DNA of 64,000 nt, from contig NZ_JANQNS010000015.1 in the NCBI RefSeq assembly GCF_028279465.1, forward strand, positions 310,001-374,000, in the 5' to 3' direction. The position numbers were made by a program, and so were the translations under genes. The notes beneath the pieces were generated by a model. That model was not told where the DNA came from, made no database searches, and saw only the letters and a list, made by a program, of their open reading frames with translations. The stretch is from Parasphingopyxis sp. (GTDB lineage Bacteria > Pseudomonadota > Alphaproteobacteria > Sphingomonadales > Sphingomonadaceae). Every line of letters starts with the position of its first letter. Position 1 is the first letter of the stretch. Below are positions 1 to 64,000 of the stretch, in pieces.

Positions 1-276
1 GCAATCGAAGCCTATGGCGAACCGACCTTCGGCTTCAGTTGGGACAATGAGGGCCGCGAATATGTGACCTTCGCCAATGCGCCGTCCAATTTCCTGTTCC
101 GGGCGCGATCCGACACGGCTGACGCTGAAACGCAAACCGGGGGCCTGACCGTGCCGGGCGGAGAACATGGCGGCGATTATAGCGGCGTGGAGGGAGACGG
201 CACCTACTTTGAGACGTCCACCGCCTATCCGGATGCGGAAATCCGCGAAGTCTGGATTTCCCGGCCGGTCGGCTAG
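1..276 (+). CDS. Partial CDS, C-terminal end of an unrecognised protein
   Basis: An open frame runs in from the left edge and stops with TAG, giving the last 91 residues of a protein that begins outside the window. It is rich in Gly, Asp, Glu, Tyr and Phe and ends WISRPVG. I recognise no motif and assign no function. It converges on moaB, whose stop lies a few bases away on the other strand, so both genes end together and little room is left for separate terminators. An internal ATG at 64 is in frame but has no reason to be the true start. Confidence 0.6.
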   Translation, partial: AIEAYGEPTFGFSWDNEGREYVTFANAPSNFLFRARSDTADAETQTGGLTVPGGEHGGDYSGVEGDGTYFETSTAYPDAEIREVWISRPVG

Positions 277-800
277 CCTTCCTGAAGCCGGGGCATGAGT
301 TCGACGAAATTGCAGGGGCGATAGCGGTTGTCGAGCTGTGTCGCGAGAATTCCGTCCCAGCCATCCTTCACTGCGCCATTGGAGCCCGGCAGCGCGAAAA
401 TATAGGTGCCGCGTGCGACGCAGCCACAGGCACGTGATTGAATCGTCGATGTGCCGATCTTCTCATAGCTCAACATCCGGAACAGCTCGCCAAAGCCCGG
501 TATCGCTTTGTCCTGCACCCGTTCGAGCGCTTCGGGCGTAATGTCGCGCCCGGTCAGCCCAGTGCCGCCGGTCGTTATGACGCAATCGACTTCAGGATCG
601 TCGATCCAGGCATGGAGACGCGAGACGATTTCGGACATTTCGTCACGCACGATCTGGCGCGCCGCGAGGATATGCCCGGCATCGGTCAACCGTTGCTCCA
701 ATATGTCGCCCGAACTGTCCTGCTCGCGATTGCGCGTGTCCGAAACCGTCAGTAGCGCGATGCGGACGGGTTTGAATTCGGCACTCTCGTCAATTGGCAA
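273..800 (-). CDS. moaB: Molybdenum cofactor biosynthesis protein MoaB
   Basis: Predicted 175-residue MoaB/MogA-fold protein acting in molybdopterin synthesis in the cytosol. The family signature TTGGTGLTGRD is at about residues 76-86, followed by the acidic substrate-binding stretch DITPEAL, and GSNGAVKDGWD lies near the C-terminus. The frame is open further upstream, but the chosen start is TTG at 800, because a GGAGG lies about 7 bases before it and family members begin shortly before this point. The start lies inside the 3' end of the lytic transglycosylase gene (11-base overlap), which suggests translational coupling. Identity is secure; the start codon is less so. Confidence 0.88.
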   Translation of the reverse strand: MPIDESAEFKPVRIALLTVSDTRNREQDSSGDILEQRLTDAGHILAARQIVRDEMSEIVSRLHAWIDDPEVDCVITTGGTGLTGRDITPEALERVQDKAIPGFGELFRMLSYEKIGTSTIQSRACGCVARGTYIFALPGSNGAVKDGWDGILATQLDNRYRPCNFVELMPRLQEG

Positions 801-2550
801 TGCGCGCGCCTCCCTGGCCGGACAGACGCACGGCAACCGCGCCCGGTGCGCCCGGGAAACGCGGCCACATGCCTTGCGCCAGCGCCGCGAGGCTCGTCGA
901 TTCTTCGCCGGCATTGCGCTGATACATCCAGTAATTACGCAGGACGATCGGCACATAGCCGCGCGTCTCGTAGAAAGGGATGCTCTCGATATAGAGCAGC
1001 GGATCGCCACGGTCGCGGAGGCGACCCTCCCAGTTCATCACCGCGCCAGGTCCGGCATTATAGGACGCGATCACCTTGGGCAGCAGCCCCTGCATGCCCG
1101 AAAAGTCGCGCATCTCTTCCATATAATGCTGGCCATATTCGATATTGATCTCCGGCACGTTGAGCCGTGAGGCGTTGACAGTCTCGCCGCGGTCGCGGGC
1201 GATGTCGCGCGCCGTGCCCGGCATCAGCTGCAAGAGGCCGCGCGCGCCAGCCGGACTTACGACTTCGGGGCGGAAATTCGATTCCTGCAGCGCATGCGCA
1301 TAAACGAGCGAGCGATCGACGCGCCAACCGCCGACAGGCTCGTAGCCGGGCGCAGGGAAGCGCACGCGGGACGATGCGTGATAGGATACGGGCGCATTGC
1401 GCGCGATCCAGAGTTCGGCGTTGGGCAGGCGCAACTGGTTCGCAAGATCGAGCCATGCGTCATGATGCTGCGGATTGCCGATCGCGGCGCCATGCCGCAC
1501 GAATTCGTCCGCCAGCTCCCGCTCTCCGAGCTCTGCCAGCGCCATCGCGCGCTGCGCCGTCGAGAAAGAGGCGACCGTATCCCATGTCGGCGACGGGATA
1601 TTCCGGTGCGCCGGTGCTTCGGAGATGCCGAGGCTCTGCATTGCGAGCAGGCCGTAGAAAGTTTCGTCCATCAGCGCGGCGGTACGCAGCAAGGTCTGCA
1701 CATTTTCCGGACGGCCGGCGCGCATCTCAGCGCGTGCGGCCCAATACAGGCCGGCGGCGCGTTTTTCGCTGTCAGGGGCGCGGCGTCCGACCGAAGCGAA
1801 CGCGTCAGCCGCCGCCTCGAAATCGCCGAGCCGCCATGATGCCAGTCCGTCGACCCAATCGCCATGTACGGCCCAGTCGCCGATCCCAGCGCGCGCCTGG
1901 CGAGCGAGCCGCTGTGCATTGCGGTCGTCACCGGTCAGATAATAGGACCATGAGACGCGCTGCTGCACCTCGGTAAGGCCGGCGCGGGTGAGGGACTCGC
2001 GGTTCCGCTCAAGCACATTTTCCGCTTCGCGCGGGCTATCGGCGACGATCAGCGGGCGGATTTCCCGGACGACCGAGCGCGCGGCGCTATCGTCGCGCAC
2101 CGGTTGAGCACGCGCCCGGCGCGAGGGACCGGACGGGCGGCGCATCGAGTGCGTGCGCGGCAATACGGGCGCCTGTTCGAGACCGCGGCTTTGCGCGAGT
2201 GTCAGAATGCGATTGGCGTCGGGCAAATCTGGCGCATCGTTCAGCAGCGCTCGGAGTGGCTCCAGCTCGACGCGCGGCGATCCGGGGGCAAGATAAAGCT
2301 CGGCGCGTGCTACGGGGTGCAGGACGCTGTCCGGCGCGCGCGCCAGCCGCCCTTCCGCGCTTTCCCAGTTGCGGTTGCGAATATCGGCGAAAATCTGGCG
2401 ATAGGCCTCACGCTCGCTCCGGCTGAGCACGGAATCGATTTCGGATTGCGTTTGCGCCTGTGAAAGCGTGGGCAGGCTGGCCGCGTCTGCCAAGGCAGGC
2501 GTGAGAGACGCCGATAACAGGGCCGTTGCGGCAAGAAGCTTCAATTTCAC
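790..2550 (-). CDS. Soluble lytic murein transglycosylase with SLT domain
   Basis: Predicted 586-residue periplasmic enzyme that cleaves the MurNAc-GlcNAc bond of peptidoglycan to leave 1,6-anhydro ends. It has an N-terminal signal peptide (MKLKLLAATALLSASL, cleavage expected near ALADA), then a long alpha-helical superhelix region, and a C-terminal SLT domain. The catalytic Glu is in QESNF at about residue 422, followed by GARGLLQLMPGTA and the ASYNAGPGAV motif. This layout matches the Slt70 family, at a slightly shorter length. The start is GTG at 2550, sharing GTGA with the stop of the upstream gene, so it is translationally coupled to the uracil-DNA glycosylase-like gene and in turn overlaps moaB. 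Confidence 0.9.
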   Translation of the reverse strand: MKLKLLAATALLSASLTPALADAASLPTLSQAQTQSEIDSVLSRSEREAYRQIFADIRNRNWESAEGRLARAPDSVLHPVARAELYLAPGSPRVELEPLRALLNDAPDLPDANRILTLAQSRGLEQAPVLPRTHSMRRPSGPSRRARAQPVRDDSAARSVVREIRPLIVADSPREAENVLERNRESLTRAGLTEVQQRVSWSYYLTGDDRNAQRLARQARAGIGDWAVHGDWVDGLASWRLGDFEAAADAFASVGRRAPDSEKRAAGLYWAARAEMRAGRPENVQTLLRTAALMDETFYGLLAMQSLGISEAPAHRNIPSPTWDTVASFSTAQRAMALAELGERELADEFVRHGAAIGNPQHHDAWLDLANQLRLPNAELWIARNAPVSYHASSRVRFPAPGYEPVGGWRVDRSLVYAHALQESNFRPEVVSPAGARGLLQLMPGTARDIARDRGETVNASRLNVPEINIEYGQHYMEEMRDFSGMQGLLPKVIASYNAGPGAVMNWEGRLRDRGDPLLYIESIPFYETRGYVPIVLRNYWMYQRNAGEESTSLAALAQGMWPRFPGAPGAVAVRLSGQGGARIAN

Positions 2551-3320
2551 GCGTGTATTCCCTCTATGAGCATCTGCAGGTCCTTCCAGCTTTGCGCCTT
2601 GAAGCGCGGCTGCTGGAGCAGGAACCGCGGATGAAAAGTGGCGGTCACCGACACAGTGCCGCCATCATGGTTAAAAATGTGTTGCGTTCCACGACTTTCA
2701 TCGAGCCCGGCCCCGCAAAACACACGGCTCGGCGCGTCGCTCATGGTTAATAGTCGTTCCGGGCCAGCAAGGGCGACGTGATGGCGGGCGATAGAGCCGA
2801 GCGTTTCGAGCGCGTTTTCGTCGATCGCGCCGCCGGCAATCCGTGCGGGGGAGAGGGGCACGACATAGGCCGAAGCCCGATCGCGGCCGATAGCGGCCAG
2901 CATGCGATCGAACAGGAGTCCGGTGTCGCCCGATAGCAGTCCTCCAGCCTCGCGATCGCCTTGCTCGGGCATATCGACGAGGATCATCAACCCGGTCGTA
3001 GGATCGCCGATCGCGTCCAACCGCTCGGATATGGGTGCGGCCAGGGCCTCGCTGGAGAGCAACCATTGTCTGAATGCCGCTAGCTCCGAGGGCATGTCGG
3101 CCATATTAGGCGTTGGCGCTACAGTCGGCGCTTCGTTTTTTGCTGCGGGTGCTACGCGCGGCTTTTTCGGTTCTTCGAGCCAGCTGCGCGGTTCGTCGCC
3201 GACAATCGTGTCGACGCCGGCTTCGCGCCACCAGGAAACCAGATTATCGATGCCGTCGGAAATGGCTTGCCCCCGTTTTCCGTGAATTCCCATAGAGTCC
3301 AAGGTTGACGGCTTGGTCAA
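2547..3320 (-). CDS. Uracil-DNA glycosylase superfamily protein
   Basis: A 257-residue protein whose C-terminal two thirds resemble family 4-type uracil-DNA glycosylases. I see a GLMILVDMPEQGD segment in the place of the family active-site motif, a TGLLFDRMLAAIG helix, and a C-terminal TFHPRFLLQQP motif followed by SWKDLQ, which is the usual HPxxLL ending. The N-terminal 70 residues are variable and rich in Ala, Pro and Lys. The cysteine ligands of the iron-sulfur cluster found in classical family 4 enzymes are not evident, so activity on uracil is uncertain. First gene of the minus-strand group with slt and moaB. The ATG at 3320 is used; a second ATG ten codons in is an alternative start. 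Confidence 0.65.
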   Translation of the reverse strand: MTKPSTLDSMGIHGKRGQAISDGIDNLVSWWREAGVDTIVGDEPRSWLEEPKKPRVAPAAKNEAPTVAPTPNMADMPSELAAFRQWLLSSEALAAPISERLDAIGDPTTGLMILVDMPEQGDREAGGLLSGDTGLLFDRMLAAIGRDRASAYVVPLSPARIAGGAIDENALETLGSIARHHVALAGPERLLTMSDAPSRVFCGAGLDESRGTQHIFNHDGGTVSVTATFHPRFLLQQPRFKAQSWKDLQMLIEGIHA

Positions 3321-3406
3321 TCGCCGGGCAGTGACTATCTGACAGATTGGTTGCTGGCCGCGACGATATGAGCCTGAAGCGGTCCGTTGAAGGAGAATGC
3401 GAGACC

Positions 3407-5059
3407 ATGTCCGAACGGGAATCCATGCCCTATGACGTCGTGATCGTCGGTGGCGGCCCAGCGGGTCTCTCCGCGGCGATCCGGCTCAAGCAGCGCGCCG
3501 AGGAGGCGGGTAAGGAGATTTCGGTCTGCATCCTCGAAAAGGGCAGCGAGATCGGCGCGCATATTCTTTCAGGCGCGGTTGTCGACCCGAAGGCGCTCGA
3601 CGAATTATTTCCGGACTGGCGGGATTTCGACGATGCGCCGCTGACCGTGCCCGTCACGGAAAACCATCACTGGATCCTGACGAAGAACAAGAAGCGCGAA
3701 TTTCCGCATCTTCTGATGCCAAGCTTCATGAACAATAAGGGCACCTACACGGTCAGCCTCGGCAATTTCTGCCGCTGGCTCGCCGGCCGCGCGGAAGCCA
3801 TGGGCGTCGAGATTTTCCCCGGTTTCGCGGCGGCGGAAGTGCTGTTCAACGAGGATGGCTCGGTCAAGGGCGTCGCGACCGGCGATATGGGCATCGCCCG
3901 CGATGGCGAGAAAAAGCCCGATTACATGCCGGGCATGGAGCTCCACGCCAAATATACCTTCTTCGCCGAAGGCGTGCGCGGGCACCTCTCAAAACAGCTG
4001 ATCGCCAAGTTTGCACTCGATGCGAACTCCGAGCCACAAGTCTATGGTCTCGGGATAAAAGAGCTATGGGATATCGAGCCCGACAAACATGTGCCGGGCC
4101 GCGTGATCCACACCCAGGGCTGGCCGCTCGACGAAGCCAATGGCGGCGGTTTTCTCTATCATCAGGAGAATGGCCAGGTCGCGCTCGGTTTCGTCACTTG
4201 GCTCAACTATGCCAATCCCTGGATTTCGCCGTTCGAAGAAATGCAGCGCTGGAAAACCCATCCGGCAATCCGTGAGATTCTCGAAGGCGGCAAGCGCGTT
4301 TCCTATGGCGCGCGCGCGATCAATGATGGCGGCTGGCAGTCCGTGCCGAAACTCGCCTTTCCGGGCGGGGCGCTGATCGGCTGTTCGGCCGGTTTTGTGA
4401 ACGTACCGCGGATCAAGGGTAGCCATACCGCGATGAAGACCGGCATGATGGCCGCCGATGCCGCGTTCGACGCCGTGCAGGCGGAACGCGCCAGCGACGA
4501 ACTGACCGCCTATGAGCAGGCCTATGAGGATAGCTGGGTGTATAAGGAGCTCCGCAAAGTCCGGAACACGCTGCCGCTGGTCGAGAAATATGGCAATTTC
4601 ACCGGTACCCTGCTTTCGGGCATCACGATGTGGGCCGAGCATCTGGGCATCCGCATGCCATTCACCATGGGCCATCATCCCGATCATGAAAGCCTGTGGC
4701 CCGCCGATCAGGTGAAGAAGATAGACTATCCGAAACCCGATGGCGTGATCAGTTTCGACCGTCTGTCGTCGGTCTTCCTGTCCAATACCAACCATGAGGA
4801 AGATCAGCCGGTTCATCTGACCCTTAAGGACGCGGACGTACCCGTGGCGCACAATCTGCCGCTCTATGCCGGGCCGTCGCAGCGCTATTGTCCGGCCGGC
4901 GTCTACGAGTTTGTCGAGGACGAGGACGGCAGTCCGCGGTTCCAGATCAACGCGCAGAACTGCGTGCATTGCAAGACATGCGACATCAAGGACCCGACCC
5001 AGAATATAAACTGGGTCGTGCCCGAAGGCGGCGGAGGACCGAACTATCCCAATATGTAA
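3407..5059 (+). CDS. Electron transfer flavoprotein-ubiquinone oxidoreductase
   Basis: A 550-residue membrane-associated flavoprotein that passes electrons from ETF, reduced by acyl-CoA and amino-acid dehydrogenases, to ubiquinone. It has an N-terminal FAD-binding GGGPAGLSAA motif near residue 14. The C-terminal [4Fe-4S] ferredoxin-like domain has Cys in YCPAGVYEF (about 494) and in NCVHCKTCDIKDP (about 519, 522 and 525), and ends PEGGGGPNYPNM, the canonical C-terminus of ETF-QO. Length matches the family. The start is ATG 3407, which has AAGGAGAA about nine bases upstream; the frame is open to a TTG at 3347 without comparable support. It is divergent from the UDG-like gene. Confidence 0.95.
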   Translation: MSERESMPYDVVIVGGGPAGLSAAIRLKQRAEEAGKEISVCILEKGSEIGAHILSGAVVDPKALDELFPDWRDFDDAPLTVPVTENHHWILTKNKKREFPHLLMPSFMNNKGTYTVSLGNFCRWLAGRAEAMGVEIFPGFAAAEVLFNEDGSVKGVATGDMGIARDGEKKPDYMPGMELHAKYTFFAEGVRGHLSKQLIAKFALDANSEPQVYGLGIKELWDIEPDKHVPGRVIHTQGWPLDEANGGGFLYHQENGQVALGFVTWLNYANPWISPFEEMQRWKTHPAIREILEGGKRVSYGARAINDGGWQSVPKLAFPGGALIGCSAGFVNVPRIKGSHTAMKTGMMAADAAFDAVQAERASDELTAYEQAYEDSWVYKELRKVRNTLPLVEKYGNFTGTLLSGITMWAEHLGIRMPFTMGHHPDHESLWPADQVKKIDYPKPDGVISFDRLSSVFLSNTNHEEDQPVHLTLKDADVPVAHNLPLYAGPSQRYCPAGVYEFVEDEDGSPRFQINAQNCVHCKTCDIKDPTQNINWVVPEGGGGPNYPNM

Positions 5060-5102
5060 GCGTATCGCCGGGCGTGCCGCCCTTGTCCTTGCCCCGGTTC
5101 TC

Positions 5103-6698
5103 GTGATTACCGGAACCGCAGAGGCGAGCAATCCGCTATCGGATTATGCGCGCGCCCGGGTCGCCGATGCATCGGGACAGATCGGAATCGCGGCTGAAGG
5201 CTATGCTTCGGCGCTGTCCGGCGCGCCGTTCGACGAGACACTCGCCGCCCGCGCCTATCGCCGCGCGGTGGCGGCGGGCGACCGGACCTTGGCGCTGCGC
5301 GCCGCGCAATCGCTGCGAACCGCCGATGCGCTGCCGCCGGACGGCGAATTTCTGTTCCTGATCGAAACGCTGGAGGAGGGTGATTGGGCCGAAGCACGCC
5401 GGATCGTCGACCGGATCGAGGAGCAGGGGCTTTTCTCCTCACTCGCTCCGGTGATGCGCGCCTGGATCGCATATGGGGCCGATGACGGCGATCCGATCGC
5501 GTTTCTCGATGGCGTGGGCGAGGATTCGATCGCCAGCATCTATGTGCGCGAACACAGAGCCCTGCTGCTGCTCGCCATGGGACGCTATGACGAAGGCATT
5601 ACGGCGACGCTGGCCTTGAACGATGTCGGCGCGCCGCGTTTTTTGCGGCTGCGCCTCGCCGCTGCGGCCCGGCTCGTACAGGCGCGCCGCCGGGATGAGG
5701 CGCTCGCTTTCCTGCCGGGGAATAGCCGGGCCGAACGCACCGCTCGCGCGACGATCGAGCGCCGGCGCTCGCTGCCCGGCGCCATCGACAGCGCGGCCGA
5801 CGGTATCGGCGAGATGTTCGTGCGCCTTGCTGCCGACATCAATCGCCAAAATGCGACGTCGCTTGCGCTGACGATCAGCCGTTTCGCGACATTCATCTCA
5901 CCCGACAACTCAGTGGGATGGTTCGTCACGAGCGGCATTCTCAATCAGGCCGATCAGGAACAGGCGGCGCTGCTGGCCCTAGATGGCGTCGGCAATCGCG
6001 ATCCATTCTACTCCGATGTGCAGGATATGCGCGTACAGCTGCTCGCCGATACGGACGAGCCGCAAGCCGCTTTGGAGCTGGCGCGCGAGCGGGCGGAACG
6101 GCGCAACGCCACGGCGGCGGACTGGCAGCGCTATGGCGAACGCTTTGCCGCGCTCGACCGCTATGAAGAAGCCGCCGAAGCCTATGGCCGGGCCGTTACC
6201 CTAGCTGGCGGCGACGAAGCGCCATGGAGCACATGGCTGCTCTATGGCGGCGCGCTGCTCGATGCCGATCGGTGGGACGAATCCCGGCCCGCGCTCGAAC
6301 GTGCGGTCGAATTGGCCCCGAACCAGCCGATCGCGCTCAACTATCTCGGCTATGCGTTGCTCGAACGGCGCGAAGATCTCGAAACGGCGGAGGACCTGAT
6401 CCGGCGTGCCAGCGAACTCAGCCCCGACAGCGCGTCGATCACGGACTCGCTGGGCTGGGTCTATTACATTCAGGGCGATCTGGAGCGCGCCATACCGACA
6501 CTCGAGCGCGCGGCGCGCGGTGAACCGGCAGAGCCGACGATCAACGAACATTTGGGCGACGCCTATTGGACCGCGGGCCGGCGACGGGATGCGCGTTTCG
6601 CCTGGCAGGCGGCCCTGGTGTCTGCGGAGGACGAGGCCGCGGACCGCATCCGGCAGAAGCTCGATATCGGCCTGACTGCCGAGACCGCCTCGCCCTGA
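5103..6698 (+). CDS. Tetratricopeptide repeat protein, probably exported
   Basis: About 531 residues made largely of helical TPR-like repeats, clearest between residues 370 and 500 (for example PNQPIALNYLGYALLERR and a following SITDSLGWVYY unit). It probably acts as a scaffold in the envelope. The nearest conventional start is GTG 5103, but the frame stays open upstream to 5010, and the residues just before the GTG (KRIAGRAALVLAPVLVI then TGTAEAS) look like a signal peptide. No ATG, GTG or TTG exists there. The true start may therefore be a rare codon (ATC 5046 or ATA 5052) behind the GGAGG at 5033, or the 5' end may be mutated. The stop overlaps the ispE start. Confidence 0.75.
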   Translation: MITGTAEASNPLSDYARARVADASGQIGIAAEGYASALSGAPFDETLAARAYRRAVAAGDRTLALRAAQSLRTADALPPDGEFLFLIETLEEGDWAEARRIVDRIEEQGLFSSLAPVMRAWIAYGADDGDPIAFLDGVGEDSIASIYVREHRALLLLAMGRYDEGITATLALNDVGAPRFLRLRLAAAARLVQARRRDEALAFLPGNSRAERTARATIERRRSLPGAIDSAADGIGEMFVRLAADINRQNATSLALTISRFATFISPDNSVGWFVTSGILNQADQEQAALLALDGVGNRDPFYSDVQDMRVQLLADTDEPQAALELARERAERRNATAADWQRYGERFAALDRYEEAAEAYGRAVTLAGGDEAPWSTWLLYGGALLDADRWDESRPALERAVELAPNQPIALNYLGYALLERREDLETAEDLIRRASELSPDSASITDSLGWVYYIQGDLERAIPTLERAARGEPAEPTINEHLGDAYWTAGRRRDARFAWQAALVSAEDEAADRIRQKLDIGLTAETASP

Positions 6699-7552
6699 TG
6701 GCCGATCACAGCGCGGCATTGCGGGAAACCGCCTATGCCAAGATCAATCTTGCGCTGCATGTCCGCGAGCGGATGCCGGACGGCTATCACCGGATCGAAA
6801 CCCTGTTCGCCTTTTGCGCAGACGGCGATGTGCTGCGCGCCGAGGCTGCAACCGATCTGACACTGACGATCGATGGACCTTTCGGCGATGCTTTGTCCAA
6901 CGGGCCCGAGAATCTGGTCCTGCGAGCCGCAGACGCCTTGCGGAAGGCAGTACATATCGAAACCGGTGCCGCGCTGCATTTGACCAAAAACCTGCCGCTG
7001 GCCTCGGGGGTAGGTGGCGGTTCAGGCGATGCGGCGGCAGCGCTGCGCATTCTGAAGCGGCTTTGGGATCCAAAAAATGACGCGGGAGCGTTGCACCAGA
7101 TCGCCGCCGATCTGGGCGCGGACGTGCCGGCGTGCCTGCTTTCCCGACCATGTTTCGGCGCGGGTAGGGGGGACGCGCTCACACCTGTTGCGCCCGGGAA
7201 TCTTGCCGGTACGCCCATATTGCTTGTTAATCCGGGCGTTCCCGTCGAAACGGGGCCGGTTTTCGCGGCATGGAATGGCGAAGATGGCGGGGCGCTCGAT
7301 ATGACCGATCCTCTGCGCCTCGATACAGACTGGCGCAACGATCTGGCCGCGCCTGCCCGCGCCATCGCGCCTGCAATCGACAAGGTTATGGCCGTTTTGG
7401 AGGCGGCGTCAGGCGCCTATTTCGTGCGCATGTCGGGCTCTGGAGCCACCTGTTTCGCGCTGTTCGATACGGCCGGTGACCGCGATGCGGCTGCCGCCGC
7501 AATAGCGCGAGACAATCCCGAGTGGTGGACGATGCGATCGGCGCTGCGTTGA
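6698..7552 (+). CDS. ispE: 4-diphosphocytidyl-2-C-methyl-D-erythritol kinase
   Basis: A 284-residue GHMP kinase that phosphorylates CDP-methylerythritol in the non-mevalonate isoprenoid pathway. The N-terminal AKINLALHV motif and DGYHRIETLF are diagnostic of IspE, and the ATP-binding SGVGGGSGDAAAAL is at about residues 100-115. Near the C-terminus, VRMSGSGATCFALF is the second GHMP motif. The start ATG shares a base with the TGA of the upstream TPR gene (TGATG), so the two are coupled. Length and motif spacing are typical. Confidence 0.96.
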   Translation: MADHSAALRETAYAKINLALHVRERMPDGYHRIETLFAFCADGDVLRAEAATDLTLTIDGPFGDALSNGPENLVLRAADALRKAVHIETGAALHLTKNLPLASGVGGGSGDAAAALRILKRLWDPKNDAGALHQIAADLGADVPACLLSRPCFGAGRGDALTPVAPGNLAGTPILLVNPGVPVETGPVFAAWNGEDGGALDMTDPLRLDTDWRNDLAAPARAIAPAIDKVMAVLEAASGAYFVRMSGSGATCFALFDTAGDRDAAAAAIARDNPEWWTMRSALR

Positions 7553-7617
7553 CCGATATTCCGCCGTTAACCTTCTTTTTCAGCACTTTGGTAATGAATC
7601 CGGCTAATATTAGCGCA

Positions 7618-7689
7618 TGAACGGATCGATCCCCGCAGGGAGACGTCCGCCAATGATCTACGTGTCCTCCAGAGCCGTACGTCATTGAA
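7618..7689 (+). CDS. Possible 23-residue small protein or leader peptide
   Basis: A short frame, ATG 7618 to TGA 7689, encodes 23 residues with an inner ATG (preceded by AGGGAGACG about 9 bases back) that would give an 11-residue product, MIYVSSRAVRH. It lies alone between ispE and a strong hairpin at 7688-7723 whose stem overlaps its stop codon. The arrangement of a short transcript ending in a terminator could equally be a small RNA. No function is assigned, and coding is unproven. Confidence 0.3.
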
Positions 7690-7723
7690 ACGGGCAGCTG
7701 CGCTTCGGTGCCGCTGCCCGTTT
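7688..7723. terminator. Strong bidirectional hairpin terminator
   Basis: A perfect 11-base stem, AAACGGGCAGC at 7688-7698 and GCTGCCCGTTT at 7713-7723, encloses a 14-base loop. The A-rich left flank and T-rich right flank would serve transcripts from either direction. It sits between the plus-strand ispE/small-frame region and the convergent DUF885 gene that ends at 7728, as expected for a shared terminator. Confidence 0.75.
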
Positions 7724-7727
7724 CCGT

Positions 7728-9581
7728 TCAGCGGCTTGCGGCCTCCACGCGCTCGGCAAGCAGGCTGAGCGGCATCGCGCCCTGATCGAGCACTAATGCA
7801 TTGAAATCGCGCACATCGAACGCTGCGCCCTGCGCCGCGCGTAACTGTTCGCGCATGTCGAGGATGCGCAATTGCCCGAGCTTGTAGCCAAGCGCCTGAC
7901 CCGGCCATGCCATATAGCGCTCGATTTCGGCCGTGACCCGGCTTTCGGCGATGCCGGTGGCGCCCTGCATGAAGCGGATCGCCTGTTCGCGCGTCCAGCG
8001 CATGTGATGCAGCCCGGTATCGACGACGAGCCGGACCGCGCGGAAGAGTTCGTCCTGCAGCCGGCCGAGATCGCCGAACGGGTCGTCCGCATAATAGCCG
8101 AGTTCCTTCGCGAGCAGCTCTGCATAGAGCGCCCAGCCTTCCTGATAGCCATTGAAACTGGCGATTCTGACGATCAGCGGTGCGTCGCCAAGTCCGCTGG
8201 CGATCGCGATTTGCGTGTGATGGCCGGGCACGCCTTCATGATAGGTGAGCGTCGGGAGGCGGAAGCGCGGCACCGCGCGCATATCGCGCAGGTTGATCCA
8301 GTAGGTGCCGGGGCGCGTGCCATCGAGCGAGGGCGCGTCATAATAGCCGCCCGGTGCGCTGTCTTCGGTCGCCTCGGGTATGCGCCAGATAACGAGTTGC
8401 TGCTGAGGGATTATCTCGGGCGGCAGCATGTCTGTGTAATTGCCCTCCGCGCGCTGCGCGAGTTCGCCCACATAATCGAGCAATTCCTGCCGGCCGTCAT
8501 CGCTGTCTTCGAACAGGAAGCGCTCGTCGCCGGCCAGCCGCAGCATCCGTTCGCCAACACTGCCGCCGGTTTCCCCATTGGCGGTGAGCAGCGCATCCAT
8601 CTCGGCCGTGATCCGGCGGGTTTCGTCGAGGCCGATATCGTGGATTTCGTCGGGTGTCAGTTCGGTATCGCCGAGCGCGCGGGTATTGGCCGCGTAGAGC
8701 GCTTCGCCATCGGGCTGCGCCCAGATCCCGGCCGCCTCCTGCCCGCGCGGCAGCATCTCGGCGATATGGTCGCGCAGCCGTTGGAATGCGGGTCGTGCCT
8801 TGGTCTGCAGCGCAGTGATCGCGAAATGCAGAGCGGTAGCGCGCAATGTCGTGTCCGTCACGGCGGCGGCCATGCCATCGTCGAACGCTTCGATCAGCGG
8901 GTGGGATTCGGCCGGACCTTCGAGAAAGGAATCGAGCACCGGCAAGGTCTTGGCGAGCAAAGCCTGGGGCGGACGACAGCCAGCGGCCTCATCCGCGCGG
9001 ATTTTTTCGAGCACGCCGGCAAAGCTCGTTTCGAAGCCGTTGAGCTTTTCGAGCCAGGCATCGATTGCATCGGGGGTACGCAAAGACTGTTGGCTCTTCA
9101 TCACCGCCGGGGTGTCGATATGCGGACCGCTGATCTGCGACACGAGATAGGGCAGATGATTGACGTAACTGAACGGGTTGATCCGGCCATAGGGTATGTT
9201 CGCCGAGCGGTTGGCATTGGCGAGTACCGCTTCGGAGACGGCCGCGTGCAGCGCATCGCGCGATCCCGGCGTACATTCGAGCGCCGCTATGCGCGCCTGG
9301 CTCGCCGCCATGCCGTCGCGCAGCGCTTGCTCTCCGGCAGGCGAATAGTCGGCCATGTGCCGTGCAAGCGGTCCGCCATTTAGCGATGCTTCTGCGCCGT
9401 TATAGGTGGCGACTTCCGGCAGCAGTGCGAGCAGCCGCTCGGCTTCGTTTGCGAGCACCATGCCCGCGTTGCAGTTTTGGGCGGTGTCCGAAGCCGGTAC
9501 AGTGGCGCACCCGCCGACGCTCAATATCGTACCGGCGGCTAGCCCCGCCATCGCCTCACGGCGTGTCAGCGCGAAACTCAT
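7728..9581 (-). CDS. DUF885 family lipoprotein, putative metal-dependent peptidase
   Basis: A 617-residue protein of the DUF885 family. The N-terminus carries a twin-arginine-like stretch (TRREAMAG), a hydrophobic segment and a lipobox ending SVGGCA, so it is probably an exported lipoprotein. The family motif YHEGVPGHHTQ, near residue 446, resembles the HExxH of zinc peptidases and is intact. The substrate is unknown. The start is ATG 9581, with GGAGGG about seven bases upstream. The same frame is open another 860 bases through the opposite-strand gene, but that extension is a shadow. It is divergent from the N-formylglutamate amidohydrolase-like gene. Confidence 0.85.
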   Translation of the reverse strand: MSFALTRREAMAGLAAGTILSVGGCATVPASDTAQNCNAGMVLANEAERLLALLPEVATYNGAEASLNGGPLARHMADYSPAGEQALRDGMAASQARIAALECTPGSRDALHAAVSEAVLANANRSANIPYGRINPFSYVNHLPYLVSQISGPHIDTPAVMKSQQSLRTPDAIDAWLEKLNGFETSFAGVLEKIRADEAAGCRPPQALLAKTLPVLDSFLEGPAESHPLIEAFDDGMAAAVTDTTLRATALHFAITALQTKARPAFQRLRDHIAEMLPRGQEAAGIWAQPDGEALYAANTRALGDTELTPDEIHDIGLDETRRITAEMDALLTANGETGGSVGERMLRLAGDERFLFEDSDDGRQELLDYVGELAQRAEGNYTDMLPPEIIPQQQLVIWRIPEATEDSAPGGYYDAPSLDGTRPGTYWINLRDMRAVPRFRLPTLTYHEGVPGHHTQIAIASGLGDAPLIVRIASFNGYQEGWALYAELLAKELGYYADDPFGDLGRLQDELFRAVRLVVDTGLHHMRWTREQAIRFMQGATGIAESRVTAEIERYMAWPGQALGYKLGQLRILDMREQLRAAQGAAFDVRDFNALVLDQGAMPLSLLAERVEAASR

Positions 9582-9683
9582 CTGCGACCCTCCAATTGCC
9601 TTATGTGGTGACATAGGCCGCCGGGGACGGCAACTAGGGGCGATGCGCAGGGTAAATAGACTTTGGCTATCGGCGAGGCCGCA

Positions 9684-10412
9684 ATGAAGGATGTCTATCG
9701 CGAGATAGCGGGCGGCCCCGATTCCGGGCTGATGTTGATCGCCGATCATGCGTCGAACCGGGTGCCGGACGATATCGATCTCGGTGTCCATCAGTCCGTC
9801 CTCGACAAACATGTCGCGGTTGATATTGGCGTCGATCGCCTTTCCGGCCTGGTCGCAGGCCATCTCGAATGCCCGGCGATCATCGCCAATGTTTCGCGGC
9901 TCGTCGTCGATCTGCATCGCGAGCATGATCATCCGGACGCGACTCCCGCGCATAGCGACGGCCATCACATCCCGGCCAATGCCGCGTTGGACGAAGCCGC
10001 CCGCCAAGAGCGGATCGCGCGTTTCTGGCATCCCTATCATGGCCGCACAGCCGAGCTGATCGATCACCATGATCCCGACATGCTCTTCACGCTGCACAGT
10101 TTCACACCGCAGCTCGAAACGCGCGCACATGAAGAGCGCCCTTGGCATGCCGGGATCCTCTACAACCAAGATGATCGCGCCGCGCGCGTCGCGATACCCA
10201 AGCTCGAGGCACTGGGTCTCCATGTCGGCGATAACGAGCCCTATTCGGGGCTCGAACTCAACGCGACGATGGACCTCCACGCCGAAGCACGGGGCCTGCC
10301 CTATCTCGCGATAGAGGTGCGGAATGACTTGATCGCGGACGCGGAAGGCGCAAGGAAATGGGCGGAATTGCTCGCGCCCGTGATCGCCGAGACGCGGGAC
10401 GCGCTGAAATAG
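9684..10412 (+). CDS. N-formylglutamate amidohydrolase family protein
   Basis: A 242-residue protein of the family that includes HutG-type N-formylglutamate deformylase. Visible family features are DHASNRVP near the N-terminus, a [14 protein letters not shown] segment holding the arginine and acidic residues of the family, and FTLHSFTP in the middle. [10 protein letters not shown] lies near the C-terminus. The histidine and glutamate positions suggest zinc-dependent hydrolysis of an N-formyl amino acid, but no other hut genes are nearby, so the histidine-degradation role is not supported by context. ATG 9684 is preferred over TTG 9663. ilvD follows ten bases after the stop, so they are probably cotranscribed. 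Confidence 0.85.
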
Positions 10413-10422
10413 GGAAACCGCC

Positions 10423-12144
10423 ATGTCCAACCGTTTCGACAAGTCGCAACTGCCGAGCCGCCATGTTTCGGTCGGCCCATCGCGCGCGCCGCACCGTTCT
10501 TACTATTACGCGATGGGCATTACCGAAGAGGAGATCGAGCAGCCCTTCGTTGCGGTGGCCAGCGCGGGCAATGACAGCGCGCCGTGCAACACACGGCTCG
10601 ACCATCAGGCCGATATCTGCCGCGAGGGCGTGATTGCGGGCGGCGGGCTGCCGCGCCGATTCAACACGATCACCGTCACCGACGGCATTGCGATGGGTCA
10701 TCAGGGCATGAAAAGCTCGCTCGTCAGCCGCGAGGTGATCGCCGATTCCGTTGAACTCTCGGTGCGCGGCCATTGCTATGACGCGCTCGTCGGCTTTGCC
10801 GGCTGCGACAAATCTCTGCCCGGCATGATGATGGCGATGCTACGGCTGAACGTGCCGTCGATCTTCGTCTATGGCGGGTCGATCCTGCCCGGCCGCTACC
10901 ACGACAAGGATGTCACGGTCGTCGATGTGTTCGAGGCGGTCGGCCAGTATGAGGCCGAAGCCTGTCCGCTGCAGGAACTGATCGAGCTCGAGAAAGTCGC
11001 CTGTCCCGGCCATGGCGCGTGCGGCGGCCAGTTCACGGCGAACACCATGGCCTGTGTCGGCGAGGCGATCGGCCTTTCGCTGCCCAACAGCAATATGGTG
11101 CCTGCGCCCTATGAGTCCAACGACGATATCGCGCGCGCGGCCGGCGCTCAGGTGATGGAGCTGCTGGCGAACAATATCCGTCCGCGCGATCTCTGCACGA
11201 AGGCGGCATTCCAGAATGCGGCGCGCGTCGTCGCGGCGACGGGCGGCTCGACCAATGCGGCGCTGCACCTGCCAGCGATGGCGAACGAATGCGGGATCGA
11301 TTTCGACCTGTTCGACGTTGCCGAGACGTTCAAATCCACACCCTATCTCGCCGACCTCAAGCCGGGCGGCAAATATGTCGCGAAAGATATGTATGAAGCG
11401 GGCGGCGTCTACATGCTGATGAAGACGCTGCTGTCCGAAGGCCTGCTCGATGGCGACTGCCTGACCGTGACCGGGAAGACCTTGGGCGAAAACATCGATG
11501 AAGTGACCTGGAACCCCGATCAGAAAGTCATCTACGCCGTCGACAATCCGATCACGCCGACCGGCGGGGTCGTCGGGCTCAAAGGCTCGCTCGCGCCGGA
11601 TGGCGCGATCGTGAAAGTCGCCGGAATGGAGCGGCTCCAGTTCGAAGGCCCGGCCCGTTGCTTCGACAGCGAGGAAGACTGTTTCAAGGCCGTCGAGGAA
11701 CGCGATATCGCCGAAGGCTCGGTGATCATCATCCGCTACGAAGGGCCAAAGGGCGGTCCCGGCATGCGCGAAATGCTCTCGACGACGGCGGCGCTGTACG
11801 GCCAGGGCATGGGCGAGAAGGTGGCGCTGATCACCGACGGGCGCTTCTCGGGCGCGACACGCGGCTTTTGCATCGGTCATGTTGGCCCCGAGGCCGCAGA
11901 TGGCGGGCCGATCGGACTGGTCGAAGACGGCGATATCATCCGCATTGACGCCGAAGCCGGCACGATCGATCTCGATGTCGACGAAGCGGTGCTGGCGGAC
12001 CGACGTGCCAAATGGACGCCGCGCACCAACGATTACCAGTCGGGTACGCTCTGGCGCTACGCCCGTAACGTCGGCCCGGCGCATGAAGGCGCGGTTACTC
12101 ATCCCGGCGCGAAAGCGGAGACCCATGTCTATGCGGATATTTAG
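10423..12144 (+). CDS. ilvD: Dihydroxy-acid dehydratase
   Basis: A 573-residue enzyme of branched-chain amino acid and pantothenate synthesis that dehydrates dihydroxyisovalerate and dihydroxymethylvalerate to the keto acids. The cysteine-containing motifs [17 protein letters not shown] and [15 protein letters not shown] are the expected iron-sulfur ligand sites. [12 protein letters not shown] and the C-terminal [20 protein letters not shown] are family signatures. Length fits the IlvD/Edd family, and [10 protein letters not shown] with a branched-chain-type C-terminus favours IlvD over 6-phosphogluconate dehydratase. It starts ten bases after the amidohydrolase gene. Confidence 0.93.
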
Positions 12145-12158
12145 GACGATGATGTTCC

Positions 12159-12238
12159 CGCTCACCCTGAGCCTGTCGAAGGGTCGTCCTTATTTTCAGA
12201 AAGAAGGACAGGGCTTCGACAGGCTCAGCCCGAGCGGA
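12159..12238. repeat. Imperfect palindromic repeat element (sphingomonad type)
   Basis: Two arms built on CTGAGCCTGTCGAAG (left) and its complement CTTCGACAGGCTCAG (right) form a long imperfect hairpin between ilvD and the small lipoprotein gene. The same core recurs as a perfect palindrome at 14051-14120. It may act as a transcription terminator or mRNA stabiliser downstream of ilvD. Confidence 0.8.
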
Positions 12239-12249
12239 TGAGGGGTGCT

Positions 12250-12648
12250 ATGAAACTTGGAGCAGCGCTTCCTGTGACCGGGCTCATTGCTCTTGCCGCG
12301 TGCGGTACGGCAAGCGAGGAGCAGCCTGTTGAGTCCGATCCGCTCATCGAGGCGGAAGTCGAAGCGCGGTCCGAACTCGCCGAAAGCGGTGTCGTCTATT
12401 GCGCATTGAACGGCGCGGTCGAAATGCGCTCCGACTGCCAGATCGAACGGAGCCAGAGCGATGACGGGCTAGTGCTGACGGTCCGTCATCCCGATGGCGG
12501 TTTCCGAAGATTGCTGGTGACGAATGACGGCAGCGGTCTGGTTGCCGCGGACGGTGCGGAGGCCGTCACGGTCACCCCGACTTCGGAGCGCGAGATCGAG
12601 GTCGCGATCGGTGGTGATACCTACCGGCTTCCCGCGACGGTGCGGTGA
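12250..12648 (+). CDS. Small hypothetical lipoprotein
   Basis: A 132-residue protein with an N-terminal signal and lipobox (LIALAACGT), indicating attachment to a membrane in the envelope. The mature part is acidic, has two cysteines (VYCALNG and SDCQIER) that could form a disulfide, and ends in a beta-rich region. No known domain is recognised. ATG 12250 is preferred because GGGG lies just upstream; ATG 12238 is an alternative. Its stop overlaps the nnr start as GTGA, so the two are probably coupled. Confidence 0.72.
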   Translation: MKLGAALPVTGLIALAACGTASEEQPVESDPLIEAEVEARSELAESGVVYCALNGAVEMRSDCQIERSQSDDGLVLTVRHPDGGFRRLLVTNDGSGLVAADGAEAVTVTPTSEREIEVAIGGDTYRLPATVR

Positions 12649-14042
12649 TCGCCGGGCCGATCCTGACCGCCGCCGAGATGGTTGCGGCTGAAGAGGCCGC
12701 GATGGCGGACGGGATTTCGGTCGGCGAGTTGATGGAGCGCGCGGGCCGCGAAGTCGCCGATATCGCCTGGCGGATGGCCGGTGTCTCCGAAACGCTGATC
12801 CTGTGCGGACCGGGTAACAATGGCGGCGATGGCTATGTCGTCGCGCGGCTGCTCGCCGAGCGGGGTAGCGATGTGCGTGTCGCCGCGCTGGCCGATCCCA
12901 AGACCGAAGTGGCGAAGGAGGCGCGTGCGAAATGGGACGGTCCCGTCGAGCCGATCGCGGGCGCGAAGGGTGCATCGCTGGTCATAGACGCGCTGTTCGG
13001 CACGGGGCTGGTACGGCCACTGAGCGGATCGCTTGCGAAAACGCTGATCGATCATGTCGAAAGCGCTACGCATAGCGTCGCCGTCGACCTGCCGAGCGGG
13101 ATCGAGACGGACAGTGGCGCGCTGCTCTCGCCGGTGCCCAAGTTCGACGCGACCGTTGCGCTCGGTGCCTTGAAACCGGCGCATCTGCTTCAGCCTTCGG
13201 TCCGGTATCTCGGGCGGGTTGTTCTCGGTGATATCGGCATCGCTTCTGAAAGCGATCTGAACGTTGTGTCTCGGCCGAACCTCACTCCGCCAAGTCCAGA
13301 GGATCACAAATATTCGCGCGGCTATGTGCTCGTTGCGGGTGGCGCGATGGCGGGTGCGGCGAGCCTCACCGCCGACGCCGCGATCCGGGGCGGGGCAGGC
13401 TATGTCGCGCTCGCCGGGCCCGATCATCCCGAAGGACCGTTGGCGCTCGTTTACCGTCTTGCCGCCGATCCGCGGACATTGGGCGACATGCTGGCGGACG
13501 AGCGGATCGATGTCGCGGTCGCCGGACCCGGACTGGGTCTGACTGGCAAGGCCGAGGCGCGGCTCGATCAGGTGTTGGACTCCGGCCGGCGGCTGGTGCT
13601 CGATGCGGATGCACTGACGCTGATAGCCCAAGGCGGCGTGGAGCGGCTGCACGAGCTTTCGACTGTGCCGATCCTGACGCCGCATCATGGCGAATTCGTG
13701 CGGCTGTTCGGGGAGGGCGAGGGTAGCAAGGTCGAGCGGGCGCGAGATGCGGCGCAACGCGCTAATGCGGTGATCGTCTACAAGGGCAGCGACACGGTGA
13801 TCGCCGCGCCTGATGGACGCGCCGCTATCGCCGCGCGCGCGCCAACCTGGCTCGCAACGGCGGGCACCGGCGATGTCCTGACCGGCATCATGGCCGCGCG
13901 TTATGCGCAGAATGGCGATCCGTTCGAGGCGGCCTGCGAGGCGGTGTGGCTACACGGCGAAGCGGGTCGGCGGGCCGGTGCGTTCCTGATCGCCGACGAT
14001 CTGCTGAATATACTTCCAAGGGCGCTAGCAAGCTATCTCTAA
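12645..14042 (+). CDS. nnr: Bifunctional NAD(P)H-hydrate epimerase / ADP-dependent dehydratase
   Basis: A 465-residue metabolite-repair enzyme that restores hydrated NAD(P)H. The N-terminal YjeF domain (residues 1-215) epimerises NAD(P)HX and shows CGPGNNGGDGYVVARLL near residue 55. The C-terminal ribokinase-like dehydratase domain (about 225-465) shows ILTPHHGEF, VIVYKGSDTVI and the nucleotide-binding TAGTGDVLTGIMAA. The fused order epimerase then dehydratase is the usual bacterial one. The start is GTG 12645, overlapping the TGA of the upstream lipoprotein gene. A perfect palindromic repeat follows. Confidence 0.94.
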   Translation: MIAGPILTAAEMVAAEEAAMADGISVGELMERAGREVADIAWRMAGVSETLILCGPGNNGGDGYVVARLLAERGSDVRVAALADPKTEVAKEARAKWDGPVEPIAGAKGASLVIDALFGTGLVRPLSGSLAKTLIDHVESATHSVAVDLPSGIETDSGALLSPVPKFDATVALGALKPAHLLQPSVRYLGRVVLGDIGIASESDLNVVSRPNLTPPSPEDHKYSRGYVLVAGGAMAGAASLTADAAIRGGAGYVALAGPDHPEGPLALVYRLAADPRTLGDMLADERIDVAVAGPGLGLTGKAEARLDQVLDSGRRLVLDADALTLIAQGGVERLHELSTVPILTPHHGEFVRLFGEGEGSKVERARDAAQRANAVIVYKGSDTVIAAPDGRAAIAARAPTWLATAGTGDVLTGIMAARYAQNGDPFEAACEAVWLHGEAGRRAGAFLIADDLLNILPRALASYL

Positions 14043-14050
14043 CCAATTCC

Positions 14051-14120
14051 CGTTAGTCCTGAGCCTGTCGAAGGACGCTTTTCCGCCGATAGACGTCCTT
14101 CGACAGGCTCAGGACTAACG
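14051..14120. repeat. Perfect 27-bp palindromic repeat element
   Basis: The arms 14051-14077 and 14094-14120 are exact reverse complements over 27 bases around a 16-base loop, with the core CCTGAGCCTGTCGAAGGA. It lies between the convergent ends of nnr and the nitrilase-family gene, so it could terminate both transcripts. It shares its core with the element at 12159-12238. Confidence 0.9.
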
Positions 14121-14144
14121 GCATTGTGCAACGATTAGGTGGCT

Positions 14145-15098
14145 CTAATCCTCGAACACCACGCCCGCCTGTTCGGCCCTATTCACACGCAGCTCGAACA
14201 CATCGTGCCGGGCGTAGTGGCCGTCTGTGTCGAGCGAGGCGAGACCTTGGCCGATCAGATCGAGATCGAGTTCGGCATGGATGGTCTCCGCACGGCCGCC
14301 CGCTTCGGCGAGGATATCGGCATTGGGTGCGACGATCATGCTACCGCCGAATTGTAGCTGGTCGCTTGGTATTTCCTCGATCAGCGCGCGAGCATCGGGA
14401 TTGCCGCCGCAGCGCTCCAGGCCGTCGAGCAGCGCGTCACGGTGCAACACAGTGCCCGCGGCCAGCACGAAACAACGGCCTTCGAACGCATAGTGGCGCG
14501 AGGCGATGGCATAGGTGTCGCGCACGGTCGGCCAGGCGGCGACATGCACGGCTTCGCGCTGGTTGTGCATGGCCGCGCGGGCGAGCGGCATCCAATGTTC
14601 CCAGCAGATCAGATGGCCGACATGGCCCCAGTCCGTTTCGTGCACGCCCAGCGTCGAGCCGTCGCCGCGCGCCCAGATCAGCCGCTCGCCATGGGTCGGC
14701 ACGAGCTTGCGGTGGGGCAGGGGCGGCTGGCCGGGGCGGAACAGGAATTGCGTGTTGACGAGGCTGGATCGCACCCGCTCATGCGCGCCGACCGAGACGA
14801 TCAGGCCGCGCTGATCGACCAGCTCCTGCAGTGGGGCGAGCCGTTCGTCATCTTGCTGGATCGCCTGATCGAGCAGGATGCGGTGCAGCGCCTTACTGCC
14901 CGGATGATCCCAGAGCGCCGCGCCGGGCGCCTCGTCGAGCCATATCGGATAGCCGCCGAGAAAGGTCTCGCCGAACGCGATGACCGTCGCACCACCATCG
15001 GCTGCGGCTTTGACATGGTCGACCAGGGCCGCGATCCCGCCCGTGATATCGAGCGGGACCGGTTCGGCCTGAACGATCGCGGTGGCGATGCGGGCCAT
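14145..15098 (-). CDS. Nitrilase / carbon-nitrogen hydrolase family protein
   Basis: A 317-residue member of the nitrilase superfamily with the full catalytic triad visible: Glu44 in FGETFLGGYP, Lys131 in HRKLVPTHGE, and Cys165 in HLICWEHWMPL. The CWEHWMP sequence and the length are typical of true nitrilases (aliphatic or aryl) rather than amidases, so it probably hydrolyses a nitrile to an acid and ammonia; the substrate is not known. Its ATG overlaps the TGA of the upstream MAPEG gene, indicating one minus-strand operon of two MAPEG genes and the nitrilase. Confidence 0.88.
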   Translation of the reverse strand: MARIATAIVQAEPVPLDITGGIAALVDHVKAAADGGATVIAFGETFLGGYPIWLDEAPGAALWDHPGSKALHRILLDQAIQQDDERLAPLQELVDQRGLIVSVGAHERVRSSLVNTQFLFRPGQPPLPHRKLVPTHGERLIWARGDGSTLGVHETDWGHVGHLICWEHWMPLARAAMHNQREAVHVAAWPTVRDTYAIASRHYAFEGRCFVLAAGTVLHRDALLDGLERCGGNPDARALIEEIPSDQLQFGGSMIVAPNADILAEAGGRAETIHAELDLDLIGQGLASLDTDGHYARHDVFELRVNRAEQAGVVFED

Positions 15099-15523
15099 CA
15101 GAAGACGATGAGCGCCGCGTTGACGATCATCCAGATAAGGACGGCCGTGCTCGCCACGAAGATCAGGAAACGGATCGGCACGATATTGACCGTGCTCTGC
15201 CAGAGGCTGTGCACGACGCGCAGGCCGACATAGGCCCAGGCGAGCGTCAGGTTGATGCCATCGCCCGCGCCGATGAGCGCGAGTGTGAGCGCAACCGCGT
15301 AGAACACGGTCGGCGCTTCATGCAGGTGGTTGTAGTTGTCGGCCTGCCACTGTACCTTCACCGGTAGCTTTTTCAGATCGTCATTGATGTAGACGCCGGG
15401 TGTAAAATCGACCTTGGCGGCGCTCATTGCGGGGATGCGGGTTGCATACATCCAGAGCCACATGATCATGGTCCAGATGGCTAACGCGATAATGGGCGCG
15501 AGGATGGGGCTGTTGATTTCCAT
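15098..15523 (-). CDS. MAPEG family membrane protein (second copy)
   Basis: A 141-residue protein with about four hydrophobic helices, of the MAPEG family (membrane-associated proteins in eicosanoid and glutathione metabolism). Family-like features are NYNHLHEAPTVFYAVALTLAL and AWAYVGLRVVHSLWQS. It is clearly a tandem paralogue of the next upstream gene, sharing the block WQSTVNIVPxRFLIF. Start ATG 15523 has AGGAGG six bases upstream, whereas the frame extends further without a site. Enzymatic activity is not established for bacterial members of this type. Confidence 0.85.
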   Translation of the reverse strand: MEINSPILAPIIALAIWTMIMWLWMYATRIPAMSAAKVDFTPGVYINDDLKKLPVKVQWQADNYNHLHEAPTVFYAVALTLALIGAGDGINLTLAWAYVGLRVVHSLWQSTVNIVPIRFLIFVASTAVLIWMIVNAALIVF

Positions 15524-15542
15524 GTATACCTCCTGTGACAGT

Positions 15543-15974
15543 CTATTGCAGCGCCGCGGCCGTCGCATGCAGCGCCAGCGCGAGTAGGACGAGCGAACCG
15601 AGCGAGAAAATCAAGAAACGGACCGGCACGATATTGACCGTGCTCTGCCAGATGCTGTGCACGATCCGAATGCCGACATAGGCCCAGGCCAGCCAGACAT
15701 TGATCCAGGCATCGCCGGTGCCGGTCAGTGCGATGATGAAAACAACGGCGTAGAAGAGCGTCGGCTGTTCGACCAGATGCGCGTAGTTATGGGCTTTCCA
15801 CTGGACCTCGGGCGGCAATACGCCTTCGAGGTCCTGACCTCGTCCGCCGCGCTGCGCGCCGATATCGAGTCCCGTTTTCTTGATCGCCGGAAAGCGTGTG
15901 GCGGCCAGCCAGATCAGCATGAAAAGCGTCCAGCAGATCAACACCGCCGCCGGCGCCAGAATAGCACTGTTCAT
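15543..15974 (-). CDS. MAPEG family membrane protein (first copy)
   Basis: A 143-residue protein with about four transmembrane helices, paralogous to the gene just downstream (both contain a MAPEG-type NY-HL-E-PT-FYAV segment and WQSTVNIVPxRFLIF). It begins MNSAILAPAAVLICWTLFM. ATG 15974 is preferred, with a GGGGG upstream; the longer frame lacks a ribosome site. First gene of a three-gene minus-strand operon and divergent from the serine/threonine dehydratase. Confidence 0.82.
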   Translation of the reverse strand: MNSAILAPAAVLICWTLFMLIWLAATRFPAIKKTGLDIGAQRGGRGQDLEGVLPPEVQWKAHNYAHLVEQPTLFYAVVFIIALTGTGDAWINVWLAWAYVGIRIVHSIWQSTVNIVPVRFLIFSLGSLVLLALALHATAAALQ

Positions 15975-16083
15975 TGCGACCCCCGTTTCTCTTCGCGCGG
16001 CGAGACTGGCGCAGGCCCAAAAGGTTGTCAAAGGCAACGGACATGACGTTGCGGCTTCGGGACTTGCGGGCTAGCGGAACCGC

Positions 16084-17052
16084 ATGACGCACACCGAATC
16101 GCGCACGCCGACTCTTGATGGCATCCGGGAGGCGGCGACCCGTATCCGTGACGTCGTGCCGCCAACGCCGCTGATCCCGTTCGATACGGATTATGGCCGG
16201 GTCTGGCTCAAATGCGAGAATCTGCAGCCGATCGGGGCGTTCAAGCTGCGCGGCGGCTATCATCGGCTCGCCGCAATGAGCGCGGAAGAACGCAAGACCG
16301 GCGTGGTCGCCTTTTCTTCGGGCAACCATGCGCAGGGTGTCGCCTGGGCCGCGAAACGGCTCGGCGTGCCGGCGCTGATCGTGATGCCGGAAGATGCGCC
16401 CAAGGCGAAGCTCGACGCGACGCGCGCGCTGGGCGCCGAGATCGTCACCTATGACCGGATGAGCGGCAGCCGGGAAAGGCTCGCGGCGGACCTGGCCGAA
16501 GAACGCGACGCGATCGTTGTACCGAGCTTCGACGATCCCTGGGTAGTCGAAGGGCAGGGGACGACGACGCTCGAAGCGGTCGAGCAAATGGAAGCGCTGG
16601 CGGGCGGGCCGCCGGATAGCGCCGTCATCTGCTGCGGCGGCGGCGGGCTGGCGGCGGGCGCAGCGCTCGTGCTGCCCGATGCCGAGATTACAGTCGTCGA
16701 GCCTGAAGGCTGGGACGATATGGCCCGCTCGCTGGTGAATGGCGCGATCGAGCCGGTCGGCCCCAATCCGCCCGATACGCGTTGCGATGCGCTACAAACG
16801 ATGCGCGTCTCGCCGATCACCTTCGATATTCTGCATGCTCACGGCGCAAGCGGAGTCGCCGTCAGCGAAGAGGAAGTCGCCGATGCGATGCGCATCGCCT
16901 ATTCGGGGCTGCAACTGGTCGTCGAGCCGGGCGGCGCGGTTGCGCTCGCGGCCGCGCTCTCGGGCAAGGTGCAGCCCAAGGGCCGCACCATGGTCACGCT
17001 ATCGGGTGGCAATGTCGATCCGGCGGTTTTCGCCGAGATCATCACGGGTTAG
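16084..17052 (+). CDS. Serine/threonine dehydratase family PLP enzyme
   Basis: A 322-residue fold-type II pyridoxal phosphate enzyme. Lys54 in GAFKLRGGYH is the Schiff-base lysine, SSGNHAQGVAW binds the substrate carboxylate, and ICCGGGGLAAG is the phosphate-binding glycine loop. It lacks the C-terminal regulatory ACT-like domain of biosynthetic IlvA, so it is of the short catabolic type (threonine or serine deamination, or related beta-eliminations or racemisation). The exact substrate cannot be read from the sequence. A small membrane protein gene follows after nine bases. Confidence 0.88.
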   Translation: MTHTESRTPTLDGIREAATRIRDVVPPTPLIPFDTDYGRVWLKCENLQPIGAFKLRGGYHRLAAMSAEERKTGVVAFSSGNHAQGVAWAAKRLGVPALIVMPEDAPKAKLDATRALGAEIVTYDRMSGSRERLAADLAEERDAIVVPSFDDPWVVEGQGTTTLEAVEQMEALAGGPPDSAVICCGGGGLAAGAALVLPDAEITVVEPEGWDDMARSLVNGAIEPVGPNPPDTRCDALQTMRVSPITFDILHAHGASGVAVSEEEVADAMRIAYSGLQLVVEPGGAVALAAALSGKVQPKGRTMVTLSGGNVDPAVFAEIITG

Positions 17053-17061
17053 GAGACGGCC

Positions 17062-17241
17062 ATGCTCCTCGCCGCCAATATCGCGCTCTCCGTCGCCATG
17101 CTCGCCGTCTTCGCGCTGGCGGTCGGCGGGATTTACCTATGGGCGAAGAAGGGCGACAAGCAACGCGGCCTGCTGATGCTCGCCGCTTCGATTGTGATCC
17201 TAGCCAATGTGCTGATCTGGACCGTGCCGTCGCCCGCCTAG
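17062..17241 (+). CDS. Small membrane protein, two predicted helices
   Basis: A 59-residue frame from ATG 17062 with AGGAGA about six bases upstream. Two hydrophobic segments (residues 3-26 and 38-56) flank a short basic loop, WAKKGDKQRG, giving a helical hairpin. It begins nine bases after the dehydratase stop and is probably cotranscribed with it. No homologue is recognised, and the function is unknown. Confidence 0.7.
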   Translation: MLLAANIALSVAMLAVFALAVGGIYLWAKKGDKQRGLLMLAASIVILANVLIWTVPSPA

Positions 17242-17275
17242 TATTGGAAGTATATCCGCACCATTGCCTTGCTAA

Positions 17276-17707
17276 CTAAGGCAAAGTCCAAGTCATGCTG
17301 GCTCCATAAGGTCCCTCGGTTGGGACTCCGTCAGCATCAAGTGCGGGCTGAAAACGACCTCTTTCAGAAATCAGCTGGCAGGTAGCTTCGTCGAGTCTGG
17401 TGTATCCACTCGATTGAGTTATGTCGCATCCTGAGACGCGTCCATTCTCACCAATGGTCAATCTGTAAGAAACTCTTCCGGATTCTCCGGCGCGAATCGA
17501 TTCTGCTGGATAATCGCGATTGGTGATCCACCGATTTGGATTTTCGCTAGGTCTTGGAAAACGAGCGGAACTAGGAGGCGGAGGAACTGGCGAAATATTT
17601 CTTGTATTAACAGAAATACCCTCTTGGACATGCTGTTCGGGTTTTGAATCTTGCGAGTGAACAGTATCGGCTTGCGCAATAGCGATTAAGCTAACTGTTA
17701 TTAGCAT
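17276..17707 (-). CDS. TonB C-terminal domain protein, exported
   Basis: A 143-residue protein with an N-terminal hydrophobic segment (MLITVSLIAIA), a short proline-rich linker (SPVPPPPSSARFPRP) and a C-terminal TonB-like domain. That domain shows YPAESIRAGESGRVSYRL, then GENGRVSGCDITQSSGY and LDEATCQLI, the usual layout with two cysteines. It may be an energy transducer or a stand-alone envelope protein, since the N-terminal helix is short and no ExbB/ExbD genes are near. Its base composition is visibly lower in GC than its neighbours, which suggests separate acquisition. Confidence 0.75.
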   Translation of the reverse strand: MLITVSLIAIAQADTVHSQDSKPEQHVQEGISVNTRNISPVPPPPSSARFPRPSENPNRWITNRDYPAESIRAGESGRVSYRLTIGENGRVSGCDITQSSGYTRLDEATCQLISERGRFQPALDADGVPTEGPYGASMTWTLP

Positions 17708-17748
17708 TCGAAACGATCCTTGATGGTTAGCATGGCTGGGTTATCTAC

Positions 17749-18405
17749 CTACTTGATCGGGCAATCCGGATCGAGGCGCATGTCGAGATAGTCGTCGACC
17801 GTCGTCATCAGCTGCGGCATTTCCTTCTCGAAGAAATGGTTCGCGCCGGGAATGACCTCATGCTGGATCGTGATGTGCTTTTGCGTCCGCAGTTTGTCGA
17901 CGAGCTTCTGCGTGCCGGACGGCGTCGCAACTTCGTCGGCATCGCCCTGGATGATGACGCCTGAGGCGGGGCAGGGCGCGAGGAAGCTGAAATCATACAT
18001 GTTCGCCGGCGGGGCGATGGTGATGAAGCCGCGGATTTCCGGGCGACGCATCAGCAGTTGCATGCCGATCAGCGAGCCGAAGGAAAAGCCGGCGACCCAA
18101 GTCGTCTCGGCTTCCTGATGGAAACTCTGAATCCAGTCGAGCGCGGCGGCGGCATCGGACAGTTCGCCTACGCCATTGTCGAATTCGCCCTGGCTCTTGC
18201 CGACGCCGCGGAAGTTGAAGCGCAGTGTGGCAAAACCGCGATTGACGAACGTTTTGTAGAGCGCCTGCACGATCGCATTGTTCATTGTCCCGCCGCCCTG
18301 AGGGTGCGGGTGGAGGATCATCGCGACGGGCGCACGCGGGCGCGGCGGTGGGGAGAAACGGCCTTCGAGGCGGCCGTCGGGACCGGGAAAAATGACTTCA
18401 GGCAT
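17749..18405 (-). CDS. Alpha/beta hydrolase family protein
   Basis: A 218-residue alpha/beta hydrolase of the small dienelactone-hydrolase-like type. It has HPHPQGGGTMNN (oxyanion region), FNFRGVGKSQGEFDNG, and the nucleophile elbow GFSFGSLIG around residue 110. A GDADEVATP loop carries the acid and GANHFFE the histidine. The substrate is unknown. The start is ATG 18405; a TTG 15 bases earlier is also in frame. It is divergent from the cysteine desulfurase operon. Confidence 0.82.
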   Translation of the reverse strand: MPEVIFPGPDGRLEGRFSPPPRPRAPVAMILHPHPQGGGTMNNAIVQALYKTFVNRGFATLRFNFRGVGKSQGEFDNGVGELSDAAAALDWIQSFHQEAETTWVAGFSFGSLIGMQLLMRRPEIRGFITIAPPANMYDFSFLAPCPASGVIIQGDADEVATPSGTQKLVDKLRTQKHITIQHEVIPGANHFFEKEMPQLMTTVDDYLDMRLDPDCPIK

Positions 18406-18524
18406 GGCGGTTCGATGCAACCCTTTGGCTGGAAACGGGCGGGAATCGGGCTTATGCCGATTGCGGCGAAGGCGGCGCTATAGGATATTTGCGGCGCCTT
18501 TCGCAACAAAAACCGGGTAAACTA

Positions 18525-19598
18525 TTGAAAGATCGTCTTTATCTCGACCATGCGGCGACCATGCCGATGCTACCGGAAGCGCGGGATGCGGTCGCGCAGG
18601 CCTTTGAGAATTGGGCCAACCCCTCTTCGCCGCATGGCGAGGGGCGCGAAGCCCGGGCGGCGCTGGAAGAGGCGCGCAAGCGGATCGCGGCGGCGCTGGA
18701 TTGGGATGGCGAACTCATTTTCACGAGCGGTGCGAGCGAGGCGATCGCGCTTGCGATCTCCTGCACCAAGGCCGAGCGTGTGATCGTCAGCGCCGTCGAG
18801 CATGACGCCGTGCTGCGCGCTGCAGGGGACGTCGAACGCATCCCGGTCGATGCGAAAGGCTATGTCGATGGCGGCAAACTCAACTGGATGCTGTCTGGGT
18901 CTGACGAAACGGCGCTGGTTGCCATCCAATCGGTGAATAGTGAGACCGGCGTGAAACAGGATCTCGACGATCTGCGCGAGCGCATCCATGTCGGCGGCAA
19001 CTGGCTGTTCGCCGATTGCAGTCAGTCGGCCGGCAAGCTGCCGCTGTCTGATGCTGACCTGATCGCGATTTCGGCGCACAAGCTTGGCGGGCCGCCGGGC
19101 ATCGGTGCGCTGCTGGTCAAGGATTTCGCGACGCTGCATGCGCTGGGCGGACAGGAGCGCGGCTATCGCCCGGGTACCGAAAACCTGCCGGCCGCGCTCG
19201 GTTTTGCCGCGGCGCTCGGAGCGCCGACCGGCTGGGTATCGCGCGCCGCCGAATTGCGCGAACATCTCGACAAAGCGATCGAACAGGAGGGCGGGAGCAT
19301 CGTCGCGGGCGAGGTCGATCGCATCCCGACTATCGCCTCCTATCGGATGCCGGGCGTGGCTGCGAATGCGCAGCTTATCCAGTTCGACATGGCCGGGATC
19401 GCCGTATCCGCGGGTAGCGCCTGTTCGTCCGGGAGCCTCAAGCCCAGCCATGTGCTGACCGCGATGGGCTGGAGCGAGGCAGACGCCGCCGAAGTGATCC
19501 GCGTGAGCTTCGGGCCGCAGACCAGCCGCGCCGATATCTACCGCTTCATGGACGTCTGGAAGCGGCTCGCGGCCGAAGGGAAGGGGCGCGCGGCGTGA
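18525..19598 (+). CDS. Cysteine desulfurase family protein (first of tandem pair)
   Basis: A 357-residue NifS/IscS-type aminotransferase-fold enzyme that takes sulfur from L-cysteine for iron-sulfur clusters or thiolation. It starts near LYLDHAATMPM, and the PLP lysine is in SAHKLGGPPGIG (about 186). The persulfide cysteine is in SAGSACSSGSLKPSH (about 300), so the catalytic residues are intact. No good ATG exists. TTG 18525 places the start next to the conserved LDHAAT, while TTG 18489 would add 12 residues. It overlaps the next gene by GTGA, implying coupled expression of two paralogous desulfurases. Confidence 0.82.
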   Translation: MKDRLYLDHAATMPMLPEARDAVAQAFENWANPSSPHGEGREARAALEEARKRIAAALDWDGELIFTSGASEAIALAISCTKAERVIVSAVEHDAVLRAAGDVERIPVDAKGYVDGGKLNWMLSGSDETALVAIQSVNSETGVKQDLDDLRERIHVGGNWLFADCSQSAGKLPLSDADLIAISAHKLGGPPGIGALLVKDFATLHALGGQERGYRPGTENLPAALGFAAALGAPTGWVSRAAELREHLDKAIEQEGGSIVAGEVDRIPTIASYRMPGVAANAQLIQFDMAGIAVSAGSACSSGSLKPSHVLTAMGWSEADAAEVIRVSFGPQTSRADIYRFMDVWKRLAAEGKGRAA

Positions 19599-20725
19599 GC
19601 GGCACAATCTATCTCGACTATCAGGCGACAACGCCTATGGCGCCCGAAGCGCGCAAGGCGATGCTGCCCTTTCTCGACGAGAAATTCGGCAATCCGCATT
19701 CGCCGCACAAGCTGGGCCGCGAGGCCGCGGCAGCGGTCGAAGTCGCGCGCGATCAGGTGATGGAATGTATCGGCGCGGAGAGCGGCAACCTCTATTTCAC
19801 GAGCGGCGCGACCGAGGCGGCAAATTGGGGAATCAAGGGCGCGATTGCGACGATGTCCGAAGACCGCCGGCGCATCGTAACTGTGGCGACCGAACATGCG
19901 GCCGTGCTCGATACGTGCGAATTTTTGGCCGAATGGGGCTGCGAACTGACCGTACTCGACGTGTCGGACGAGGGGCTGATTGATCCGATGGCCGTGGACC
20001 ATGCGCTCGACGACGATGTCGGGCTCGTTGCCGTCATGCTCGTCAACAACGAGATCGGCGTGACGCAGCGTATCGCGGAGATCGGCGCAGCTGTCCGGCA
20101 GCGCGGCGCGCTGATGTTCTGCGACGCGGTGCAGGCGCTGGGCCGGGTCGAGATACCATGGCGGCAATGCGACATGGTCGCGATGTCGTCGCACAAGATT
20201 AACGGGCCGAAAGGCATCGGCGCGCTCTGGCTGGCCGATGGCGTGAAACCTTTGCCGCTCATGCATGGTGGCGGGCAGGAAGGCGATCTGCGCTCGGGCA
20301 CGCTTGCGCCGGCCTTATGCGCGGGTTTCGGCGCGGCGGCCGCGTTGATGACTGAGCGGCGCACCGACGATTATGCGCATGTCGAAAGGCTATGGGCGAT
20401 CGCGCGACGGAAATTCGGCGATATCTGGTCGCTGAACGGTTCGGATTGCGCGCGCTATCCGGGCAATCTCAATATCCGCCTAGACGGGCTCGACGCGTCG
20501 CGCCTTATATCGGACGTGCGCGGCGTCGCCTTCTCGGCCGGTTCGGCCTGCGCCAGCGGTTCGGGGCGGCCGAGCCATGTGCTGTCAGCGCTGGGCCTGA
20601 GCGACGCCGAGGCGAAATCTTCTATTCGCATCGGGTTCGGCCGCTATACGCGCGAGGAAGAACTCGAGACCGCGATCGATCTGATCCTTGAAGCTGCGGC
20701 CCGTCAGACTAGCTTGGCCGCATGA
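19595..20725 (+). CDS. Cysteine desulfurase (second of tandem pair), IscS/NifS type
   Basis: A 376-residue PLP enzyme. The N-terminus IYLDYQATTPMAPEAR is typical, the Schiff-base lysine is in SSHKINGPKGIGAL (about 201), and the active cysteine is in SAGSACASGSGRPSH (about 319). It is better conserved against IscS/NifS than its upstream neighbour. The GTG start overlaps the upstream TGA, and its own TGA overlaps the ATG of the ferredoxin gene, so three or four genes are read as one unit. No iscU or Fe-S scaffold is seen next to it. Confidence 0.9.
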   Translation: MSGTIYLDYQATTPMAPEARKAMLPFLDEKFGNPHSPHKLGREAAAAVEVARDQVMECIGAESGNLYFTSGATEAANWGIKGAIATMSEDRRRIVTVATEHAAVLDTCEFLAEWGCELTVLDVSDEGLIDPMAVDHALDDDVGLVAVMLVNNEIGVTQRIAEIGAAVRQRGALMFCDAVQALGRVEIPWRQCDMVAMSSHKINGPKGIGALWLADGVKPLPLMHGGGQEGDLRSGTLAPALCAGFGAAAALMTERRTDDYAHVERLWAIARRKFGDIWSLNGSDCARYPGNLNIRLDGLDASRLISDVRGVAFSAGSACASGSGRPSHVLSALGLSDAEAKSSIRIGFGRYTREEELETAIDLILEAAARQTSLAA

Positions 20726-21057
20726 CAAAGGTCCGCTTTATCTCGGCCGATGGCAATTCGGTCACCGAAGTAGAAGGCGCGCCGGGCGACCGGCTGCTCG
20801 ATCTTGCTCAGGCCGATGGCCAGCCGCTCGAAGGCACGTGCGAGGGTCAGATGGCCTGTTCGACCTGCCACGTGCATGTCGATCCGGAGGATTTCGCCCT
20901 GCTGCCGCGTGCCGAGGAGATGGAAGACGATATGCTCGATCTCGCCGCGGATGTGAACCGCTACAGCCGTCTCGCCTGCCAGATATGGCTGAGTGAGGAT
21001 ATGGACAGCCTGACGGTCCGCATCCCGGATGCCGTCCACAATATGCAGGGGAGATGA
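20722..21057 (+). CDS. [2Fe-2S] ferredoxin, Isc/adrenodoxin type
   Basis: A 111-residue ferredoxin with ligands Cys40, Cys46, Cys49 and Cys86 in the adrenodoxin-like pattern CEGQMACSTC and LACQI. It probably donates electrons during cluster assembly, in line with the two cysteine desulfurases just upstream. The stop overlaps the start of the beta-lactamase gene by four bases. Confidence 0.92.
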   Translation: MTKVRFISADGNSVTEVEGAPGDRLLDLAQADGQPLEGTCEGQMACSTCHVHVDPEDFALLPRAEEMEDDMLDLAADVNRYSRLACQIWLSEDMDSLTVRIPDAVHNMQGR

Positions 21058-21953
21058 GCGTGAAAAAGCGGGTTGCTGGTCTATGCGCAGCGATGCTGCT
21101 TTGGGCAGGCTGCGCTGCTGAGCCGCAGGGTGGATCGCCCATAGAAGCGATCATGAGCGAAGATGTGCTCGAAGGCATCGAGCAGCGGATCGGCGGGCGG
21201 CTCGGCGTGGCGCTGACCGACGAGAGCGGGAACCTGCTCCGCGCCTATCGTGGCGACGAGCGGTTCGCGATGTGCTCGACATTCAAGCTGGCATTGAGCG
21301 CGGCCGTGCTGGAGCGCGTCGAGGCGGGCGATATGGCGCTCGAGGATCCGCTGGCGTTCGGGGAAGCCGATTTGCTCGATTATGCGCCGGCAGCCGCAGC
21401 CTTTGTCGAAGCCGGCGAGATGGGTGTGAACGAGGCGGCAGAGGCGATCGTTACCCTGTCCGACAATACGGCGGCGAACCTGTTGCTCGCCGAAATCGGC
21501 GGTCCGGAAGGCATGACGGCCTTTTTCCGCCGCCATGGCGACGAAGTCTCGCGGCTCGACCGGATCGAGCCGGAGCTCAATGAGAATGCCGAAGGCGATG
21601 AGCGCGATACAACCAGTCCGGTGGCGATGGCCGGGCTGGTCCAGCGCCTGATATTCGGCGACATATTGACGGAAACGGGCCGGCAACAGCTGGCAGACTG
21701 GGCGATTGCGAACCAGACGGGCGATACGCGCATCCGCGCCGGCGTGCCCGATGGCTGGACGGTTGGCGACAAGACGGGCAGCTGCGGCAATGCGTTCAAT
21801 GATATCGGCATTATCTGGCCGCCCAGCGGCCCGGCTTTCGTGCTGACCGTCTATATCGATCGTCCGACCGCGGAACCGGGAGAAGTCGATTTCGCGATGG
21901 AGGAAATCGCCGAACTCGCCGTGCTCTATATGAGTGAGCGGAATATCGGCTGA
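21054..21953 (+). CDS. Class A beta-lactamase, predicted lipoprotein
   Basis: A 299-residue serine beta-lactamase. All class A motifs are present: Ser75-Thr-Phe-Lys78 (SxxK), Ser136-Asp-Asn138 (SDN), Glu172-xx-Leu-Asn176 (the omega-loop ExxLN) and Lys240-Thr-Gly (KTG). Cys74 just before the catalytic serine and Cys244 in KTGSCG correspond to the Ambler 69-238 pair, which forms a disulfide in KPC, NMC-A and SME type carbapenemases; the spectrum here is an inference only. The signal peptide ends LLWAGCAAE, a lipobox, so it is probably anchored to a membrane. Its ATG overlaps the ferredoxin stop, an unusual iron-sulfur operon context. Confidence 0.92.
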   Translation: MSVKKRVAGLCAAMLLWAGCAAEPQGGSPIEAIMSEDVLEGIEQRIGGRLGVALTDESGNLLRAYRGDERFAMCSTFKLALSAAVLERVEAGDMALEDPLAFGEADLLDYAPAAAAFVEAGEMGVNEAAEAIVTLSDNTAANLLLAEIGGPEGMTAFFRRHGDEVSRLDRIEPELNENAEGDERDTTSPVAMAGLVQRLIFGDILTETGRQQLADWAIANQTGDTRIRAGVPDGWTVGDKTGSCGNAFNDIGIIWPPSGPAFVLTVYIDRPTAEPGEVDFAMEEIAELAVLYMSERNIG

Positions 21954-21985
21954 CATTGCATTTTGCGTGCGACATCGCCATATGC

Positions 21986-22088
21986 CCGGTCGGAAGTCGG
22001 GCGGACGTGGCATTCGCCAACCCGGTCAGGTCCGGAAGGAAGCAGCCGTAACGATTTCGTCGCGGGTCGTTCCGGCTTCCACCTTTTT
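21986..22088 (+). ncRNA. ffs: Signal recognition particle RNA, small bacterial type
   Basis: The conserved apical domain GGTCAGGTCCGGAAGGAAGC starts at 22024, the hallmark of 4.5S-type SRP RNA, where the GGAA tetraloop and asymmetric bulge bind Ffh. Flanking sequences can pair: GGAAG at 21992 with CTTCC at 22076, and inner segments continue the stem. A T-run at 22084-22088 after the stem is the likely terminator. The outer ends are approximate. It lies between the beta-lactamase gene and dnaX. Confidence 0.93.
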
Positions 22089-22138
22089 CTCTTCATAACA
22101 GCTTCGACATGCCGCTTCGCAGCGGCTAGTCTCGCGCC

Positions 22139-23824
<1,686 letters not shown>

Positions 23825-23828
23825 TCCC

Positions 23829-24152
23829 ATGCAGAATTTCGAAGAGATTATGAAAGCCGCGCAGAATGTGCAGGAGGAACTGCAAAAGGCGCAGGCGAGC
23901 CTCGAAAATATCGAGGTGGAAGGCGTGTCCGGTGGCGGGCTCGTCAAGGTTCGCGCCAGCGCCAAGGGCACGATCAAGGGCGTCGAGATCGATGAATCCC
24001 TGCTCACGCCGGACGAAAAGCAGGTACTCGAAGATCTGATCGCAGCCGCGCTCAACGATGCGCGGGTGAAAGCCGACGCCAAAAGCCAGGAAGAGATGAG
24101 CAAGATGACGAGCGGCCTGCCATTGCCGCCCGGCTTCAAAATGCCATTCTAG
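23829..24152 (+). CDS. YbaB/EbfC family nucleoid-associated protein
   Basis: A 107-residue small DNA-binding protein of the YbaB/EbfC family, nearly always found right after dnaX. It has an N-terminal coiled helix ([18 protein letters not shown]), the family core [19 protein letters not shown], and a C-terminal tail ending [10 protein letters not shown]. It begins four bases after the dnaX stop and is expected to be cotranscribed with it. Its end overlaps the convergent hydrolase gene by four bases. Confidence 0.94.
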
Positions 24153-25033
24153 CTGGCGTCCGCGGCCTTCCGAAACGCGAGATAGGCCGACAACACCGCC
24201 TCTGGCGCCTCGACTTGCGGATAATGGCCGACATCGAGACGCGTCACGGCGATGTCCGGGTTGAGCGCTTCGAGAGCGTCGGCAAGGTGCCCGCCGGATA
24301 CCGGATCATGGACACCGTTGACCATCGCAAGCGGGCAGGGCGGATCGGCGAGTACGCCCCGCCAGCGCGCGGCATGCTCCGCGCGCTCGGCCATATAGGC
24401 GAGCAGCGCGGGCTGAACCCGCTGCCCGTCATTCTCGCTGATCATGGCCCAATAGGCATCGAGTTCGGCCTCTAACGGCTGCGTGTCGGGCCCGAAAACC
24501 TCGGAAAAGCCCGCGCCGAACGCATCGCGGTTCATATGCTTGACGATCTCCGGCCCCTGCGGCCCGGCGAGCAACTCCTGGATCGGCCGCGGGCGATGCT
24601 GTTCGGGCAGCAGTCCGCCGTTCAGGAAGGCGCAGCTTCGAATCGCCGCGCCGTGCCGCGCCAGCAACTCCTGCGCGACGCTCACGCCATAATCATGGGC
24701 GAGGATGTCATATTCGGCGATGTCCAGCTGCGCGAGCAGCGCTTCGACGATGTCCGCCTGCTCGATCAGGCGATAATCGTGCGGATGCGGCTTGTCGGAA
24801 AAACCGTAACCGAGAAAATCGAGCGTGACCGGGCGGTAACGGTCGGCAAGACCAGGCCAGACGGGGAGCCAGTCGAGGCTCGATGTCGGAAAACCGTGGA
24901 GCAGAAGGACGGGCCGCGCATCCGGATCGCCGCCGGCACGGGTGAAGATCGTGTGGCGGCCATGCTCGATCATCATGCCGCCTGAACGCCATGTTTCGAT
25001 GGCCGCGCTGTCGATCTTCGGCGTTTCCGTCAT
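24149..25033 (-). CDS. Alpha/beta hydrolase, haloalkane dehalogenase/epoxide hydrolase-like
   Basis: A 294-residue alpha/beta hydrolase. It shows [10 protein letters not shown] (oxyanion HGxP), [11 protein letters not shown], a nucleophile elbow with aspartate (AHDYGVS, Asp114), and a C-terminal histidine in [11 protein letters not shown]. The Asp nucleophile and HGFPTSS fit the dehalogenase and epoxide hydrolase branch rather than esterases. The substrate is unknown. ATG 25033 is chosen; it overlaps the mtgA stop as ATGA. Confidence 0.83.
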
Positions 25034-25716
25034 ATGCAATCGTCCAATGGGCTGGCGCGGACCTGTTGCATGCGGCCGACGAGCCGGTTGGCATAGCCGG
25101 CGGTCCAGCTGCCGGGGCGGGTCGCGTCGCGGGTTTTCGGATCGGGCAAGACGGCGGCGATCTGCGCCGCCTGCATATCGCTGAGCCGGCTGGCGTCATG
25201 CCCGAAATAGCGCTGGGCGCCGGCATTAGCGCCATAGGTGCCGATCCCCGTCTCCGCGACGTTCAGATAGACTTCCATGATCCGCGGCTTGTCCCAGAGG
25301 AACTCGATCAGCACCGTGAAATAGGCTTCCAGACCTTTGCGGAACCAGCCGCCGCCTTGCCAGAGAAATACGTTTTTCGCCGTCTGCTGGCTGATCGTGG
25401 AGCCGCCGCGCCGCCGTGTACCGGCTTGGCGTTCCTCCCAGGCCTGCTGGATCGCTTCATAATCGAATCCGTCATGCAGGCAGAAATTGCCGTCTTCGGC
25501 GGCGATGACGGCGATCGGCATCGCACGGTCCATCTCGCTAAGAGCCATCCAGTTGCGCCCTGAGCCATTCTCGTCGAGCGCCATAGTCGCCGTGATCGGT
25601 GGCGGGACGAAGCGATAGAGTAGCACCCAGAGCACCGTGATCAACAGGAACCACAATATCGCCTTGAAGACGAAGATGATCATGCGGGCGGGCAGGGATC
25701 GGGTTTTGGCGGCCAT
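25030..25716 (-). CDS. mtgA: Monofunctional biosynthetic peptidoglycan transglycosylase
   Basis: A 228-residue inner-membrane glycosyltransferase of family GT51 that polymerises lipid II into glycan strands. It has one N-terminal transmembrane helix (residues 12-34), then the GT51 domain with the catalytic Glu74 in AAEDGNFCLHDGFD, GGSTISQQTAKN, and EVYLNVAETGIGTYGA. Length and motifs match MtgA; no transpeptidase domain is present. It lies upstream of the overlapping alpha/beta hydrolase and downstream of rpoH on the same strand. Confidence 0.95.
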   Translation of the reverse strand: MAAKTRSLPARMIIFVFKAILWFLLITVLWVLLYRFVPPPITATMALDENGSGRNWMALSEMDRAMPIAVIAAEDGNFCLHDGFDYEAIQQAWEERQAGTRRRGGSTISQQTAKNVFLWQGGGWFRKGLEAYFTVLIEFLWDKPRIMEVYLNVAETGIGTYGANAGAQRYFGHDASRLSDMQAAQIAAVLPDPKTRDATRPGSWTAGYANRLVGRMQQVRASPLDDCI

Positions 25717-25736
25717 GGTGCTGATCTATCCTGCCC

Positions 25737-25783
25737 AAAGAAAAACGCCATCCCCGATTTGCACCGGGAATGGCGTCTTTGGT
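25737..25783 (-). terminator. Rho-independent terminator of rpoH
   Basis: Read on the minus strand, the stem ACGCCATTCCCGG pairs with CGGGGATGGCGT (one bulge or mismatch) around a short loop and runs into a T-tract (TTTTTCTT). It follows the rpoH stop by about 15 bases, and mtgA starts just beyond it, so mtgA probably has its own promoter or depends on readthrough. Confidence 0.8.
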
Positions 25784-25797
25784 GATCTGGTTCGCGA

Positions 25798-26700
25798 TTA
25801 GCTTGCCGGAAGCAGCTTCCTGTCTTCGGCGATCCGCATCATGGCTTTCTGCACCTTCTCGAAGGCACGGACCTCGATCTGGCGGATGCGCTCGCGCGAC
25901 ACGCCATAGACCTGGCTCAGCTCTTCGAGCGTTTGCGGGTCGTCGGTGAGCTTGCGCTCCGTTAGAATGTGCTGTTCGCGCTCGTTAAGCTCGCCCATCG
26001 CTTCCATCAGCATTTCGCGACGGACATCGGCTTCCTGCTCTTCGGCGATCGTCTGATCGTGCAGCGGTTCCTCGTCGACGAGCCAGTCCTGCCACTGGCT
26101 GGAGCCTTCCTCGTCGCCGCGCATCGGTACGTTGAGCGACGTATCGCCCCCCATCGCCATGCGGCGGTTCATGCTGATCACTTCTTCCTCGGTGACGCCA
26201 AGATCGCCGGCGATCTGTTCGACATCTTCGGGCTTGAGATCGCCGTCCTCGAACGCGTTGAGGCGGGCCTTCATCTTGCGCAAATTGAAGAACAGCTTCT
26301 TCTGCGCCGCCGTGGTGCCCATCTTCACGAGGCTCCACGAGCGCAGGATATATTCCTGGATCGAAGCGCGGATCCACCACATGGCATAGGTGGCGAGCCG
26401 GAAGCCGCGATCGGCTTCGAACTTCTTCACGCCCTGCATGAGGCCAATATTGCCTTCGGAGATCAGCTCGGCGACGGGTAGGCCATAGCCGCGATAACCC
26501 ATCGCGATCTTCGCCACGAGGCGCAGATGTGACGTCACAAGCTTTTGCGCGGCTTCGCGGTCGCCATGCTCTTCGAAACGCTTGGCGAGCATATATTCCT
26601 CTTCCTGCGACAGGATCGGGAATTTCTTGATTTCAGTCATGTAACGATTGAGGCCAACTTCGCCCCCAATCGCCGGAATTGTAGCAACGGCTTTTGCCAT
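25798..26700 (-). CDS. rpoH: RNA polymerase sigma-32 factor, heat shock
   Basis: A 300-residue sigma-70 family factor directing the heat-shock regulon. It shows region 2 with ISEGNIGLMQGVKKFE and FRLATYAMWWIRASIQEYI, and the RpoH-box-like area after SLVKMGTTAAQKKLFFNLRK, which is characteristic of RpoH (QKKLFFNLR). Region 4 carries ERQKLTDDPQTL-like sequence and a DNA-binding VYGVSRERIRQIEVRAFEKV. The gene is monocistronic or follows the pseudouridine synthase gene, from which it is separated by 61 bases. Confidence 0.96.
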   Translation of the reverse strand: MAKAVATIPAIGGEVGLNRYMTEIKKFPILSQEEEYMLAKRFEEHGDREAAQKLVTSHLRLVAKIAMGYRGYGLPVAELISEGNIGLMQGVKKFEADRGFRLATYAMWWIRASIQEYILRSWSLVKMGTTAAQKKLFFNLRKMKARLNAFEDGDLKPEDVEQIAGDLGVTEEEVISMNRRMAMGGDTSLNVPMRGDEEGSSQWQDWLVDEEPLHDQTIAEEQEADVRREMLMEAMGELNEREQHILTERKLTDDPQTLEELSQVYGVSRERIRQIEVRAFEKVQKAMMRIAEDRKLLPAS

Positions 26701-26761
26701 TTTGTTCCTATGCTCCTTGAACCTTGTGATCCCGGAATAATCCCGGAAATCCTTACATTAT

Positions 26762-27718
26762 CTATACGTGTAATGCCCTGAATAGTTCCTGTATGTCGAC
26801 AGGGAGTTCGCTATCAAAGGCTAAAGCGTTACTTGTCACGGGATGGATAAATCCAATACGCATAGCATGCAGCGCCTGACGCTTAAAATCCAGTCTTTTC
26901 AGCACGTCCTTTAGGGCAGGTTTGGGCCTGCCATAGACCGGATCGCCGATCAGCGAATGGCCGATATGCGCCATATGGACGCGAATCTGGTGCGTTCGCC
27001 CGGTTTCCAGCCGGCATTCGATCAATGTCGCATTATTCAGCGCCTCAATGCGCTTGTAGCGTGTGATCGCATGTTTGCCGTGCGGCGGCTCGACAACCGC
27101 TATTTTCTTGCGATTGCGCGGTGATCGCGCGAGGTTGGTTTCAATTTTATCCTCAGACTTATTCACAAGGTTATGCACTATCGCCTTGTAAACACGGTCG
27201 ATGCTGTGGGCAGCGAACTGTTTGGCGAGGCCTTCATGCGCCTTGTCGGTCTTCGCCGCGACGATCAGCCCGGACGTATCCTTGTCGATCCGATGGACGA
27301 TTCCCGGCCGCGCAACGCCGCCAATCCCCGATAACCGCCCCGCACAATGATGCAGCAGCGCATTGACCAGCGTGCCGTCCGCATTGCCCGCTGCAGGGTG
27401 AACGACCAGACCGGCCGGCTTGTCGATCACGATCAGGTGCTCGTCCTCGAATACGATATCGAGCGGAATATCCTGCGGTGCCGCTTCCGCGGGCTCCGGT
27501 GCGGGCACCGAAACCGTGAAATTCTGCCCTTTTTCGACGGCGCTTTTCGGGTCACGCGCTTCCGAGCCATCGGCCTTCCGCACATGGCCTGAGGCGATCA
27601 GCTTTTTCAGTCTTTCGCGCGAGAATTGCGGCAATGCGGCCGCCAACGCCCGGTCCAGGCGCCAGCCATCGGCTTCGGCGGCGATACAGGCTTCCAATGT
27701 CGACAAGTCCCCCGCCAT
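26762..27718 (-). CDS. RluA-family 23S rRNA pseudouridine synthase, RluD-like
   Basis: A 318-residue enzyme with an N-terminal S4 RNA-binding domain (about residues 15-75, LDRALAAALPQFSRERLKKL) and an RluA catalytic domain. The conserved HRIDKDTSGLIV holds the catalytic Asp145; GRTHQIRVHMAHIGH and GDPVYG follow. Residues before the S4 domain and the overall length fit RluD, which modifies helix 69 of 23S rRNA, but RluC-like specificity cannot be excluded. It is divergent from the JAMM gene with a 17-base gap between start codons. Confidence 0.9.
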   Translation of the reverse strand: MAGDLSTLEACIAAEADGWRLDRALAAALPQFSRERLKKLIASGHVRKADGSEARDPKSAVEKGQNFTVSVPAPEPAEAAPQDIPLDIVFEDEHLIVIDKPAGLVVHPAAGNADGTLVNALLHHCAGRLSGIGGVARPGIVHRIDKDTSGLIVAAKTDKAHEGLAKQFAAHSIDRVYKAIVHNLVNKSEDKIETNLARSPRNRKKIAVVEPPHGKHAITRYKRIEALNNATLIECRLETGRTHQIRVHMAHIGHSLIGDPVYGRPKPALKDVLKRLDFKRQALHAMRIGFIHPVTSNALAFDSELPVDIQELFRALHV

Positions 27719-27735
27719 TGCGTAACAATTTGGGG

Positions 27736-28149
27736 GTGATCGTCACAATTTCAAGTGCCGCAAAGCGCGAAATTCTGCGCCATTGCGCGGAATCTCCCGA
27801 TATCGAGGCATGCGGCCTGTTATTCGGCCAAGAAGACCGTATCGAACGCGCGAAACCGGCCGAAAATGTCGCGGAAAGCCCAGCGGACAGCTTCGAAATC
27901 GATCCGGCGGCGTTGTTCGCCGCCATTCGCGCCGAACGGGCCGGCGGTGATGCGATTATCGGCCATTATCATTCCCATCCCACGGGCGCAGCCACACCGT
28001 CAGCGCGGGACGCCGCGATGGCGCTCGATACAGGCCGGTTGTGGCTGATCGTGTCCGGCGCGGAAATGCGGCTCTGGCGTGCCATCGAACCCGGTCGGCT
28101 CGCACCTGTGGAGCTAGCCCTTGCAAGCCCCGCGTCCAGCCGACATTAG
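27736..28149 (+). CDS. JAMM/MPN-family metalloprotease-like protein
   Basis: A 137-residue protein with the complete JAMM zinc signature: Glu24 in IEACGLLFG, then His79, His81, Ser89 and Asp92 in HYHSHPTGAATPSARD. Bacterial members hydrolyse peptide or isopeptide bonds of sulfur-carrier or ubiquitin-like proteins, or cysteine-adducts; the target here is unknown. The start is uncertain: GTG 27736 keeps the gene clear of the divergent pseudouridine synthase gene. chpT starts 33 bases after the stop on the same strand. Confidence 0.83.
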   Translation: MIVTISSAAKREILRHCAESPDIEACGLLFGQEDRIERAKPAENVAESPADSFEIDPAALFAAIRAERAGGDAIIGHYHSHPTGAATPSARDAAMALDTGRLWLIVSGAEMRLWRAIEPGRLAPVELALASPASSRH

Positions 28150-28182
28150 GGGCTAAGGGCCAGCAACGGGAACTGCGAGACG

Positions 28183-28812
28183 ATGGACAGCAAAAGCGTT
28201 GAATTTGCGAGCCTTTTGGCCTCGCGCCTATGCCATGACCTGTTGAGCCCGATCGGCGCGCTCAATAACGGAATCGAGCTGCTCGCGGACGAGCATGACC
28301 CGGAAATGCGCGAACGCTGCATGGAATTGCTGGCCGAGAGCGCGAAAACTTCGGCCACCAAGCTCAAATTCTTCCGGCTGGCTTTTGGCGCGGCGGGCGG
28401 TTTCGACGACGAGATCGACAGTCGCGAGGCGAAGACGGCGATCGAGGGCCTGGTGGGCACACAGGGCCGGGTGGAACTGGAATGGCTGGTGGAACAGCCG
28501 AGCATGTCCAAAGCGAAGATCAAGATCCTGCTCAATCTTGCGCTGATCGCTGCCGACGCGCTGGTGCGCGGCGGGGCGCTGCTGGTCGGCGCCGAGGGCA
28601 GCGAGATCGTCGTGCGCGCGGAAGGGGACCGGATCGTGCTCGATCCTGAGCTTAAAACCGCGTTGCTCGGCAAGACCGATGCCGAGGCGCTGACGCCGCG
28701 TGCTGCGGCCGCCTGGCTCGTCCATATTCTCGTGCGCGAAGGCGGTGGTGAGGTGCAGGTCTCCGAACCGGAGGATAATGTGCTGCTTTTCGGCGTAACT
28801 TTCGCCGATTGA
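28183..28812 (+). CDS. chpT: Histidine phosphotransferase ChpT
   Basis: A 209-residue histidine phosphotransferase that relays phosphate from the hybrid kinase CckA to CtrA and CpdR in the alphaproteobacterial cell-cycle pathway. The phospho-accepting His18 sits in ASRLCHDLLSPIGALNNGIELL, matching the ChpT consensus. The C-terminal part has a degenerate ATPase-like fold with LTPRAAAAWLVHILVREGGG. It is the last chromosomal gene before the prophage and is intact, so the integration event did not damage it. Confidence 0.92.
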   Translation: MDSKSVEFASLLASRLCHDLLSPIGALNNGIELLADEHDPEMRERCMELLAESAKTSATKLKFFRLAFGAAGGFDDEIDSREAKTAIEGLVGTQGRVELEWLVEQPSMSKAKIKILLNLALIAADALVRGGALLVGAEGSEIVVRAEGDRIVLDPELKTALLGKTDAEALTPRAAAAWLVHILVREGGGEVQVSEPEDNVLLFGVTFAD

Positions 28813-28906
28813 AGCCGCCAAGAAACTGGTATTCGTAAACGACATCTTTAGGTAATCTCCCGGTTTTCTGCGGTTTTGCCGCGATATTTTCCAGATATTT
28901 TCCAGT
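28813..28906. other. Chromosome-prophage junction, candidate attL region
   Basis: This 94-base gap separates chpT from the integrase gene and must contain or border the left attachment site. It holds a small hairpin (GCGG-TTTTG-CCGC type at 28870-28882) and a tandem direct repeat at its integrase end. No tRNA is present. The core cannot be defined, because the matching attR is outside the window. Confidence 0.5.
28884..28905. repeat. Tandem 11-bp direct repeat at the prophage edge
   Basis: ATATTTTCCAG occurs twice in immediate succession (28884-28894 and 28895-28905), ending next to the integrase stop codon. Such direct repeats next to int are typical of integrase arm-binding or core sites, but no binding data can be inferred. 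The A+T content is higher than in the chpT side. Confidence 0.7.
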
Positions 28907-29872
28907 TCACTTTTTGTTTTCCCATTTCAGGATAGCCGCTGTACCCATCTTTTCCTGGTCGATCTTCTTCGCGTAATGCTCGACCATCTTGTACGACTGA
29001 CCGCTGATGGCCGCTGTCTCGGCAACGGAGCACCCGGCTTCCAATAGTGCGATGACGGCGTTCTTTCTGAGGCCGTGCGGAACGATGTCAGCACCATGCC
29101 CCTTTGCCCATAGCTTGATGCGCCGCCGAAGCGCCTCGGGCTTGGCAGGATGACCCAAGAGCGTGATACCTTCCGGTCGGCCTAGTATCTCGACCAGCCC
29201 GCTGTGGAGCTGGATCACGAGCGGTGTGCCGGTCTTTTGCTGCACAACCTTAATACGGCCATGCTCAATGTCCCGCCATGTCATTCGACACACGTCGCCG
29301 ATGCGCTGCGCGGTGTAATATAACAGGCCGACGCTGCGCCGGATTAGCGGATCGGGGTCGACCAGCGCTTTCTCAACCAGCCATACGGGCCACGGATCGT
29401 GCTCGCCAAGCTCGTGCCGATCGATCCCGTCGCATGGATTGCGCTCGATCATATCGCGCTTCACCGCGACCGCGAACACGTTGCGCGTGACGGCCAGCAT
29501 CAAATTTGCTGCCCCGAGATTGCCCCTGTCTTCAAACGGGCGGATCATCTTGCGGACGTGCCGCCGCTCGACAAGTTTGACCGGGGCCTTGCCGTGCTCG
29601 GTTGCGAGTCGGTGTAGATAGAAGCCATATGTGCGCTGCGTTCCGGCCGACTTGCTGGGCAATACCGTGCGCTCGTACAGTGCGACAAGACTGGCGAGCG
29701 TTTCCATCTTGCGGTTGCGGTTCGAGCGCGCACCCATGCAGCGCGCATAGGCCTGCCCAAATTCCGGGTCGGCAATGTCAGGCAGGCGCACGAGCTTTTC
29801 GCCGCGAAAATAGTAGTACGTCTTGCCGCCCGCCCGGACGGGTTTCACATGCAACGGCAATTTCCTAGCCAA
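28907..29872 (-). CDS. int: Tyrosine-type phage integrase
   Basis: A 321-residue site-specific recombinase. The N-terminal arm- and core-binding regions are followed by the catalytic domain with Arg190 in TAQRIGDVCRMTW, His266-xx-Arg269 in PHGLRKNAV and the nucleophile Tyr300 in MVEHYAKK. The second catalytic histidine of the family is replaced by Gln292 (ISGQSYKM), a tolerated variation in some phage integrases. Located at the left prophage edge and transcribed toward the chromosome. Its start overlaps the excisionase-like gene by eight bases. Confidence 0.93.
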   Translation of the reverse strand: MARKLPLHVKPVRAGGKTYYYFRGEKLVRLPDIADPEFGQAYARCMGARSNRNRKMETLASLVALYERTVLPSKSAGTQRTYGFYLHRLATEHGKAPVKLVERRHVRKMIRPFEDRGNLGAANLMLAVTRNVFAVAVKRDMIERNPCDGIDRHELGEHDPWPVWLVEKALVDPDPLIRRSVGLLYYTAQRIGDVCRMTWRDIEHGRIKVVQQKTGTPLVIQLHSGLVEILGRPEGITLLGHPAKPEALRRRIKLWAKGHGADIVPHGLRKNAVIALLEAGCSVAETAAISGQSYKMVEHYAKKIDQEKMGTAAILKWENKK

Positions 29873-30101
29873 GGCCCGCCTCCTTTTCCCATTGCGGAGC
29901 GCCTTGCCCTGTCAGTCGATCAAGGCTTTCATCGATTGCGCCCTTCTCCCATAGCTTGCGCTTTCCGAGCGTGACGGGCAAGGGCAGTTCCCCCGCGTCA
30001 ACCTGGCGCTCAAATTCCGCGCCGGACAGACCGCAATACGCAGCCGCCCAGCGACGTGGCAGCATACGCGGCCAATCAGGCAAGGCAGCCCGCTGCGTCA
30101 C
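29865..30101 (-). CDS. Excisionase-like small DNA-binding protein
   Basis: A 78-residue protein with a winged-helix-like pattern of the AlpA/excisionase type: PRRWAAAYCGLSGAEFERQV followed by a wing-like PLPVTLGKRKLWEKGAIDESL. The position immediately upstream of, and overlapping, the integrase gene is that of phage xis genes. The family match is by pattern only; a general MerR-like HTH is the alternative. Confidence 0.65.
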   Translation of the reverse strand: MTQRAALPDWPRMLPRRWAAAYCGLSGAEFERQVDAGELPLPVTLGKRKLWEKGAIDESLDRLTGQGAPQWEKEAGLG

Positions 30102-30125
30102 GCCGCCCCTTGGGGGTGGGAGGGG

Positions 30126-30287
30126 TTAGTCATTTGTCGGCCTCATCTCGCGAATGCCCTTGCGCCAGCATTTGTCACGTCCGGTTCGGCGCAGGAAATC
30201 GCGCACTGGCTGTTCGTCCTGCGCCATGAAATCGGAGCTAGTGCTGCCGTGGTTCTGCGGCTGTAGGGGGATGGGCTTGGCGGTCAT
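30126..30287 (-). CDS. Small phage protein, unknown function
   Basis: A 53-residue frame starting ATG 30287, five bases before the stop of the upstream gene. The protein is basic near its C-terminus (RRTGRDKCWRKGIREMRP). The longer frame to 30365 overlaps the upstream gene heavily and is less likely. No family is recognised. Confidence 0.5.
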   Translation of the reverse strand: MTAKPIPLQPQNHGSTSSDFMAQDEQPVRDFLRRTGRDKCWRKGIREMRPTND

Positions 30288-30291
30288 GCGC

Positions 30292-30729
30292 CTATCCCCA
30301 AGTCCGGTGTTTTTCGGCGACCCATTCGAGCCCGTCATATTCTTCGATGGAGTATTCGACGCCATCCGGTATCTCGACGACGCTCAGGGCTGCAAAACGA
30401 GAATTGGCTGCATCGCCGTACTCTTTGATTGTCGCCACAAGATCGGGATCGGAACGGAAGCCGTCTTCGTCGCTCAAGTCGTATAGCCACCACCCATGTT
30501 TTTTCCTGGCTTCGATGTAGGTCGCGTATTCTTCGGGCCGCTCTTCACGCTCCGTGATACTGACAAACGGCGGCTGTTCGGACGGCGGGATTGTCCAAAA
30601 TTCGTCATTACCAAATTCTGTTTCTCTACCCCAAACCTTGATGCCTTTGCGGGAGGCCAGCGCCAGCGTGGCGTCTTTGCTCAGCCCGAACCCGCCGTGG
30701 CATTTGTTGATGACAATCTCCTGCATCAT
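30292..30729 (-). CDS. Phage hypothetical protein
   Basis: A 145-residue acidic protein starting MMQEIVINKCHGGFGLSKDATL, a start often seen in phage early proteins of unknown role (the CHGGFGLS opening is distinctive). The middle is rich in Glu, Asp, Trp and Tyr. It sits in the leftward early operon, one base from the next upstream gene. No enzymatic motif is visible. Confidence 0.65.
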   Translation of the reverse strand: MMQEIVINKCHGGFGLSKDATLALASRKGIKVWGRETEFGNDEFWTIPPSEQPPFVSITEREERPEEYATYIEARKKHGWWLYDLSDEDGFRSDPDLVATIKEYGDAANSRFAALSVVEIPDGVEYSIEEYDGLEWVAEKHRTWG

Positions 30730-30999
30730 TCAATCTCCTGCCGGGTCAGTGCCGCCCGGCTCGGCTTTGGTGAGGTAGTTGCGGACGGCTAGGCCGGTTT
30801 TGTTTAGCCCAATAACGAGGTTGCCGCGCGTTCCGACCAGCCCCTTGGTATCGAGCGCCCGAAGCACGCTGCATGAAACGCCGTATGCCGATTTGGTAAT
30901 CATGGTTGGCCAGTTGACGCCGACAAACACTGGCAGTTTATGCACCGCCCGCCGCTGCGCCTCACTCAGCCCCTCTGCTATTTGTGGTATGTCAGTCAT
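30730..30999 (-). CDS. Phage hypothetical protein, possible winged helix
   Basis: An 89-residue protein. The central part (TKSAYGVSCSVLRALDTKGLVGTRG) has the look of a short winged-helix DNA-binding unit, with helix, turn and a wing-like GLVGTRGNLVIGLNKTG. ATG 30999 is preferred, as it slightly overlaps the stop of the upstream gene. Function not known. Confidence 0.55.
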   Translation of the reverse strand: MTDIPQIAEGLSEAQRRAVHKLPVFVGVNWPTMITKSAYGVSCSVLRALDTKGLVGTRGNLVIGLNKTGLAVRNYLTKAEPGGTDPAGD

Positions 31000-31312
31000 G
31001 AGATGCGTCCATCTCGCTCGCGGAGCGTTGGACCTCTTCCCCAAACTTGGACAGTCGAAAGCCCCACTCAAGATTGCCGCTGCTCATTATAAGTTTCGGT
31101 TCGCGAAGAATGCCAAATCTGCTGTCTTTTCCGCGCCAAAGCGAGTAGACTTCTTGATAGCGGGTGTAGGGAGTTCCTGGGATCGTCCGCCTTGCGCTCA
31201 GCCACTTCAAAGCGCGCTTGCTCCTAGCGGTTAGGCGAGAGGCCACCTTTGTGGCGTCCATCTCCCAATTAGATAGCTCGTCAGGCGCAAGTATTAGGTC
31301 TTTGAGGCTCAC
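30992..31312 (-). CDS. Phage hypothetical protein
   Basis: A 106-residue protein beginning at GTG 31312, which overlaps the upstream TGA as GTGA. The frame extends further upstream, but that part is the shadow of the neighbouring gene. It contains a basic helix (SRLTARSKRALKWLSARR) that may bind nucleic acid, and a C-terminal acidic tail. No family recognised. Confidence 0.6.
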   Translation of the reverse strand: MSLKDLILAPDELSNWEMDATKVASRLTARSKRALKWLSARRTIPGTPYTRYQEVYSLWRGKDSRFGILREPKLIMSSGNLEWGFRLSKFGEEVQRSASEMDASHD

Positions 31313-31548
31313 GACCGCTTCTCCTTTTCGGCAAGCATGGCGTCGGCGAACATGCCGCAACGCTTTGCCACGTCTTCGGGTTTGTGGTTTTCCCAAATGT
31401 CTCGCGATGCCTGAGCAAGTGCGTGGGCAGCGTACCAATCCCAAAGCGACATGCCCGGCGTAATGTTCTGATAAATGACAGCCGATCCGGCGCGCTTCTC
31501 TTGCGTCACATACGGAAACGCTGGCCCGCCGTCTTTTTCCTGTGTCAT
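31309..31548 (-). CDS. Conserved small phage protein
   Basis: A 79-residue protein with the pattern GGPAFPYVTQEK, then TPGMSLWDWYAAHAL and a C-terminal charged helix ending AMLAEKEKRS. The GGPAFP plus GMSLxDxxAA combination is widespread among temperate phages of proteobacteria, usually in early operons, with no known function. Confidence 0.7.
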   Translation of the reverse strand: MTQEKDGGPAFPYVTQEKRAGSAVIYQNITPGMSLWDWYAAHALAQASRDIWENHKPEDVAKRCGMFADAMLAEKEKRS

Positions 31549-31554
31549 AACCTA

Positions 31555-32460
31555 TTACTTATCTGTGAGGGTGGAGAGGGCGGCTTCAAGGCCGTCGTAC
31601 GAGCGAATTAGCCTAACGACGGGCGCGCTGCTCCAGCTCTGCTTGGAGGCGTCTTTGTCTGTCCTGACCGCCTCAGCATCAACTTCTTTGCGAGCATCTA
31701 GTACCTCCCGTGCCGCCTCTACGATCTTCGCTGTTCTGGCCAAGGTTTCCTCAAGCTCGATTTCCATCGCGAAGGTCTCGTCAGCCATGATGCGCCCACG
31801 CTCGATATGCTGGGCGGCAAGCTCTAGGTGCATCTTTTCCTGATCGCATTCCGACCGACTGGCGATCTCGCGCAGCTCGTCAGCCACTTGCTTGTCATCT
31901 TCGCCGGGGCCGTACTCTTGCAGGCGTTTGGCTGTTCTGGCGCGCTCGGCGGTGATATCCGCGCCGGACAAAACGCACCCGTCATCGTCACCATATCCCG
32001 CAGCCATCATAATGTTGGCGAATGTGCCGATCACGTCATCCTCTAGGTTCCCGTGACCATCACATCCGGCGTATTCTTTGGCTCCTACGCTGTCAGCAAA
32101 GACCCTGAGCGCAAAGTCTATTCCGGGAGTCAGCACATCATCGGAAGGGGCGGGGAGGGACGAAGGCGCAGCCTCCCCGTCTGCCAGTGCGCGAATTTCC
32201 TCTATTTCCGCGCCGTGCTCCTGCTGAAATATGCTATTGGGGTGCCACGCTCCCTCATAGAGATACAGCAATCGCCTGATCTTGGCGCGCAGCCGTTCGA
32301 TTTCCGGCGTTGCTGGCGCTGTTTCGGATAGGGCTGCGATGGCCGCATCACGTTGCTTGGCAGCCAGTTCGTACCGCTCCTTCCATGACAGAGCATGCCA
32401 GTCAGCGCCGGTTATTTCATTTTCCAGTGCTTCGCGCAGCCGTTCGGTGTCTCGGGTCAT
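31555..32460 (-). CDS. Phage hypothetical protein with coiled-coil segments
   Basis: A 301-residue acidic protein rich in Glu, Ala, Leu and Arg, with predicted long helices at about residues 1-75 and 180-290. The middle carries a Cys/Asp-rich stretch near YAGCDGHGNLED. No enzymatic motif is seen. It is the largest unassigned gene in the leftward operon, and its ATG overlaps the stop of the upstream gene. Confidence 0.6.
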   Translation of the reverse strand: MTRDTERLREALENEITGADWHALSWKERYELAAKQRDAAIAALSETAPATPEIERLRAKIRRLLYLYEGAWHPNSIFQQEHGAEIEEIRALADGEAAPSSLPAPSDDVLTPGIDFALRVFADSVGAKEYAGCDGHGNLEDDVIGTFANIMMAAGYGDDDGCVLSGADITAERARTAKRLQEYGPGEDDKQVADELREIASRSECDQEKMHLELAAQHIERGRIMADETFAMEIELEETLARTAKIVEAAREVLDARKEVDAEAVRTDKDASKQSWSSAPVVRLIRSYDGLEAALSTLTDK

Positions 32461-32663
32461 GGGCGGGGTTCCTTGGTCTTACCGCCGCACTTCTCGCGCG
32501 GGCCTTCGCAACCGGCACAGGGCGATTTACCGGCCATGACCTCAGCCCAAACCGTTGCGCCGCCAAGTAGGCAGTCCGCAGGAACGTAGCCCTGCATCTT
32601 TGCCATGCCGAGCTGCATGTCATCGCGGTCTGCCTCGTCTTGATCGAAATAGTGTAGCTTCAT
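32457..32663 (-). CDS. Small phage protein with cysteine motif
   Basis: A 68-residue protein with a C-terminal CAGCEGPREKCGGK motif that may bind zinc or iron. It overlaps both neighbours by the ATGA pattern. ATG 32663 is used; a GTG codon directly precedes it. Function unknown. Confidence 0.55.
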   Translation of the reverse strand: MKLHYFDQDEADRDDMQLGMAKMQGYVPADCLLGGATVWAEVMAGKSPCAGCEGPREKCGGKTKEPRP

Positions 32664-33022
32664 CACCCCTCTCCCTTGAGCTTGGCGAGACGTTCTAGCG
32701 CCTCTATGACCTCTCCCATATCGAGTGGGGGAGGTGAGGCCGCCAAAGCGTCGTCGAGCGCGATCAGCCAGCGCATACCGCCGTCCGGGCAGTCGTCCGC
32801 ATCGACAACCTTTTCGATCCAGTTACGCGCGCCTGTGGCCGCCTCCCGCAGCCCGGCATCGGGTGTGGCGCGGAGGGCGGCGAGAGCGCGCTTCATGGTC
32901 GCGCCTTCATCGTAATGTCCCGCACGATAGCCATTCTTCCACATGCCATCTTCACTGCTGCCGCGATGGCATTTGTCGTCCAACAGGATCGCAATCTCCC
33001 GCGCCTGCTCAATATCTGTCAT
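32663..33022 (-). CDS. Phage hypothetical protein
   Basis: A 119-residue, mostly helical acidic protein with a CHRGSSEDGMW segment and a C-terminal helical half (WLIALDDALAASPP, then EVIEALERLAKLKGEG). It overlaps its neighbours at both ends by four bases or fewer, which supports real translation. No family recognised. Confidence 0.6.
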   Translation of the reverse strand: MTDIEQAREIAILLDDKCHRGSSEDGMWKNGYRAGHYDEGATMKRALAALRATPDAGLREAATGARNWIEKVVDADDCPDGGMRWLIALDDALAASPPPLDMGEVIEALERLAKLKGEG

Positions 33023-33405
33023 GCTGATTGCTCCTGTTCGGCGCGGGCTGCGCTAGTCGCCCACTCGACATACGCGTCCCATGTGAGGCCGAGATATTTG
33101 TGAAGGGGGTGTACGCTGTCGCTGTCGTGCCATTCCGCAACTTTGCGCTCTATTTCATCGACCGGCTCGCGAAGGGCGGATAGGACCGCATCGACGATCA
33201 CGCTTACCGAGTAGCTGTCGCAATTGATGGCGGCCAACTTCGCCCGCTCTATCTGCTCATCGGTGAAGTTGAGTGCATCGGTGCGGGCTTCGGCCATTGC
33301 TTCGAGGGTTATCGGGCTGCTCTCTCTGAGAACGTTTTCCTCAACCGGAAGGCCATGCCGCTCATAAGCCGCCGCCAATATCTCTCTGTTTCGCTTCTCG
33401 GTCAT
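33019..33405 (-). CDS. Phage hypothetical protein
   Basis: A 128-residue, helix-rich protein beginning MTEKRNREILAAAYERHG. The start ATG 33405 overlaps the upstream stop as ATGA. The sequence is acidic in the centre and has no cysteine-based motif. Function unknown. Confidence 0.58.
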   Translation of the reverse strand: MTEKRNREILAAAYERHGLPVEENVLRESSPITLEAMAEARTDALNFTDEQIERAKLAAINCDSYSVSVIVDAVLSALREPVDEIERKVAEWHDSDSVHPLHKYLGLTWDAYVEWATSAARAEQEQSA

Positions 33406-33596
33406 GCTTGGTGCTCCCAAGGGTCATGGTCGGCGCGATCCACAACAAAGCGGCGCAGCTTGTCGCGAACCTCCTCCATGACGGCCGTCATGCCTTCGAT
33501 GTGCATTTGCGGTGGTAGGCTCACGGCCTGCATCGCGAGCGCGCTGTCGAGGCTGTCTGACATTTGGCCTAGCTCGTCCAATTCTTCTTCGGTCAT
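33402..33596 (-). CDS. Small acidic phage protein
   Basis: A 64-residue acidic protein starting MTEEELDELGQMSDSLD. ATG 33596 lies just after the stop of the upstream gene at 33602; the longer frame to 33650 would overlap that gene more heavily. Short acidic proteins in early phage operons are sometimes DNA mimics or inhibitors, but nothing specific is visible here. Confidence 0.5.
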   Translation of the reverse strand: MTEEELDELGQMSDSLDSALAMQAVSLPPQMHIEGMTAVMEEVRDKLRRFVVDRADHDPWEHQA

Positions 33597-33601
33597 GCTG
33601 C

Positions 33602-33928
33602 TTACCTCAAATTCATCCTTGCGCGTTCGGTGGATTGCTCGGTACGCCATGCTTCAAAGGCCAGTCTCTTTGCGACGGCACGGGCCTCGGTCTTGCGATA
33701 GTCGTAATTTGCCAGCTCCCATTCGGCGGCGGCTGTCTTGTATGCCTCATCTGCCTGTGCGCGGTGCTCGGCCTCACCGATTGCCAGGCCATCGCCACGG
33801 TATTTGACGAACATTGTCGAGCGGACTTGCTTGCGACGTTCGTCCATGGCCTCTGCTTTGGCGCGGGCGTTCCCAGCCTCCACAAGCAGCTCCTCCATGT
33901 CGGCTATGGCGCGGTCTAGGTCAGGCAC
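33602..33928 (-). CDS. Phage hypothetical protein, coiled coil
   Basis: A 108-residue protein starting at GTG 33928 (PDLDRAIADMEELLVEAG). Almost the whole length is predicted as charged helix, with REL/EAR-type heptads, suggesting a coiled coil. The frame is open to 34111, but that part is the shadow of the upstream gene. No function assigned. Confidence 0.55.
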   Translation of the reverse strand: MPDLDRAIADMEELLVEAGNARAKAEAMDERRKQVRSTMFVKYRGDGLAIGEAEHRAQADEAYKTAAAEWELANYDYRKTEARAVAKRLAFEAWRTEQSTERARMNLR

Positions 33929-34253
33929 CTTCCGTCTCCTGATAGTGCGCCAGATTCCATGCCGCCGCGTAGAGAAGATCAACGCCGTACCGCTCGAAAA
34001 ACTGACCATGGTTAAGCGCCTCAACGCTGTTCTTGCTGTCCCATATGATCTGGTGCAGATCGGCCCGTAGCGGCACGACAAGCCAGTGTGAGCGCGATCT
34101 GCGCCCGCCATCGCGGGTTGAGGTCACATGATGCAGGGTTACGTCGTCATAGCGGCACGACACGCAGCATGGCCGTTCAAGCGTCCATGCGTGGTAGCGC
34201 TTCATTGCGGCTGTTTTCTGCACCGATGGCTTGAAGAGGAAATGGGCTGTCAT
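33921..34253 (-). CDS. HNH-like phage protein, putative nuclease
   Basis: A 110-residue protein with a compact pattern resembling HNH or related beta-beta-alpha metal nucleases: CCVSCRYDDVTLHHVTS, a basic GGRRSRSHWLVVPL loop, then LHQIIWDS. Similar small proteins lie in lambdoid recombination regions (YbcO-like and DUF968-like), where they may process recombination intermediates. The position between Ssb and other early genes fits that role; the exact family is uncertain. Confidence 0.55.
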   Translation of the reverse strand: MTAHFLFKPSVQKTAAMKRYHAWTLERPCCVSCRYDDVTLHHVTSTRDGGRRSRSHWLVVPLRADLHQIIWDSKNSVEALNHGQFFERYGVDLLYAAAWNLAHYQETEGA

Positions 34254-34450
34254 TTGGCGTAGCGGTTCCGCACTGGGACGAGTGAACGGGTCAAGTCCAT
34301 GCTCGCCCGCTTCATCGCGGCGACCTCTTTGCAGCCAGAAATCCCGGCATATTCATCAGAATGGAGTCGCTTTTTTGCTTCAATGGCTAGCCGTGAAAAC
34401 CGCTCCGCTTCGTTCAAAGCGCCATTGATGATTTTCAGATAGTCGTCCAT
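34250..34450 (-). CDS. Small helical phage protein
   Basis: A 66-residue protein starting [18 protein letters not shown]. Its ATG overlaps the ssb stop (ATGA), and its own stop overlaps the next gene. It is basic at the C-terminus (VPVRNRYAK). No family is recognised. Confidence 0.5.
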   Translation of the reverse strand: MDDYLKIINGALNEAERFSRLAIEAKKRLHSDEYAGISGCKEVAAMKRASMDLTRSLVPVRNRYAK

Positions 34451-34956
34451 CACCGACACCGCCTTTCATGCGTATCGGAGAAGGGTGTGGCGAACGGAAC
34501 GCCATCTGAATCCAGATCGTCATCGAACGCGCCGCCACCGCCGCCCTGGTTTGCCTGATAATCGCCAGTGGTGTTTTGGCCGCCCGTGCTGGCTTGACCT
34601 TCGCCCTGCCCGTCGAGCATCGTCATGCTGCCGTTGAAGCCGTCGATCACGACCTCGGTCGAATAGCGGTCGTTGCCGGACTGGTCCTGCCATTTTCGGG
34701 TGCGGAGCTGGCCTTCGATATAGACCTTGCTGCCTTTGCGTAGATAGCGTTCGGCGACACCAGCCAGTCCCTCGGAAAAGATCGCCACGCTATGCCATTC
34801 GGTTCGCTCGCGGCGTTCGCCGGTCTGCCTGTCCTTCCAGCTTTCCGAGGTCGCGATCCGCAGATTGCAGACCTTGCCGCCATTATTGAAGGTGCGCGTC
34901 TCGGGATCGCGCCCGAGATTGCCGATCAGGATTACGCGGTTAACTGAGCCGGCCAT
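34450..34956 (-). CDS. ssb: Phage single-stranded DNA-binding protein
   Basis: A 168-residue OB-fold protein. The N-terminal 110 residues follow the bacterial SSB pattern closely: [53 protein letters not shown] Gly/Gln-rich linker follows. The usual acidic tip is present as [11 protein letters not shown] but is not terminal; about 13 further residues end in a basic tail. It lies in the recombination module next to the annealing protein, as is common in phages. Confidence 0.93.
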
Positions 34957-35159
34957 TATTCGCCCTCCAACTCGTGTTCAAAGTCGTATTGCTCGGCAAG
35001 TTCGCGCGTCAGGACTTGCGCCTCGTGATCGGCGTTGCTTTCGGCTTCCTGTATCCATTGCTGGTAGGCGGCTTCGTCGGCCTCCTTCTGGCTTGCGGCC
35101 TCAATGACCTCATAGCTGCGGCCATATCCCGCATCCCACATGATTAGATATTTCTGCAC
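34956..35159 (-). CDS. Small acidic phage protein
   Basis: A 67-residue protein, [20 protein letters not shown] at the start and very acidic at the end ([10 protein letters not shown]). Both ends touch the neighbouring genes by one base, indicating tight packing between ssb and the annealing protein gene. Function unknown. Confidence 0.55.
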
Positions 35160-35839
35160 TATGCGTTCTCCTTTGCCTGTTTTGCGATCCAGCGCTTTGC
35201 CTTCTCAAAGTCCGTCGCAACCATATCCGTCACGGCGTTGGCCTCGGGATCAGCTTTGCGGAGCATGTTCACGACGTCCTGAGACGTGACGCCCGGCGCT
35301 GCATCGATAAGCACGGTAATTTCGTTCAGTTGGGCGGGGCTGATCTTCTGTGGGCGCTCTACGGGCTTCTTTTCATCCGCGCCGAACTCCGCGCGCATCT
35401 GCTCCACATATTTGTCGTCATCGTGCTGTCCCATGTGAATGTCAGCGCCGATGCCAAGAAATTTGAGCGCATTGTTGACCGCGTCGGTGAACGCTTTCTT
35501 GAAAGCCTCGTCATCGCAGAAGTCGTTACCGGTGCGCTGCGAACGAACCTTATCGCCGCCCACACCATAAACGATGTTTTCACGGTCGCCGTGCCAGATT
35601 GAAGCGGTGCAGTAGACCAGTGACTCTTTCTCGCAATGCACCATCTCAAATCGGGGTTCGCCGATACCCCAGCCCTGCCCACAAGGGCCGAATTGCTCGG
35701 TCATCTTTTTGATGATCCAGATGGGCTTGAGCGACGTTCCCTTGAAGCCGCCAGGGCGAGTGAATGGTTTGGTGTGTGCCGGGTCACTCTTGCCGAGCGC
35801 ATCCCAAAGCATAAGGTTTTCGTCTAGGCTGTCGCTCAT
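35159..35839 (-). CDS. Rad52-like single-strand annealing recombinase
   Basis: A 226-residue protein whose first 150 residues match the Rad52/Sak-type annealing proteins of phages: KPIWIIKKMTEQFGPCGQGWGI, a beta-rich centre, then a typical CDDEAFKKAFTDAVNNALKFLGIGADIHMG segment (the KA-TDA-KALK-LGI-AD pattern). Such proteins anneal complementary single strands during phage recombination, and the adjacent ssb supports the assignment. No separate exonuclease was identified nearby. Confidence 0.75.
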   Translation of the reverse strand: MSDSLDENLMLWDALGKSDPAHTKPFTRPGGFKGTSLKPIWIIKKMTEQFGPCGQGWGIGEPRFEMVHCEKESLVYCTASIWHGDRENIVYGVGGDKVRSQRTGNDFCDDEAFKKAFTDAVNNALKFLGIGADIHMGQHDDDKYVEQMRAEFGADEKKPVERPQKISPAQLNEITVLIDAAPGVTSQDVVNMLRKADPEANAVTDMVATDFEKAKRWIAKQAKENA

Positions 35840-36561
35840 GCCGCCACCTTTTCATCGGTAAACTGAACGCCCGGCACGTCATGCTTCTTTGCCCGTGCGT
35901 CGGCATCCGCGAGCTTCTGGATCAACTCGACAAAAGCATCCGGGTTTGTGCGGACGTAGTGGTTCAGAGCGTCGCGGCGATTGACGATTGTCGCCGTCCA
36001 GTGCGTACGCAGTCCGATGGCCCGCGCGCCGCCCTTTGCGTGCGTCTTTTCGCGTTCGATCTTGGCGGCGGCCTTTTCGGCTTCCTCCGCCTCTTTGATC
36101 TTTGCCTCTGCTTCCGCACGGGCGGCAAGGCCATCGGTTTGCGCTGCCTGATGGGCTTTGCGTGCCTCTTCGGCCTTCCGCTCCGCTTCTTCACGGGCGA
36201 GGCGTTCGCGCTCTAGGCGCTCGGCTTCCAGCTTCTTCAACCATGGAGCCATCGCGTCTTTGGCGACCTTGACCGCCATGTCTGCGCGTTCGAGTATCGG
36301 CTTCCATTTGGCCTGCACGGCCTTGCCAGCGTCATCGTGCGGCTTCTTTTCCGCCCGGCGCTGTGCATCCGCATCCTTTTTCGCCGTGCGCAATTCGTCT
36401 ATGATGCGGGAAACGCCATCGGCTTCGGCTTCGGAATTGACGCCGGACCCGTCGAGGAAATTCTGCGCCTCGACAAGCAAATCTTCGATATGCGTCTTGA
36501 AGCCGTCGATAGGCTCGGGCGGGTTATTTCCGCCAATCGTGGCGCGTGGGTTGTCGGTCAT
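35836..36561 (-). CDS. Phage protein with long charged coiled coil
   Basis: A 241-residue protein with an N-terminal segment rich in Asn and Pro (GGNNPPEPIDGF), then a very long Glu/Lys/Ala/Arg coiled coil (about residues 60-185), and a globular C-terminal part with THWTATIVNRRDALNHYV. Proteins of this form occur next to annealing proteins in alphaproteobacterial phages. Overlaps its neighbours at both ends; role unknown. Confidence 0.6.
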   Translation of the reverse strand: MTDNPRATIGGNNPPEPIDGFKTHIEDLLVEAQNFLDGSGVNSEAEADGVSRIIDELRTAKKDADAQRRAEKKPHDDAGKAVQAKWKPILERADMAVKVAKDAMAPWLKKLEAERLERERLAREEAERKAEEARKAHQAAQTDGLAARAEAEAKIKEAEEAEKAAAKIEREKTHAKGGARAIGLRTHWTATIVNRRDALNHYVRTNPDAFVELIQKLADADARAKKHDVPGVQFTDEKVAA

Positions 36562-36749
36562 GCCGCTTCTCCATATTGCCGGGCCACGGCGTCATCGTAG
36601 GCCTCTTGGATCGTCGCCCCGCGTCCGATATCCTCGGACAGGTGCCAGCCAATAAGACGGACGTGAAAGCTCTCTTCGGGCAGCAATTCTGTCGGTGCCC
36701 GGCGCGTGACGGTCTGCACGTCATTGTCGCGCATCCATTGTTCGATCAT
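36558..36749 (-). CDS. Small phage protein
   Basis: A 63-residue protein starting at ATG 36749, which overlaps the stop of a 34-codon gene as ATGA. The longer frame to 36800 would run through that small gene. The sequence is acidic with RLIGWHLSEDIGRGAT in the centre. Function unknown. Confidence 0.5.
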   Translation of the reverse strand: MIEQWMRDNDVQTVTRRAPTELLPEESFHVRLIGWHLSEDIGRGATIQEAYDDAVARQYGEAA

Positions 36750-36850
36750 GCCATTATACTCCCAGCGATCCACACAGCCCCGATGGCAAGGGCAGCCCAT
36801 GCCTTGGGATCATGTGCGGCGTTTAGAATGATGGTTAGGGGGCGGTTCAT
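36746..36850 (-). CDS. 34-residue single-pass membrane protein
   Basis: ATG 36850 to TGA 36746 encodes 34 residues with one hydrophobic helix (AWAALAIGAVWIAGSIMA) after a short basic N-terminus (MNRPLTIILNAAHDPK). It overlaps the stop of the upstream gene and the start of the downstream gene, both as ATGA. That coupling on either side is good evidence that it is translated. It may be a small holin-like or inhibitory membrane peptide; function unknown. Confidence 0.6.
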   Translation of the reverse strand: MNRPLTIILNAAHDPKAWAALAIGAVWIAGSIMA

Positions 36851-37116
36851 CGCCGGTATTCGAGGACATATTCTTTAGCCTCGTCCCTAGTCATGTCCTC
36901 GCCGGTCCAGTCATTAGTGATCGGCCCGTCAACCGCATCGATCATGTCGCAGATCGCTTGCTTCTGTGTGTCTGTATCACGCTGCTGCATTGCGCCCATT
37001 GAGGTCGGCTCTTCATGGTAGCGCTTGAAAGCCTCATGGGCGGCGCTGCCTTCGTTGAAAGACCAGCCTTTGAGAGTGCCCCATTTGAGCAAAAGGTGTT
37101 CGGTCGTATCGCTCAT
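36847..37116 (-). CDS. Phage hypothetical protein
   Basis: An 89-residue acidic protein starting MSDTTEHLLLKWGTLKGW and ending EAKEYVLEYRR. Both ends overlap their neighbours by four bases. No motif recognised. Confidence 0.58.
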   Translation of the reverse strand: MSDTTEHLLLKWGTLKGWSFNEGSAAHEAFKRYHEEPTSMGAMQQRDTDTQKQAICDMIDAVDGPITNDWTGEDMTRDEAKEYVLEYRR

Positions 37117-37412
37117 GTCGTCGCTCCATATTTACGGTCCAGCGCGGCCTCCATTTCCTCGGCTGTGTGCGGACACGACAGCGAGCTTTCGCCACAGATC
37201 GGGCAAGGTGGGTACGGCGCGGCGGGGTTGAGGGGCTGTGGCAGATCGTCGATAGGCTGAAGGGCTTCAATGGACGGCATTCCGCACAAGTCGAGAAAGT
37301 CGCCAGCGGTGTATTTGCCGCGCACCATTTCCTCGCGCGCCGCCTCCATCGCCTCAACACGGCACAGATCGCACCTGTCCTCATAGGGAAGGTCACAGCA
37401 GGGGTTAGGCAT
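37113..37412 (-). CDS. Small cysteine-rich phage protein, zinc-ribbon-like
   Basis: A 99-residue protein with an N-terminal CCDLPYEDRCDLCRVEA and a C-terminal CPICGESSLSCPH, giving two possible zinc-binding knuckles. ATG 37412 is preferred because it overlaps the upstream stop only briefly. It directly follows another zinc-ribbon gene. Function unknown. Confidence 0.55.
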   Translation of the reverse strand: MPNPCCDLPYEDRCDLCRVEAMEAAREEMVRGKYTAGDFLDLCGMPSIEALQPIDDLPQPLNPAAPYPPCPICGESSLSCPHTAEEMEAALDRKYGATT

Positions 37413-37587
37413 TGAAGCTCTCCCCGCATAACGGGCAGTAGTCTTTGCCTGTCTCGTAAAGGTGTTCGCCGCGCTTGCATGATGGCGTTTGCACGATACG
37501 GCGCTTTGCATCACGCTGGGCGATGTCCCGCCTGCGCTGTGCAATGCGGCCGGCCCTGGAAAGGGGATCGTGCGTTTCGTCGCTCAT
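37405..37587 (-). CDS. Small zinc-ribbon phage protein
   Basis: A 60-residue basic protein (RIAQRRRDIAQRDAKRR) with a C-terminal CKRGEHLYETGKDYCPLCGE, one Cys and one His on one side and CPLC on the other, likely binding one zinc. Overlaps its neighbours by the ATGA pattern. Role unknown. Confidence 0.55.
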   Translation of the reverse strand: MSDETHDPLSRAGRIAQRRRDIAQRDAKRRIVQTPSCKRGEHLYETGKDYCPLCGESFNA

Positions 37588-37769
37588 GCCGCCAGCTCCG
37601 CCATCTCGCGCCGCGCACGTTCGGCCGGTGTCTCGGCATCTTCACGCATACGCTCGGCAACATCGTCTGCGTTCAGGTCGTACCCATGGCAGTGCGTGCC
37701 AAGCCATTCGATCAGGTCGGCCAGCGCAAAATCGTCCAGCGCTGTTATCTGTGCTTTGAGGGAGGGCAT
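37584..37769 (-). CDS. Small acidic phage protein
   Basis: A 61-residue acidic helical protein (ALADLIEWLGTHCHGYDLNADD). Its start touches the stop of the first gene of the leftward operon by one base. No family recognised. Confidence 0.5.
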   Translation of the reverse strand: MPSLKAQITALDDFALADLIEWLGTHCHGYDLNADDVAERMREDAETPAERARREMAELAA

Positions 37770-38029
37770 TAGGCCGTGGCCTTGGGGAGCGCCTTGACGT
37801 CCATGGCGTCGGCGGTCATCATCTTGGCGGTTTCGCGGCCAGCGCTTGCAGCCTCATCGGCAACAATTTCAACAATGCGCCGCGAAAGATCAGCGGAAAG
37901 GTTTAACTTGACCTCTCCACGCTCGCCCTGAACTTCTATGGTGGCTTCAAACGGCGCGGAAGCTTTTACCTTTCTGTAGCTGCCGTAGTAGTCGCCTTGG
38001 CGCCGAACTGTCAGAGACTTGAGGATCAT
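37769..38029 (-). CDS. First gene of the leftward early operon, unknown function
   Basis: An 86-residue protein with a beta-rich first half (TVRRQGDYYGSYRKVKASAP) and an Arg/Glu/Ala helix second half. Start choice: AGGAG lies six bases before the second ATG of an ATGATG pair (38032/38029), while ATG 38044 has no ribosome site. It is the first gene after the candidate pL promoter at 38079-38107, so it should be made early in induction. Confidence 0.55.
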   Translation of the reverse strand: MILKSLTVRRQGDYYGSYRKVKASAPFEATIEVQGERGEVKLNLSADLSRRIVEIVADEAASAGRETAKMMTADAMDVKALPKATA

Positions 38030-38078
38030 CATTCGCTCCTGCATTATGCAAGAGCGGGGTGCCCTTGCTTACAGGGGC

Positions 38079-38107
38079 GTTGTAACAATTTGTTGCAATT
38101 GATGCAA
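38079..38107 (-). promoter_or_regulatory. Candidate leftward early promoter (pL)
   Basis: Read on the minus strand: a -35 element TTGCAT at 38107-38102, a 17-base spacer and a -10-like TACAAC at 38084-38079. The spacer contains the operator GCAACAAATTGTTAC. The candidate rightward promoter has the same TTGCAT-N5-GCAACA arrangement, so the two align well. Confidence 0.6.
38082..38096. promoter_or_regulatory. Operator OL1
   Basis: GTAACA-ATT-TGTTGC, one mismatch from the palindrome GCAACA-N3-TGTTGC found as a perfect copy in the rightward promoter. It lies between the -35 and -10 elements of the candidate pL, the ideal position for repression. Confidence 0.65.
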
Positions 38108-38116
38108 GGGAAAAAT

Positions 38117-38131
38117 GCAACTATTTGTTGC
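38117..38131. promoter_or_regulatory. Operator OL2
   Basis: GCAACT-ATT-TGTTGC, again one mismatch from the palindrome, upstream of the pL -35 element and 35 bases from OL1 centre to centre, close to an integral number of helical turns, which would allow cooperative binding. Confidence 0.6.
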
Positions 38132-38148
38132 AATCGAGTTGGGCTAGG

Positions 38149-38520
38149 TCATTCGCATGCCAGCGGCGGGCGCTCAAAGCCCGTCATAACCCACGTTTCC
38201 AGATTATCATCCCAACGACCGTACATTGTGTAGGCGCAGCGGTGATTAATAGGCTGTCCGCCGCTGATCTGCGTGTTCTGAGACCAGTAGACGCTATTGC
38301 CGATTGCGGTCGCGCTTCCGGTGTTGCTTTGGTAGGTCGGCGTGACATACGAGCGATCCATTACCCATTGAAAGGCGCGGGTGCCGTCCGGCATGTCGAA
38401 AGCGTTGGCTGGAGGCCCGTACCGCACCATCACTTGTTGTATAGGATCGCCGACGAAGCCGTCCATTATTGAGCTAGCACAGCCTGTTAGCGCCAAAAAA
38501 ACTGCTAGCGGCCTAATCAT
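38149..38520 (-). CDS. Prophage lipoprotein in the rex position
   Basis: A 123-residue predicted lipoprotein: MIRPLAVFLALTGCAS gives a short signal and lipobox (Cys14), followed by a mature part rich in aromatic and polar residues (QWVMDRSYVTPTYQ). Its ATG overlaps the last codons of the repressor gene (stop 38513), so it should be transcribed with the repressor in lysogens. This is the position of rexA/rexB in lambda and of lysogenic-conversion or superinfection-exclusion lipoproteins in other phages. The exclusion role is inferred only from context. Confidence 0.75.
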   Translation of the reverse strand: MIRPLAVFLALTGCASSIMDGFVGDPIQQVMVRYGPPANAFDMPDGTRAFQWVMDRSYVTPTYQSNTGSATAIGNSVYWSQNTQISGGQPINHRCAYTMYGRWDDNLETWVMTGFERPPLACE

Positions 38521-38830
38521 CGGTGCCGGTTTTGGTGATTGTTTTGGCAATTTCGGTTAACTGCCTTTTCTCGCGTAAGCTGGCGTGAGCCCATATATCA
38601 ATAATGTCTGCGTCCAAATCGGATGGGTCGTGTTCCAGCAGCATGCCTGGTGTCGTGTCAAGTGCGGGCGCAATCTTGCGAAGCCACTTTGCCGACAATT
38701 CCGTTCGCCCTCGCTCCAAATAGCCAACAACCTGGTGGCTCGTACCGATCCGTTCGCCCAACTCCGCCTGCGACAGCCCGCGATGTTCACGCCATGCGCG
38801 CAGGTAGTTAGGAGCGTCTGTTTCGGACAT
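38513..38830 (-). CDS. XRE-family phage repressor (CI-like)
   Basis: A 105-residue protein with an N-terminal helix-turn-helix of the Cro/CI type: YLRAWREHRGLSQAELGERI, then GTSHQVVGYLERGRTE and LRKIAPALDT. No S24 peptidase domain is present, so induction would not be by LexA-like self-cleavage; an antirepressor or another route is implied. Start ATG 38830. Between this gene and the divergent cro-like gene lie several GCAACA/TGTTGC sites, one of which sits right at its own start. Confidence 0.85.
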   Translation of the reverse strand: MSETDAPNYLRAWREHRGLSQAELGERIGTSHQVVGYLERGRTELSAKWLRKIAPALDTTPGMLLEHDPSDLDADIIDIWAHASLREKRQLTEIAKTITKTGTDD

Positions 38831-38924
38831 GGCAACATTTTGGCGCAATCCCGTATCCGTCGCGATAGGCGGGCTGTTGCAAAAAGTTCTTGCATTATAT
38901 GCAACAATATGTTGCAATACAGTC
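38831..38924. promoter_or_regulatory. Repressor-cro intergenic control region
   Basis: This divergent region holds the perfect operator 38901-38915, a half-site TGTTGC at 38875-38880 and a degenerate copy at 38832-38846 beside the repressor start. On the plus strand, TTGCAT (38890-38895), 17 bases, and TGCAAT (38913-38918) form a candidate pR. On the minus strand, TATAAT at about 38899-38894 is a good -10 for the repressor promoter, with a poor -35. Confidence 0.65.
38901..38915. promoter_or_regulatory. Operator OR, perfect palindrome
   Basis: GCAACA-ATA-TGTTGC, an exact inverted repeat with a 3-base centre, placed in the spacer of the candidate pR promoter. The same motif is present with one mismatch in each of OL1 and OL2, which makes it the likely target of the XRE repressor and of the Cro-like protein. 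Confidence 0.75.
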
Positions 38925-39122
38925 ATGGCGAAGATTCACGATGACATTGCGGCGGAAACGGGTGTGACTGCGGCATATGCGCGAATGCTAGACAATGGCA
39001 CGCGCACTCCCTCGCGCGATCTTGCGTACGAGATACACGAGAAGTTCGGCCTAAAGTTCGGCCATCTTGCCAATATGTCGGATAAAGACATTGCGACGCT
39101 CCGCAAGTTGGAGCGCGCATGA
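38925..39122 (+). CDS. Cro-like small DNA-binding protein
   Basis: A 65-residue protein divergent from the repressor, with an HTH pattern IAAETGVTAAYARMLDNGTRTP and ARDLAYEIHEKFG-like context. The Cro assignment follows from position and size. ATG 38925 has no ribosome site upstream and lies about six bases after the candidate -10 element, so the mRNA may be leaderless. The frame is open back to 38829 but would cross the operators. Confidence 0.7.
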   Translation: MAKIHDDIAAETGVTAAYARMLDNGTRTPSRDLAYEIHEKFGLKFGHLANMSDKDIATLRKLERA

Positions 39123-39124
39123 CC

Positions 39125-39448
39125 CTACGCCCTGCTATCGAACGCGACGACAGACGCTTGTTCAGCATTCCATTTTTCGATGGCGTCCTGGACCCTCGCG
39201 CTGGTCTGCATGGCATGGGGGATCGACATGGAGCGTATAACCCTCTGCGATCCGCTGTAGCTGGTGAGATAGACCATGCCGTTTCGGATTTCGGCTTCGG
39301 ACGGTTCCGTAAGCTCAACAATGGCCGTGGTTTCGGGAACGATAATTTGACCGCTTTTCGCGGTTTTGACGGCGATAATGATGACGCCAACCGCACAAAC
39401 GCACGCGGCAATGCAAATAACAAACCACATAATCGGATAATCGGACAT
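39125..39448 (-). CDS. Prophage single-pass membrane protein, reverse orientation
   Basis: A 107-residue protein with one N-terminal transmembrane helix (IMWFVICIAACVCAVGVIIIA with basic residues after it) and a soluble C-terminal part. Start ATG 39448 has GGGGAG five bases upstream. It is transcribed against the rightward early operon that surrounds it, tail to tail with cro, so it needs its own promoter and could be expressed in the lysogen. The overlapping 173-codon frame on the plus strand is taken as the shadow. Confidence 0.62.
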   Translation of the reverse strand: MSDYPIMWFVICIAACVCAVGVIIIAVKTAKSGQIIVPETTAIVELTEPSEAEIRNGMVYLTSYSGSQRVIRSMSIPHAMQTSARVQDAIEKWNAEQASVVAFDSRA

Positions 39449-39482
39449 TCAGGCTCCCCCTCCATGCGACGCTGGGGTTCCC

Positions 39483-39548
39483 ATGTCATCGCCTTATTTC
39501 GACCCGATCGAACAGCATTACGCCCATTTGCGGCGGTTACAATATTAA
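39483..39548 (+). CDS. Possible 21-residue small protein
   Basis: ATG 39483 to TAA 39548 encodes MSSPYFDPIEQHYAHLRRLQ plus Tyr. It lies in the gap between the reverse membrane gene and the next rightward gene. No clear ribosome site is visible, so coding is doubtful. The rest of 39449-39636 shows nothing recognisable beyond a T/G-rich stretch near 39586. Confidence 0.2.
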   Translation: MSSPYFDPIEQHYAHLRRLQY

Positions 39549-39636
39549 GACCACCTTTACGGGTGATTACTTGTTCGCTGCGGACCTTTTTGGGGGGGTA
39601 TAGTTTCGCGTCCAACCTGTCCTTTCGGGTGGGTGC

Positions 39637-39783
39637 ATGACCATCCTCGGTATCATCATCGCCACTGTCTGTTCCACTCTCGCGGCTGTCGTCATCGCTG
39701 CGAACCTCTTGCTCCGCTCGCTTGGCGACGATCCCGATGAGTATCGGGCGGATGATATCGGCGAGGGGTCTAGCCATGGGTAG
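39637..39783 (+). CDS. 48-residue single-pass membrane protein
   Basis: ATG 39637 to TAG 39783 encodes one hydrophobic helix (IIATVCSTLAAVVIAANLLL) followed by an acidic tail (GDDPDEYRADDIGEG). Preceded by a GGGTGGG sequence. It overlaps the first codons of the methyltransferase-like gene (ATG 39776), a pattern of coupled translation. Function unknown. Confidence 0.55.
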   Translation: MTILGIIIATVCSTLAAVVIAANLLLRSLGDDPDEYRADDIGEGSSHG

Positions 39784-40498
39784 CGCCCTTATCGCTTGTG
39801 AGTTTTCCGGCATTGTCTGTGCCGAGTTCCGTAGACGCGGGCACGAGGCCTGGTCGTGCGACGTGCTGCCGACCGAAGGCAATCCGGCGTGGCATATCCA
39901 GGGCGATGCAATTGAAGCCGCCTATTCGCGGCCATGGGATATTCTGATCGCGCATCCGCCCTGCACCTATCTGGCGAACAGCGGTGCGAAGCATCTGTAT
40001 GCGGGCATGAAGAAAGAGAACGGCCCGAATGCCGAACGCTGGGCAAATCTCGGGGCGGCTGCGCAGTTTTTCCTGACCCTCTGGAATGCGCCGATCCCGC
40101 GCAAGTGCATCGAAAACCCGATCATGCTGGGCCATGCCCGGCGACTGTTCGGTATTCCGAAACACAACCAGATCATTCAACCGTATGAGTACGGGCATGG
40201 GGAGACCAAGGCGACCTGTCTGTGGCTGCACAATCTGCCTGATCTTGAGCCGACAGACGAGGTTGCGGGCCGCGAACAGAAAGTGTTTCGCATGGCCCCG
40301 TCGCCTGATCGCTGGAAAGACCGCTCGCGCACCTTCCGGGGCATCGCGCAGGCCATGGCTGACCAGTGGGGCGCACTTATCACCGACACGCCTAACGGCG
40401 TTAGCGCGGCCAGCGCTCCCTCCGCCCGGTCGTGCGATGTTTCTTCTCCTTTCCATGAGGCAAACACTGGCACGAAAGGTCAACGGAATAATGGCTGA
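39776..40498 (+). CDS. DNA cytosine methyltransferase-like phage protein
   Basis: A 240-residue protein with an AdoMet-binding start (LIACEFSGIVCAEFRRRG), a motif ILIAHPPCTYLANSG in the place of the catalytic PC motif of C5 methyltransferases, and an ENP-like CIENPIMLGHARRL. The target-recognition part is short. It may methylate phage or host DNA, for example against restriction, or be an inactive relative. ATG 39776 is chosen because homologous sequence begins there. Confidence 0.65.
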   Translation: MGSALIACEFSGIVCAEFRRRGHEAWSCDVLPTEGNPAWHIQGDAIEAAYSRPWDILIAHPPCTYLANSGAKHLYAGMKKENGPNAERWANLGAAAQFFLTLWNAPIPRKCIENPIMLGHARRLFGIPKHNQIIQPYEYGHGETKATCLWLHNLPDLEPTDEVAGREQKVFRMAPSPDRWKDRSRTFRGIAQAMADQWGALITDTPNGVSAASAPSARSCDVSSPFHEANTGTKGQRNNG

Positions 40499-40904
40499 CG
40501 AAAACGCGATCATGCGCGATACGCTGCTGACGATCCGGCATGAGCTGGACAGGCGGCGCATTCCCTTAAAGGTGTGTGCGGCCAATGCAGAGGTGTCCTA
40601 TTCGACGTTTCTGTCGTGGTTCCCGGCCAACGGCACGCCGCAAATACCATCGCTGGCGTCTTTGCCTAGATTATCGCGCGCCCTGCCTGACGATCTGCTT
40701 TCGCTACTGGTTCCCGATGGCCTGTATATCGTGCCCGGCCCGGAAGGCGTTGACTATGACGATGTAGCAAGGGGCTGCCACGCCTTCCTGAAAGCCAAAA
40801 CTGACGCCCACCATCCCGATAGCCCGGACGGTCGCGAGATAAGCGACTGTGAGCGCGACACGCTTGATGCGCGGGTGATTCCGTTGCGGGGGAAGGTGGG
40901 GTGA
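40491..40904 (+). CDS. Phage hypothetical protein, possible HTH
   Basis: A 137-residue protein with a first half that could form a helix-turn-helix (RRRIPLKVCAANAEVSYSTFL) and a C-terminal part without recognised pattern. It overlaps the methyltransferase-like gene by eight bases and the next gene by GTGA. Possibly a regulator of the replication operon; unproven. Confidence 0.55.
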   Translation: MADENAIMRDTLLTIRHELDRRRIPLKVCAANAEVSYSTFLSWFPANGTPQIPSLASLPRLSRALPDDLLSLLVPDGLYIVPGPEGVDYDDVARGCHAFLKAKTDAHHPDSPDGREISDCERDTLDARVIPLRGKVG

Positions 40905-41050
40905 AGATCAAAAAACGCATAGCCCTATGGAAGCTGGAACGCCGCCGCCAACGCAATCTGGCGAGCCTCGATCTGCAATCATGGTTGAAAAACCACAACG
41001 CACAGATGCGCCGCCTGGGACGGCGGGAGAAGGTGTTGGGGGATGGGTAG
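40901..41050 (+). CDS. 49-residue basic small protein
   Basis: GTG 40901 to TAG 41050 encodes a strongly basic helical protein (MKIKKRIALWKLERRRQRNL). It overlaps the upstream stop as GTGA and the rusA start by eight bases, and GGAAGGTGGG lies just upstream. Probably real, perhaps nucleic-acid binding. Confidence 0.55.
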   Translation: MKIKKRIALWKLERRRQRNLASLDLQSWLKNHNAQMRRLGRREKVLGDG

Positions 41051-41381
41051 TGTGATCGTGCTCCCATTCCCCCCTGCGAAGCTCTCAGGCCATAATACGG
41101 GCCATTGGGGCGGCAAGAGTGGCGACATAGCCGCCCTGCGTCTCGTGGCGAAGCGAAAGACGCGAGAGGCGGCCCCGGAGATACCCGAAAAGGGCGACAT
41201 AAATATCCATTTCCGTTTCGTGCCGCCGAACCGGCGCGGAGACCGGGTGAACTTCCCCAACAGAATTAAGCCGCTGATCGACGGGATCGCGGACGGGCTG
41301 GACGTGAACGATGCGCGGTTCCTGCCCAGCTATGAATTTGCCGAGCCCGCAAAGCCCGGATGGGTTGAGGTGACGCTGTGA
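41043..41381 (+). CDS. RusA-family Holliday junction resolvase
   Basis: A 112-residue protein with RusA-like order: PFPPAKLSGHN at the N-terminus, then a central DRVNFPNRIKPLIDGIADGL and DVNDARFLP. The Asp residues in this block correspond to the metal-binding acids of RusA. It resolves recombination and replication junctions before packaging. Located at the start of the replication module, as in many temperate phages. Confidence 0.82.
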   Translation: MGSVIVLPFPPAKLSGHNTGHWGGKSGDIAALRLVAKRKTREAAPEIPEKGDINIHFRFVPPNRRGDRVNFPNRIKPLIDGIADGLDVNDARFLPSYEFAEPAKPGWVEVTL

Positions 41382-41587
41382 TAGCCACACTCAACCGATC
41401 GGATGGCACCTATGAGCGGCTGCGATTCGTGAAGACGCCCCGCGACATAGAGATAGACGAGATCAACCGCAGGCGGGCCTACAGGCGCGAACGGAGCGCG
41501 CGGCGGCTCGGAATAGCCCAGGACCGCCGATACGGCTTGCAGACGCTTGGAGAGGCCGCATGGCGCGTTGTGGAGCGAAGCCAATGA
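41378..41587 (+). CDS. Small basic phage protein
   Basis: A 69-residue protein that is very rich in Arg in its middle (EINRRRAYRRERSARRLG). It overlaps its neighbours at both ends by four bases (GTGA and ATGA), so it is probably translated. Possibly a small DNA-binding accessory factor; no family recognised. Confidence 0.55.
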   Translation: MIATLNRSDGTYERLRFVKTPRDIEIDEINRRRAYRRERSARRLGIAQDRRYGLQTLGEAAWRVVERSQ

Positions 41588-42252
41588 CAGGGTTCGTGAA
41601 ACTGCATAGGGGTTGGCGCGACAGCCCGATCTTTCGCGGCAAATTCAGCCGTGGCGAAGCTTGGCTATGGCTGCTTGAAAACGCCTGTTGGAAAGACACG
41701 CAATTCGACATCAACGGCAAAACGGTGATGCTTCGCCGGGGGCAATTGGTGACGTCACGCGCCAAATTGGCGGGTGCCTGGGGGTGGTCTGGAAGCGCCG
41801 TAGAGCGGTTTTTGACCCGTTTAAAAACCGAACAGATGATCGAACAGGAAACCGGACAGGGGCGATCAGTCATAACCATCACAAATTACAGGAAATATCA
41901 GGATAGAGAAAGCGAAACCGGACAAGAAGGCGAACAGGAAACCGGACAGCGACCGGACAGCGACCGGACAGCAAAAGAAGAAAGGGAAGAAAAGAAAGAA
42001 GATAAGAACAATAATGATTACGCGTTTTTTGGTCGCGTCATCAAGCTGACGCCCATCGACTTCGGCAAGTGGGAGAAGGCGTACGACCGGCTAGACCTTC
42101 GCGCCGCCCTCCAATCCCGCGACGACTGGCTGGCGTCCGAGGCCGATCCAAGTCTGCGCAAAAAGTGGTTTGTCTCAACGTCGAACTGGCTGGCGAAAAA
42201 GCAGCAAGAGGGTTTTGGCGGCGAAGAGATGGGGGAGTTTGCGAGTGTATGA
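41584..42252 (+). CDS. Phage replication protein, winged-helix replisome organiser type
   Basis: A 222-residue protein with an N-terminal winged-helix region typical of phage replication initiators: WRDSPIFRGKFSRGEAWLWL, RRGQLVTSRAKLAGAWGWS, VERFLTRLKTEQMIE, and a closing ITITNYRKYQ. A long polar linker of Glu/Lys/Asp follows (residues 110-145), then a DnaD/DnaT-like C-terminal part. It probably loads the helicase encoded just downstream. The stop overlaps the next start as ATGA. Confidence 0.75.
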   Translation: MTGFVKLHRGWRDSPIFRGKFSRGEAWLWLLENACWKDTQFDINGKTVMLRRGQLVTSRAKLAGAWGWSGSAVERFLTRLKTEQMIEQETGQGRSVITITNYRKYQDRESETGQEGEQETGQRPDSDRTAKEEREEKKEDKNNNDYAFFGRVIKLTPIDFGKWEKAYDRLDLRAALQSRDDWLASEADPSLRKKWFVSTSNWLAKKQQEGFGGEEMGEFASV

Positions 42253-42839
42253 CTTGGCGACCAAAGCGAGCGGGCAAGCAGCTTTGCCCCGAGTGCAGCC
42301 ACACGCGGAAAAACAAAAAGGATCGGTGCCTGTCGGTATCGAAAACGGAAACGGGTTTCGTGTGGTTTTGCCACAATTGCGGATGGAGTGGGCATGACGG
42401 AACAGATTCACGAGCGGCATCTGGATTGGATCGAACGGCGCGGGATAAGCTTGGAGCTAGCCGTCGCCATGGGGCTGCACACGAAAAGCGAAGGCGGAAA
42501 AAACTGGCTGGCAATTCCGTATCAGGAAAACGGGCAGGCAGTGAATCACAAATACCGGCTAACCAGCGAAAAGGCGCACCGCATGGACGAGGGCGCGCCG
42601 CTCACGCTGTGGAACCACGATGCGCTGCACGAGGACCGATCGGGGCCGGTTTTGATAACGGAGGGGGAGTGGGATGCGCTGGCGGCGATAACATCCGGGT
42701 TCACGCGGGCGGTGTCGGTGCCGAACGGCGCGCCACAAAGCTGGACAGAGAATGTGGAGGACGCGACCCGCTACCAGTTCATGCGGCGGAACCAGGCTCA
42801 ACTAGACCGGATCGAAAGTTTCATCGTGGCGACCGATAA
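42249..42839 (+). CDS. Primase zinc-binding domain ORF, overlapping the helicase
   Basis: ATG 42249 overlaps the upstream stop as ATGA. The first 47 residues form a T7-gp4-like primase zinc motif: Cys13 and Cys16 in CPECSHTR, Cys41 and Cys44 in FCHNCGWSG. After that the frame runs 150 more codons through the coding region of the TOPRIM-helicase in another frame, with no recognisable content. In relatives this zinc motif is usually joined to the TOPRIM-helicase. Here the join would need a +1 shift, or two separate proteins are made. Confidence 0.6.
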   Translation: MTWRPKRAGKQLCPECSHTRKNKKDRCLSVSKTETGFVWFCHNCGWSGHDGTDSRAASGLDRTARDKLGASRRHGAAHEKRRRKKLAGNSVSGKRAGSESQIPANQRKGAPHGRGRAAHAVEPRCAARGPIGAGFDNGGGVGCAGGDNIRVHAGGVGAERRATKLDRECGGRDPLPVHAAEPGSTRPDRKFHRGDR

Positions 42840-43827
42840 TGACGAGCCGGGGCGTATCCTCGCGGCGGAATTGGTTCGATTGCTAGGCCCCGAACGCTGC
42901 AAGACAGTTCGCTATCCCGATGACTGCAAAGACCTGAACGATGTTTTGATCCTGCATGGGGGCGGCGCGGTGCGGGACTGTATCGATGCGGCAAAGGACT
43001 ATCCGGTCAAAGGACTCTATCGTGCCGACGATTTCCCCGAGCCACCGCCTATTCAATCGCTTGATATCGGGATCGACGGAATGGATCGGCTGTTCAAGCT
43101 CGTGCCGGGAACGTTTGCGGTCCTGACGGGCTGGGCCGGGCAGGGCAAGACAAGCCTGTTGCTGGCAATGCTGGCGAAGCTCCTAAAGCGCGGTGTGCCG
43201 ATGGCGGTCGCATCGTTCGAGACGATGGTGAAGCCGATCCTTATCCGCAAAATGAAGGCGGCTATTCACGAGTGCGCGGAGTTCGACGACCTTGCCCTTA
43301 AGCGCAACGATGCCGACGAATTGCTCAACACCAAGTTCGGGATCATCGCCCACTCACCATCGGATGACGATACGGAAATTGATCTGGAGTATCTGTTGGA
43401 GCTGGCAAAGGTCGCCGTATTGAGGGATGGCATTCGGCTTTTGGTCATCGATCCATGGAATGAAATCGAGCATAAGCGCGACGCTAACGAAACCGAGACG
43501 GAATATGTCGGCCGAGCTATCCGCGAGCTGAAAAAATTTGCGAAAAACTACCAGTGTGCGGTGTGGCTGGTTGCCCATCCTCGTAAGCCGCAATCGGACG
43601 GCGCTGGTCGTGCGCCGGGCCTATACGATCTGGCGGGATCGGCGAATTTTGCGAACAAGGCGGATTATGGGCTGGTCGTCCATCGCGGCGATCTGACTGG
43701 CAGCATTATCGATGTGAAGGTCGTGAAGGTTCGCATGGGCCTGCCCGGCATGGTCGGCAAGGTGACGCTCGACTTTGACCCGCAGACATCGAGCTACACG
43801 CCGTTCCGCATGGCGCACGCAGCATAG
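42394..43827 (+). CDS. TOPRIM-DnaB-like helicase (T7 gp4-type, lacking its zinc domain)
   Basis: A 477-residue protein with an RNA-polymerase/TOPRIM domain (EGEWDALAA at 90-98, the DxD in ATDNDEPG at 148-150) and a C-terminal RecA-like helicase domain. The helicase domain shows Walker A GWAGQGKTSLLL at 246-257, Walker B LLVIDPWNE and a VWLVAHPRKP motif. ATG 42394 has GGAG five bases upstream and is placed like the internal start of T7 gp4B. The zinc motif lies in the other frame just upstream. It drives phage DNA unwinding, and priming if the zinc domain is supplied. Confidence 0.88.
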   Translation: MTEQIHERHLDWIERRGISLELAVAMGLHTKSEGGKNWLAIPYQENGQAVNHKYRLTSEKAHRMDEGAPLTLWNHDALHEDRSGPVLITEGEWDALAAITSGFTRAVSVPNGAPQSWTENVEDATRYQFMRRNQAQLDRIESFIVATDNDEPGRILAAELVRLLGPERCKTVRYPDDCKDLNDVLILHGGGAVRDCIDAAKDYPVKGLYRADDFPEPPPIQSLDIGIDGMDRLFKLVPGTFAVLTGWAGQGKTSLLLAMLAKLLKRGVPMAVASFETMVKPILIRKMKAAIHECAEFDDLALKRNDADELLNTKFGIIAHSPSDDDTEIDLEYLLELAKVAVLRDGIRLLVIDPWNEIEHKRDANETETEYVGRAIRELKKFAKNYQCAVWLVAHPRKPQSDGAGRAPGLYDLAGSANFANKADYGLVVHRGDLTGSIIDVKVVKVRMGLPGMVGKVTLDFDPQTSSYTPFRMAHAA

Positions 43828-43840
43828 GAGACAAAACACC

Positions 43841-44014
43841 ATGACCGAATGGCAAGACATATCGACAGTGGGCGATGGACGCGACAAGCGCATCAAAGAG
43901 CTTGAGCGACGCGTTGCGCAGCTAGAGGCTCGCCTTGACATGCTGTGCAGTTCTGGCTGCGTCCCTGCTTGGGCTATCGGCTATGACGCACCCCCACCGG
44001 AGCAAGACACATGA
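43841..44014 (+). CDS. Small phage protein with coiled coil
   Basis: A 57-residue protein with a central charged helix (RDKRIKELERRVAQLEARLD) of leucine-heptad type, followed by a Cys-containing tail. ATG 43841 follows a GGAG. Function unknown. Confidence 0.5.
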   Translation: MTEWQDISTVGDGRDKRIKELERRVAQLEARLDMLCSSGCVPAWAIGYDAPPPEQDT

Positions 44015-44319
44015 GCCGCTATCGTTCAAAGCCGTGCGAAATTGAAGCGGTACAGATCACGGCTGCCGACTTTAACGGTAAAAGCTGGGATGGCTCACCG
44101 TTTAGCGAAAAGCCTGATTGGCTGCTGAGCGCAATTGACGACGGCCGTATCACGGTCGCGCCGGAGAGCAACGAACACGACTACGCTATCTGGCACATCA
44201 ATACCATTGAAGGCGAAGTGATAGCGCGCCCTGGTCACTGGATCATTCTGGGCATGGAGGGAGAGTTGTACCCCTGCAAGCCAAGTGTGTTCGAACGCCG
44301 CTGGGAGAAGGTCACATGA
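44011..44319 (+). CDS. Conserved phage protein, unknown function
   Basis: A 102-residue protein of a type very common in phages: MSRYRSKPCEIEAVQITA at the start and VIARPGHWIILGMEGELYPCKP with FERRWEKV at the end. The pattern (basic start, then xTxEGExxxxPGDWIIxGxxGExYPCKP) is recognisable, but no function has been assigned to it. Overlaps both neighbours. Confidence 0.75.
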   Translation: MSRYRSKPCEIEAVQITAADFNGKSWDGSPFSEKPDWLLSAIDDGRITVAPESNEHDYAIWHINTIEGEVIARPGHWIILGMEGELYPCKPSVFERRWEKVT

Positions 44320-44591
44320 GCGAGATGGTTGAGCGCGTGGCGCGGGCGATAGCAACGGCGCAGTGGGGCGAAGATGATCGCATAGCGACTGAGGGTGACT
44401 TCATGGCTGCCCGCGCCGCCACCAAGGCCATGCGCGATCCTACGGATGAGATGGTGCGCAAGGGCGGTCATGCGAATGCGGAAGATTGGGACGGCGATGC
44501 TTACTCGAAAGACCCGCAGCGATGGGATGAAGACTCCCGCCGCGTTTGGCAATCCATGATCGACACAGCCCTAGGGGATGAGGATGGCTAG
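44316..44591 (+). CDS. Phage hypothetical protein
   Basis: A 91-residue acidic protein starting MSEMVERVARAIATAQWGED, a pattern often seen in small phage proteins of unknown role. It overlaps the upstream gene as ATGA and its end overlaps the next start. Confidence 0.6.
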   Translation: MSEMVERVARAIATAQWGEDDRIATEGDFMAARAATKAMRDPTDEMVRKGGHANAEDWDGDAYSKDPQRWDEDSRRVWQSMIDTALGDEDG

Positions 44592-45153
44592 ATCGGGCCG
44601 CAAGCGCAAACAGGGCGTCAAGCGCTACTCCAAAGGCAAGTCCAAGGGCCGTATCCAGCGCGCTCAGCCCCATGACAAGGGTAGCGAGGGCTATCAGCGC
44701 CGCAGAGCCGAGCATGAGGCGCTATGGGGCCGTAGAGCATCACAAGCCTATGACGCGCCGGGCAGGGCATGGGCGGCCGGATTGATAAGCGATCTGGAGC
44801 GCGATGCGTGCCGCGTGTTCAACATGGCCTATTGGTCAATGATACCAGGCAAGCCTAGATCAACCACGCTTTCGCAATTCGTTCCCGAGGCGCGCAACAT
44901 GCGCGTTGGCGAATGGCTGACCGAAATGGAAAGGCAGGAACGCGAGCGCCGCCGGGAGGCCATGATAATCGACGTGACGAACCGGATCGATGCCTTGGGC
45001 AGGCACGTGCGCCGGGCTTTCGACATGGTGGCTGTAGACGACACCGCAGATGAAGGACCTGCATGGCTGGACCGGCTGACAAGCGCCCGCCCGCATGACG
45101 TTGACCGGGAGATGATGAAATATTGCAGGCGCGGCATCCGGGAGCTGTTTTGA
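44584..45153 (+). CDS. Phage hypothetical protein with basic N-terminus
   Basis: A 189-residue protein with a strongly basic first 40 residues (GRKRKQGVKRYSKGKSKGR) and a helical remainder. The context is the end of the replication operon, where late-gene regulators and antiterminators are often found; the basic N-terminus would suit RNA or DNA binding, but no motif confirms this. ATG 44584 fits the AGGGG spacing better than ATG 44578. Confidence 0.55.
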   Translation: MARSGRKRKQGVKRYSKGKSKGRIQRAQPHDKGSEGYQRRRAEHEALWGRRASQAYDAPGRAWAAGLISDLERDACRVFNMAYWSMIPGKPRSTTLSQFVPEARNMRVGEWLTEMERQERERRREAMIIDVTNRIDALGRHVRRAFDMVAVDDTADEGPAWLDRLTSARPHDVDREMMKYCRRGIRELF

Positions 45154-45349
45154 GGGGCTTGACTTTTGGCGGCAACATCTGTATGCGCAAATGCAAAGTA
45201 GGAATTGCGCCTAGCGCACAGGGCTCGACGGGAAACTGCCGGGCCTTTCCGCAGCGAAATAACCTATTCCCGCATCCGCCACCCGGCGCACCTCACATAA
45301 ACCTTAGTGGATAAGCACGTCCGGCAATGGCTGGCGCGGGGAGATGGCT
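45154..45349 (+). promoter_or_regulatory. Gap before the late operon, candidate late promoter
   Basis: This ~200-base gap separates early from late genes. TTGACT at 45160-45165 with a 17-base spacer and TATGCG at 45183-45188 makes a plausible sigma-70-like promoter. A 63-codon frame at 45123-45314 has no convincing features. GGGGAG at 45338-45343 is the ribosome site of the next gene. Confidence 0.45.
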
Positions 45350-46081
45350 ATGCTGGGAATTGGGTTTGGCCTAACGACAATTCGGTATCCCGGTATAGAC
45401 CGGCGCGTAGCATCACTCTCTCCAACCGCATGGTATGACCCATCCGACCTTTCGACGCTCTGGCAGGATACAGGCAAGACAACGGCTGTAACCGCTGCTG
45501 ACGATCCCGTTCGTGTTGTCGAGGATATCAGCGGCAATGGCAATGATCTCGTTGCGCCATCTGACGCTGCGCGGCCGCTCTATAAGACAGCCGGTGGCCT
45601 TCGCTGGTTGGAGTTTGACGGCACCGACGATGCGATGGCGGATGCTTTCACGCTGGTCCGGCCTTGGGAGAGGATTACAGCCCTACGTGTGTTGACCTAT
45701 GTCAATAGCACGGCGATGTTAGACGGTTACACGCTCAGCGGCGGTCGGCTGCGGATGATCGCCCCCGATCCGGGGCTGAACTTTTTTGCCGGTTCAAGCT
45801 TGGATTTCACAGACGAAGTGGCAACCGGCAATGATTTTGTCGCAACGATGCGCGGAGATGGGTCGTCAAGCCGTGTTGCGATTGATGGCAACGCCTATGC
45901 GACGGGCAATGCGGGCACAAATGACCCTGATGGGGTTTCGGTAGGCGCGCGGGGCGGGCTAACCGCGCTCTTTTCGAACATGCGCTATTATGGCGACTTC
46001 ATCAAATCAGGAACCATGTCTGACGCAGACATCGCAACCGTTCGCACGTGGGCGGCGGGTAAGGCTGGGGTGTCGCTATGA
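45350..46081 (+). CDS. LamG/concanavalin-like phage protein
   Basis: A 243-residue protein whose first part follows a common phage pattern, LSPTAWYDPSDLSTLWQD, then DDPVRVVEDISGNGNDL, and later GGLRWLEFDGTDDAM, features of LamG/concanavalin A-like beta-sandwich modules that bind glycans. It ends with ATVRTWAAGKAGVSL, a normal closing of such modules. Located before the terminase rather than in the tail region, so it may be a virion decoration or receptor-binding protein. ATG 45350 has the better spaced GGGGAG. Confidence 0.7.
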   Translation: MLGIGFGLTTIRYPGIDRRVASLSPTAWYDPSDLSTLWQDTGKTTAVTAADDPVRVVEDISGNGNDLVAPSDAARPLYKTAGGLRWLEFDGTDDAMADAFTLVRPWERITALRVLTYVNSTAMLDGYTLSGGRLRMIAPDPGLNFFAGSSLDFTDEVATGNDFVATMRGDGSSSRVAIDGNAYATGNAGTNDPDGVSVGARGGLTALFSNMRYYGDFIKSGTMSDADIATVRTWAAGKAGVSL

Positions 46082-46108
46082 CGCAATACGCAAATCTAAG
46101 GAAAAGCA

Positions 46109-46372
46109 ATGGCTGACACATTTGGATATGAAAACGCGGTGGCGGATCCCGCCTCAACAGCCGTTGCGGTTACGCCAAATGACTCGACCGCACTCGCCCG
46201 CACGACAAAAGCTCTTTATGTCGGAACAGTCGGTGACGTTGCCGTAAAGATGCGGGATAGTGGGAATACAGTGACATTCCCGAACGTACAGACCGGCTCA
46301 ATCCTGCCCGTCCGTGTAACGCATGTGATGAGCACAAATACAACCGCCTCTGACATTGTTGCGCTAAGTTAA
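46109..46372 (+). CDS. GTA head-spike-base-like protein (RCAP_rcc01079 type)
   Basis: An 87-residue beta-rich protein: ALARTTKALYVGTVGDVAVK then TVTFPNVQTGSILPVRVTHV and a TTASDIVALS ending. This is the pattern of the small head-spike base proteins described in Rhodobacter capsulatus gene transfer agent and found in many alphaproteobacterial phages. It probably sits on the capsid surface and anchors a spike such as the LamG-like protein encoded just before it. The pairing is inferred from adjacency. Confidence 0.7.
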   Translation: MADTFGYENAVADPASTAVAVTPNDSTALARTTKALYVGTVGDVAVKMRDSGNTVTFPNVQTGSILPVRVTHVMSTNTTASDIVALS

Positions 46373-46373
46373 G

Positions 46374-46844
46374 ATGCCGCGCGTATTTGAAGACGACCAA
46401 ATTCAGGAGCTTTTGGACCGCACCGAAAAAGGTGAGTCTCTCACAAGCATCACCGCCGATTCAAGAATGCCGGGACGAACGACGGTCTACAATTGGCAAG
46501 ACAGTGATCCCGATTTTTCCGAACGTTTCCGTGTAGCCAGAGCGCGCGGCGTCCATGCGTTGGCTGAGGAATGTTTGGAGATAGCGGACACAGCAAAGCC
46601 TGAGGATGTGGCCGTCGCCCGCGTTCGCATAGATACGCGGCTCAGGCTGGCCGGGAAGTGGCTTCCCAAGATTTACGGCAATTCGGTTGATGTGAAGCAT
46701 AGCGGGGAGATTCGGAACCGCCATGACCTCAGCCGCCACACAGCCGATGAACTCGACGCGCTTGAACGCCTTGTCGCAAAAGGTTCCGACGCTGAGGGAG
46801 ATAAGAGCGGAGAAGGCCAGGCGGGGTCTGATACCGTTCACTAA
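46374..46844 (+). CDS. Terminase small subunit
   Basis: A 156-residue protein with an N-terminal helix-turn-helix-like segment (IQELLDRTEKGESLTSI, then GRTTVYNWQDSDPDFSERF) and a helical middle RVRIDTRLRLAGKWLPKIYG, characteristic of terminase small subunits. It recognises the phage DNA packaging site. The 3' end overlaps the large-subunit gene. It begins one base after the spike-base gene. Confidence 0.82.
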   Translation: MPRVFEDDQIQELLDRTEKGESLTSITADSRMPGRTTVYNWQDSDPDFSERFRVARARGVHALAEECLEIADTAKPEDVAVARVRIDTRLRLAGKWLPKIYGNSVDVKHSGEIRNRHDLSRHTADELDALERLVAKGSDAEGDKSGEGQAGSDTVH

Positions 46845-48186
46845 TTACACCAACCCAAGCTATCAGCCTGCCAATCATCACAGGCTAATCGCGGACAAGC
46901 TGGAAGCCGTTGAGCGCGGTGAAATAGATCGCTTGATGATCTTCATGCCGCCACGCCATGGCAAGTCTGAGCTGGCCTCTCGGAAATTCCCGGCGCGGTA
47001 TCTTGGTCTGCACCCGTCAAGGCATGTCATTGCCGCGAGCTACAACAGCGATCTCGCCAAGGATTTTGGCCGGGACGTGAAGCATCTCATGCTCGGGCCT
47101 GAGTTCGGTGACATATACCCCGGCGTTCGGCTGAGAGACGACAGCCAAGCCGCTGACCGCATGAATACGGAGCAAGGCGGGGCTTATTACGCTGTTGGCG
47201 TCGGTACCGCGACGACGGGCCGTGGCGCGCACTTGGCGATTATTGATGACCCGCTCAAGGATCGGGAAGAGGCGGATTCGCAAAACACACGCGAGAAGGT
47301 TTGGGATTGGTATCGCTCGACATTGTTTACGCGCCTCATGCCTGGAGGGGCGATAGTTCTTATCCAGACGCGCTGGCATGAAGACGACTTAGCTGGGAGG
47401 CTTTTAGAGGCGCAGCCGGGGCAATGGGATGTGTTGGAGCTGCCAGCCATTGACAAGGCTGGTCAGGCTTTGTGGCCCGAATGGTATCCGAGAGATGTTC
47501 TCGATAGGATAAGAGACACTATCGGCCCGCGCGAATGGTCTGCGCTTTACCAGCAGCAACCGCAACCAGACGAAGGCACATATTTCCAGCGCGAATGGTT
47601 CAAGACATGGCGAAAGCTTCCCCAACTGCGGGTTTATGGCACGTCAGACTATGCCGTTACCGAAGGCGGCGGGGATTACACAGTCCACACCGTTTGGGGC
47701 GTGGACGCAGATGACAATATCTATCGCATAGCAAAGTGGAGCGGCCAAACTGCCGCAGACGAATGGATCGAGCGCAAGCTGGACCTGATTGCCAAGTACA
47801 AGCCGCTGGCCTGGTTCGGGGAGGGCGGGGTGATCCGCAAGGCAATTGAGCCGATGCTGACCCGCAGGATGCGCGAGCGCAAGATATTTTGCCGCATGGA
47901 ATGGATTGCGAGCGTTGCCGACAAGCCGACGCGCGCAAGGGGCTTCCAGTCACGCGCGGCGATGGGGAAGGTGTTCTTTGAACCCGGAGCCGATCTGAGC
48001 GAGTTTCTTATGTTCCCGGCCGGTAAGCATGATGACGAAGTCGATACGGCCAGCTTGCTTGGTCAGGCGTTAGACCAGGCGCACCCGGCCATCGTGCAAC
48101 GCAAGCGGCGCAATGAAAATGAAGATGCTTGGGATCGGGCGTTTGCCGGTACCGAAGGCGAGGAGGGCGGATGGAAAACGATCTGA
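46723..48186 (+). CDS. Terminase large subunit
   Basis: About 487 residues from ATG 46723. The N-terminal ATPase has Walker A MPPRHGKSELAS (about 75-86), Walker B HLAIIDDPLKD, and QTRWHEDDLAGRLL. The C-terminal nuclease region shows YGTSDYAVTEGGGDYT and a later KHDDEVDTASL with the acidic residues that bind metal. It is the packaging motor and headful or cos nuclease. The start is uncertain: the first 25-30 residues overlap the small-subunit gene, and ATG 46747 or TTG 46771 are alternatives. Confidence 0.92.
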   Translation: MTSAATQPMNSTRLNALSQKVPTLREIRAEKARRGLIPFTNYTNPSYQPANHHRLIADKLEAVERGEIDRLMIFMPPRHGKSELASRKFPARYLGLHPSRHVIAASYNSDLAKDFGRDVKHLMLGPEFGDIYPGVRLRDDSQAADRMNTEQGGAYYAVGVGTATTGRGAHLAIIDDPLKDREEADSQNTREKVWDWYRSTLFTRLMPGGAIVLIQTRWHEDDLAGRLLEAQPGQWDVLELPAIDKAGQALWPEWYPRDVLDRIRDTIGPREWSALYQQQPQPDEGTYFQREWFKTWRKLPQLRVYGTSDYAVTEGGGDYTVHTVWGVDADDNIYRIAKWSGQTAADEWIERKLDLIAKYKPLAWFGEGGVIRKAIEPMLTRRMRERKIFCRMEWIASVADKPTRARGFQSRAAMGKVFFEPGADLSEFLMFPAGKHDDEVDTASLLGQALDQAHPAIVQRKRRNENEDAWDRAFAGTEGEEGGWKTI

Positions 48187-50009
48187 CTCGCCCGGCCCCG
48201 GAGGTCGCGCCCATGGTGGCAATGTTCGATGAGTACGAACAGGCGACGCAAGAAGAGCGTCCGCGCAATGAGCGAGACATCGACTATTACCACAACCATC
48301 AGTTGACGGCCAAAGAGATAGCCGAGCTAAACCGCAAGAATCAGCCCGTCGTCACTTACAACCGCATTCGGCGCAAGATTAACTATCTGTTGGGCATGGA
48401 GCGTCAGGCGCGCCGCGACCCCAAGGGCTTCCCGCGCAATCCAGGTGACGATGAGGCGGCCAAGGCGGCCACTGACGGTATCCGTTACGTGTGCGACAGC
48501 GAGGATTGGGACGAAGTCAAGTCAACGGCTTGGGAGGACATTCTTGTTCCCGGCACCGGGGCGGTGATGGTCGGCTTGAAACAGGACAAATACGGCCTGA
48601 CACCGTCGTTGATGGGGATACGCTGGGACAGGCATTTTGCGGACCCGCATTCTATCCGCCACGACTATAAGGACGCGACCTATCAGGGCATCGTCACCTG
48701 GTATGATCGCGATCCAGCGATTGCCCAATGGCCTGACGGAAAAGAGGCCATCGAAACGACCATATCTCGTTTTTCGATGACCAGCACGTTCGATGACAAG
48801 CCGCAATGGTCAAAAATGTGGGCAGACCGCCAACGTAATCGTATCCGGGTTATCGAGCTTTACTATCTGTCCGAGGGTGTCTGGCATCGCTGCGTATTTA
48901 CGCATGGCGGCTTTTTGGAGGACCCTGAGCCATCGCCCTATCTTGATGAGGAGGGCGAGCCGACAAACCCGATTGAAGCGCAGAGCTTGTATGTGGATCG
49001 GGACCTAAACCGCTACGGCGACGTGCGGGACATGATTTCCCCGCAGGACGAAATCAACAATCGCAGACGGCGTGCTCTGCATCTCTCCAATGCCCGTCAG
49101 GTCCGGCTCGGTTCCAATGCCCTTATGGGGCCGAAAGAGGTCAAGAAAGAGCTGGCGCTGGCCGATGGCGTTCTTGAGGGCGATGACATCGAAATTCTGC
49201 AGACGGGCGATATGAGCGCGCTGAACATTAACCTGCTGCAGGATGCAAAGAACGAGATCGATCTGTTGGGCGCTAATGCTGCCCTACAGGGCAAGAATGA
49301 AAACGACATGTCCGGCCGGGCCATTCTCGCCCAACAGCAGGGGGGCATGGTTGAAGTGGCAATGCCGTTGGATCGGCTGCGCCATCTGACGCTGCGGGTG
49401 TATCAGGCGATTTGGAGCCGCATTCGTCAGTCATGGGATGGCCCGCGCTGGGTCCGGGTCACAGAAGAACAGGGCAATACGCGTTTTGTCGGCTTTAATC
49501 AGCCCGTCACGGTCGGTCAGGTCATGCAGGAGCGCATTGAACAGGATGAGGCCCTGCAGGCAAGGGTGGCAAGCGATCCCGCCGCCCAGCAGCGCCTACA
49601 GGCGTTTATGCAGAGCCCGCAGGCGCAGCAGGTGGCCGAAGTGCGCAACATGCCGCTGGAAATCGACATAGACATTGTGATCGATGAGGGCATGGACGCC
49701 CCGAGCGTTGAGGCCGAACAGTTTACCGAGCTGGCGAAGCTCGCGCAAAGCGGTCTGCCGATCCCGCCCGACATTCTGATTGAGGCGTCTGCCCTTCGCG
49801 ATAAGGAAAAGATACTTGAAAGGCTGCGTCAGCCCGATCCTGCACAGCAGCAGGCTCAGCAGGTTGCGCAGGAATTGGCGATGCGGCGCGAAACGGCCGA
49901 AATCGGCAAGATCGAATCCGAGACATATGAGAATATGGCAGAGGCTGAGCGTGATGCGACGGAGGCCAATGCGAGGGCAATCGAAACTGGCCTGAGGGTG
50001 GTGGAATGA
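48171..50009 (+). CDS. P22-like portal protein
   Basis: A 612-residue protein of the P22 gp1 portal type: RDIDYYHNHQLTAKEIAEL, PVVTYNRIRRKINYLLGMERQ, WDEVKSTAWEDILVPGTG and SPQDEINNRRRRALHLSN are recognisable portal segments. The C-terminal part is rich in Gln and Ala coiled coil, as expected for the barrel. AGGAGG at 48161 gives ATG 48171 as start, inside the 3' end of the terminase gene. It forms the dodecameric vertex through which DNA enters and leaves. Confidence 0.88.
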   Translation: MENDLTRPAPEVAPMVAMFDEYEQATQEERPRNERDIDYYHNHQLTAKEIAELNRKNQPVVTYNRIRRKINYLLGMERQARRDPKGFPRNPGDDEAAKAATDGIRYVCDSEDWDEVKSTAWEDILVPGTGAVMVGLKQDKYGLTPSLMGIRWDRHFADPHSIRHDYKDATYQGIVTWYDRDPAIAQWPDGKEAIETTISRFSMTSTFDDKPQWSKMWADRQRNRIRVIELYYLSEGVWHRCVFTHGGFLEDPEPSPYLDEEGEPTNPIEAQSLYVDRDLNRYGDVRDMISPQDEINNRRRRALHLSNARQVRLGSNALMGPKEVKKELALADGVLEGDDIEILQTGDMSALNINLLQDAKNEIDLLGANAALQGKNENDMSGRAILAQQQGGMVEVAMPLDRLRHLTLRVYQAIWSRIRQSWDGPRWVRVTEEQGNTRFVGFNQPVTVGQVMQERIEQDEALQARVASDPAAQQRLQAFMQSPQAQQVAEVRNMPLEIDIDIVIDEGMDAPSVEAEQFTELAKLAQSGLPIPPDILIEASALRDKEKILERLRQPDPAQQQAQQVAQELAMRRETAEIGKIESETYENMAEAERDATEANARAIETGLRVVE

Positions 50010-50200
50010 CGCTCTTGGACCGCATCGGCAAACGTATCTCGCGTAGACTTTACCGGGCATCTTTTGCGGACTGGCGCTTGGAAAGCAGGGCTCGGATTTT
50101 CGCCGATAGTTGGCCGTGGTCATGGCGCAAAGATGGGCGCTGGCGACACATACTGCCGGGCATCAAAAGACTGAAACAGGACAGCCGCCGCCGGGCTTAA
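50006..50200 (+). CDS. Small basic phage protein
   Basis: A 64-residue, strongly basic protein, rich in Arg and Trp (DSWPWSWRKDGRWRH), overlapping the portal stop as ATGA. No family is recognised. The gap of about 90 bases that follows contains a duplicated GGGCGTTTCG but no gene. Confidence 0.5.
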   Translation: MTLLDRIGKRISRRLYRASFADWRLESRARIFADSWPWSWRKDGRWRHILPGIKRLKQDSRRRA

Positions 50201-50291
50201 CGGGCGTTTCGATAGTCAGTGGTCGTTTTCACTGGCCCCGCCGCCGGGGACCGGGCGTTTCGTCATGCCTACGACACAGGCAAGGGAAAGC

Positions 50292-51008
50292 ATGGATAAG
50301 GAATTAGAGGAAGCACTTGAAGAGCAGCCGGTAGAAGAGGTTCAACCCGATTCTGCCGTCCCGACTGAGCCCGAGGTTCCAACCGAACCGAGGGTGCCGA
50401 CAGAGGCCGATGCGGTGGCAGCGCCGCCGGGGCTTTTGGAGGAACGGGACAAGCGCAAAGAAGCAGAGTTTGAAGCGCGACAATTGCGCCAGCAACTCGA
50501 ACATCTGACCCGTCAAGAGCCGGAGCCTGAAAAGGTGCCGGATGTATTCGAAGAGCCCGAAAAGTTCGTCGAATATATGCGTGGCGAGATGCAGAGGTCT
50601 CAGGCCTCAACTGCGGAAGCGCTGTTCAATCAGAACCTCAACTGGTCTGAGCGTATGGCTGTGCAGCAGCACGGCCGGGAATTGACCGAGGAAGTCAAGA
50701 ATTGGGTCATTACCGACCTGAATCAGAGCGACCCGGCACGAGCGCAGGCCATTATCCAGAATGCGGACCCGTACGGAACGGCCATTCAGCTTTACCAGGA
50801 ACAGAAGAACGCACAGCAATTTGAGGGCATGGACGCCTCTCAGATTGCGGCGTTCAAGGCGTTTCTGGCGCAACAGGATGGCAAAACAGCGGAGGCCCCG
50901 AAAGCCCCCGTTGCCACAGCAAACGCGCCGTCCAAAGCTCCGTCAACCAAGACCCCTCCAGTGGCTTCGCCGGAGGATATTGACCTTGATGAGATTTTCG
51001 GCGGCTGA
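50292..51008 (+). CDS. Scaffold protein, P22-like
   Basis: A 238-residue protein between the portal and capsid genes with scaffold properties: a very acidic, proline-rich N-terminus with short repeats (TEPEVPTEPRVPTEAD), a charged coiled coil (KRKEAEFEARQLRQQLEHL) and a low-complexity Ala/Pro tail ending DIDLDEIFGG. It would template procapsid assembly and then leave the head. ATG 50292 follows AAGGGAAAG. Confidence 0.78.
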   Translation: MDKELEEALEEQPVEEVQPDSAVPTEPEVPTEPRVPTEADAVAAPPGLLEERDKRKEAEFEARQLRQQLEHLTRQEPEPEKVPDVFEEPEKFVEYMRGEMQRSQASTAEALFNQNLNWSERMAVQQHGRELTEEVKNWVITDLNQSDPARAQAIIQNADPYGTAIQLYQEQKNAQQFEGMDASQIAAFKAFLAQQDGKTAEAPKAPVATANAPSKAPSTKTPPVASPEDIDLDEIFGG

Positions 51009-51024
51009 TCTCAAGGAATGAAAA

Positions 51025-52113
51025 ATGGCACAGACTGCAGCCGCTGCGGGCCTTACGCCCCAGCAGTGGGATGCTCAGTTCAATACTGAGTATCTCGGTA
51101 ACAACCCGTTCAAGCCCTATATGGGCACGGGCACCAACTCGATTATCCAGGTCAAGCGGAACCTGACGAAGAAAAAGGGTGACTCGATCACCTATGCCCT
51201 CGTCAATAAGTTCACCGGCTCGGCCAATGACGGTACCTCAAAGCTGGAAGGCAATGAGGAGGCGGGTGTCAGCCGGTCACACAAGCTGACCGTAGGCCTT
51301 CGCCGCAACGCGTTCTCGACGACCGAGTTCGAAGAGCAGAAATCAGCGATTCCTTTGCGCAAGGCGTTCAAGGATGAGATGATGAATTGGGCGATTGAAG
51401 AAGATATCGATCGCGTGATTGAGCAGCTCTATTCGATCAACGGCGTCGTCTATGGTTCGGCTTCCGAGGCAAACAAGGATGCATGGCTTGTCGATAATGC
51501 CGACCGCGTGCTTTTCGGCGCGGCGAAGGCCAACAATTCGTCCAACGATCATTCGGCTTCACTGGCGAATGTCGATGCGACGAATGACAAGCTGACGCCG
51601 GACGCGCTCTCGCTGATGAAGCGGATTGCGCTGTCAGCCAATCCGAAAATCAAGCCGGTACGGGTCGGCGGGAATAACAAGCGGTACTATGTGGTTTTTG
51701 CACACCCGCTGTGTTTCCGTGATCTGAAAGCCAATTCGACGATCCAGCAGGCCCAGCGCGAGGTCACTCTTGCCAACCAGAACAACAAATTGTTCCAGGG
51801 CGGCGACCTCGAATGGGACGGCATGATTATCCATGAAGTGGATGACATGACCACCCTGTCGGGTGTTGGTGCAGCCAGCATCGATGTTGGCGGCGTGTTC
51901 TTGTGCGGTGCGCAGGCCATGGGTCTTGGCATCGCCAAGCCTTGGAACACCGTCGAGAAGACCGAAACGGACTATGACAACGAGTATGGCTGCGGTGTTC
52001 GCTGCATCGACGGACTCGACAAGATGACGTTCGGATCGGGCTCCGCTGACACCGACGATCTCAAGGATCATGGCGTTGTGACCGGCTATTTCGCCGCCGT
52101 CGCCGACGCGTAA
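51025..52113 (+). CDS. Major capsid protein, N4-gp56 family
   Basis: A 362-residue HK97-fold coat protein of the N4-gp56 type: YLGNNPFKPYMGTGTNSIIQV, LTKKKGDSITYALVN, RRNAFSTTEFEEQKSAIPLRK and a C-terminal GMIIHEVDDMTTLSG with FLCGAQAMGLGIAKPW. It forms the icosahedral shell. A rho-independent terminator follows directly, which may set its level apart from downstream head genes. Confidence 0.88.
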   Translation: MAQTAAAAGLTPQQWDAQFNTEYLGNNPFKPYMGTGTNSIIQVKRNLTKKKGDSITYALVNKFTGSANDGTSKLEGNEEAGVSRSHKLTVGLRRNAFSTTEFEEQKSAIPLRKAFKDEMMNWAIEEDIDRVIEQLYSINGVVYGSASEANKDAWLVDNADRVLFGAAKANNSSNDHSASLANVDATNDKLTPDALSLMKRIALSANPKIKPVRVGGNNKRYYVVFAHPLCFRDLKANSTIQQAQREVTLANQNNKLFQGGDLEWDGMIIHEVDDMTTLSGVGAASIDVGGVFLCGAQAMGLGIAKPWNTVEKTETDYDNEYGCGVRCIDGLDKMTFGSGSADTDDLKDHGVVTGYFAAVADA

Positions 52114-52122
52114 TCCTGAACC

Positions 52123-52151
52123 GGGGCGGGCTTTCGGGTCCGCCCCTTTTT
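52123..52151 (+). terminator. Terminator after the capsid gene
   Basis: GGGGCGG (52123-52129) pairs exactly with CCGCCCC (52140-52146), followed by TTTTT. It lies ten bases after the capsid stop, inside the late operon, so it probably only lowers downstream transcription. Confidence 0.75.
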
Positions 52152-52164
52152 ACGGAGAACCGAA

Positions 52165-52317
52165 ATGGCAAAGTTCAAGCACAATGTCCCGGGGGGCCCT
52201 GTCCCTGTGTACGGGCAGAAAAAGAAGATCAAAGCCGGAGTCGTTTTTGAAATCAAGGACGAACGTTTGGCTGAGAAGGCGCGTTCGAACCCGGATTTTG
52301 AAGAGGTCAAGAAGTGA
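52165..52317 (+). CDS. 50-residue small structural-region protein
   Basis: ATG 52165 to TGA 52317 encodes a basic protein (VYGQKKKIKAGVVFEI, then RLAEKARSNPDFEEVKK). ACGGAG lies upstream, and the stop overlaps the next GTG start. Small proteins of this shape next to the capsid are common head-completion or decoration accessories; the role is not shown. Confidence 0.6.
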   Translation: MAKFKHNVPGGPVPVYGQKKKIKAGVVFEIKDERLAEKARSNPDFEEVKK

Positions 52318-52895
52318 CTACCTGTGCGGAAGTCATCGCGTTTGCCATGCGGCGAGCGCGGGTCATTGAGCCCAGCTCAAGCCCGACGACAGAAGAGGAA
52401 GCGGACGGCATGATCGTTCTGCAGGACCTCTACAGTTCATGGGTCGCCAATGGTATTTTCGGGCCGCTGACGCAGGTCTACAAGACCGAGGATTACACGG
52501 CAAAAGAGGGCGAGCGGGTCACTACCACGGGGTCGCCGACGATCACGGTTCCTGACGTCTACACCGACAATGATGTGCTGGACACGCCGCGCACGCCGTA
52601 CGACCTTTCCGTTGTACAGGTAGCCGATACGGTGGCGGACACGGTCAACACCTATATTTACGACCGCACGCAATGGGTAGATATTGAGGGGCTGGTCAAG
52701 ACCGACAATGCGCCATTGGAGGGGTTTGGCGTTGGCGGGCTGGGGGCCTGTCTTGCATTCGAATTGGGCGAGTTTTTCGGGTCATCGGCTAGTCCGGGCC
52801 TTATCCGCGCCCGCAACAGGTTCATAGGCGCACTGAGAACGACATCAGGCCGCGCTTGTCATGTCGAGCCGACCGAGAACACCGACTATGCCTAA
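52314..52895 (+). CDS. P22 gp4-like head-completion (tail accessory) protein
   Basis: A 193-residue protein starting at GTG 52314. The start TTCAEVIAFAMRRARVIEPS with EEEADGMIVLQDLYSSWV follows the gp4 family, whose members attach to the portal after packaging. A C-terminal hydrophobic helix segment LGACLAFELGEFF is also typical. The position after the capsid and before the gp10-like gene fits. Confidence 0.72.
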   Translation: MTTCAEVIAFAMRRARVIEPSSSPTTEEEADGMIVLQDLYSSWVANGIFGPLTQVYKTEDYTAKEGERVTTTGSPTITVPDVYTDNDVLDTPRTPYDLSVVQVADTVADTVNTYIYDRTQWVDIEGLVKTDNAPLEGFGVGGLGACLAFELGEFFGSSASPGLIRARNRFIGALRTTSGRACHVEPTENTDYA

Positions 52896-54279
52896 CGCGT
52901 TCCTGGGTACGTCTCATTTTGACCGCGAGCAATTTGCCGAGATCATTCTGGAGAACATGCTACCCGAGCGTGTGCCGACCGAGGACGAGCCGGTTGCGCT
53001 GCTTTCACGGCGTGGACTTGTTGAGGAATTGGAGGTCACGGGAGTTGGTGAAGTAGAGGGCGTTTTCAGCCAAGATGGAACGCTCGGCGGGGACTTGTTT
53101 ACGACGGTTTTGGGAACGCTTTACCGTGAAACAACCTCGCTCGGCGCGATGGGAGTGACAAGAGTCCCATCTTTCGCTGGCGGCGATGACCAGATTGTTG
53201 CCACCACGGGGGCTCGCCTTAAGCACTATAACGGAACAACCTTCTCGACGCCAACATTCCCCGATAGCGCCAATGTTGTTGCTGTCGGCTATCTCGACGG
53301 CAGATTTCTTGCCGTTCGCGAAAATTCGGACCGGGTGTATTATTCGGCTATTGGCGACGGAACGTCTTGGGATGGGGCGGACTTTATTGAGGCCGAAAGC
53401 GAACCGGACGCGCTGCGCGATATTCGGATATTGAACGGTACGGCTGCGCTTCTCGGTTCGCAGACAATAGAGTTTTTTGCGACCACTGCTAACGCATCAC
53501 TGCCCTACCAAAGGATTCAGCTCCGTAGCTATGGTCAAGGCCTGCTAAACGTTAATGCCTGTGATGTCGTATCGATCGGCGCGCGGGACAGTCTGGCTTT
53601 CGTAAGTGCTGATTTTGGTGTTTATTTGGATACAGAGAAAGTGTCGCCGCCTTGGCTAGACCGCAAAATCGAAGACGTGGCGGGCGCTGAAATATTGCTG
53701 TTCGGCTTTGTGTTGGACGGACATCATTGCTTTGCTGTTTCGCTAGTCACGGAAACCTTTGTGTTCGATACGCAAACTGGCGCGTGGGCTGACTTTGGGT
53801 CATCGGGGAATAAATGGGGTGCTATCGGCTCCGCTGTCCATAATGGCCTGACTGTTTTTGCCGCCGCCGGGATCGCCAAGGTAGTTAAGTTCGGAGGCGA
53901 AACAGAAAATACCGATAGTGCGCTTGACGGCAACACAGAATTTACCCGCACCGCAACCGCTATCATCAGGTCAGATTATCCATTCCCGATAGACGACATC
54001 ACCGCCGAAATGGCGGTGGGGCAAACTACCTCCTCCACGCCTCCAACGTGCGACATGAGACTTTCGCGTGATCAGGGCGAGACATGGACAAGCTGGCGCT
54101 CGGCTTCTTTCGGCGCGACAGGTAAATATCGGACTCGGGCGACAATTCGCCGATGGGGCATGATCGACGCGCCGGGTGCTGTGATTCAGTGGCGCTATAC
54201 GGGAAATGATGCGGCAGTAAGGCCAAGGCTTTCTGCGATAAAATATAACACTCTGGCAGCGAGCCGTGACCGTGGCTGA
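52888..54279 (+). CDS. Packaged-DNA stabilisation protein, P22 gp10-like
   Basis: A 463-residue, beta-rich protein. The N-terminus MPNAFLGTSHFDREQFAEI and the repeated blade-like segments (DGRFLAVRENSDRVYYSAIGD, GSQTIEFF, FDTQTGAWADFGSSG) resemble the gp10 family of P22-like phages, a beta-propeller-like hub that plugs the portal tube and carries the tail. ATG 52888 is chosen, overlapping the gp4-like gene by eight bases; the frame is open to 52861. Confidence 0.75.
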   Translation: MPNAFLGTSHFDREQFAEIILENMLPERVPTEDEPVALLSRRGLVEELEVTGVGEVEGVFSQDGTLGGDLFTTVLGTLYRETTSLGAMGVTRVPSFAGGDDQIVATTGARLKHYNGTTFSTPTFPDSANVVAVGYLDGRFLAVRENSDRVYYSAIGDGTSWDGADFIEAESEPDALRDIRILNGTAALLGSQTIEFFATTANASLPYQRIQLRSYGQGLLNVNACDVVSIGARDSLAFVSADFGVYLDTEKVSPPWLDRKIEDVAGAEILLFGFVLDGHHCFAVSLVTETFVFDTQTGAWADFGSSGNKWGAIGSAVHNGLTVFAAAGIAKVVKFGGETENTDSALDGNTEFTRTATAIIRSDYPFPIDDITAEMAVGQTTSSTPPTCDMRLSRDQGETWTSWRSASFGATGKYRTRATIRRWGMIDAPGAVIQWRYTGNDAAVRPRLSAIKYNTLAASRDRG

Positions 54280-54817
54280 TCTGGAGCGACTCGAGGCGTT
54301 TGAGCCCATCGTCACGCCTGACGGAATGCCTGAGACGCAGTTCCAGTACCTCATGCAGCGCATCATGGAGGAACTCGAAAACAGGCTGTCGCTGGAAGGC
54401 GGCACGCTGACGGGCGGTTTGACGATTGATGGTGACTTAACGGCTTCGGGCAATAATGACTTTACTGGACTTACGGATTTATCCAGGTCCGGCACTGTCC
54501 AAATGCGGGTTGGTTACGCCACTGGCGGGGTCCGAAACAGCCGCATTGATTTCTATAATGGCGAAACGACTCTTGTTGCCAATATGCAGCAGGTCTCCGG
54601 CAGTCAGGTTAGAATAACCAACGAAAGCACCGGCGACTATCTCAATCTCGGCAACGCCGCTGGCGAACTAGAGTATCATAGCGGATCGGCCACTTATGAC
54701 ATCGGCTATTCGGACGGCACGACAGGCGGTTCCGGGTCTGCGGGCGCAGGCAATCAATATGTCGAGCTGAACATAGGCGGCGCGACGTACAAAGTGCTGC
54801 ATGACGGAACGGTTTGA
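54266..54817 (+). CDS. Tail fibre or tail needle-like protein
   Basis: A 183-residue protein beginning at GTG 54266. An N-terminal helix (QYLMQRIMEELENRL) is followed by a Gly/Thr/Ser-rich segment SLEGGTLTGGLTIDGDLTAS, a pattern of trimeric fibre repeats, and a beta-rich C-terminal tip. No receptor-binding family is recognised. It is the best candidate for the short fibre or needle of this podovirus in the window. Confidence 0.55.
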   Translation: MTVADLERLEAFEPIVTPDGMPETQFQYLMQRIMEELENRLSLEGGTLTGGLTIDGDLTASGNNDFTGLTDLSRSGTVQMRVGYATGGVRNSRIDFYNGETTLVANMQQVSGSQVRITNESTGDYLNLGNAAGELEYHSGSATYDIGYSDGTTGGSGSAGAGNQYVELNIGGATYKVLHDGTV

Positions 54818-55182
54818 CCCGCTCATTCGACGCAAACGTAATTTCGCAAATCATTGGAAAGAATGTTTGGGCAGCGGTCGCCAACCGCTTGAACGTGTTC
54901 CTTATTGATCCTGCGGGACTGTTTGCTTTCGAATGGCGCGGGCCGGGCAATTTTGAGGGTCATTGGGCGGCCACAAGCGATAGTGCGATCAAATGCGTGC
55001 GGGCGGGGAGAGAGGCCCTGCGCCTGATGTTCGCAGAATATGGCGCGGAACAGATTTGGGGCGCGACTCCGATAGCCAATGAGGTGGCGCGTCGATTCAA
55101 CACACTGTGCGGGATGCAATCGCTCGGCATTGTCGAAATGCCGGATCGCGGACCTGCGGAGATATTCGTGAAAAGGATGTAG
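54814..55182 (+). CDS. GNAT-like phage protein (P22 gp14-type)
   Basis: A 122-residue protein with an acetyltransferase-like order: NVFLIDPAGLFAFEWRG, then CVRAGREALRLMFAEYGAEQI and GATPIANEVARRFNTLCGMQSLG. P22 gp14-like (DUF2824) proteins have a related fold and sit between the head-completion and ejection genes, as here. Enzymatic activity is unproven. The start overlaps the fibre gene stop. Confidence 0.55.
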   Translation: MTRSFDANVISQIIGKNVWAAVANRLNVFLIDPAGLFAFEWRGPGNFEGHWAATSDSAIKCVRAGREALRLMFAEYGAEQIWGATPIANEVARRFNTLCGMQSLGIVEMPDRGPAEIFVKRM

Positions 55183-55183
55183 T

Positions 55184-57175
55184 ATGCCGACAAGCCTTAT
55201 AAGCGCTGGCATCAGCGCCATCGGCTCTATTGGTGGTTCACTGCTTGGCGGCAGCTCTACCAAAAAGGCCGCGCAGACCGCTTCCGATACGTCTCTTGCC
55301 GTCAACCAGCAGAATAACGCGCTTGCACAGAATATCTACAATCAGAATGTCAATCGTTCTAATCCATTCGTGCAATCGGGGATCGGTGCAACAAATCGTC
55401 TGAACAGTATTCTCGGGCTTGGGTCCGTATCTAGTGGTAACAATGCGGCTCCGAGCTTTCCCAGCTACGGGGGTGGTGGCTCACCGAGTTTCGGGGGCAC
55501 ATTCCCGATAATCCCAGGATACACGCCGCCAACGTCAGGCAACGCCTTCTCTGGTATTCGTCGCGAGGGCATGATGCCGGGCCTTGTCCATCCCAATTCA
55601 GGTGGCGAGCCCATTATGCTTCCGGGCTTCGGCCCGCCTGCGTCTATAGCGCCCGGCGGTTCACCCCCTTTCACCAACGTGCCCGGCGGGCTTGTGCCGG
55701 GCTTTGGCAATCAGCCGCAGAGCAACCAGACATATACGCCAACCGCTCAGACCACATCTCAGCCCGCACCGCAGGGCGACCCGTTCGCCAATTTCCTGAG
55801 CGCGGGCAATCTTGATGCTGGCGGCCCTGCCGCGCAGTCGCTTTCGTCCGATGTTGAGTATACACCTGCATCTCGCGGCTCGAACTTTTCAACGAGGGTG
55901 AGGTATACACCCGCTTCGCAGGGCCGGCTGTTCTCAACCAGAGTAAGGTTCCAGCCCGCTTCGCAAGGCGAAGAGATCGAAAATGCGGACAGGTTCGTAA
56001 GTACGCTTGCAGGTCCATCCTATTCCAGCCTGTCAAGAAACCAAGACCCGAGAACCGGTCGTGCCCAGACCTCACTATCGCAGTTCCGTCCGACACGTGT
56101 CGGGGGCGAGCTGACAAGCGGTATGATCGGCACCGCGCTCGATCCCGGATCGTTTGACGATTACAGGGAAAGCACCGGTTATGATTACCGGCTTGGGCAG
56201 GGCGTAGAGGCCTTGCAACAGGCAGCGGCTTTTGGCGGTTCGCTCAATAGCGGCGACACGATGCGTTCCCTCATCCGCTTTGGTCAGGATATCGGCTCTG
56301 CCGAGCGCCAGAATTATCGAGGCGAGCTGGACAACTACATCCGCTACAATGACGCCTTTGCGCAAAATGAGCGAGGCTATCGCGATGACAGGTCCGACCT
56401 GCACGAGGCTCGTCTGACCGATAACAGGCGCTACACCGACACATTCCGGCGCGGCGAGCGGTCCTATCTCGATAATCGCTCTGATTTGAACCAAGCTCTC
56501 GACAGGGACAATCAGCGCTATGTGGACGCCTACCGGCGCGGGGAAAGAGGGTATCGCGACGACCGCCGGGACTTGAATGTTGACCGCCTGACTGACAATC
56601 GGCGCTATGCCAACAGCTTTGCGGAAGCGCAGCGCGGTTACGTCGATGCTCGCTCGGATGCTGATTTTGCGCGCCGCTTTGCCGTTGGTCAATATGGCGA
56701 TCAGTTCGCAGAAGCAAAGCGCGCTTATGTCGATAGTCGCTCAGACGCAGATTTTGAGCGGCGTTTTGCGCTTGGCCAGTATGGCGACCAGTTCGCTCAG
56801 AACCGCCGGGAATATGCCGATAGCCGCTCGGATGCGGACTTTGCCCGCCGGTTCGCAGTTGGGCAGTATGGCGACAATTTCGCACGTTCGGAACGCGCCT
56901 ACCAAGACAGCCGGGGCGACTATGACCGTGCGCTGAGAAACGATCTGTTCCAGCTCTACTTGCAGCAGCTTTCTCAGCAGCAGGGCGTGGGGCTGTCAGC
57001 CTCTAACGCACTTGCGGGTGTCGGAACCAACTATGTCGGTCAGGTATCCAGCAACAACCGAGCTGCTGCCGACATAGCCGCTCAAGCTGCTATCGCGCGT
57101 GGCGCGGCCAACAATAATACATATAGCAGTATCGGTAATGCGCTTGGGTCATTTATCGGGGGGATTAACTTCTGA
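55184..57175 (+). CDS. Repeat-rich ejection/internal virion protein (P22 gp7-like region)
   Basis: A 663-residue protein. The N-terminus is a small-residue amphipathic stretch (SLISAGISAIGSIGGSLLGG). A Gly/Pro/Ser-rich region follows (80-215), then three copies of a 17-residue unit around YTPASQG (about 223-265). Next come a series of charged units of about 24 residues built on RGYRDDRRDLN or AYVDSRSDADFxRRFA-GQYGDQFA (about 385-590), and a Gln/Ala-rich tail. The place in the late operon is that of P22 ejection proteins gp7/gp20/gp16, which leave the head with DNA. Assignment is by position and composition. Confidence 0.65.
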   Translation: MPTSLISAGISAIGSIGGSLLGGSSTKKAAQTASDTSLAVNQQNNALAQNIYNQNVNRSNPFVQSGIGATNRLNSILGLGSVSSGNNAAPSFPSYGGGGSPSFGGTFPIIPGYTPPTSGNAFSGIRREGMMPGLVHPNSGGEPIMLPGFGPPASIAPGGSPPFTNVPGGLVPGFGNQPQSNQTYTPTAQTTSQPAPQGDPFANFLSAGNLDAGGPAAQSLSSDVEYTPASRGSNFSTRVRYTPASQGRLFSTRVRFQPASQGEEIENADRFVSTLAGPSYSSLSRNQDPRTGRAQTSLSQFRPTRVGGELTSGMIGTALDPGSFDDYRESTGYDYRLGQGVEALQQAAAFGGSLNSGDTMRSLIRFGQDIGSAERQNYRGELDNYIRYNDAFAQNERGYRDDRSDLHEARLTDNRRYTDTFRRGERSYLDNRSDLNQALDRDNQRYVDAYRRGERGYRDDRRDLNVDRLTDNRRYANSFAEAQRGYVDARSDADFARRFAVGQYGDQFAEAKRAYVDSRSDADFERRFALGQYGDQFAQNRREYADSRSDADFARRFAVGQYGDNFARSERAYQDSRGDYDRALRNDLFQLYLQQLSQQQGVGLSASNALAGVGTNYVGQVSSNNRAAADIAAQAAIARGAANNNTYSSIGNALGSFIGGINF

Positions 57176-57903
57176 TGGTTGATTTTTCGCCGCTCCTGCA
57201 GACGCAGGAACGCATCGCCCCGATGTTTCAGGCGGGGCTTGCGCTCGGCCAGCAAAGGAATGCGCTGGCACGGCTGTATGATAGCGAAACAGGCAATGAT
57301 AACGAAGCGCTTGGCGATCTGTATCGCGTAAACCCGCAATTGGGCGCGCAGCAGGAGCGCCGCCGCCGCGACGATCAGCTTATCGATTTGCGCACACAAC
57401 AAGCCGCCGCCGCCCAACAGGAGGCCCAACGTGAGCAAGCAATGAGCCTGCAGTTGCTCGGTGCGCGGTTCATGGCCCCTGCGAACCAAGAAGATTATCA
57501 GGCGAGACGCTCAGCAGCGATTAGCCGAGGGGTGCCGGAGCAGGCTATTCCACCCGCTTACGATCCGGGCTTTATCGAACAGCAACGCCTTATTGTGGAG
57601 GGCTCGTCTTCTCCCGATCAAACGGCGTTGATGCAGAATATCGAATATATTCGCTCGCTTGATCCAAGCATAACGCCACAGCGCGCTGCTGAGATTGCGC
57701 GGCAGAATATTGTGAGGCCCATCACGATAGGCAGTCCAGCGACCGGCGTTGACGTTATCGACACGACGCGTCCAACGAATGCCTCGCCGATCCGCCGCAA
57801 CCCCGAAACGGGTGAGATGGTGCGCTGGAATCCTCAGACCGGCCAATGGGAGCCCTATACAGGAGACGCTGGCGGCAACGCTGGCGGCGGGTTTCCGCAG
57901 TAG
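57175..57903 (+). CDS. Ejection protein, P22 gp20-like position
   Basis: A 242-residue, Gln/Ala/Arg-rich helical protein (QQAAAAQQEAQREQAMSLQL) starting at ATG 57175, overlapping the upstream TGA. It ends at TAG 57901 after GNAGGGFPQ. Directly at this end, a frame shifted by +1 carries a peptidoglycan-hydrolase-like domain, and the sequence GGG TTT CCG at 57889 allows a +1 slip from TTT to TTC. The protein may therefore be extended in a fraction of translations. Confidence 0.65.
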   Translation: MVDFSPLLQTQERIAPMFQAGLALGQQRNALARLYDSETGNDNEALGDLYRVNPQLGAQQERRRRDDQLIDLRTQQAAAAQQEAQREQAMSLQLLGARFMAPANQEDYQARRSAAISRGVPEQAIPPAYDPGFIEQQRLIVEGSSSPDQTALMQNIEYIRSLDPSITPQRAAEIARQNIVRPITIGSPATGVDVIDTTRPTNASPIRRNPETGEMVRWNPQTGQWEPYTGDAGGNAGGGFPQ

Positions 57904-58303
57904 CGGACGGTCGCGCGGGGAGCGCAACAACAACTATGGAAACATCATGGACGGGCGCTTTGCCCGATCGCAGCCGGGCTATGCTGGTTCGGATGGCACG
58001 TTCGCCCGGTTTGAGACGCCTGCGCATGGCCGCCGTGCTATGGTCGCTTTGCTCGGCAACAATGGATACAGCCGCGTGGCGCGTCAGAACGGCTTGTTAG
58101 GCGTGATGTCCCGCTATGCGCCGTCTGGTCACGGAAACAACGATCCTCGGGCCTATGCACGGGCCGTAGCGCGGGAAATGGGTATCAACCCTACCGCACC
58201 CTTGGATATGAGCAACAGGGCGCTGCGCGAGCGTATGGCAACGGCAATGGAGCGCGTTGAGACCGGCGGCGCGACAACCCGCAACAGATGGTTTGGAAGG
58301 TAG
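57749..58303 (+). CDS. P5-like peptidoglycan hydrolase domain, probably reached by frameshift
   Basis: From about 57895 this frame encodes a domain with the pattern RGERNNNYGNI, DGTFARFETPAHGRRAM and RYAPSGHGNNDPRAYAR, which I recognise as the virion structural protein P5/transglycosylase-like family that opens peptidoglycan during DNA entry. The frame is open back to TTG 57749, but everything before 57890 overlaps the upstream gene and has no family content. No ATG, GTG or TTG precedes the domain closely with a ribosome site. The domain may be the C-terminal extension of the 57175 protein. Confidence 0.6.
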   Translation: MTLSTRRVQRMPRRSAATPKRVRWCAGILRPANGSPIQETLAATLAAGFRSSGRSRGERNNNYGNIMDGRFARSQPGYAGSDGTFARFETPAHGRRAMVALLGNNGYSRVARQNGLLGVMSRYAPSGHGNNDPRAYARAVAREMGINPTAPLDMSNRALRERMATAMERVETGGATTRNRWFGR

Positions 58304-58306
58304 CGT

Positions 58307-61036
58307 ATGCAAAACATTCCCCCGCCGCCTCCCGGCTTCACTGAGGATGTGGCCCCGCAGGGCTCTATCTACTCGCGCCCTGCATCACCCCCTCCGCCTC
58401 CACCGCCCAATCCAGGCACGGGCTACCGAATGAACCCGGACGGCACGGCTGATCCTATACCGGGCGGTTCGGCTGATCCGTCACGTCCCGGCGCGCCCCC
58501 GCCTCCCGGGCCCTCGCAATCAGAGCAAAGGGCACAGGGCCGCCGTCAGCGCGCAGCAGAGGCATTGCGCCAACTTGATGAGGTGGAACGCCTATTCGAG
58601 CAGCATTTTGAGGGCGAGGGGGATCGCGGCGTTGTTGAATATGTGCCGGGCTTTGCCAACCCAACTAACCAAAATTTCAATCAGGCGAGCCAGCGACTAC
58701 TTGCCTTGGTCCGCCCCGCTATCGCTATGTCTGCACGCGAAGGTGATTCCGACAGGGAAATGGCGATCTTTGAGAGCTATATTCCAAGCTCAACGTCATT
58801 CGACGTAACCAATCGCAACACCATTAACACGCTTCGGTCCATGCTTGAGAATCTATCGCAAGGCGTGCTGCCTAGCGAAACAGAAGCGCAAATGGGCGGC
58901 TCGCAGAGAGCGGCACCGGCTAACAATGCGCCACAAAGCGGTGTCATTCCTCCGCAGGAAGTGCCGCCGCGCCAAGATGTTGGCAACGGGCTTGGCAATA
59001 TGGCAGTCGATGAAACGCGCCGTCAGGTGGCGCGTTCCACTGCCATTGCGGGCCTTGGCGAGAATGCAGGGCAGGAAAGGGGAATTGTAGAAGCGGGCGA
59101 TGATCGTCTGCTTTCCGCTGTTGACGAGTTGATACGCGATCCGAATGTCAGCACATCGCAGATTGTGCAGTTTCTCAGCGAGCGCCGCGTGGATTTAACG
59201 CCCGAACAGGTTGCTGCCATTCGTTTTTATAAGGAAAACCCCGACCAGCCCGCCCCCGATGCAGTTTATGATGGCGAGGTACGGGATGCGACAATGCCAG
59301 AGGCCTATCTTACGGGCGCGGCCGACTTTCTAACGGCGGGCTTTGGCGATGAACTTGGTCTGTATGACAGCGAAGTTGCTAACCAAGCGCAGGAGGACCG
59401 CCCGCTTTCATATTTCGGCGGACAGCTCATAGCGGGCGGGCTCACTACGCCTGCGGCAGCCGTCGCCACTCCCGGACGCGCAGCCGCCACCGCTTCCGCT
59501 TTTGGCGGCGCGCATTCAGCGGGCTCCACGGACGGAGATGTGAGCGACCGCCTGTCTGCGGCGGGGCGGGGCGCGGTTCTTGGCGGCGCAACTGGCTATC
59601 TAGGTCAGCGCTTTGTGGGCAGCCTTAGCGACCGGATTGCGGCGCGCACCCAAAGACGGGCGGCCCGGCAAGCGGAGCGGAGCGATGTTTTTCAAGCTGC
59701 GCAACGCCAAGGGATTGATCCACTGCCCGCCGATGTCGGAGGCCCCGCAACGCGGCGCTTGAGTGGCGGCGCTGCGCAAGGATTTGTTTCCGGCCCTCCT
59801 GTTATACGCGCAGCTGAAGCGGCCAATGAGGCTACTGGCGACGCCCTTGCGCGCACGGCACAAAATGTCGGCAATGTTGCTGACCGCACTGGTGCGGGAC
59901 AGGCCGCACAACGCGGTGCGCGAGAGTTCCTAGACGAAAGCGCGCGGCGCGAGCGCGATCTTTTTGAAGCGGTGCCTATCCCAGATGACACCGCAGCAGT
60001 GACGACTAATTCGCGCGAGGCGCTGCAAGAAATAGCGGGGCAGTTTGAGAGTAACCCGCGCTTGCGTGAGGCCTTTGCCGACGAACGTCTTGCGACATAT
60101 GCCCAGGCCCTAGAAGACGGGCTGTCTTATCAAGACTTGCGTGCGTTCCGGTCGCGGATCGGCGAAATGGTTGAGAGTGCCCAAGTCGGAGCAGAAGGCT
60201 CCTCTCGCGCATCCTTGCGCCGCCTCTATGGAGCGCTGTCAGATGACATAACGGAAACCGCCCGCGCCGTTTCCCCGCGCGCCCTCGCGCTGGCTAATCG
60301 GGCCGTACAGTATTCGCGTGGGCGTCACTCCCGCCGCGAAGGCGTCTTGCGTATGATTTTGGGGCGCGATTTTAACGCCACGCCCGAACAGGCGTTTAAT
60401 GCTATCGAACGGCTGACTACGCAAAAGGGTAGCGTCTCCGAATTATCCCGCGCCCTGCGTTCGATGCCCGCAAGCGAGGCGGCTTCGGTGCGCGCAACGA
60501 TGATCGAACGCCTTGGTTTGGCAAGGGCTGGCGGCCAAAACGCGGATGGTGATGCGTTTTCAATCGCAACATTTTTAACCAACTGGAACAACATGAGCCC
60601 GCGCGCGCGCGCCGTTCTTGCTGGTAATCAGCCGACATCATTGGCTCTTAACGACTTGGCTCGCTACGCCGGGGCCGCGAAAGATTCGGCTCGCTACGCA
60701 AATTCGTCCAACACGACAGGCGCTGTGCTGACGCAATCTGCGCTTACAAGCGCCCCGGCAATCTTCATGCAAGACCTAACGGGCGTTTTATTGGCGGGAA
60801 CGGCGCTAGGCGCTCAATACGGCGCTGGCCGACTGCTTGCTTCGCCTAGCGTTGCTAGATGGATGGCACGCGCCCCGCGCCAAGGGGCGCGTCCGTCTCG
60901 CGTCCGCGCATGGATTAGGAATGCCCCCAAGGGGATCGGGCTACAGCCGCAAGCGCGAGAGGCTCTAGAAGCTCTATTCCGAGGCCCGCGCCCTGCAATG
61001 TCAGGTGACGATCCAGAAGAGAGCGCAGAACAGTAG
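58307..61036 (+). CDS. Large internal virion / ejection protein (P22 gp16-like position)
   Basis: A 909-residue protein with a proline-rich N-terminus (residues 1-70, several runs of Pro), a long Ala/Arg/Gly-rich helical body and a segment with membrane-active character (about 330-440, AYLTGAADFLTAGFGDE and GGATGYLGQRF). Near the C-terminus are hydrophobic helices (APAIFMQDLTGVLLAGTALG). Size, order and composition fit the large ejection protein that helps DNA cross the cell envelope. No enzymatic motif is seen. It starts four bases after the P5-like frame ends. Confidence 0.7.
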   Translation: MQNIPPPPPGFTEDVAPQGSIYSRPASPPPPPPPNPGTGYRMNPDGTADPIPGGSADPSRPGAPPPPGPSQSEQRAQGRRQRAAEALRQLDEVERLFEQHFEGEGDRGVVEYVPGFANPTNQNFNQASQRLLALVRPAIAMSAREGDSDREMAIFESYIPSSTSFDVTNRNTINTLRSMLENLSQGVLPSETEAQMGGSQRAAPANNAPQSGVIPPQEVPPRQDVGNGLGNMAVDETRRQVARSTAIAGLGENAGQERGIVEAGDDRLLSAVDELIRDPNVSTSQIVQFLSERRVDLTPEQVAAIRFYKENPDQPAPDAVYDGEVRDATMPEAYLTGAADFLTAGFGDELGLYDSEVANQAQEDRPLSYFGGQLIAGGLTTPAAAVATPGRAAATASAFGGAHSAGSTDGDVSDRLSAAGRGAVLGGATGYLGQRFVGSLSDRIAARTQRRAARQAERSDVFQAAQRQGIDPLPADVGGPATRRLSGGAAQGFVSGPPVIRAAEAANEATGDALARTAQNVGNVADRTGAGQAAQRGAREFLDESARRERDLFEAVPIPDDTAAVTTNSREALQEIAGQFESNPRLREAFADERLATYAQALEDGLSYQDLRAFRSRIGEMVESAQVGAEGSSRASLRRLYGALSDDITETARAVSPRALALANRAVQYSRGRHSRREGVLRMILGRDFNATPEQAFNAIERLTTQKGSVSELSRALRSMPASEAASVRATMIERLGLARAGGQNADGDAFSIATFLTNWNNMSPRARAVLAGNQPTSLALNDLARYAGAAKDSARYANSSNTTGAVLTQSALTSAPAIFMQDLTGVLLAGTALGAQYGAGRLLASPSVARWMARAPRQGARPSRVRAWIRNAPKGIGLQPQAREALEALFRGPRPAMSGDDPEESAEQ

Positions 61037-61190
61037 GGCTGATTTTAGCGCTTTCACCCGCCCGCAGGGATAATTTCCAAGATCACGCCTCTGTATAGCG
61101 GATTTCATCACCAATGAAAAGGATGCGGCCCGACCCTGTGCGCTCACACGGGGCCGAGCCTGACCGCAACCGTTCATGAAGGGAACGATT

Positions 61191-61241
61191 ATGGCTGACA
61201 GCTCTATAATTGCCGACAAAGCAAAAAGTCGAATCCGATGA
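61191..61241 (+). CDS. Possible 16-residue leader peptide
   Basis: ATG 61191 with AAGGGAAC upstream encodes 16 residues and ends TGA within the start of the next gene (ATGA). It may couple or tune translation of the membrane protein that follows. The preceding gap 61037-61190 shows no other gene; a CCC/GGG-rich stem around 61131-61155 is possible. Confidence 0.35.
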   Translation: MADSSIIADKAKSRIR

Positions 61242-61645
61242 CCAAAACCCTGACGCTGGCCGGCCTGAGTGCGTTGCCGGTATCCATAGCCGCCACCATC
61301 CCGATCTCGACGAATGGCGAGCTGAACACAACCGGCATGATGATTGCCGCTGTCATCGGTTCTCTGGCCGCTGCGATGTATGCGGCGCGTAATGCTCGGC
61401 AAGACAAGAAGTCTGCTGGCGATGCAGCGTTCGATGTTCTGGTCGCGATCACATCCGGTATCGGTATTGGATATTATCTCGGTCAGCCTGCTGAACGCGT
61501 CATAGACCGCGTTGTGGACATACCGCCGGAAGCTGGCGCGCTGCTGATGGCTGCATCCGGCGCACAAATCATTGGCTGGCTGGTTGAGGGCAATCTGTTT
61601 GGCTGGGTACTCGACCGCCTTGGCAGGAATAACAAAGATGTATGA
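61238..61645 (+). CDS. Membrane protein of the lysis region, holin-like
   Basis: A 135-residue protein with three hydrophobic segments (residues 6-24, 33-49 and 63-82) and a hydrophobic C-terminal stretch (ALLMAASGAQIIGWLVEG). Position at the head of the lysis cassette makes a holin or antiholin plausible; no family is recognised. It ends in overlap with the next membrane protein. Confidence 0.55.
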   Translation: MTKTLTLAGLSALPVSIAATIPISTNGELNTTGMMIAAVIGSLAAAMYAARNARQDKKSAGDAAFDVLVAITSGIGIGYYLGQPAERVIDRVVDIPPEAGALLMAASGAQIIGWLVEGNLFGWVLDRLGRNNKDV

Positions 61646-61970
61646 TGTTTACGCGGCCGCCCACTTGGCGGTGATGGCCGTCAACGCTGTCTGTGTTGGC
61701 ATCTTTTTCGTGGTGCTGCTCAAGGCCTCCTATTTCGATGATCGGCCGGGCTGGCGCTGGGCTTTTCTGGTCGCCTGCATTGTCGCTGCAAGCGGCCTCT
61801 TAGCCGACATCGTCAACTGGCAATATTACGCCCGCGAGGTCCATTGGGAATCTCTCATCCGATACGCGGGCAACATGGGCATCAACTTCTGCGCAATCGG
61901 TTTGCATTGGCAGCTCTGGCGTAGCTCGCTTGTCAAAGGGTCCATGCTGGATCGGGAGGGGCGGCGATGA
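61638..61970 (+). CDS. Membrane protein of the lysis region
   Basis: A 110-residue protein with three hydrophobic helices (HLAVMAVNAVCVGIFFVVLL, AFLVACIVAASGLLADI and a weaker YAGNMGINFCAIGLH). The start ATG 61638 overlaps the previous gene, and its stop overlaps the amidase start as ATGA. It may cooperate with the upstream and downstream membrane proteins in lysis timing. Confidence 0.55.
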   Translation: MYDVYAAAHLAVMAVNAVCVGIFFVVLLKASYFDDRPGWRWAFLVACIVAASGLLADIVNWQYYAREVHWESLIRYAGNMGINFCAIGLHWQLWRSSLVKGSMLDREGRR

Positions 61971-62584
61971 AGTGGATAGCACAATGGATCGCAGACGCAT
62001 TCAAGGAGGCTGAGAAGGCTATGAAACCGAGCGGCAAGAAAGTCTTTATCAATATCGGTCACGGCAAGAAGCCCGGCCGCCACGATCCAGGGGCGGTGCA
62101 TGCGGGCACCGGCAAGACAGAATACGACCTCAACGTCATCGCCGCCAACGCCTGCAAAGCCTTTCTGGAAGGCAAGGGCCATAGCGTCACGCTCGGCGGC
62201 AACGAAGGCGGAAACTATGCAGGCGGCAAGCTGGCGCGCGGCCACGATGTAGGCGTATCCCTGCACCATAATTCCGCTGTTGCATCGGCGCAGGGCTCTG
62301 AGTGCCTGTACCATCGTCGCAAACACACCGCCGAAGACATCGCATTATCCGGTATGATCGCGGGCGAGCTGGCTACGGAGTTAGGCATCCGCAATCGCGG
62401 CGCAAAGTCGCTTGGGGCGTCCGTCCTGTCCGGCATGAAAGACGTGGGCGTTCCGGTCGCCGTGCTGCCCGAGTTGTATTTCATTCACGAGCAACCCAAC
62501 AATCCCGATCCGGCAGTCTTTGAGGAATGGTCAAAGCGCGGCGGGGAGGCGGTTGGGCGTGCAATTCACGAGTATCTGTCATGA
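61967..62584 (+). CDS. N-acetylmuramoyl-L-alanine amidase, endolysin
   Basis: A 205-residue amidase of the zinc-dependent Amidase_3 type. Zinc ligands and the catalytic glutamate are visible: His32 in INIGHGKKPG, Glu52 in GKTEYDLN, His100/His101 in SLHHNSA, and Glu168 in LPELYFIHE. It cleaves the amide bond between MurNAc and L-Ala at the end of the lytic cycle. The first 20 residues form an amphipathic helix rather than a clear signal peptide, so release probably depends on a holin. Confidence 0.9.
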   Translation: MKWIAQWIADAFKEAEKAMKPSGKKVFINIGHGKKPGRHDPGAVHAGTGKTEYDLNVIAANACKAFLEGKGHSVTLGGNEGGNYAGGKLARGHDVGVSLHHNSAVASAQGSECLYHRRKHTAEDIALSGMIAGELATELGIRNRGAKSLGASVLSGMKDVGVPVAVLPELYFIHEQPNNPDPAVFEEWSKRGGEAVGRAIHEYLS

Positions 62585-62823
62585 ACATCTTCAACGCAGA
62601 ATCCCGCAAGAACGCACTCAAGCTATGGAGCAATTGGCTAGCTGTTTTTGCTGCGTCCGCCGCTGCATGGGCGGTCGAAAACCAAGCCGTTATTCTCGCA
62701 TGGGTTGAAACCATCGAACAGCCGTATCGTTCAGTGCTGACGTTCTTTTTCGTTGCCGCTGTGCCGATCTTTATTCGGATGCTGAATCAGCCGGGGCTGC
62801 ATGAGGAAACAGACAAGAACTGA
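62581..62823 (+). CDS. Holin-like membrane protein
   Basis: An 80-residue protein with two hydrophobic segments (NWLAVFAASAAAWAV and VLTFFFVAAVPIFIRML) and a charged C-terminus (HEETDKN), the layout of class II holins. ATG 62581 overlaps the amidase stop as ATGA, so holin and endolysin are coupled. Confidence 0.7.
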   Translation: MNIFNAESRKNALKLWSNWLAVFAASAAAWAVENQAVILAWVETIEQPYRSVLTFFFVAAVPIFIRMLNQPGLHEETDKN

Positions 62824-62884
62824 GTTTCGGTAAAATACCGGGAGCCGAGCGCGGGCAACAGCGCACAGAAGAAGGAAAAGAAGA

Positions 62885-63124
62885 ATGTTCACAGTGAAAA
62901 GCATCAAGCCGGATGGTTCGGAGTATATCTGCGGTCCGTTTCAGTCGGTAGGCCGAACGCCTGACCATCGCGAAGTTAACTGCTTTGGCGACGGGCCGGG
63001 CGCGGTACACACCTTTTCGGAACGGGAGACTGACGAGCAGTTAGACGAAGGATTGGCGCGTCAATCTACCCGCATTTACGTCATGAATGAGCGCGGCGCG
63101 ACCGTTGCTCAATACAACATATAG
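62885..63124 (+). CDS. Phage hypothetical protein
   Basis: A 79-residue protein starting MFTVKSIKPDGSEYICGPF, with GAAGGAAAAG upstream. It looks beta-rich and has no recognised family. Located between the holin-like and spanin genes, so it could affect lysis or be a late moron. Confidence 0.55.
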   Translation: MFTVKSIKPDGSEYICGPFQSVGRTPDHREVNCFGDGPGAVHTFSERETDEQLDEGLARQSTRIYVMNERGATVAQYNI

Positions 63125-63132
63125 GCTTGACG

Positions 63133-63324
63133 ATGGCACGATACGGCACCGTTTCTCGCCGCATCACGAGCGAGGAAATCGAATGGTATGACGACGAAGA
63201 GCCGTTGATGCCGGATATCCAAGTTGATTTATCGGAAGCTGTCGAGACGGGTTTAGTCGATCCGTCCGGCAGCACAATCTACCGACTGCCCAATGGCATC
63301 GGTTTCTGTGCGGAGGTAGATTGA
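63133..63324 (+). CDS. Small acidic phage protein
   Basis: A 63-residue acidic protein (RITSEEIEWYDDEEPLMPDI) starting at ATG 63133. Its TGA overlaps the ATG of the spanin gene. Function unknown. Confidence 0.5.
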   Translation: MARYGTVSRRITSEEIEWYDDEEPLMPDIQVDLSEAVETGLVDPSGSTIYRLPNGIGFCAEVD

Positions 63325-63689
63325 TGGCATTTGCACTCGCAAACTGGAAATACGTCACCATGGGCGCGCTCACCCTACTGGCGGGGTGGTTCTATCTCGA
63401 ATGGGGTAACGCGGAAGCCGAGGCGGATCGCTACGAGATGGCGCTGTCCGTATCCAATGCCAGCGTCGATGTTTTGGAAGCTGAGGCCGCCGAACGGATG
63501 CAAGAGGCCCGCGAGCGCGACGAACGCGCAAGACAGGCTGCCGAGGATGCCCGGAGAGACGCAGAACGCTTCGCCCGTGACCGGGAAGCCCTAACCGAGC
63601 GCAATCGTGCCCTGACGGCGCTTGTACGGGACCGTGGCGATTCCTGCCCGGCTGATGAGGAGGTGCTAGATGCGCTGGATAATCTTTAG
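63324..63689 (+). CDS. Inner-membrane spanin (Rz-like)
   Basis: A 121-residue protein with one N-terminal transmembrane helix (KYVTMGALTLLAGWFYLEWG) and a long charged periplasmic coiled coil (EAAERMQEARERDERARQ). This is the Rz layout. The next gene, an Rz1-like lipoprotein, starts inside its 3' end, as in many two-component spanins. Together they fuse inner and outer membranes at lysis. CGGAGG precedes ATG 63324. Confidence 0.83.
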   Translation: MAFALANWKYVTMGALTLLAGWFYLEWGNAEAEADRYEMALSVSNASVDVLEAEAAERMQEARERDERARQAAEDARRDAERFARDREALTERNRALTALVRDRGDSCPADEEVLDALDNL

Positions 63690-63927
63690 TCTGTTGTTCG
63701 CAGGGTGTGCGGGCACGCCGGCCATCCAGGTTCGCACTGTTGAAATTCCGGTCGTTGAACTGCGGCACTGCCTAAGCACAGACGATATTCCCGCCACTCC
63801 CGAGCCGTTTGATCGCGGCGATGAAACCGACGCCCGCAACCTTCTGGCGCTGGCAACCGCCAATCTGCGCGAGTGGCGACAGTATGGTGTTGAAAGCCAA
63901 GCGACCATGCGGAGATGCGCAGAATAG
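63670..63927 (+). CDS. Outer-membrane spanin lipoprotein (Rz1-like)
   Basis: An 85-residue protein with a short signal and lipobox (FSLLFAGCAG, Cys13), a proline-containing polar middle (IPATPEPFDRG) and a helical C-terminus. It starts 20 bases before the Rz stop in another frame. The size and lipoprotein signal support the Rz1 role. The last 73 bases of the window after it show nothing recognisable. Confidence 0.8.
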   Translation: MRWIIFSLLFAGCAGTPAIQVRTVEIPVVELRHCLSTDDIPATPEPFDRGDETDARNLLALATANLREWRQYGVESQATMRRCAE

Positions 63928-64000
63928 GCTTGCGATTCCAGTGGTTTTGGGGTAGAGAAATAGGGCGCAGGTGGGAAGCTGGCGCTCATAGGCTGCGGCG

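Follow-up and report, generated by a model that had tools for sequence, protein, structure and literature searches.

The window, the whole 64-kb stretch of DNA that was analysed, contains a probable immunity region that is part of a prophage within an 825-kb contig of a 3.3-Mb genome. The relevant genes and features, ordered along the window, are:

28907-29872, left of the immunity region: integrase
Left of the immunity region: exonuclease-type recombination genes and SSB
37769-38032, minus strand: first left-operon gene, 87 aa, no family above cut-offs
38034-38079, minus strand: pL leader hairpin, pairing the Shine-Dalgarno AGGA (38037-38040) of the first left gene
38034-38056, minus strand: competing 23-nt hairpin inside the pL leader, read from the sequence
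38079-38084, minus strand: predicted pL -10 TACAAC, placed by spacing; predicted +1 near 38072
38082-38096: OL1, one mismatch, in the pL spacer
38102-38107, minus strand: pL -35 TTGCAT, followed after 5 bases by 38082-38096
38117-38131: OL2, one mismatch, 35 bp from OL1; on the minus strand also terminator-like (stem plus TTTTT)
38149-38520, minus strand: cargo gene between repressor and pL, encoding a 123-aa lipoprotein-like protein (N-terminus MIRPLAVFLALTGCAS; phrog_3716, E 2.6e-8)
38516-38830, minus strand: XRE/HTH_3 repressor (Pfam), 105 aa; stop codon 38513-38515
38832-38846, minus strand: OR3, GCGCCA-AAA-TGTTGC, two mismatches; covers the pRM -10 and adjoins the repressor start codon
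38837-38842, minus strand: pRM -10 CAAAAT, exactly 6 nt before the repressor ATG, with no recognisable -35
38866-38880: OR2, a half-site (TGTTGC at 38875-38880 perfect, other half 1/6), centred 43 bp before the repressor start codon
38890-38895, plus strand: pR -35 TTGCAT, 5 nt before OR1, at a conserved place
38901-38915: OR1, GCAACA-ATA-TGTTGC, in the pR spacer, with the cro start codon 9 nt further on
38913-38918, plus strand: predicted weak pR -10 TGCAAT, placed by spacing; predicted RNA start at the cro ATG
38925-39122, plus strand: Cro-like repressor, 65 aa, recognition segment ...AYARM...; HTH_3 E 3.5e-4, below the curated cut-off
Right of the immunity region: genes for RusA-like, helicase-loader, primase/helicase, terminase, major head and endolysin proteins

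Pfam matches of the repressor above the curated cut-offs were restricted to HTH domains and covered residues 9-69 of 105 (HTH_3, residues 10-61). No S24 self-cleavage domain was found at these cut-offs, in agreement with the initial interpretation of the region, made from the letters alone (the sequence-only reading). The repressor shared 37-66% identity with the 39 others in alignment A2, and the relatives used from the scans were 39-68% identical. A search of plasmids returned no relatives at E 1e-5, and a search of phage records returned 17, each below 60% identity and left out of the layout counts. A 107-aa ORF with a hydrophobic N-terminal segment (39125-39448, minus strand) is convergent with cro, ends 2 bp from it and is a possible further cargo gene.

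The sequence-only reading had described a two-operator immunity region built on the palindrome GCAACA-N3-TGTTGC, perfect at 38901-38915 and with one mismatch each at 38082-38096 and 38117-38131. These positions proved exact and the lambda layout with the palindrome as operator was retained, but the sites number five rather than two: the half-site of OR2 (38875-38880) and OR3 (38832-38846), whose position is conserved in relatives, had been missed. In the window, the centre of OR2 lies exactly 35 bp from that of OR1. When up to two mismatches were allowed, the palindrome occurred eight times in the 64-kb window, against 2.74 expected (sd 1.59; none of 100 shuffles reached eight), and five of the eight matches fell within 38082-38915. 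One of these five, at 38879-38893, was not retained in relatives. A different perfect palindrome, TTGCAT-TAT-ATGCAA (38890-38904), which overlaps OR1 and the pR -35, was considered as a second operator and rejected, because relatives keep the TTGC of the -35 but not the remainder.

The palindrome is not unique in the genome. A whole-genome search, set beforehand as the refuting test, yielded two further perfect copies besides OR1, three in all and not many. With at most one mismatch, the motif occurred at 22 places genome-wide, compared with four for a reversed control pattern; outside the immunity region, no two of these places were less than 1 kb apart. The second perfect copy lies within a 253-aa ORF. 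The third (L002 1501-1515; G000:C6:4477-4491) is far from the prophage, about 100 bp before an ORF that looked TetR-like by eye, and is also spanned by a mechanically called 81-aa ORF. Taken alone, the window was suggestive of a switch and no more.

Relatives were collected as a first set of 41 loci, comprising the window, 37 of the 41 loci of a repressor scan, L005 and two stretches from further genomes. Removal of one duplicate phage left 40 loci, in 29 clusters at 80% repressor identity; the duplicate, L037x (from L066), covers the same region as L081 and is dropped in counts of 40 and kept in counts of 41. The layout counts leave out L107-L121, L006-L032 and L123-L127, among which L123 and L124 are strong repressor matches, and from one repressor scan take only the window, G175 and G284 loci. 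The weaker relatives L035, L103 and L104 were scored for the motif, showed no convincing shared one and were then left out of the counts, as was L105.

In the relatives, 6-3-6 palindromes were sought near the repressor start and copies of them downstream. Seven half-site types were found, all of the form xxxxCA: GCAACA (the window and L068), GTCACA, ATCACA, TTCACA (with TCCACA), TTCGCA, GTTACA and TTAGCA (with TTTGCA). Measured from the repressor start, OR1 was located at -85±1 in 38 of the 40 loci; in the set of 41, it began at -85 in 37 and one position away, at -84 or -86, in a further two. For L093 and L094, OR1 is given at -49 and -55, and the start codon chosen there is probably wrong. 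Across the 38 non-duplicate loci with OR1 at this place, the match to each locus's own half-site averaged 5.66 of 6 letters at both -85 and -50, compared with a background over all positions of 1.52 of 6 (sd 0.82), with weaker peaks at -16 and -24 and reverse peaks at -76, -7 and -41. At least one half with 5 of 6 letters was present at -16 or -24, the place of OR3, in 37 of these 38 loci. On the basis of these peaks, the right operator is read as three sites, of which OR2 is a half-site that keeps its cro-side half.

A left pair of sites 32-36 bp apart was found in 36 of 40 loci, including the window (searched at 30-38 bp spacing with at most three mismatches per site), so that a left early promoter with a second operator accompanies the right one in most of the first set. 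Two of the four loci without a left pair are on contigs that end 281 and 1060 bp downstream. Across dozens of related phages, the putative control sites thus occupy fixed positions while their letters change. In L079 (repressor 6001-6327 with the following 789 bp), inspection by eye showed a second XRE-like gene downstream of the repressor. The OR1, OL1 and OL2 of this locus each combine ATCACA and ATTTCA as a hybrid site; a heterodimeric repressor is possible there.

Promoter elements kept similarly constant places. At the pR -35 position, in cro orientation, TTG was present in 39 of 41 loci and TTGC in 37, and the cro start codon lay 9 nt past OR1 in 34 of 40 loci (8-11 nt in the others). 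An xATAAT-like pRM hexamer (A2 in 40 and T6 in 39 of 41 loci) was positioned exactly 6 nt before the repressor start, in or beside OR3. A minus-strand TATAAT at 38895-38900 was rejected as pRM since it is not kept in relatives, unlike the -35 TTGC. The sequence-only reading had given both early promoters the same hexamer, TTGCAT, followed after five bases by an operator. On both strands of the window this held; in relatives, the matching place on the left carries TTGAC in 29 of 36 loci, and the window's pL TTGCAT is a weaker version of it. In 25 of the 36, the pL -35 is located 11 nt ahead of OL1. When 37900-39200 was scanned with a simple sigma-70 consensus, both pL and pR were missed and one site elsewhere was returned, against 1.0 expected; the promoter calls are based on the relatives.

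A Shine-Dalgarno-like word preceded the repressor start in none of 40 loci and the cro start in six of 40, at a background of 9%. In a looser search, by comparison, 33 of 36 left leaders had a start codon with such a word at most 110 nt from OL1. Leaderless repressor and cro mRNAs are therefore predicted, as the simplest reading of the promoter spacing.

Between repressor and left operator lies a cargo slot. The distance from the repressor stop to OL2 ranged from 2 to 1300 bp in 36 loci; slots with room contain small ORFs, of which many appear by eye to begin with hydrophobic or lipoprotein-like segments. In at least 11 of the 36 loci, only about 20 bp or less separate the last stop codon from OL2, which leaves no room for a separate terminator. 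In the window, where this distance is 17 bp, no separate terminator fits between the cargo gene and OL2, and read-through of the repressor-cargo transcript into the left operon is therefore expected; in other loci, the slot has room for a terminator. A role of OL2 itself as a terminator was considered and discarded: the pattern is real in the window, but at least five T in the eight bases after OL2 occurred in only eight of 36 loci. Read-through transcripts would enter the left operon unless stopped by bound repressor or by the OL2 hairpin.

The 34 left leaders analysed after OL1 fold strongly (mean z -4.28; 32 of 34 below -2), with the Shine-Dalgarno in or beside the 3' arm of the hairpin. 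In this set, no start codon was found for L033 and L096, and those chosen for L076 and L085 are likely to be incorrect. When arms were swapped between loci, the mean pairing energy changed from -14.5 kcal/mol for native arms to -8.7 kcal/mol, and none of 10000 permutations was as good; the native partner ranked first in 17 of 34 leaders, while the native arms of L076, L077, L085 and L094 ranked 22nd or worse of 34. The two arms of the hairpin thus co-vary. Mean pairing with the Shine-Dalgarno arm reached 0.53 at base 4 of the leader and 0.83 at base 7. Because this pairing begins at base 4 and the predicted pL +1 is base 10 (with the -35 11 nt before OL1), the 5' arm would begin upstream of the pL start and pL RNA would lack part of it. 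Hidden by the complete hairpin, the Shine-Dalgarno of the first left gene would make read-through RNA translationally silent, whereas pL RNA could be translated. The median unpaired probability of the Shine-Dalgarno rose from 0.06 to 0.38 over the 34 loci when the RNA started at the predicted +1; it exceeded 0.5 at that start in only nine of them. In the window, it was near zero from every start tried, the predicted pL +1 included, because the second hairpin (38034-38056) hides the same bases. For the window itself, the shield model is unsupported.

The hairpin might instead serve mRNA stability, or an antitermination factor, in pL RNA rather than the silencing of read-through. This alternative is a serious competitor, although we lean slightly against it. 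Lambda-type leaders carry elements of this kind, and the Shine-Dalgarno of the window, paired from every start tried, speaks for it. Placement of part of the 5' arm outside the predicted pL RNA argues against it, as does the composition of the left operons, in which no family that could act as a shared protein site spans more than seven of 36 loci; the genes behind the left leaders are mostly not common to the loci. At Rfam gathering scores, no known RNA family matched the leader of the window, and the only match in the window was an SRP RNA at 21989-22086. Silencing of read-through, if it operates as predicted, would explain how a terminator-less repressor-cargo operon can lie directly upstream of a lytic left operon. 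Among the matches listed in the open-licence literature on such shields, a read-through/Shine-Dalgarno shield at a phage pL was not found described.

In the first-set loci, counted without regard to kinship, repressor residue 32 (alignment A2) was Gln in eight loci, each of which has A at operator base 1, and His in two, both of which have G; the window has His with G1. This residue aligns with residue 28 of the 434 repressor. Gln28 of the latter contacts the first A of its operator. Homology to the 434 HTH was obtained with a PDB profile (E 1.9e-4 with the family profile; 0.011 with L078 alone); together with the matching base-1 contact residue, it places the DNA-binding domain of the protein with the 434-type HTH repressors. 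The Cro residue that follows YAx was Met in 20 of 25 loci with A at operator base 4 (the hybrid L079 included) and Glu in 13 of 15 loci with G, again ignoring kinship, and across the 40 first-set loci Met and Glu were never crossed between A and G. The remaining Cro residues were Leu (both GTTACA loci), Gln (two), Lys, Ala and one unrelated Cro. L096 has an unlike repressor helix and a TTCGCA operator, yet its Cro carries Glu. In the first set, the recognition residues of repressor and Cro thus change together with the operator letters.

It is improbable, in our view, that the palindromes are read by Cro alone, or by a host protein, with the 105-aa repressor active at some other place or dependent on a partner. 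The second XRE-like gene and hybrid sites of L079 make a partner possible in some relatives; against this stand the tracking of operator base 1 by repressor residue 32 and the OR3 half, which 37 of 38 loci carry at the promoter of the repressor itself.

A later scan yielded 70 loci, of which 33 lay outside the first set and served as a held-out set. A palindrome with at most one mismatch was present at exactly -85 in 23 of these 33 loci and absent from that position in ten, at a chance of about 0.5% per position; it was found in 13 of 21 loci labelled, by hand, as having distinct N-termini. At -83 to -86, the count was 29 of 33. In all 23 loci with the -85 palindrome, five or more of the six letters of the OR2 half matched; this score uses the -85 frame and is meaningful only where a site is located there. 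TTGC was found at the expected pR -35 place in 23 of 33 loci. The pRM hexamer (A2 and T6) was found in only 18, with ten of the 15 failures belonging to one near-identical group. A clean left pair (three mismatches or fewer in total) was detected in only six of 33 loci, although several of the 33 are on contigs that end within 1.5 kb; in many of the more distant phages the left operator is therefore different, farther away or missing. That the three palindromes are chance matches or generic inverted repeats such as transcription hairpins is hardly credible and already largely refuted: the genome-wide excess over the reversed control and the terminator-like score of OL2 would fit this explanation, but the constancy of position despite altered letters, seen in 40 loci and in the held-out set, does not.

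Considered as a whole, the region is very probably the immunity region of an integrated temperate phage, with a five-site, lambda-like repressor/Cro switch and a proposed leader shield. A repressor dimer at OR1 would shut off pR and with it cro, and dimers at OL1 and OL2 would shut off pL. From OR2, the repressor probably activates its own promoter pRM, as the centre of OR2 at -43 from the pRM start is near the place of OR2 in lambda, about -42. At high repressor levels, OR3, which covers the pRM -10, would be filled and the repressor would shut off its own synthesis. Cro would read the same sites to the reverse effect.

Lambdoid immunity regions are characterised by divergent repressor and Cro genes, a three-site right operator, a left operator at pL and an autoregulated pRM. 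The region resembles those of lambda, 434 and P22 in having a multi-site right operator shared between divergent repressor and cro genes, a left operator at pL, a candidate autoregulated pRM with a weak or absent -35 and a third right site over it, cargo genes behind the repressor and a 434-like HTH. The proposal that repressor, Cro-like gene and early operons are arranged around the sites as in lambda was thereby borne out at the level of sequence. The region differs from those of these phages in its repressor of about 105 aa without a cleavage domain, in the spacing of about 35 bp between operators, which are 23-24 bp apart in lambda, in the half-site character of OR2, in a cro that is also predicted to be leaderless, and in a pL leader that hides a Shine-Dalgarno. 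Of the features of lambdoid systems, S24 self-cleavage and SOS induction found no counterpart, with HTH domains alone in the repressor and no exact LexA box in the window. By its layout the region works like that of lambda, yet the missing cleavage domain keeps it from being classed among lambdoid CI regions.

Hairpins that hide a ribosome site in read-through RNA are known from IS10/Tn10 and T4 gene e, where the RNA of an inner promoter starts inside the 5' arm. The leader hairpin proposed here would act in the same way; unlike in those systems, it would guard the lytic operon of a temperate phage against the phage's own lysogenic transcript.

Among the 1772 phage records matched, the Pseudanabaena phage Pam1 (ON014753) had the most similar terminase (69% identity). 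Pam1 has an annotated CI-Cro-CII and shows the same operator frame, with an OL pair 34 bp apart (28537-28585), a TTGCAA-5 nt-palindrome arrangement before cro (29565-29579), a Cro with YASE and a Shine-Dalgarno-hiding leader stem (by eye); its OR1 has two mismatches between the arms and lies 10 nt before the cro ATG. It differs in its XRE repressor, which has no relatives in viral_contigs, and in its operators, TTCGTA/TTCGCA. The annotated features of the Pam1 record (L128) do not include this operator frame. In the Pam1 paper, gp47/gp48 are likened to CI/Cro of lambda, and the word 'operator' is absent from the main text. Among the matches listed in the open-licence literature on phage repressors and operators, the layout of the present switch was not described.

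A single-sequence guess thereby becomes a family in which the operator letters and the residues of repressor and Cro vary together on a constant frame. Immunity specificity, that is, which prophages exclude which, could become predictable from sequence, and the family offers tests of the 434-type code. A more general reading is offered tentatively: that the region is a compact cassette, carried by many phages with largely dissimilar left-operon genes, with lambda logic on a fixed ruler, operator letters and both repressors' recognition residues swapped together, and a leader that guards the left operon. If true, it would provide a recognition code, occurring in nature, that comprises at least seven types of operator, together with a translation filter for promoter of origin.

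A short repressor without a cleavage domain raises the question of the induction route, which can be addressed at defined sites. No exact LexA box (GTTC-N7-GTTC) was found in the 64-kb window, which rules out LexA-controlled induction through such a box within it. An antirepressor shared among left operons also lacked support: in the first 2.5 kb, the largest shared ORF family was present in seven of 36 loci. A 140-aa ORF of the right operon (40482-40904), at the place expected for CII, had no PHROG match and no similarity to the CII of Pam1, and was rejected as a CII candidate. DNA-damage-independent inactivation by small proteins has been described for phage repressors and is one way to relieve repressors of this type (PMC10432266).

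The repressor of the window ends in ...TGTDD (38516-38530). The Gly-Thr of this tail was nearly invariant (at least 90%, alignment A2) whatever the operator type, and the tail could for that reason be a handle for whatever inactivates the repressor. Outside the prophage, a chromosomal ORF at 21054-21953 resembles a class A beta-lactamase, with STFK, SDN and KTG motifs seen by eye.
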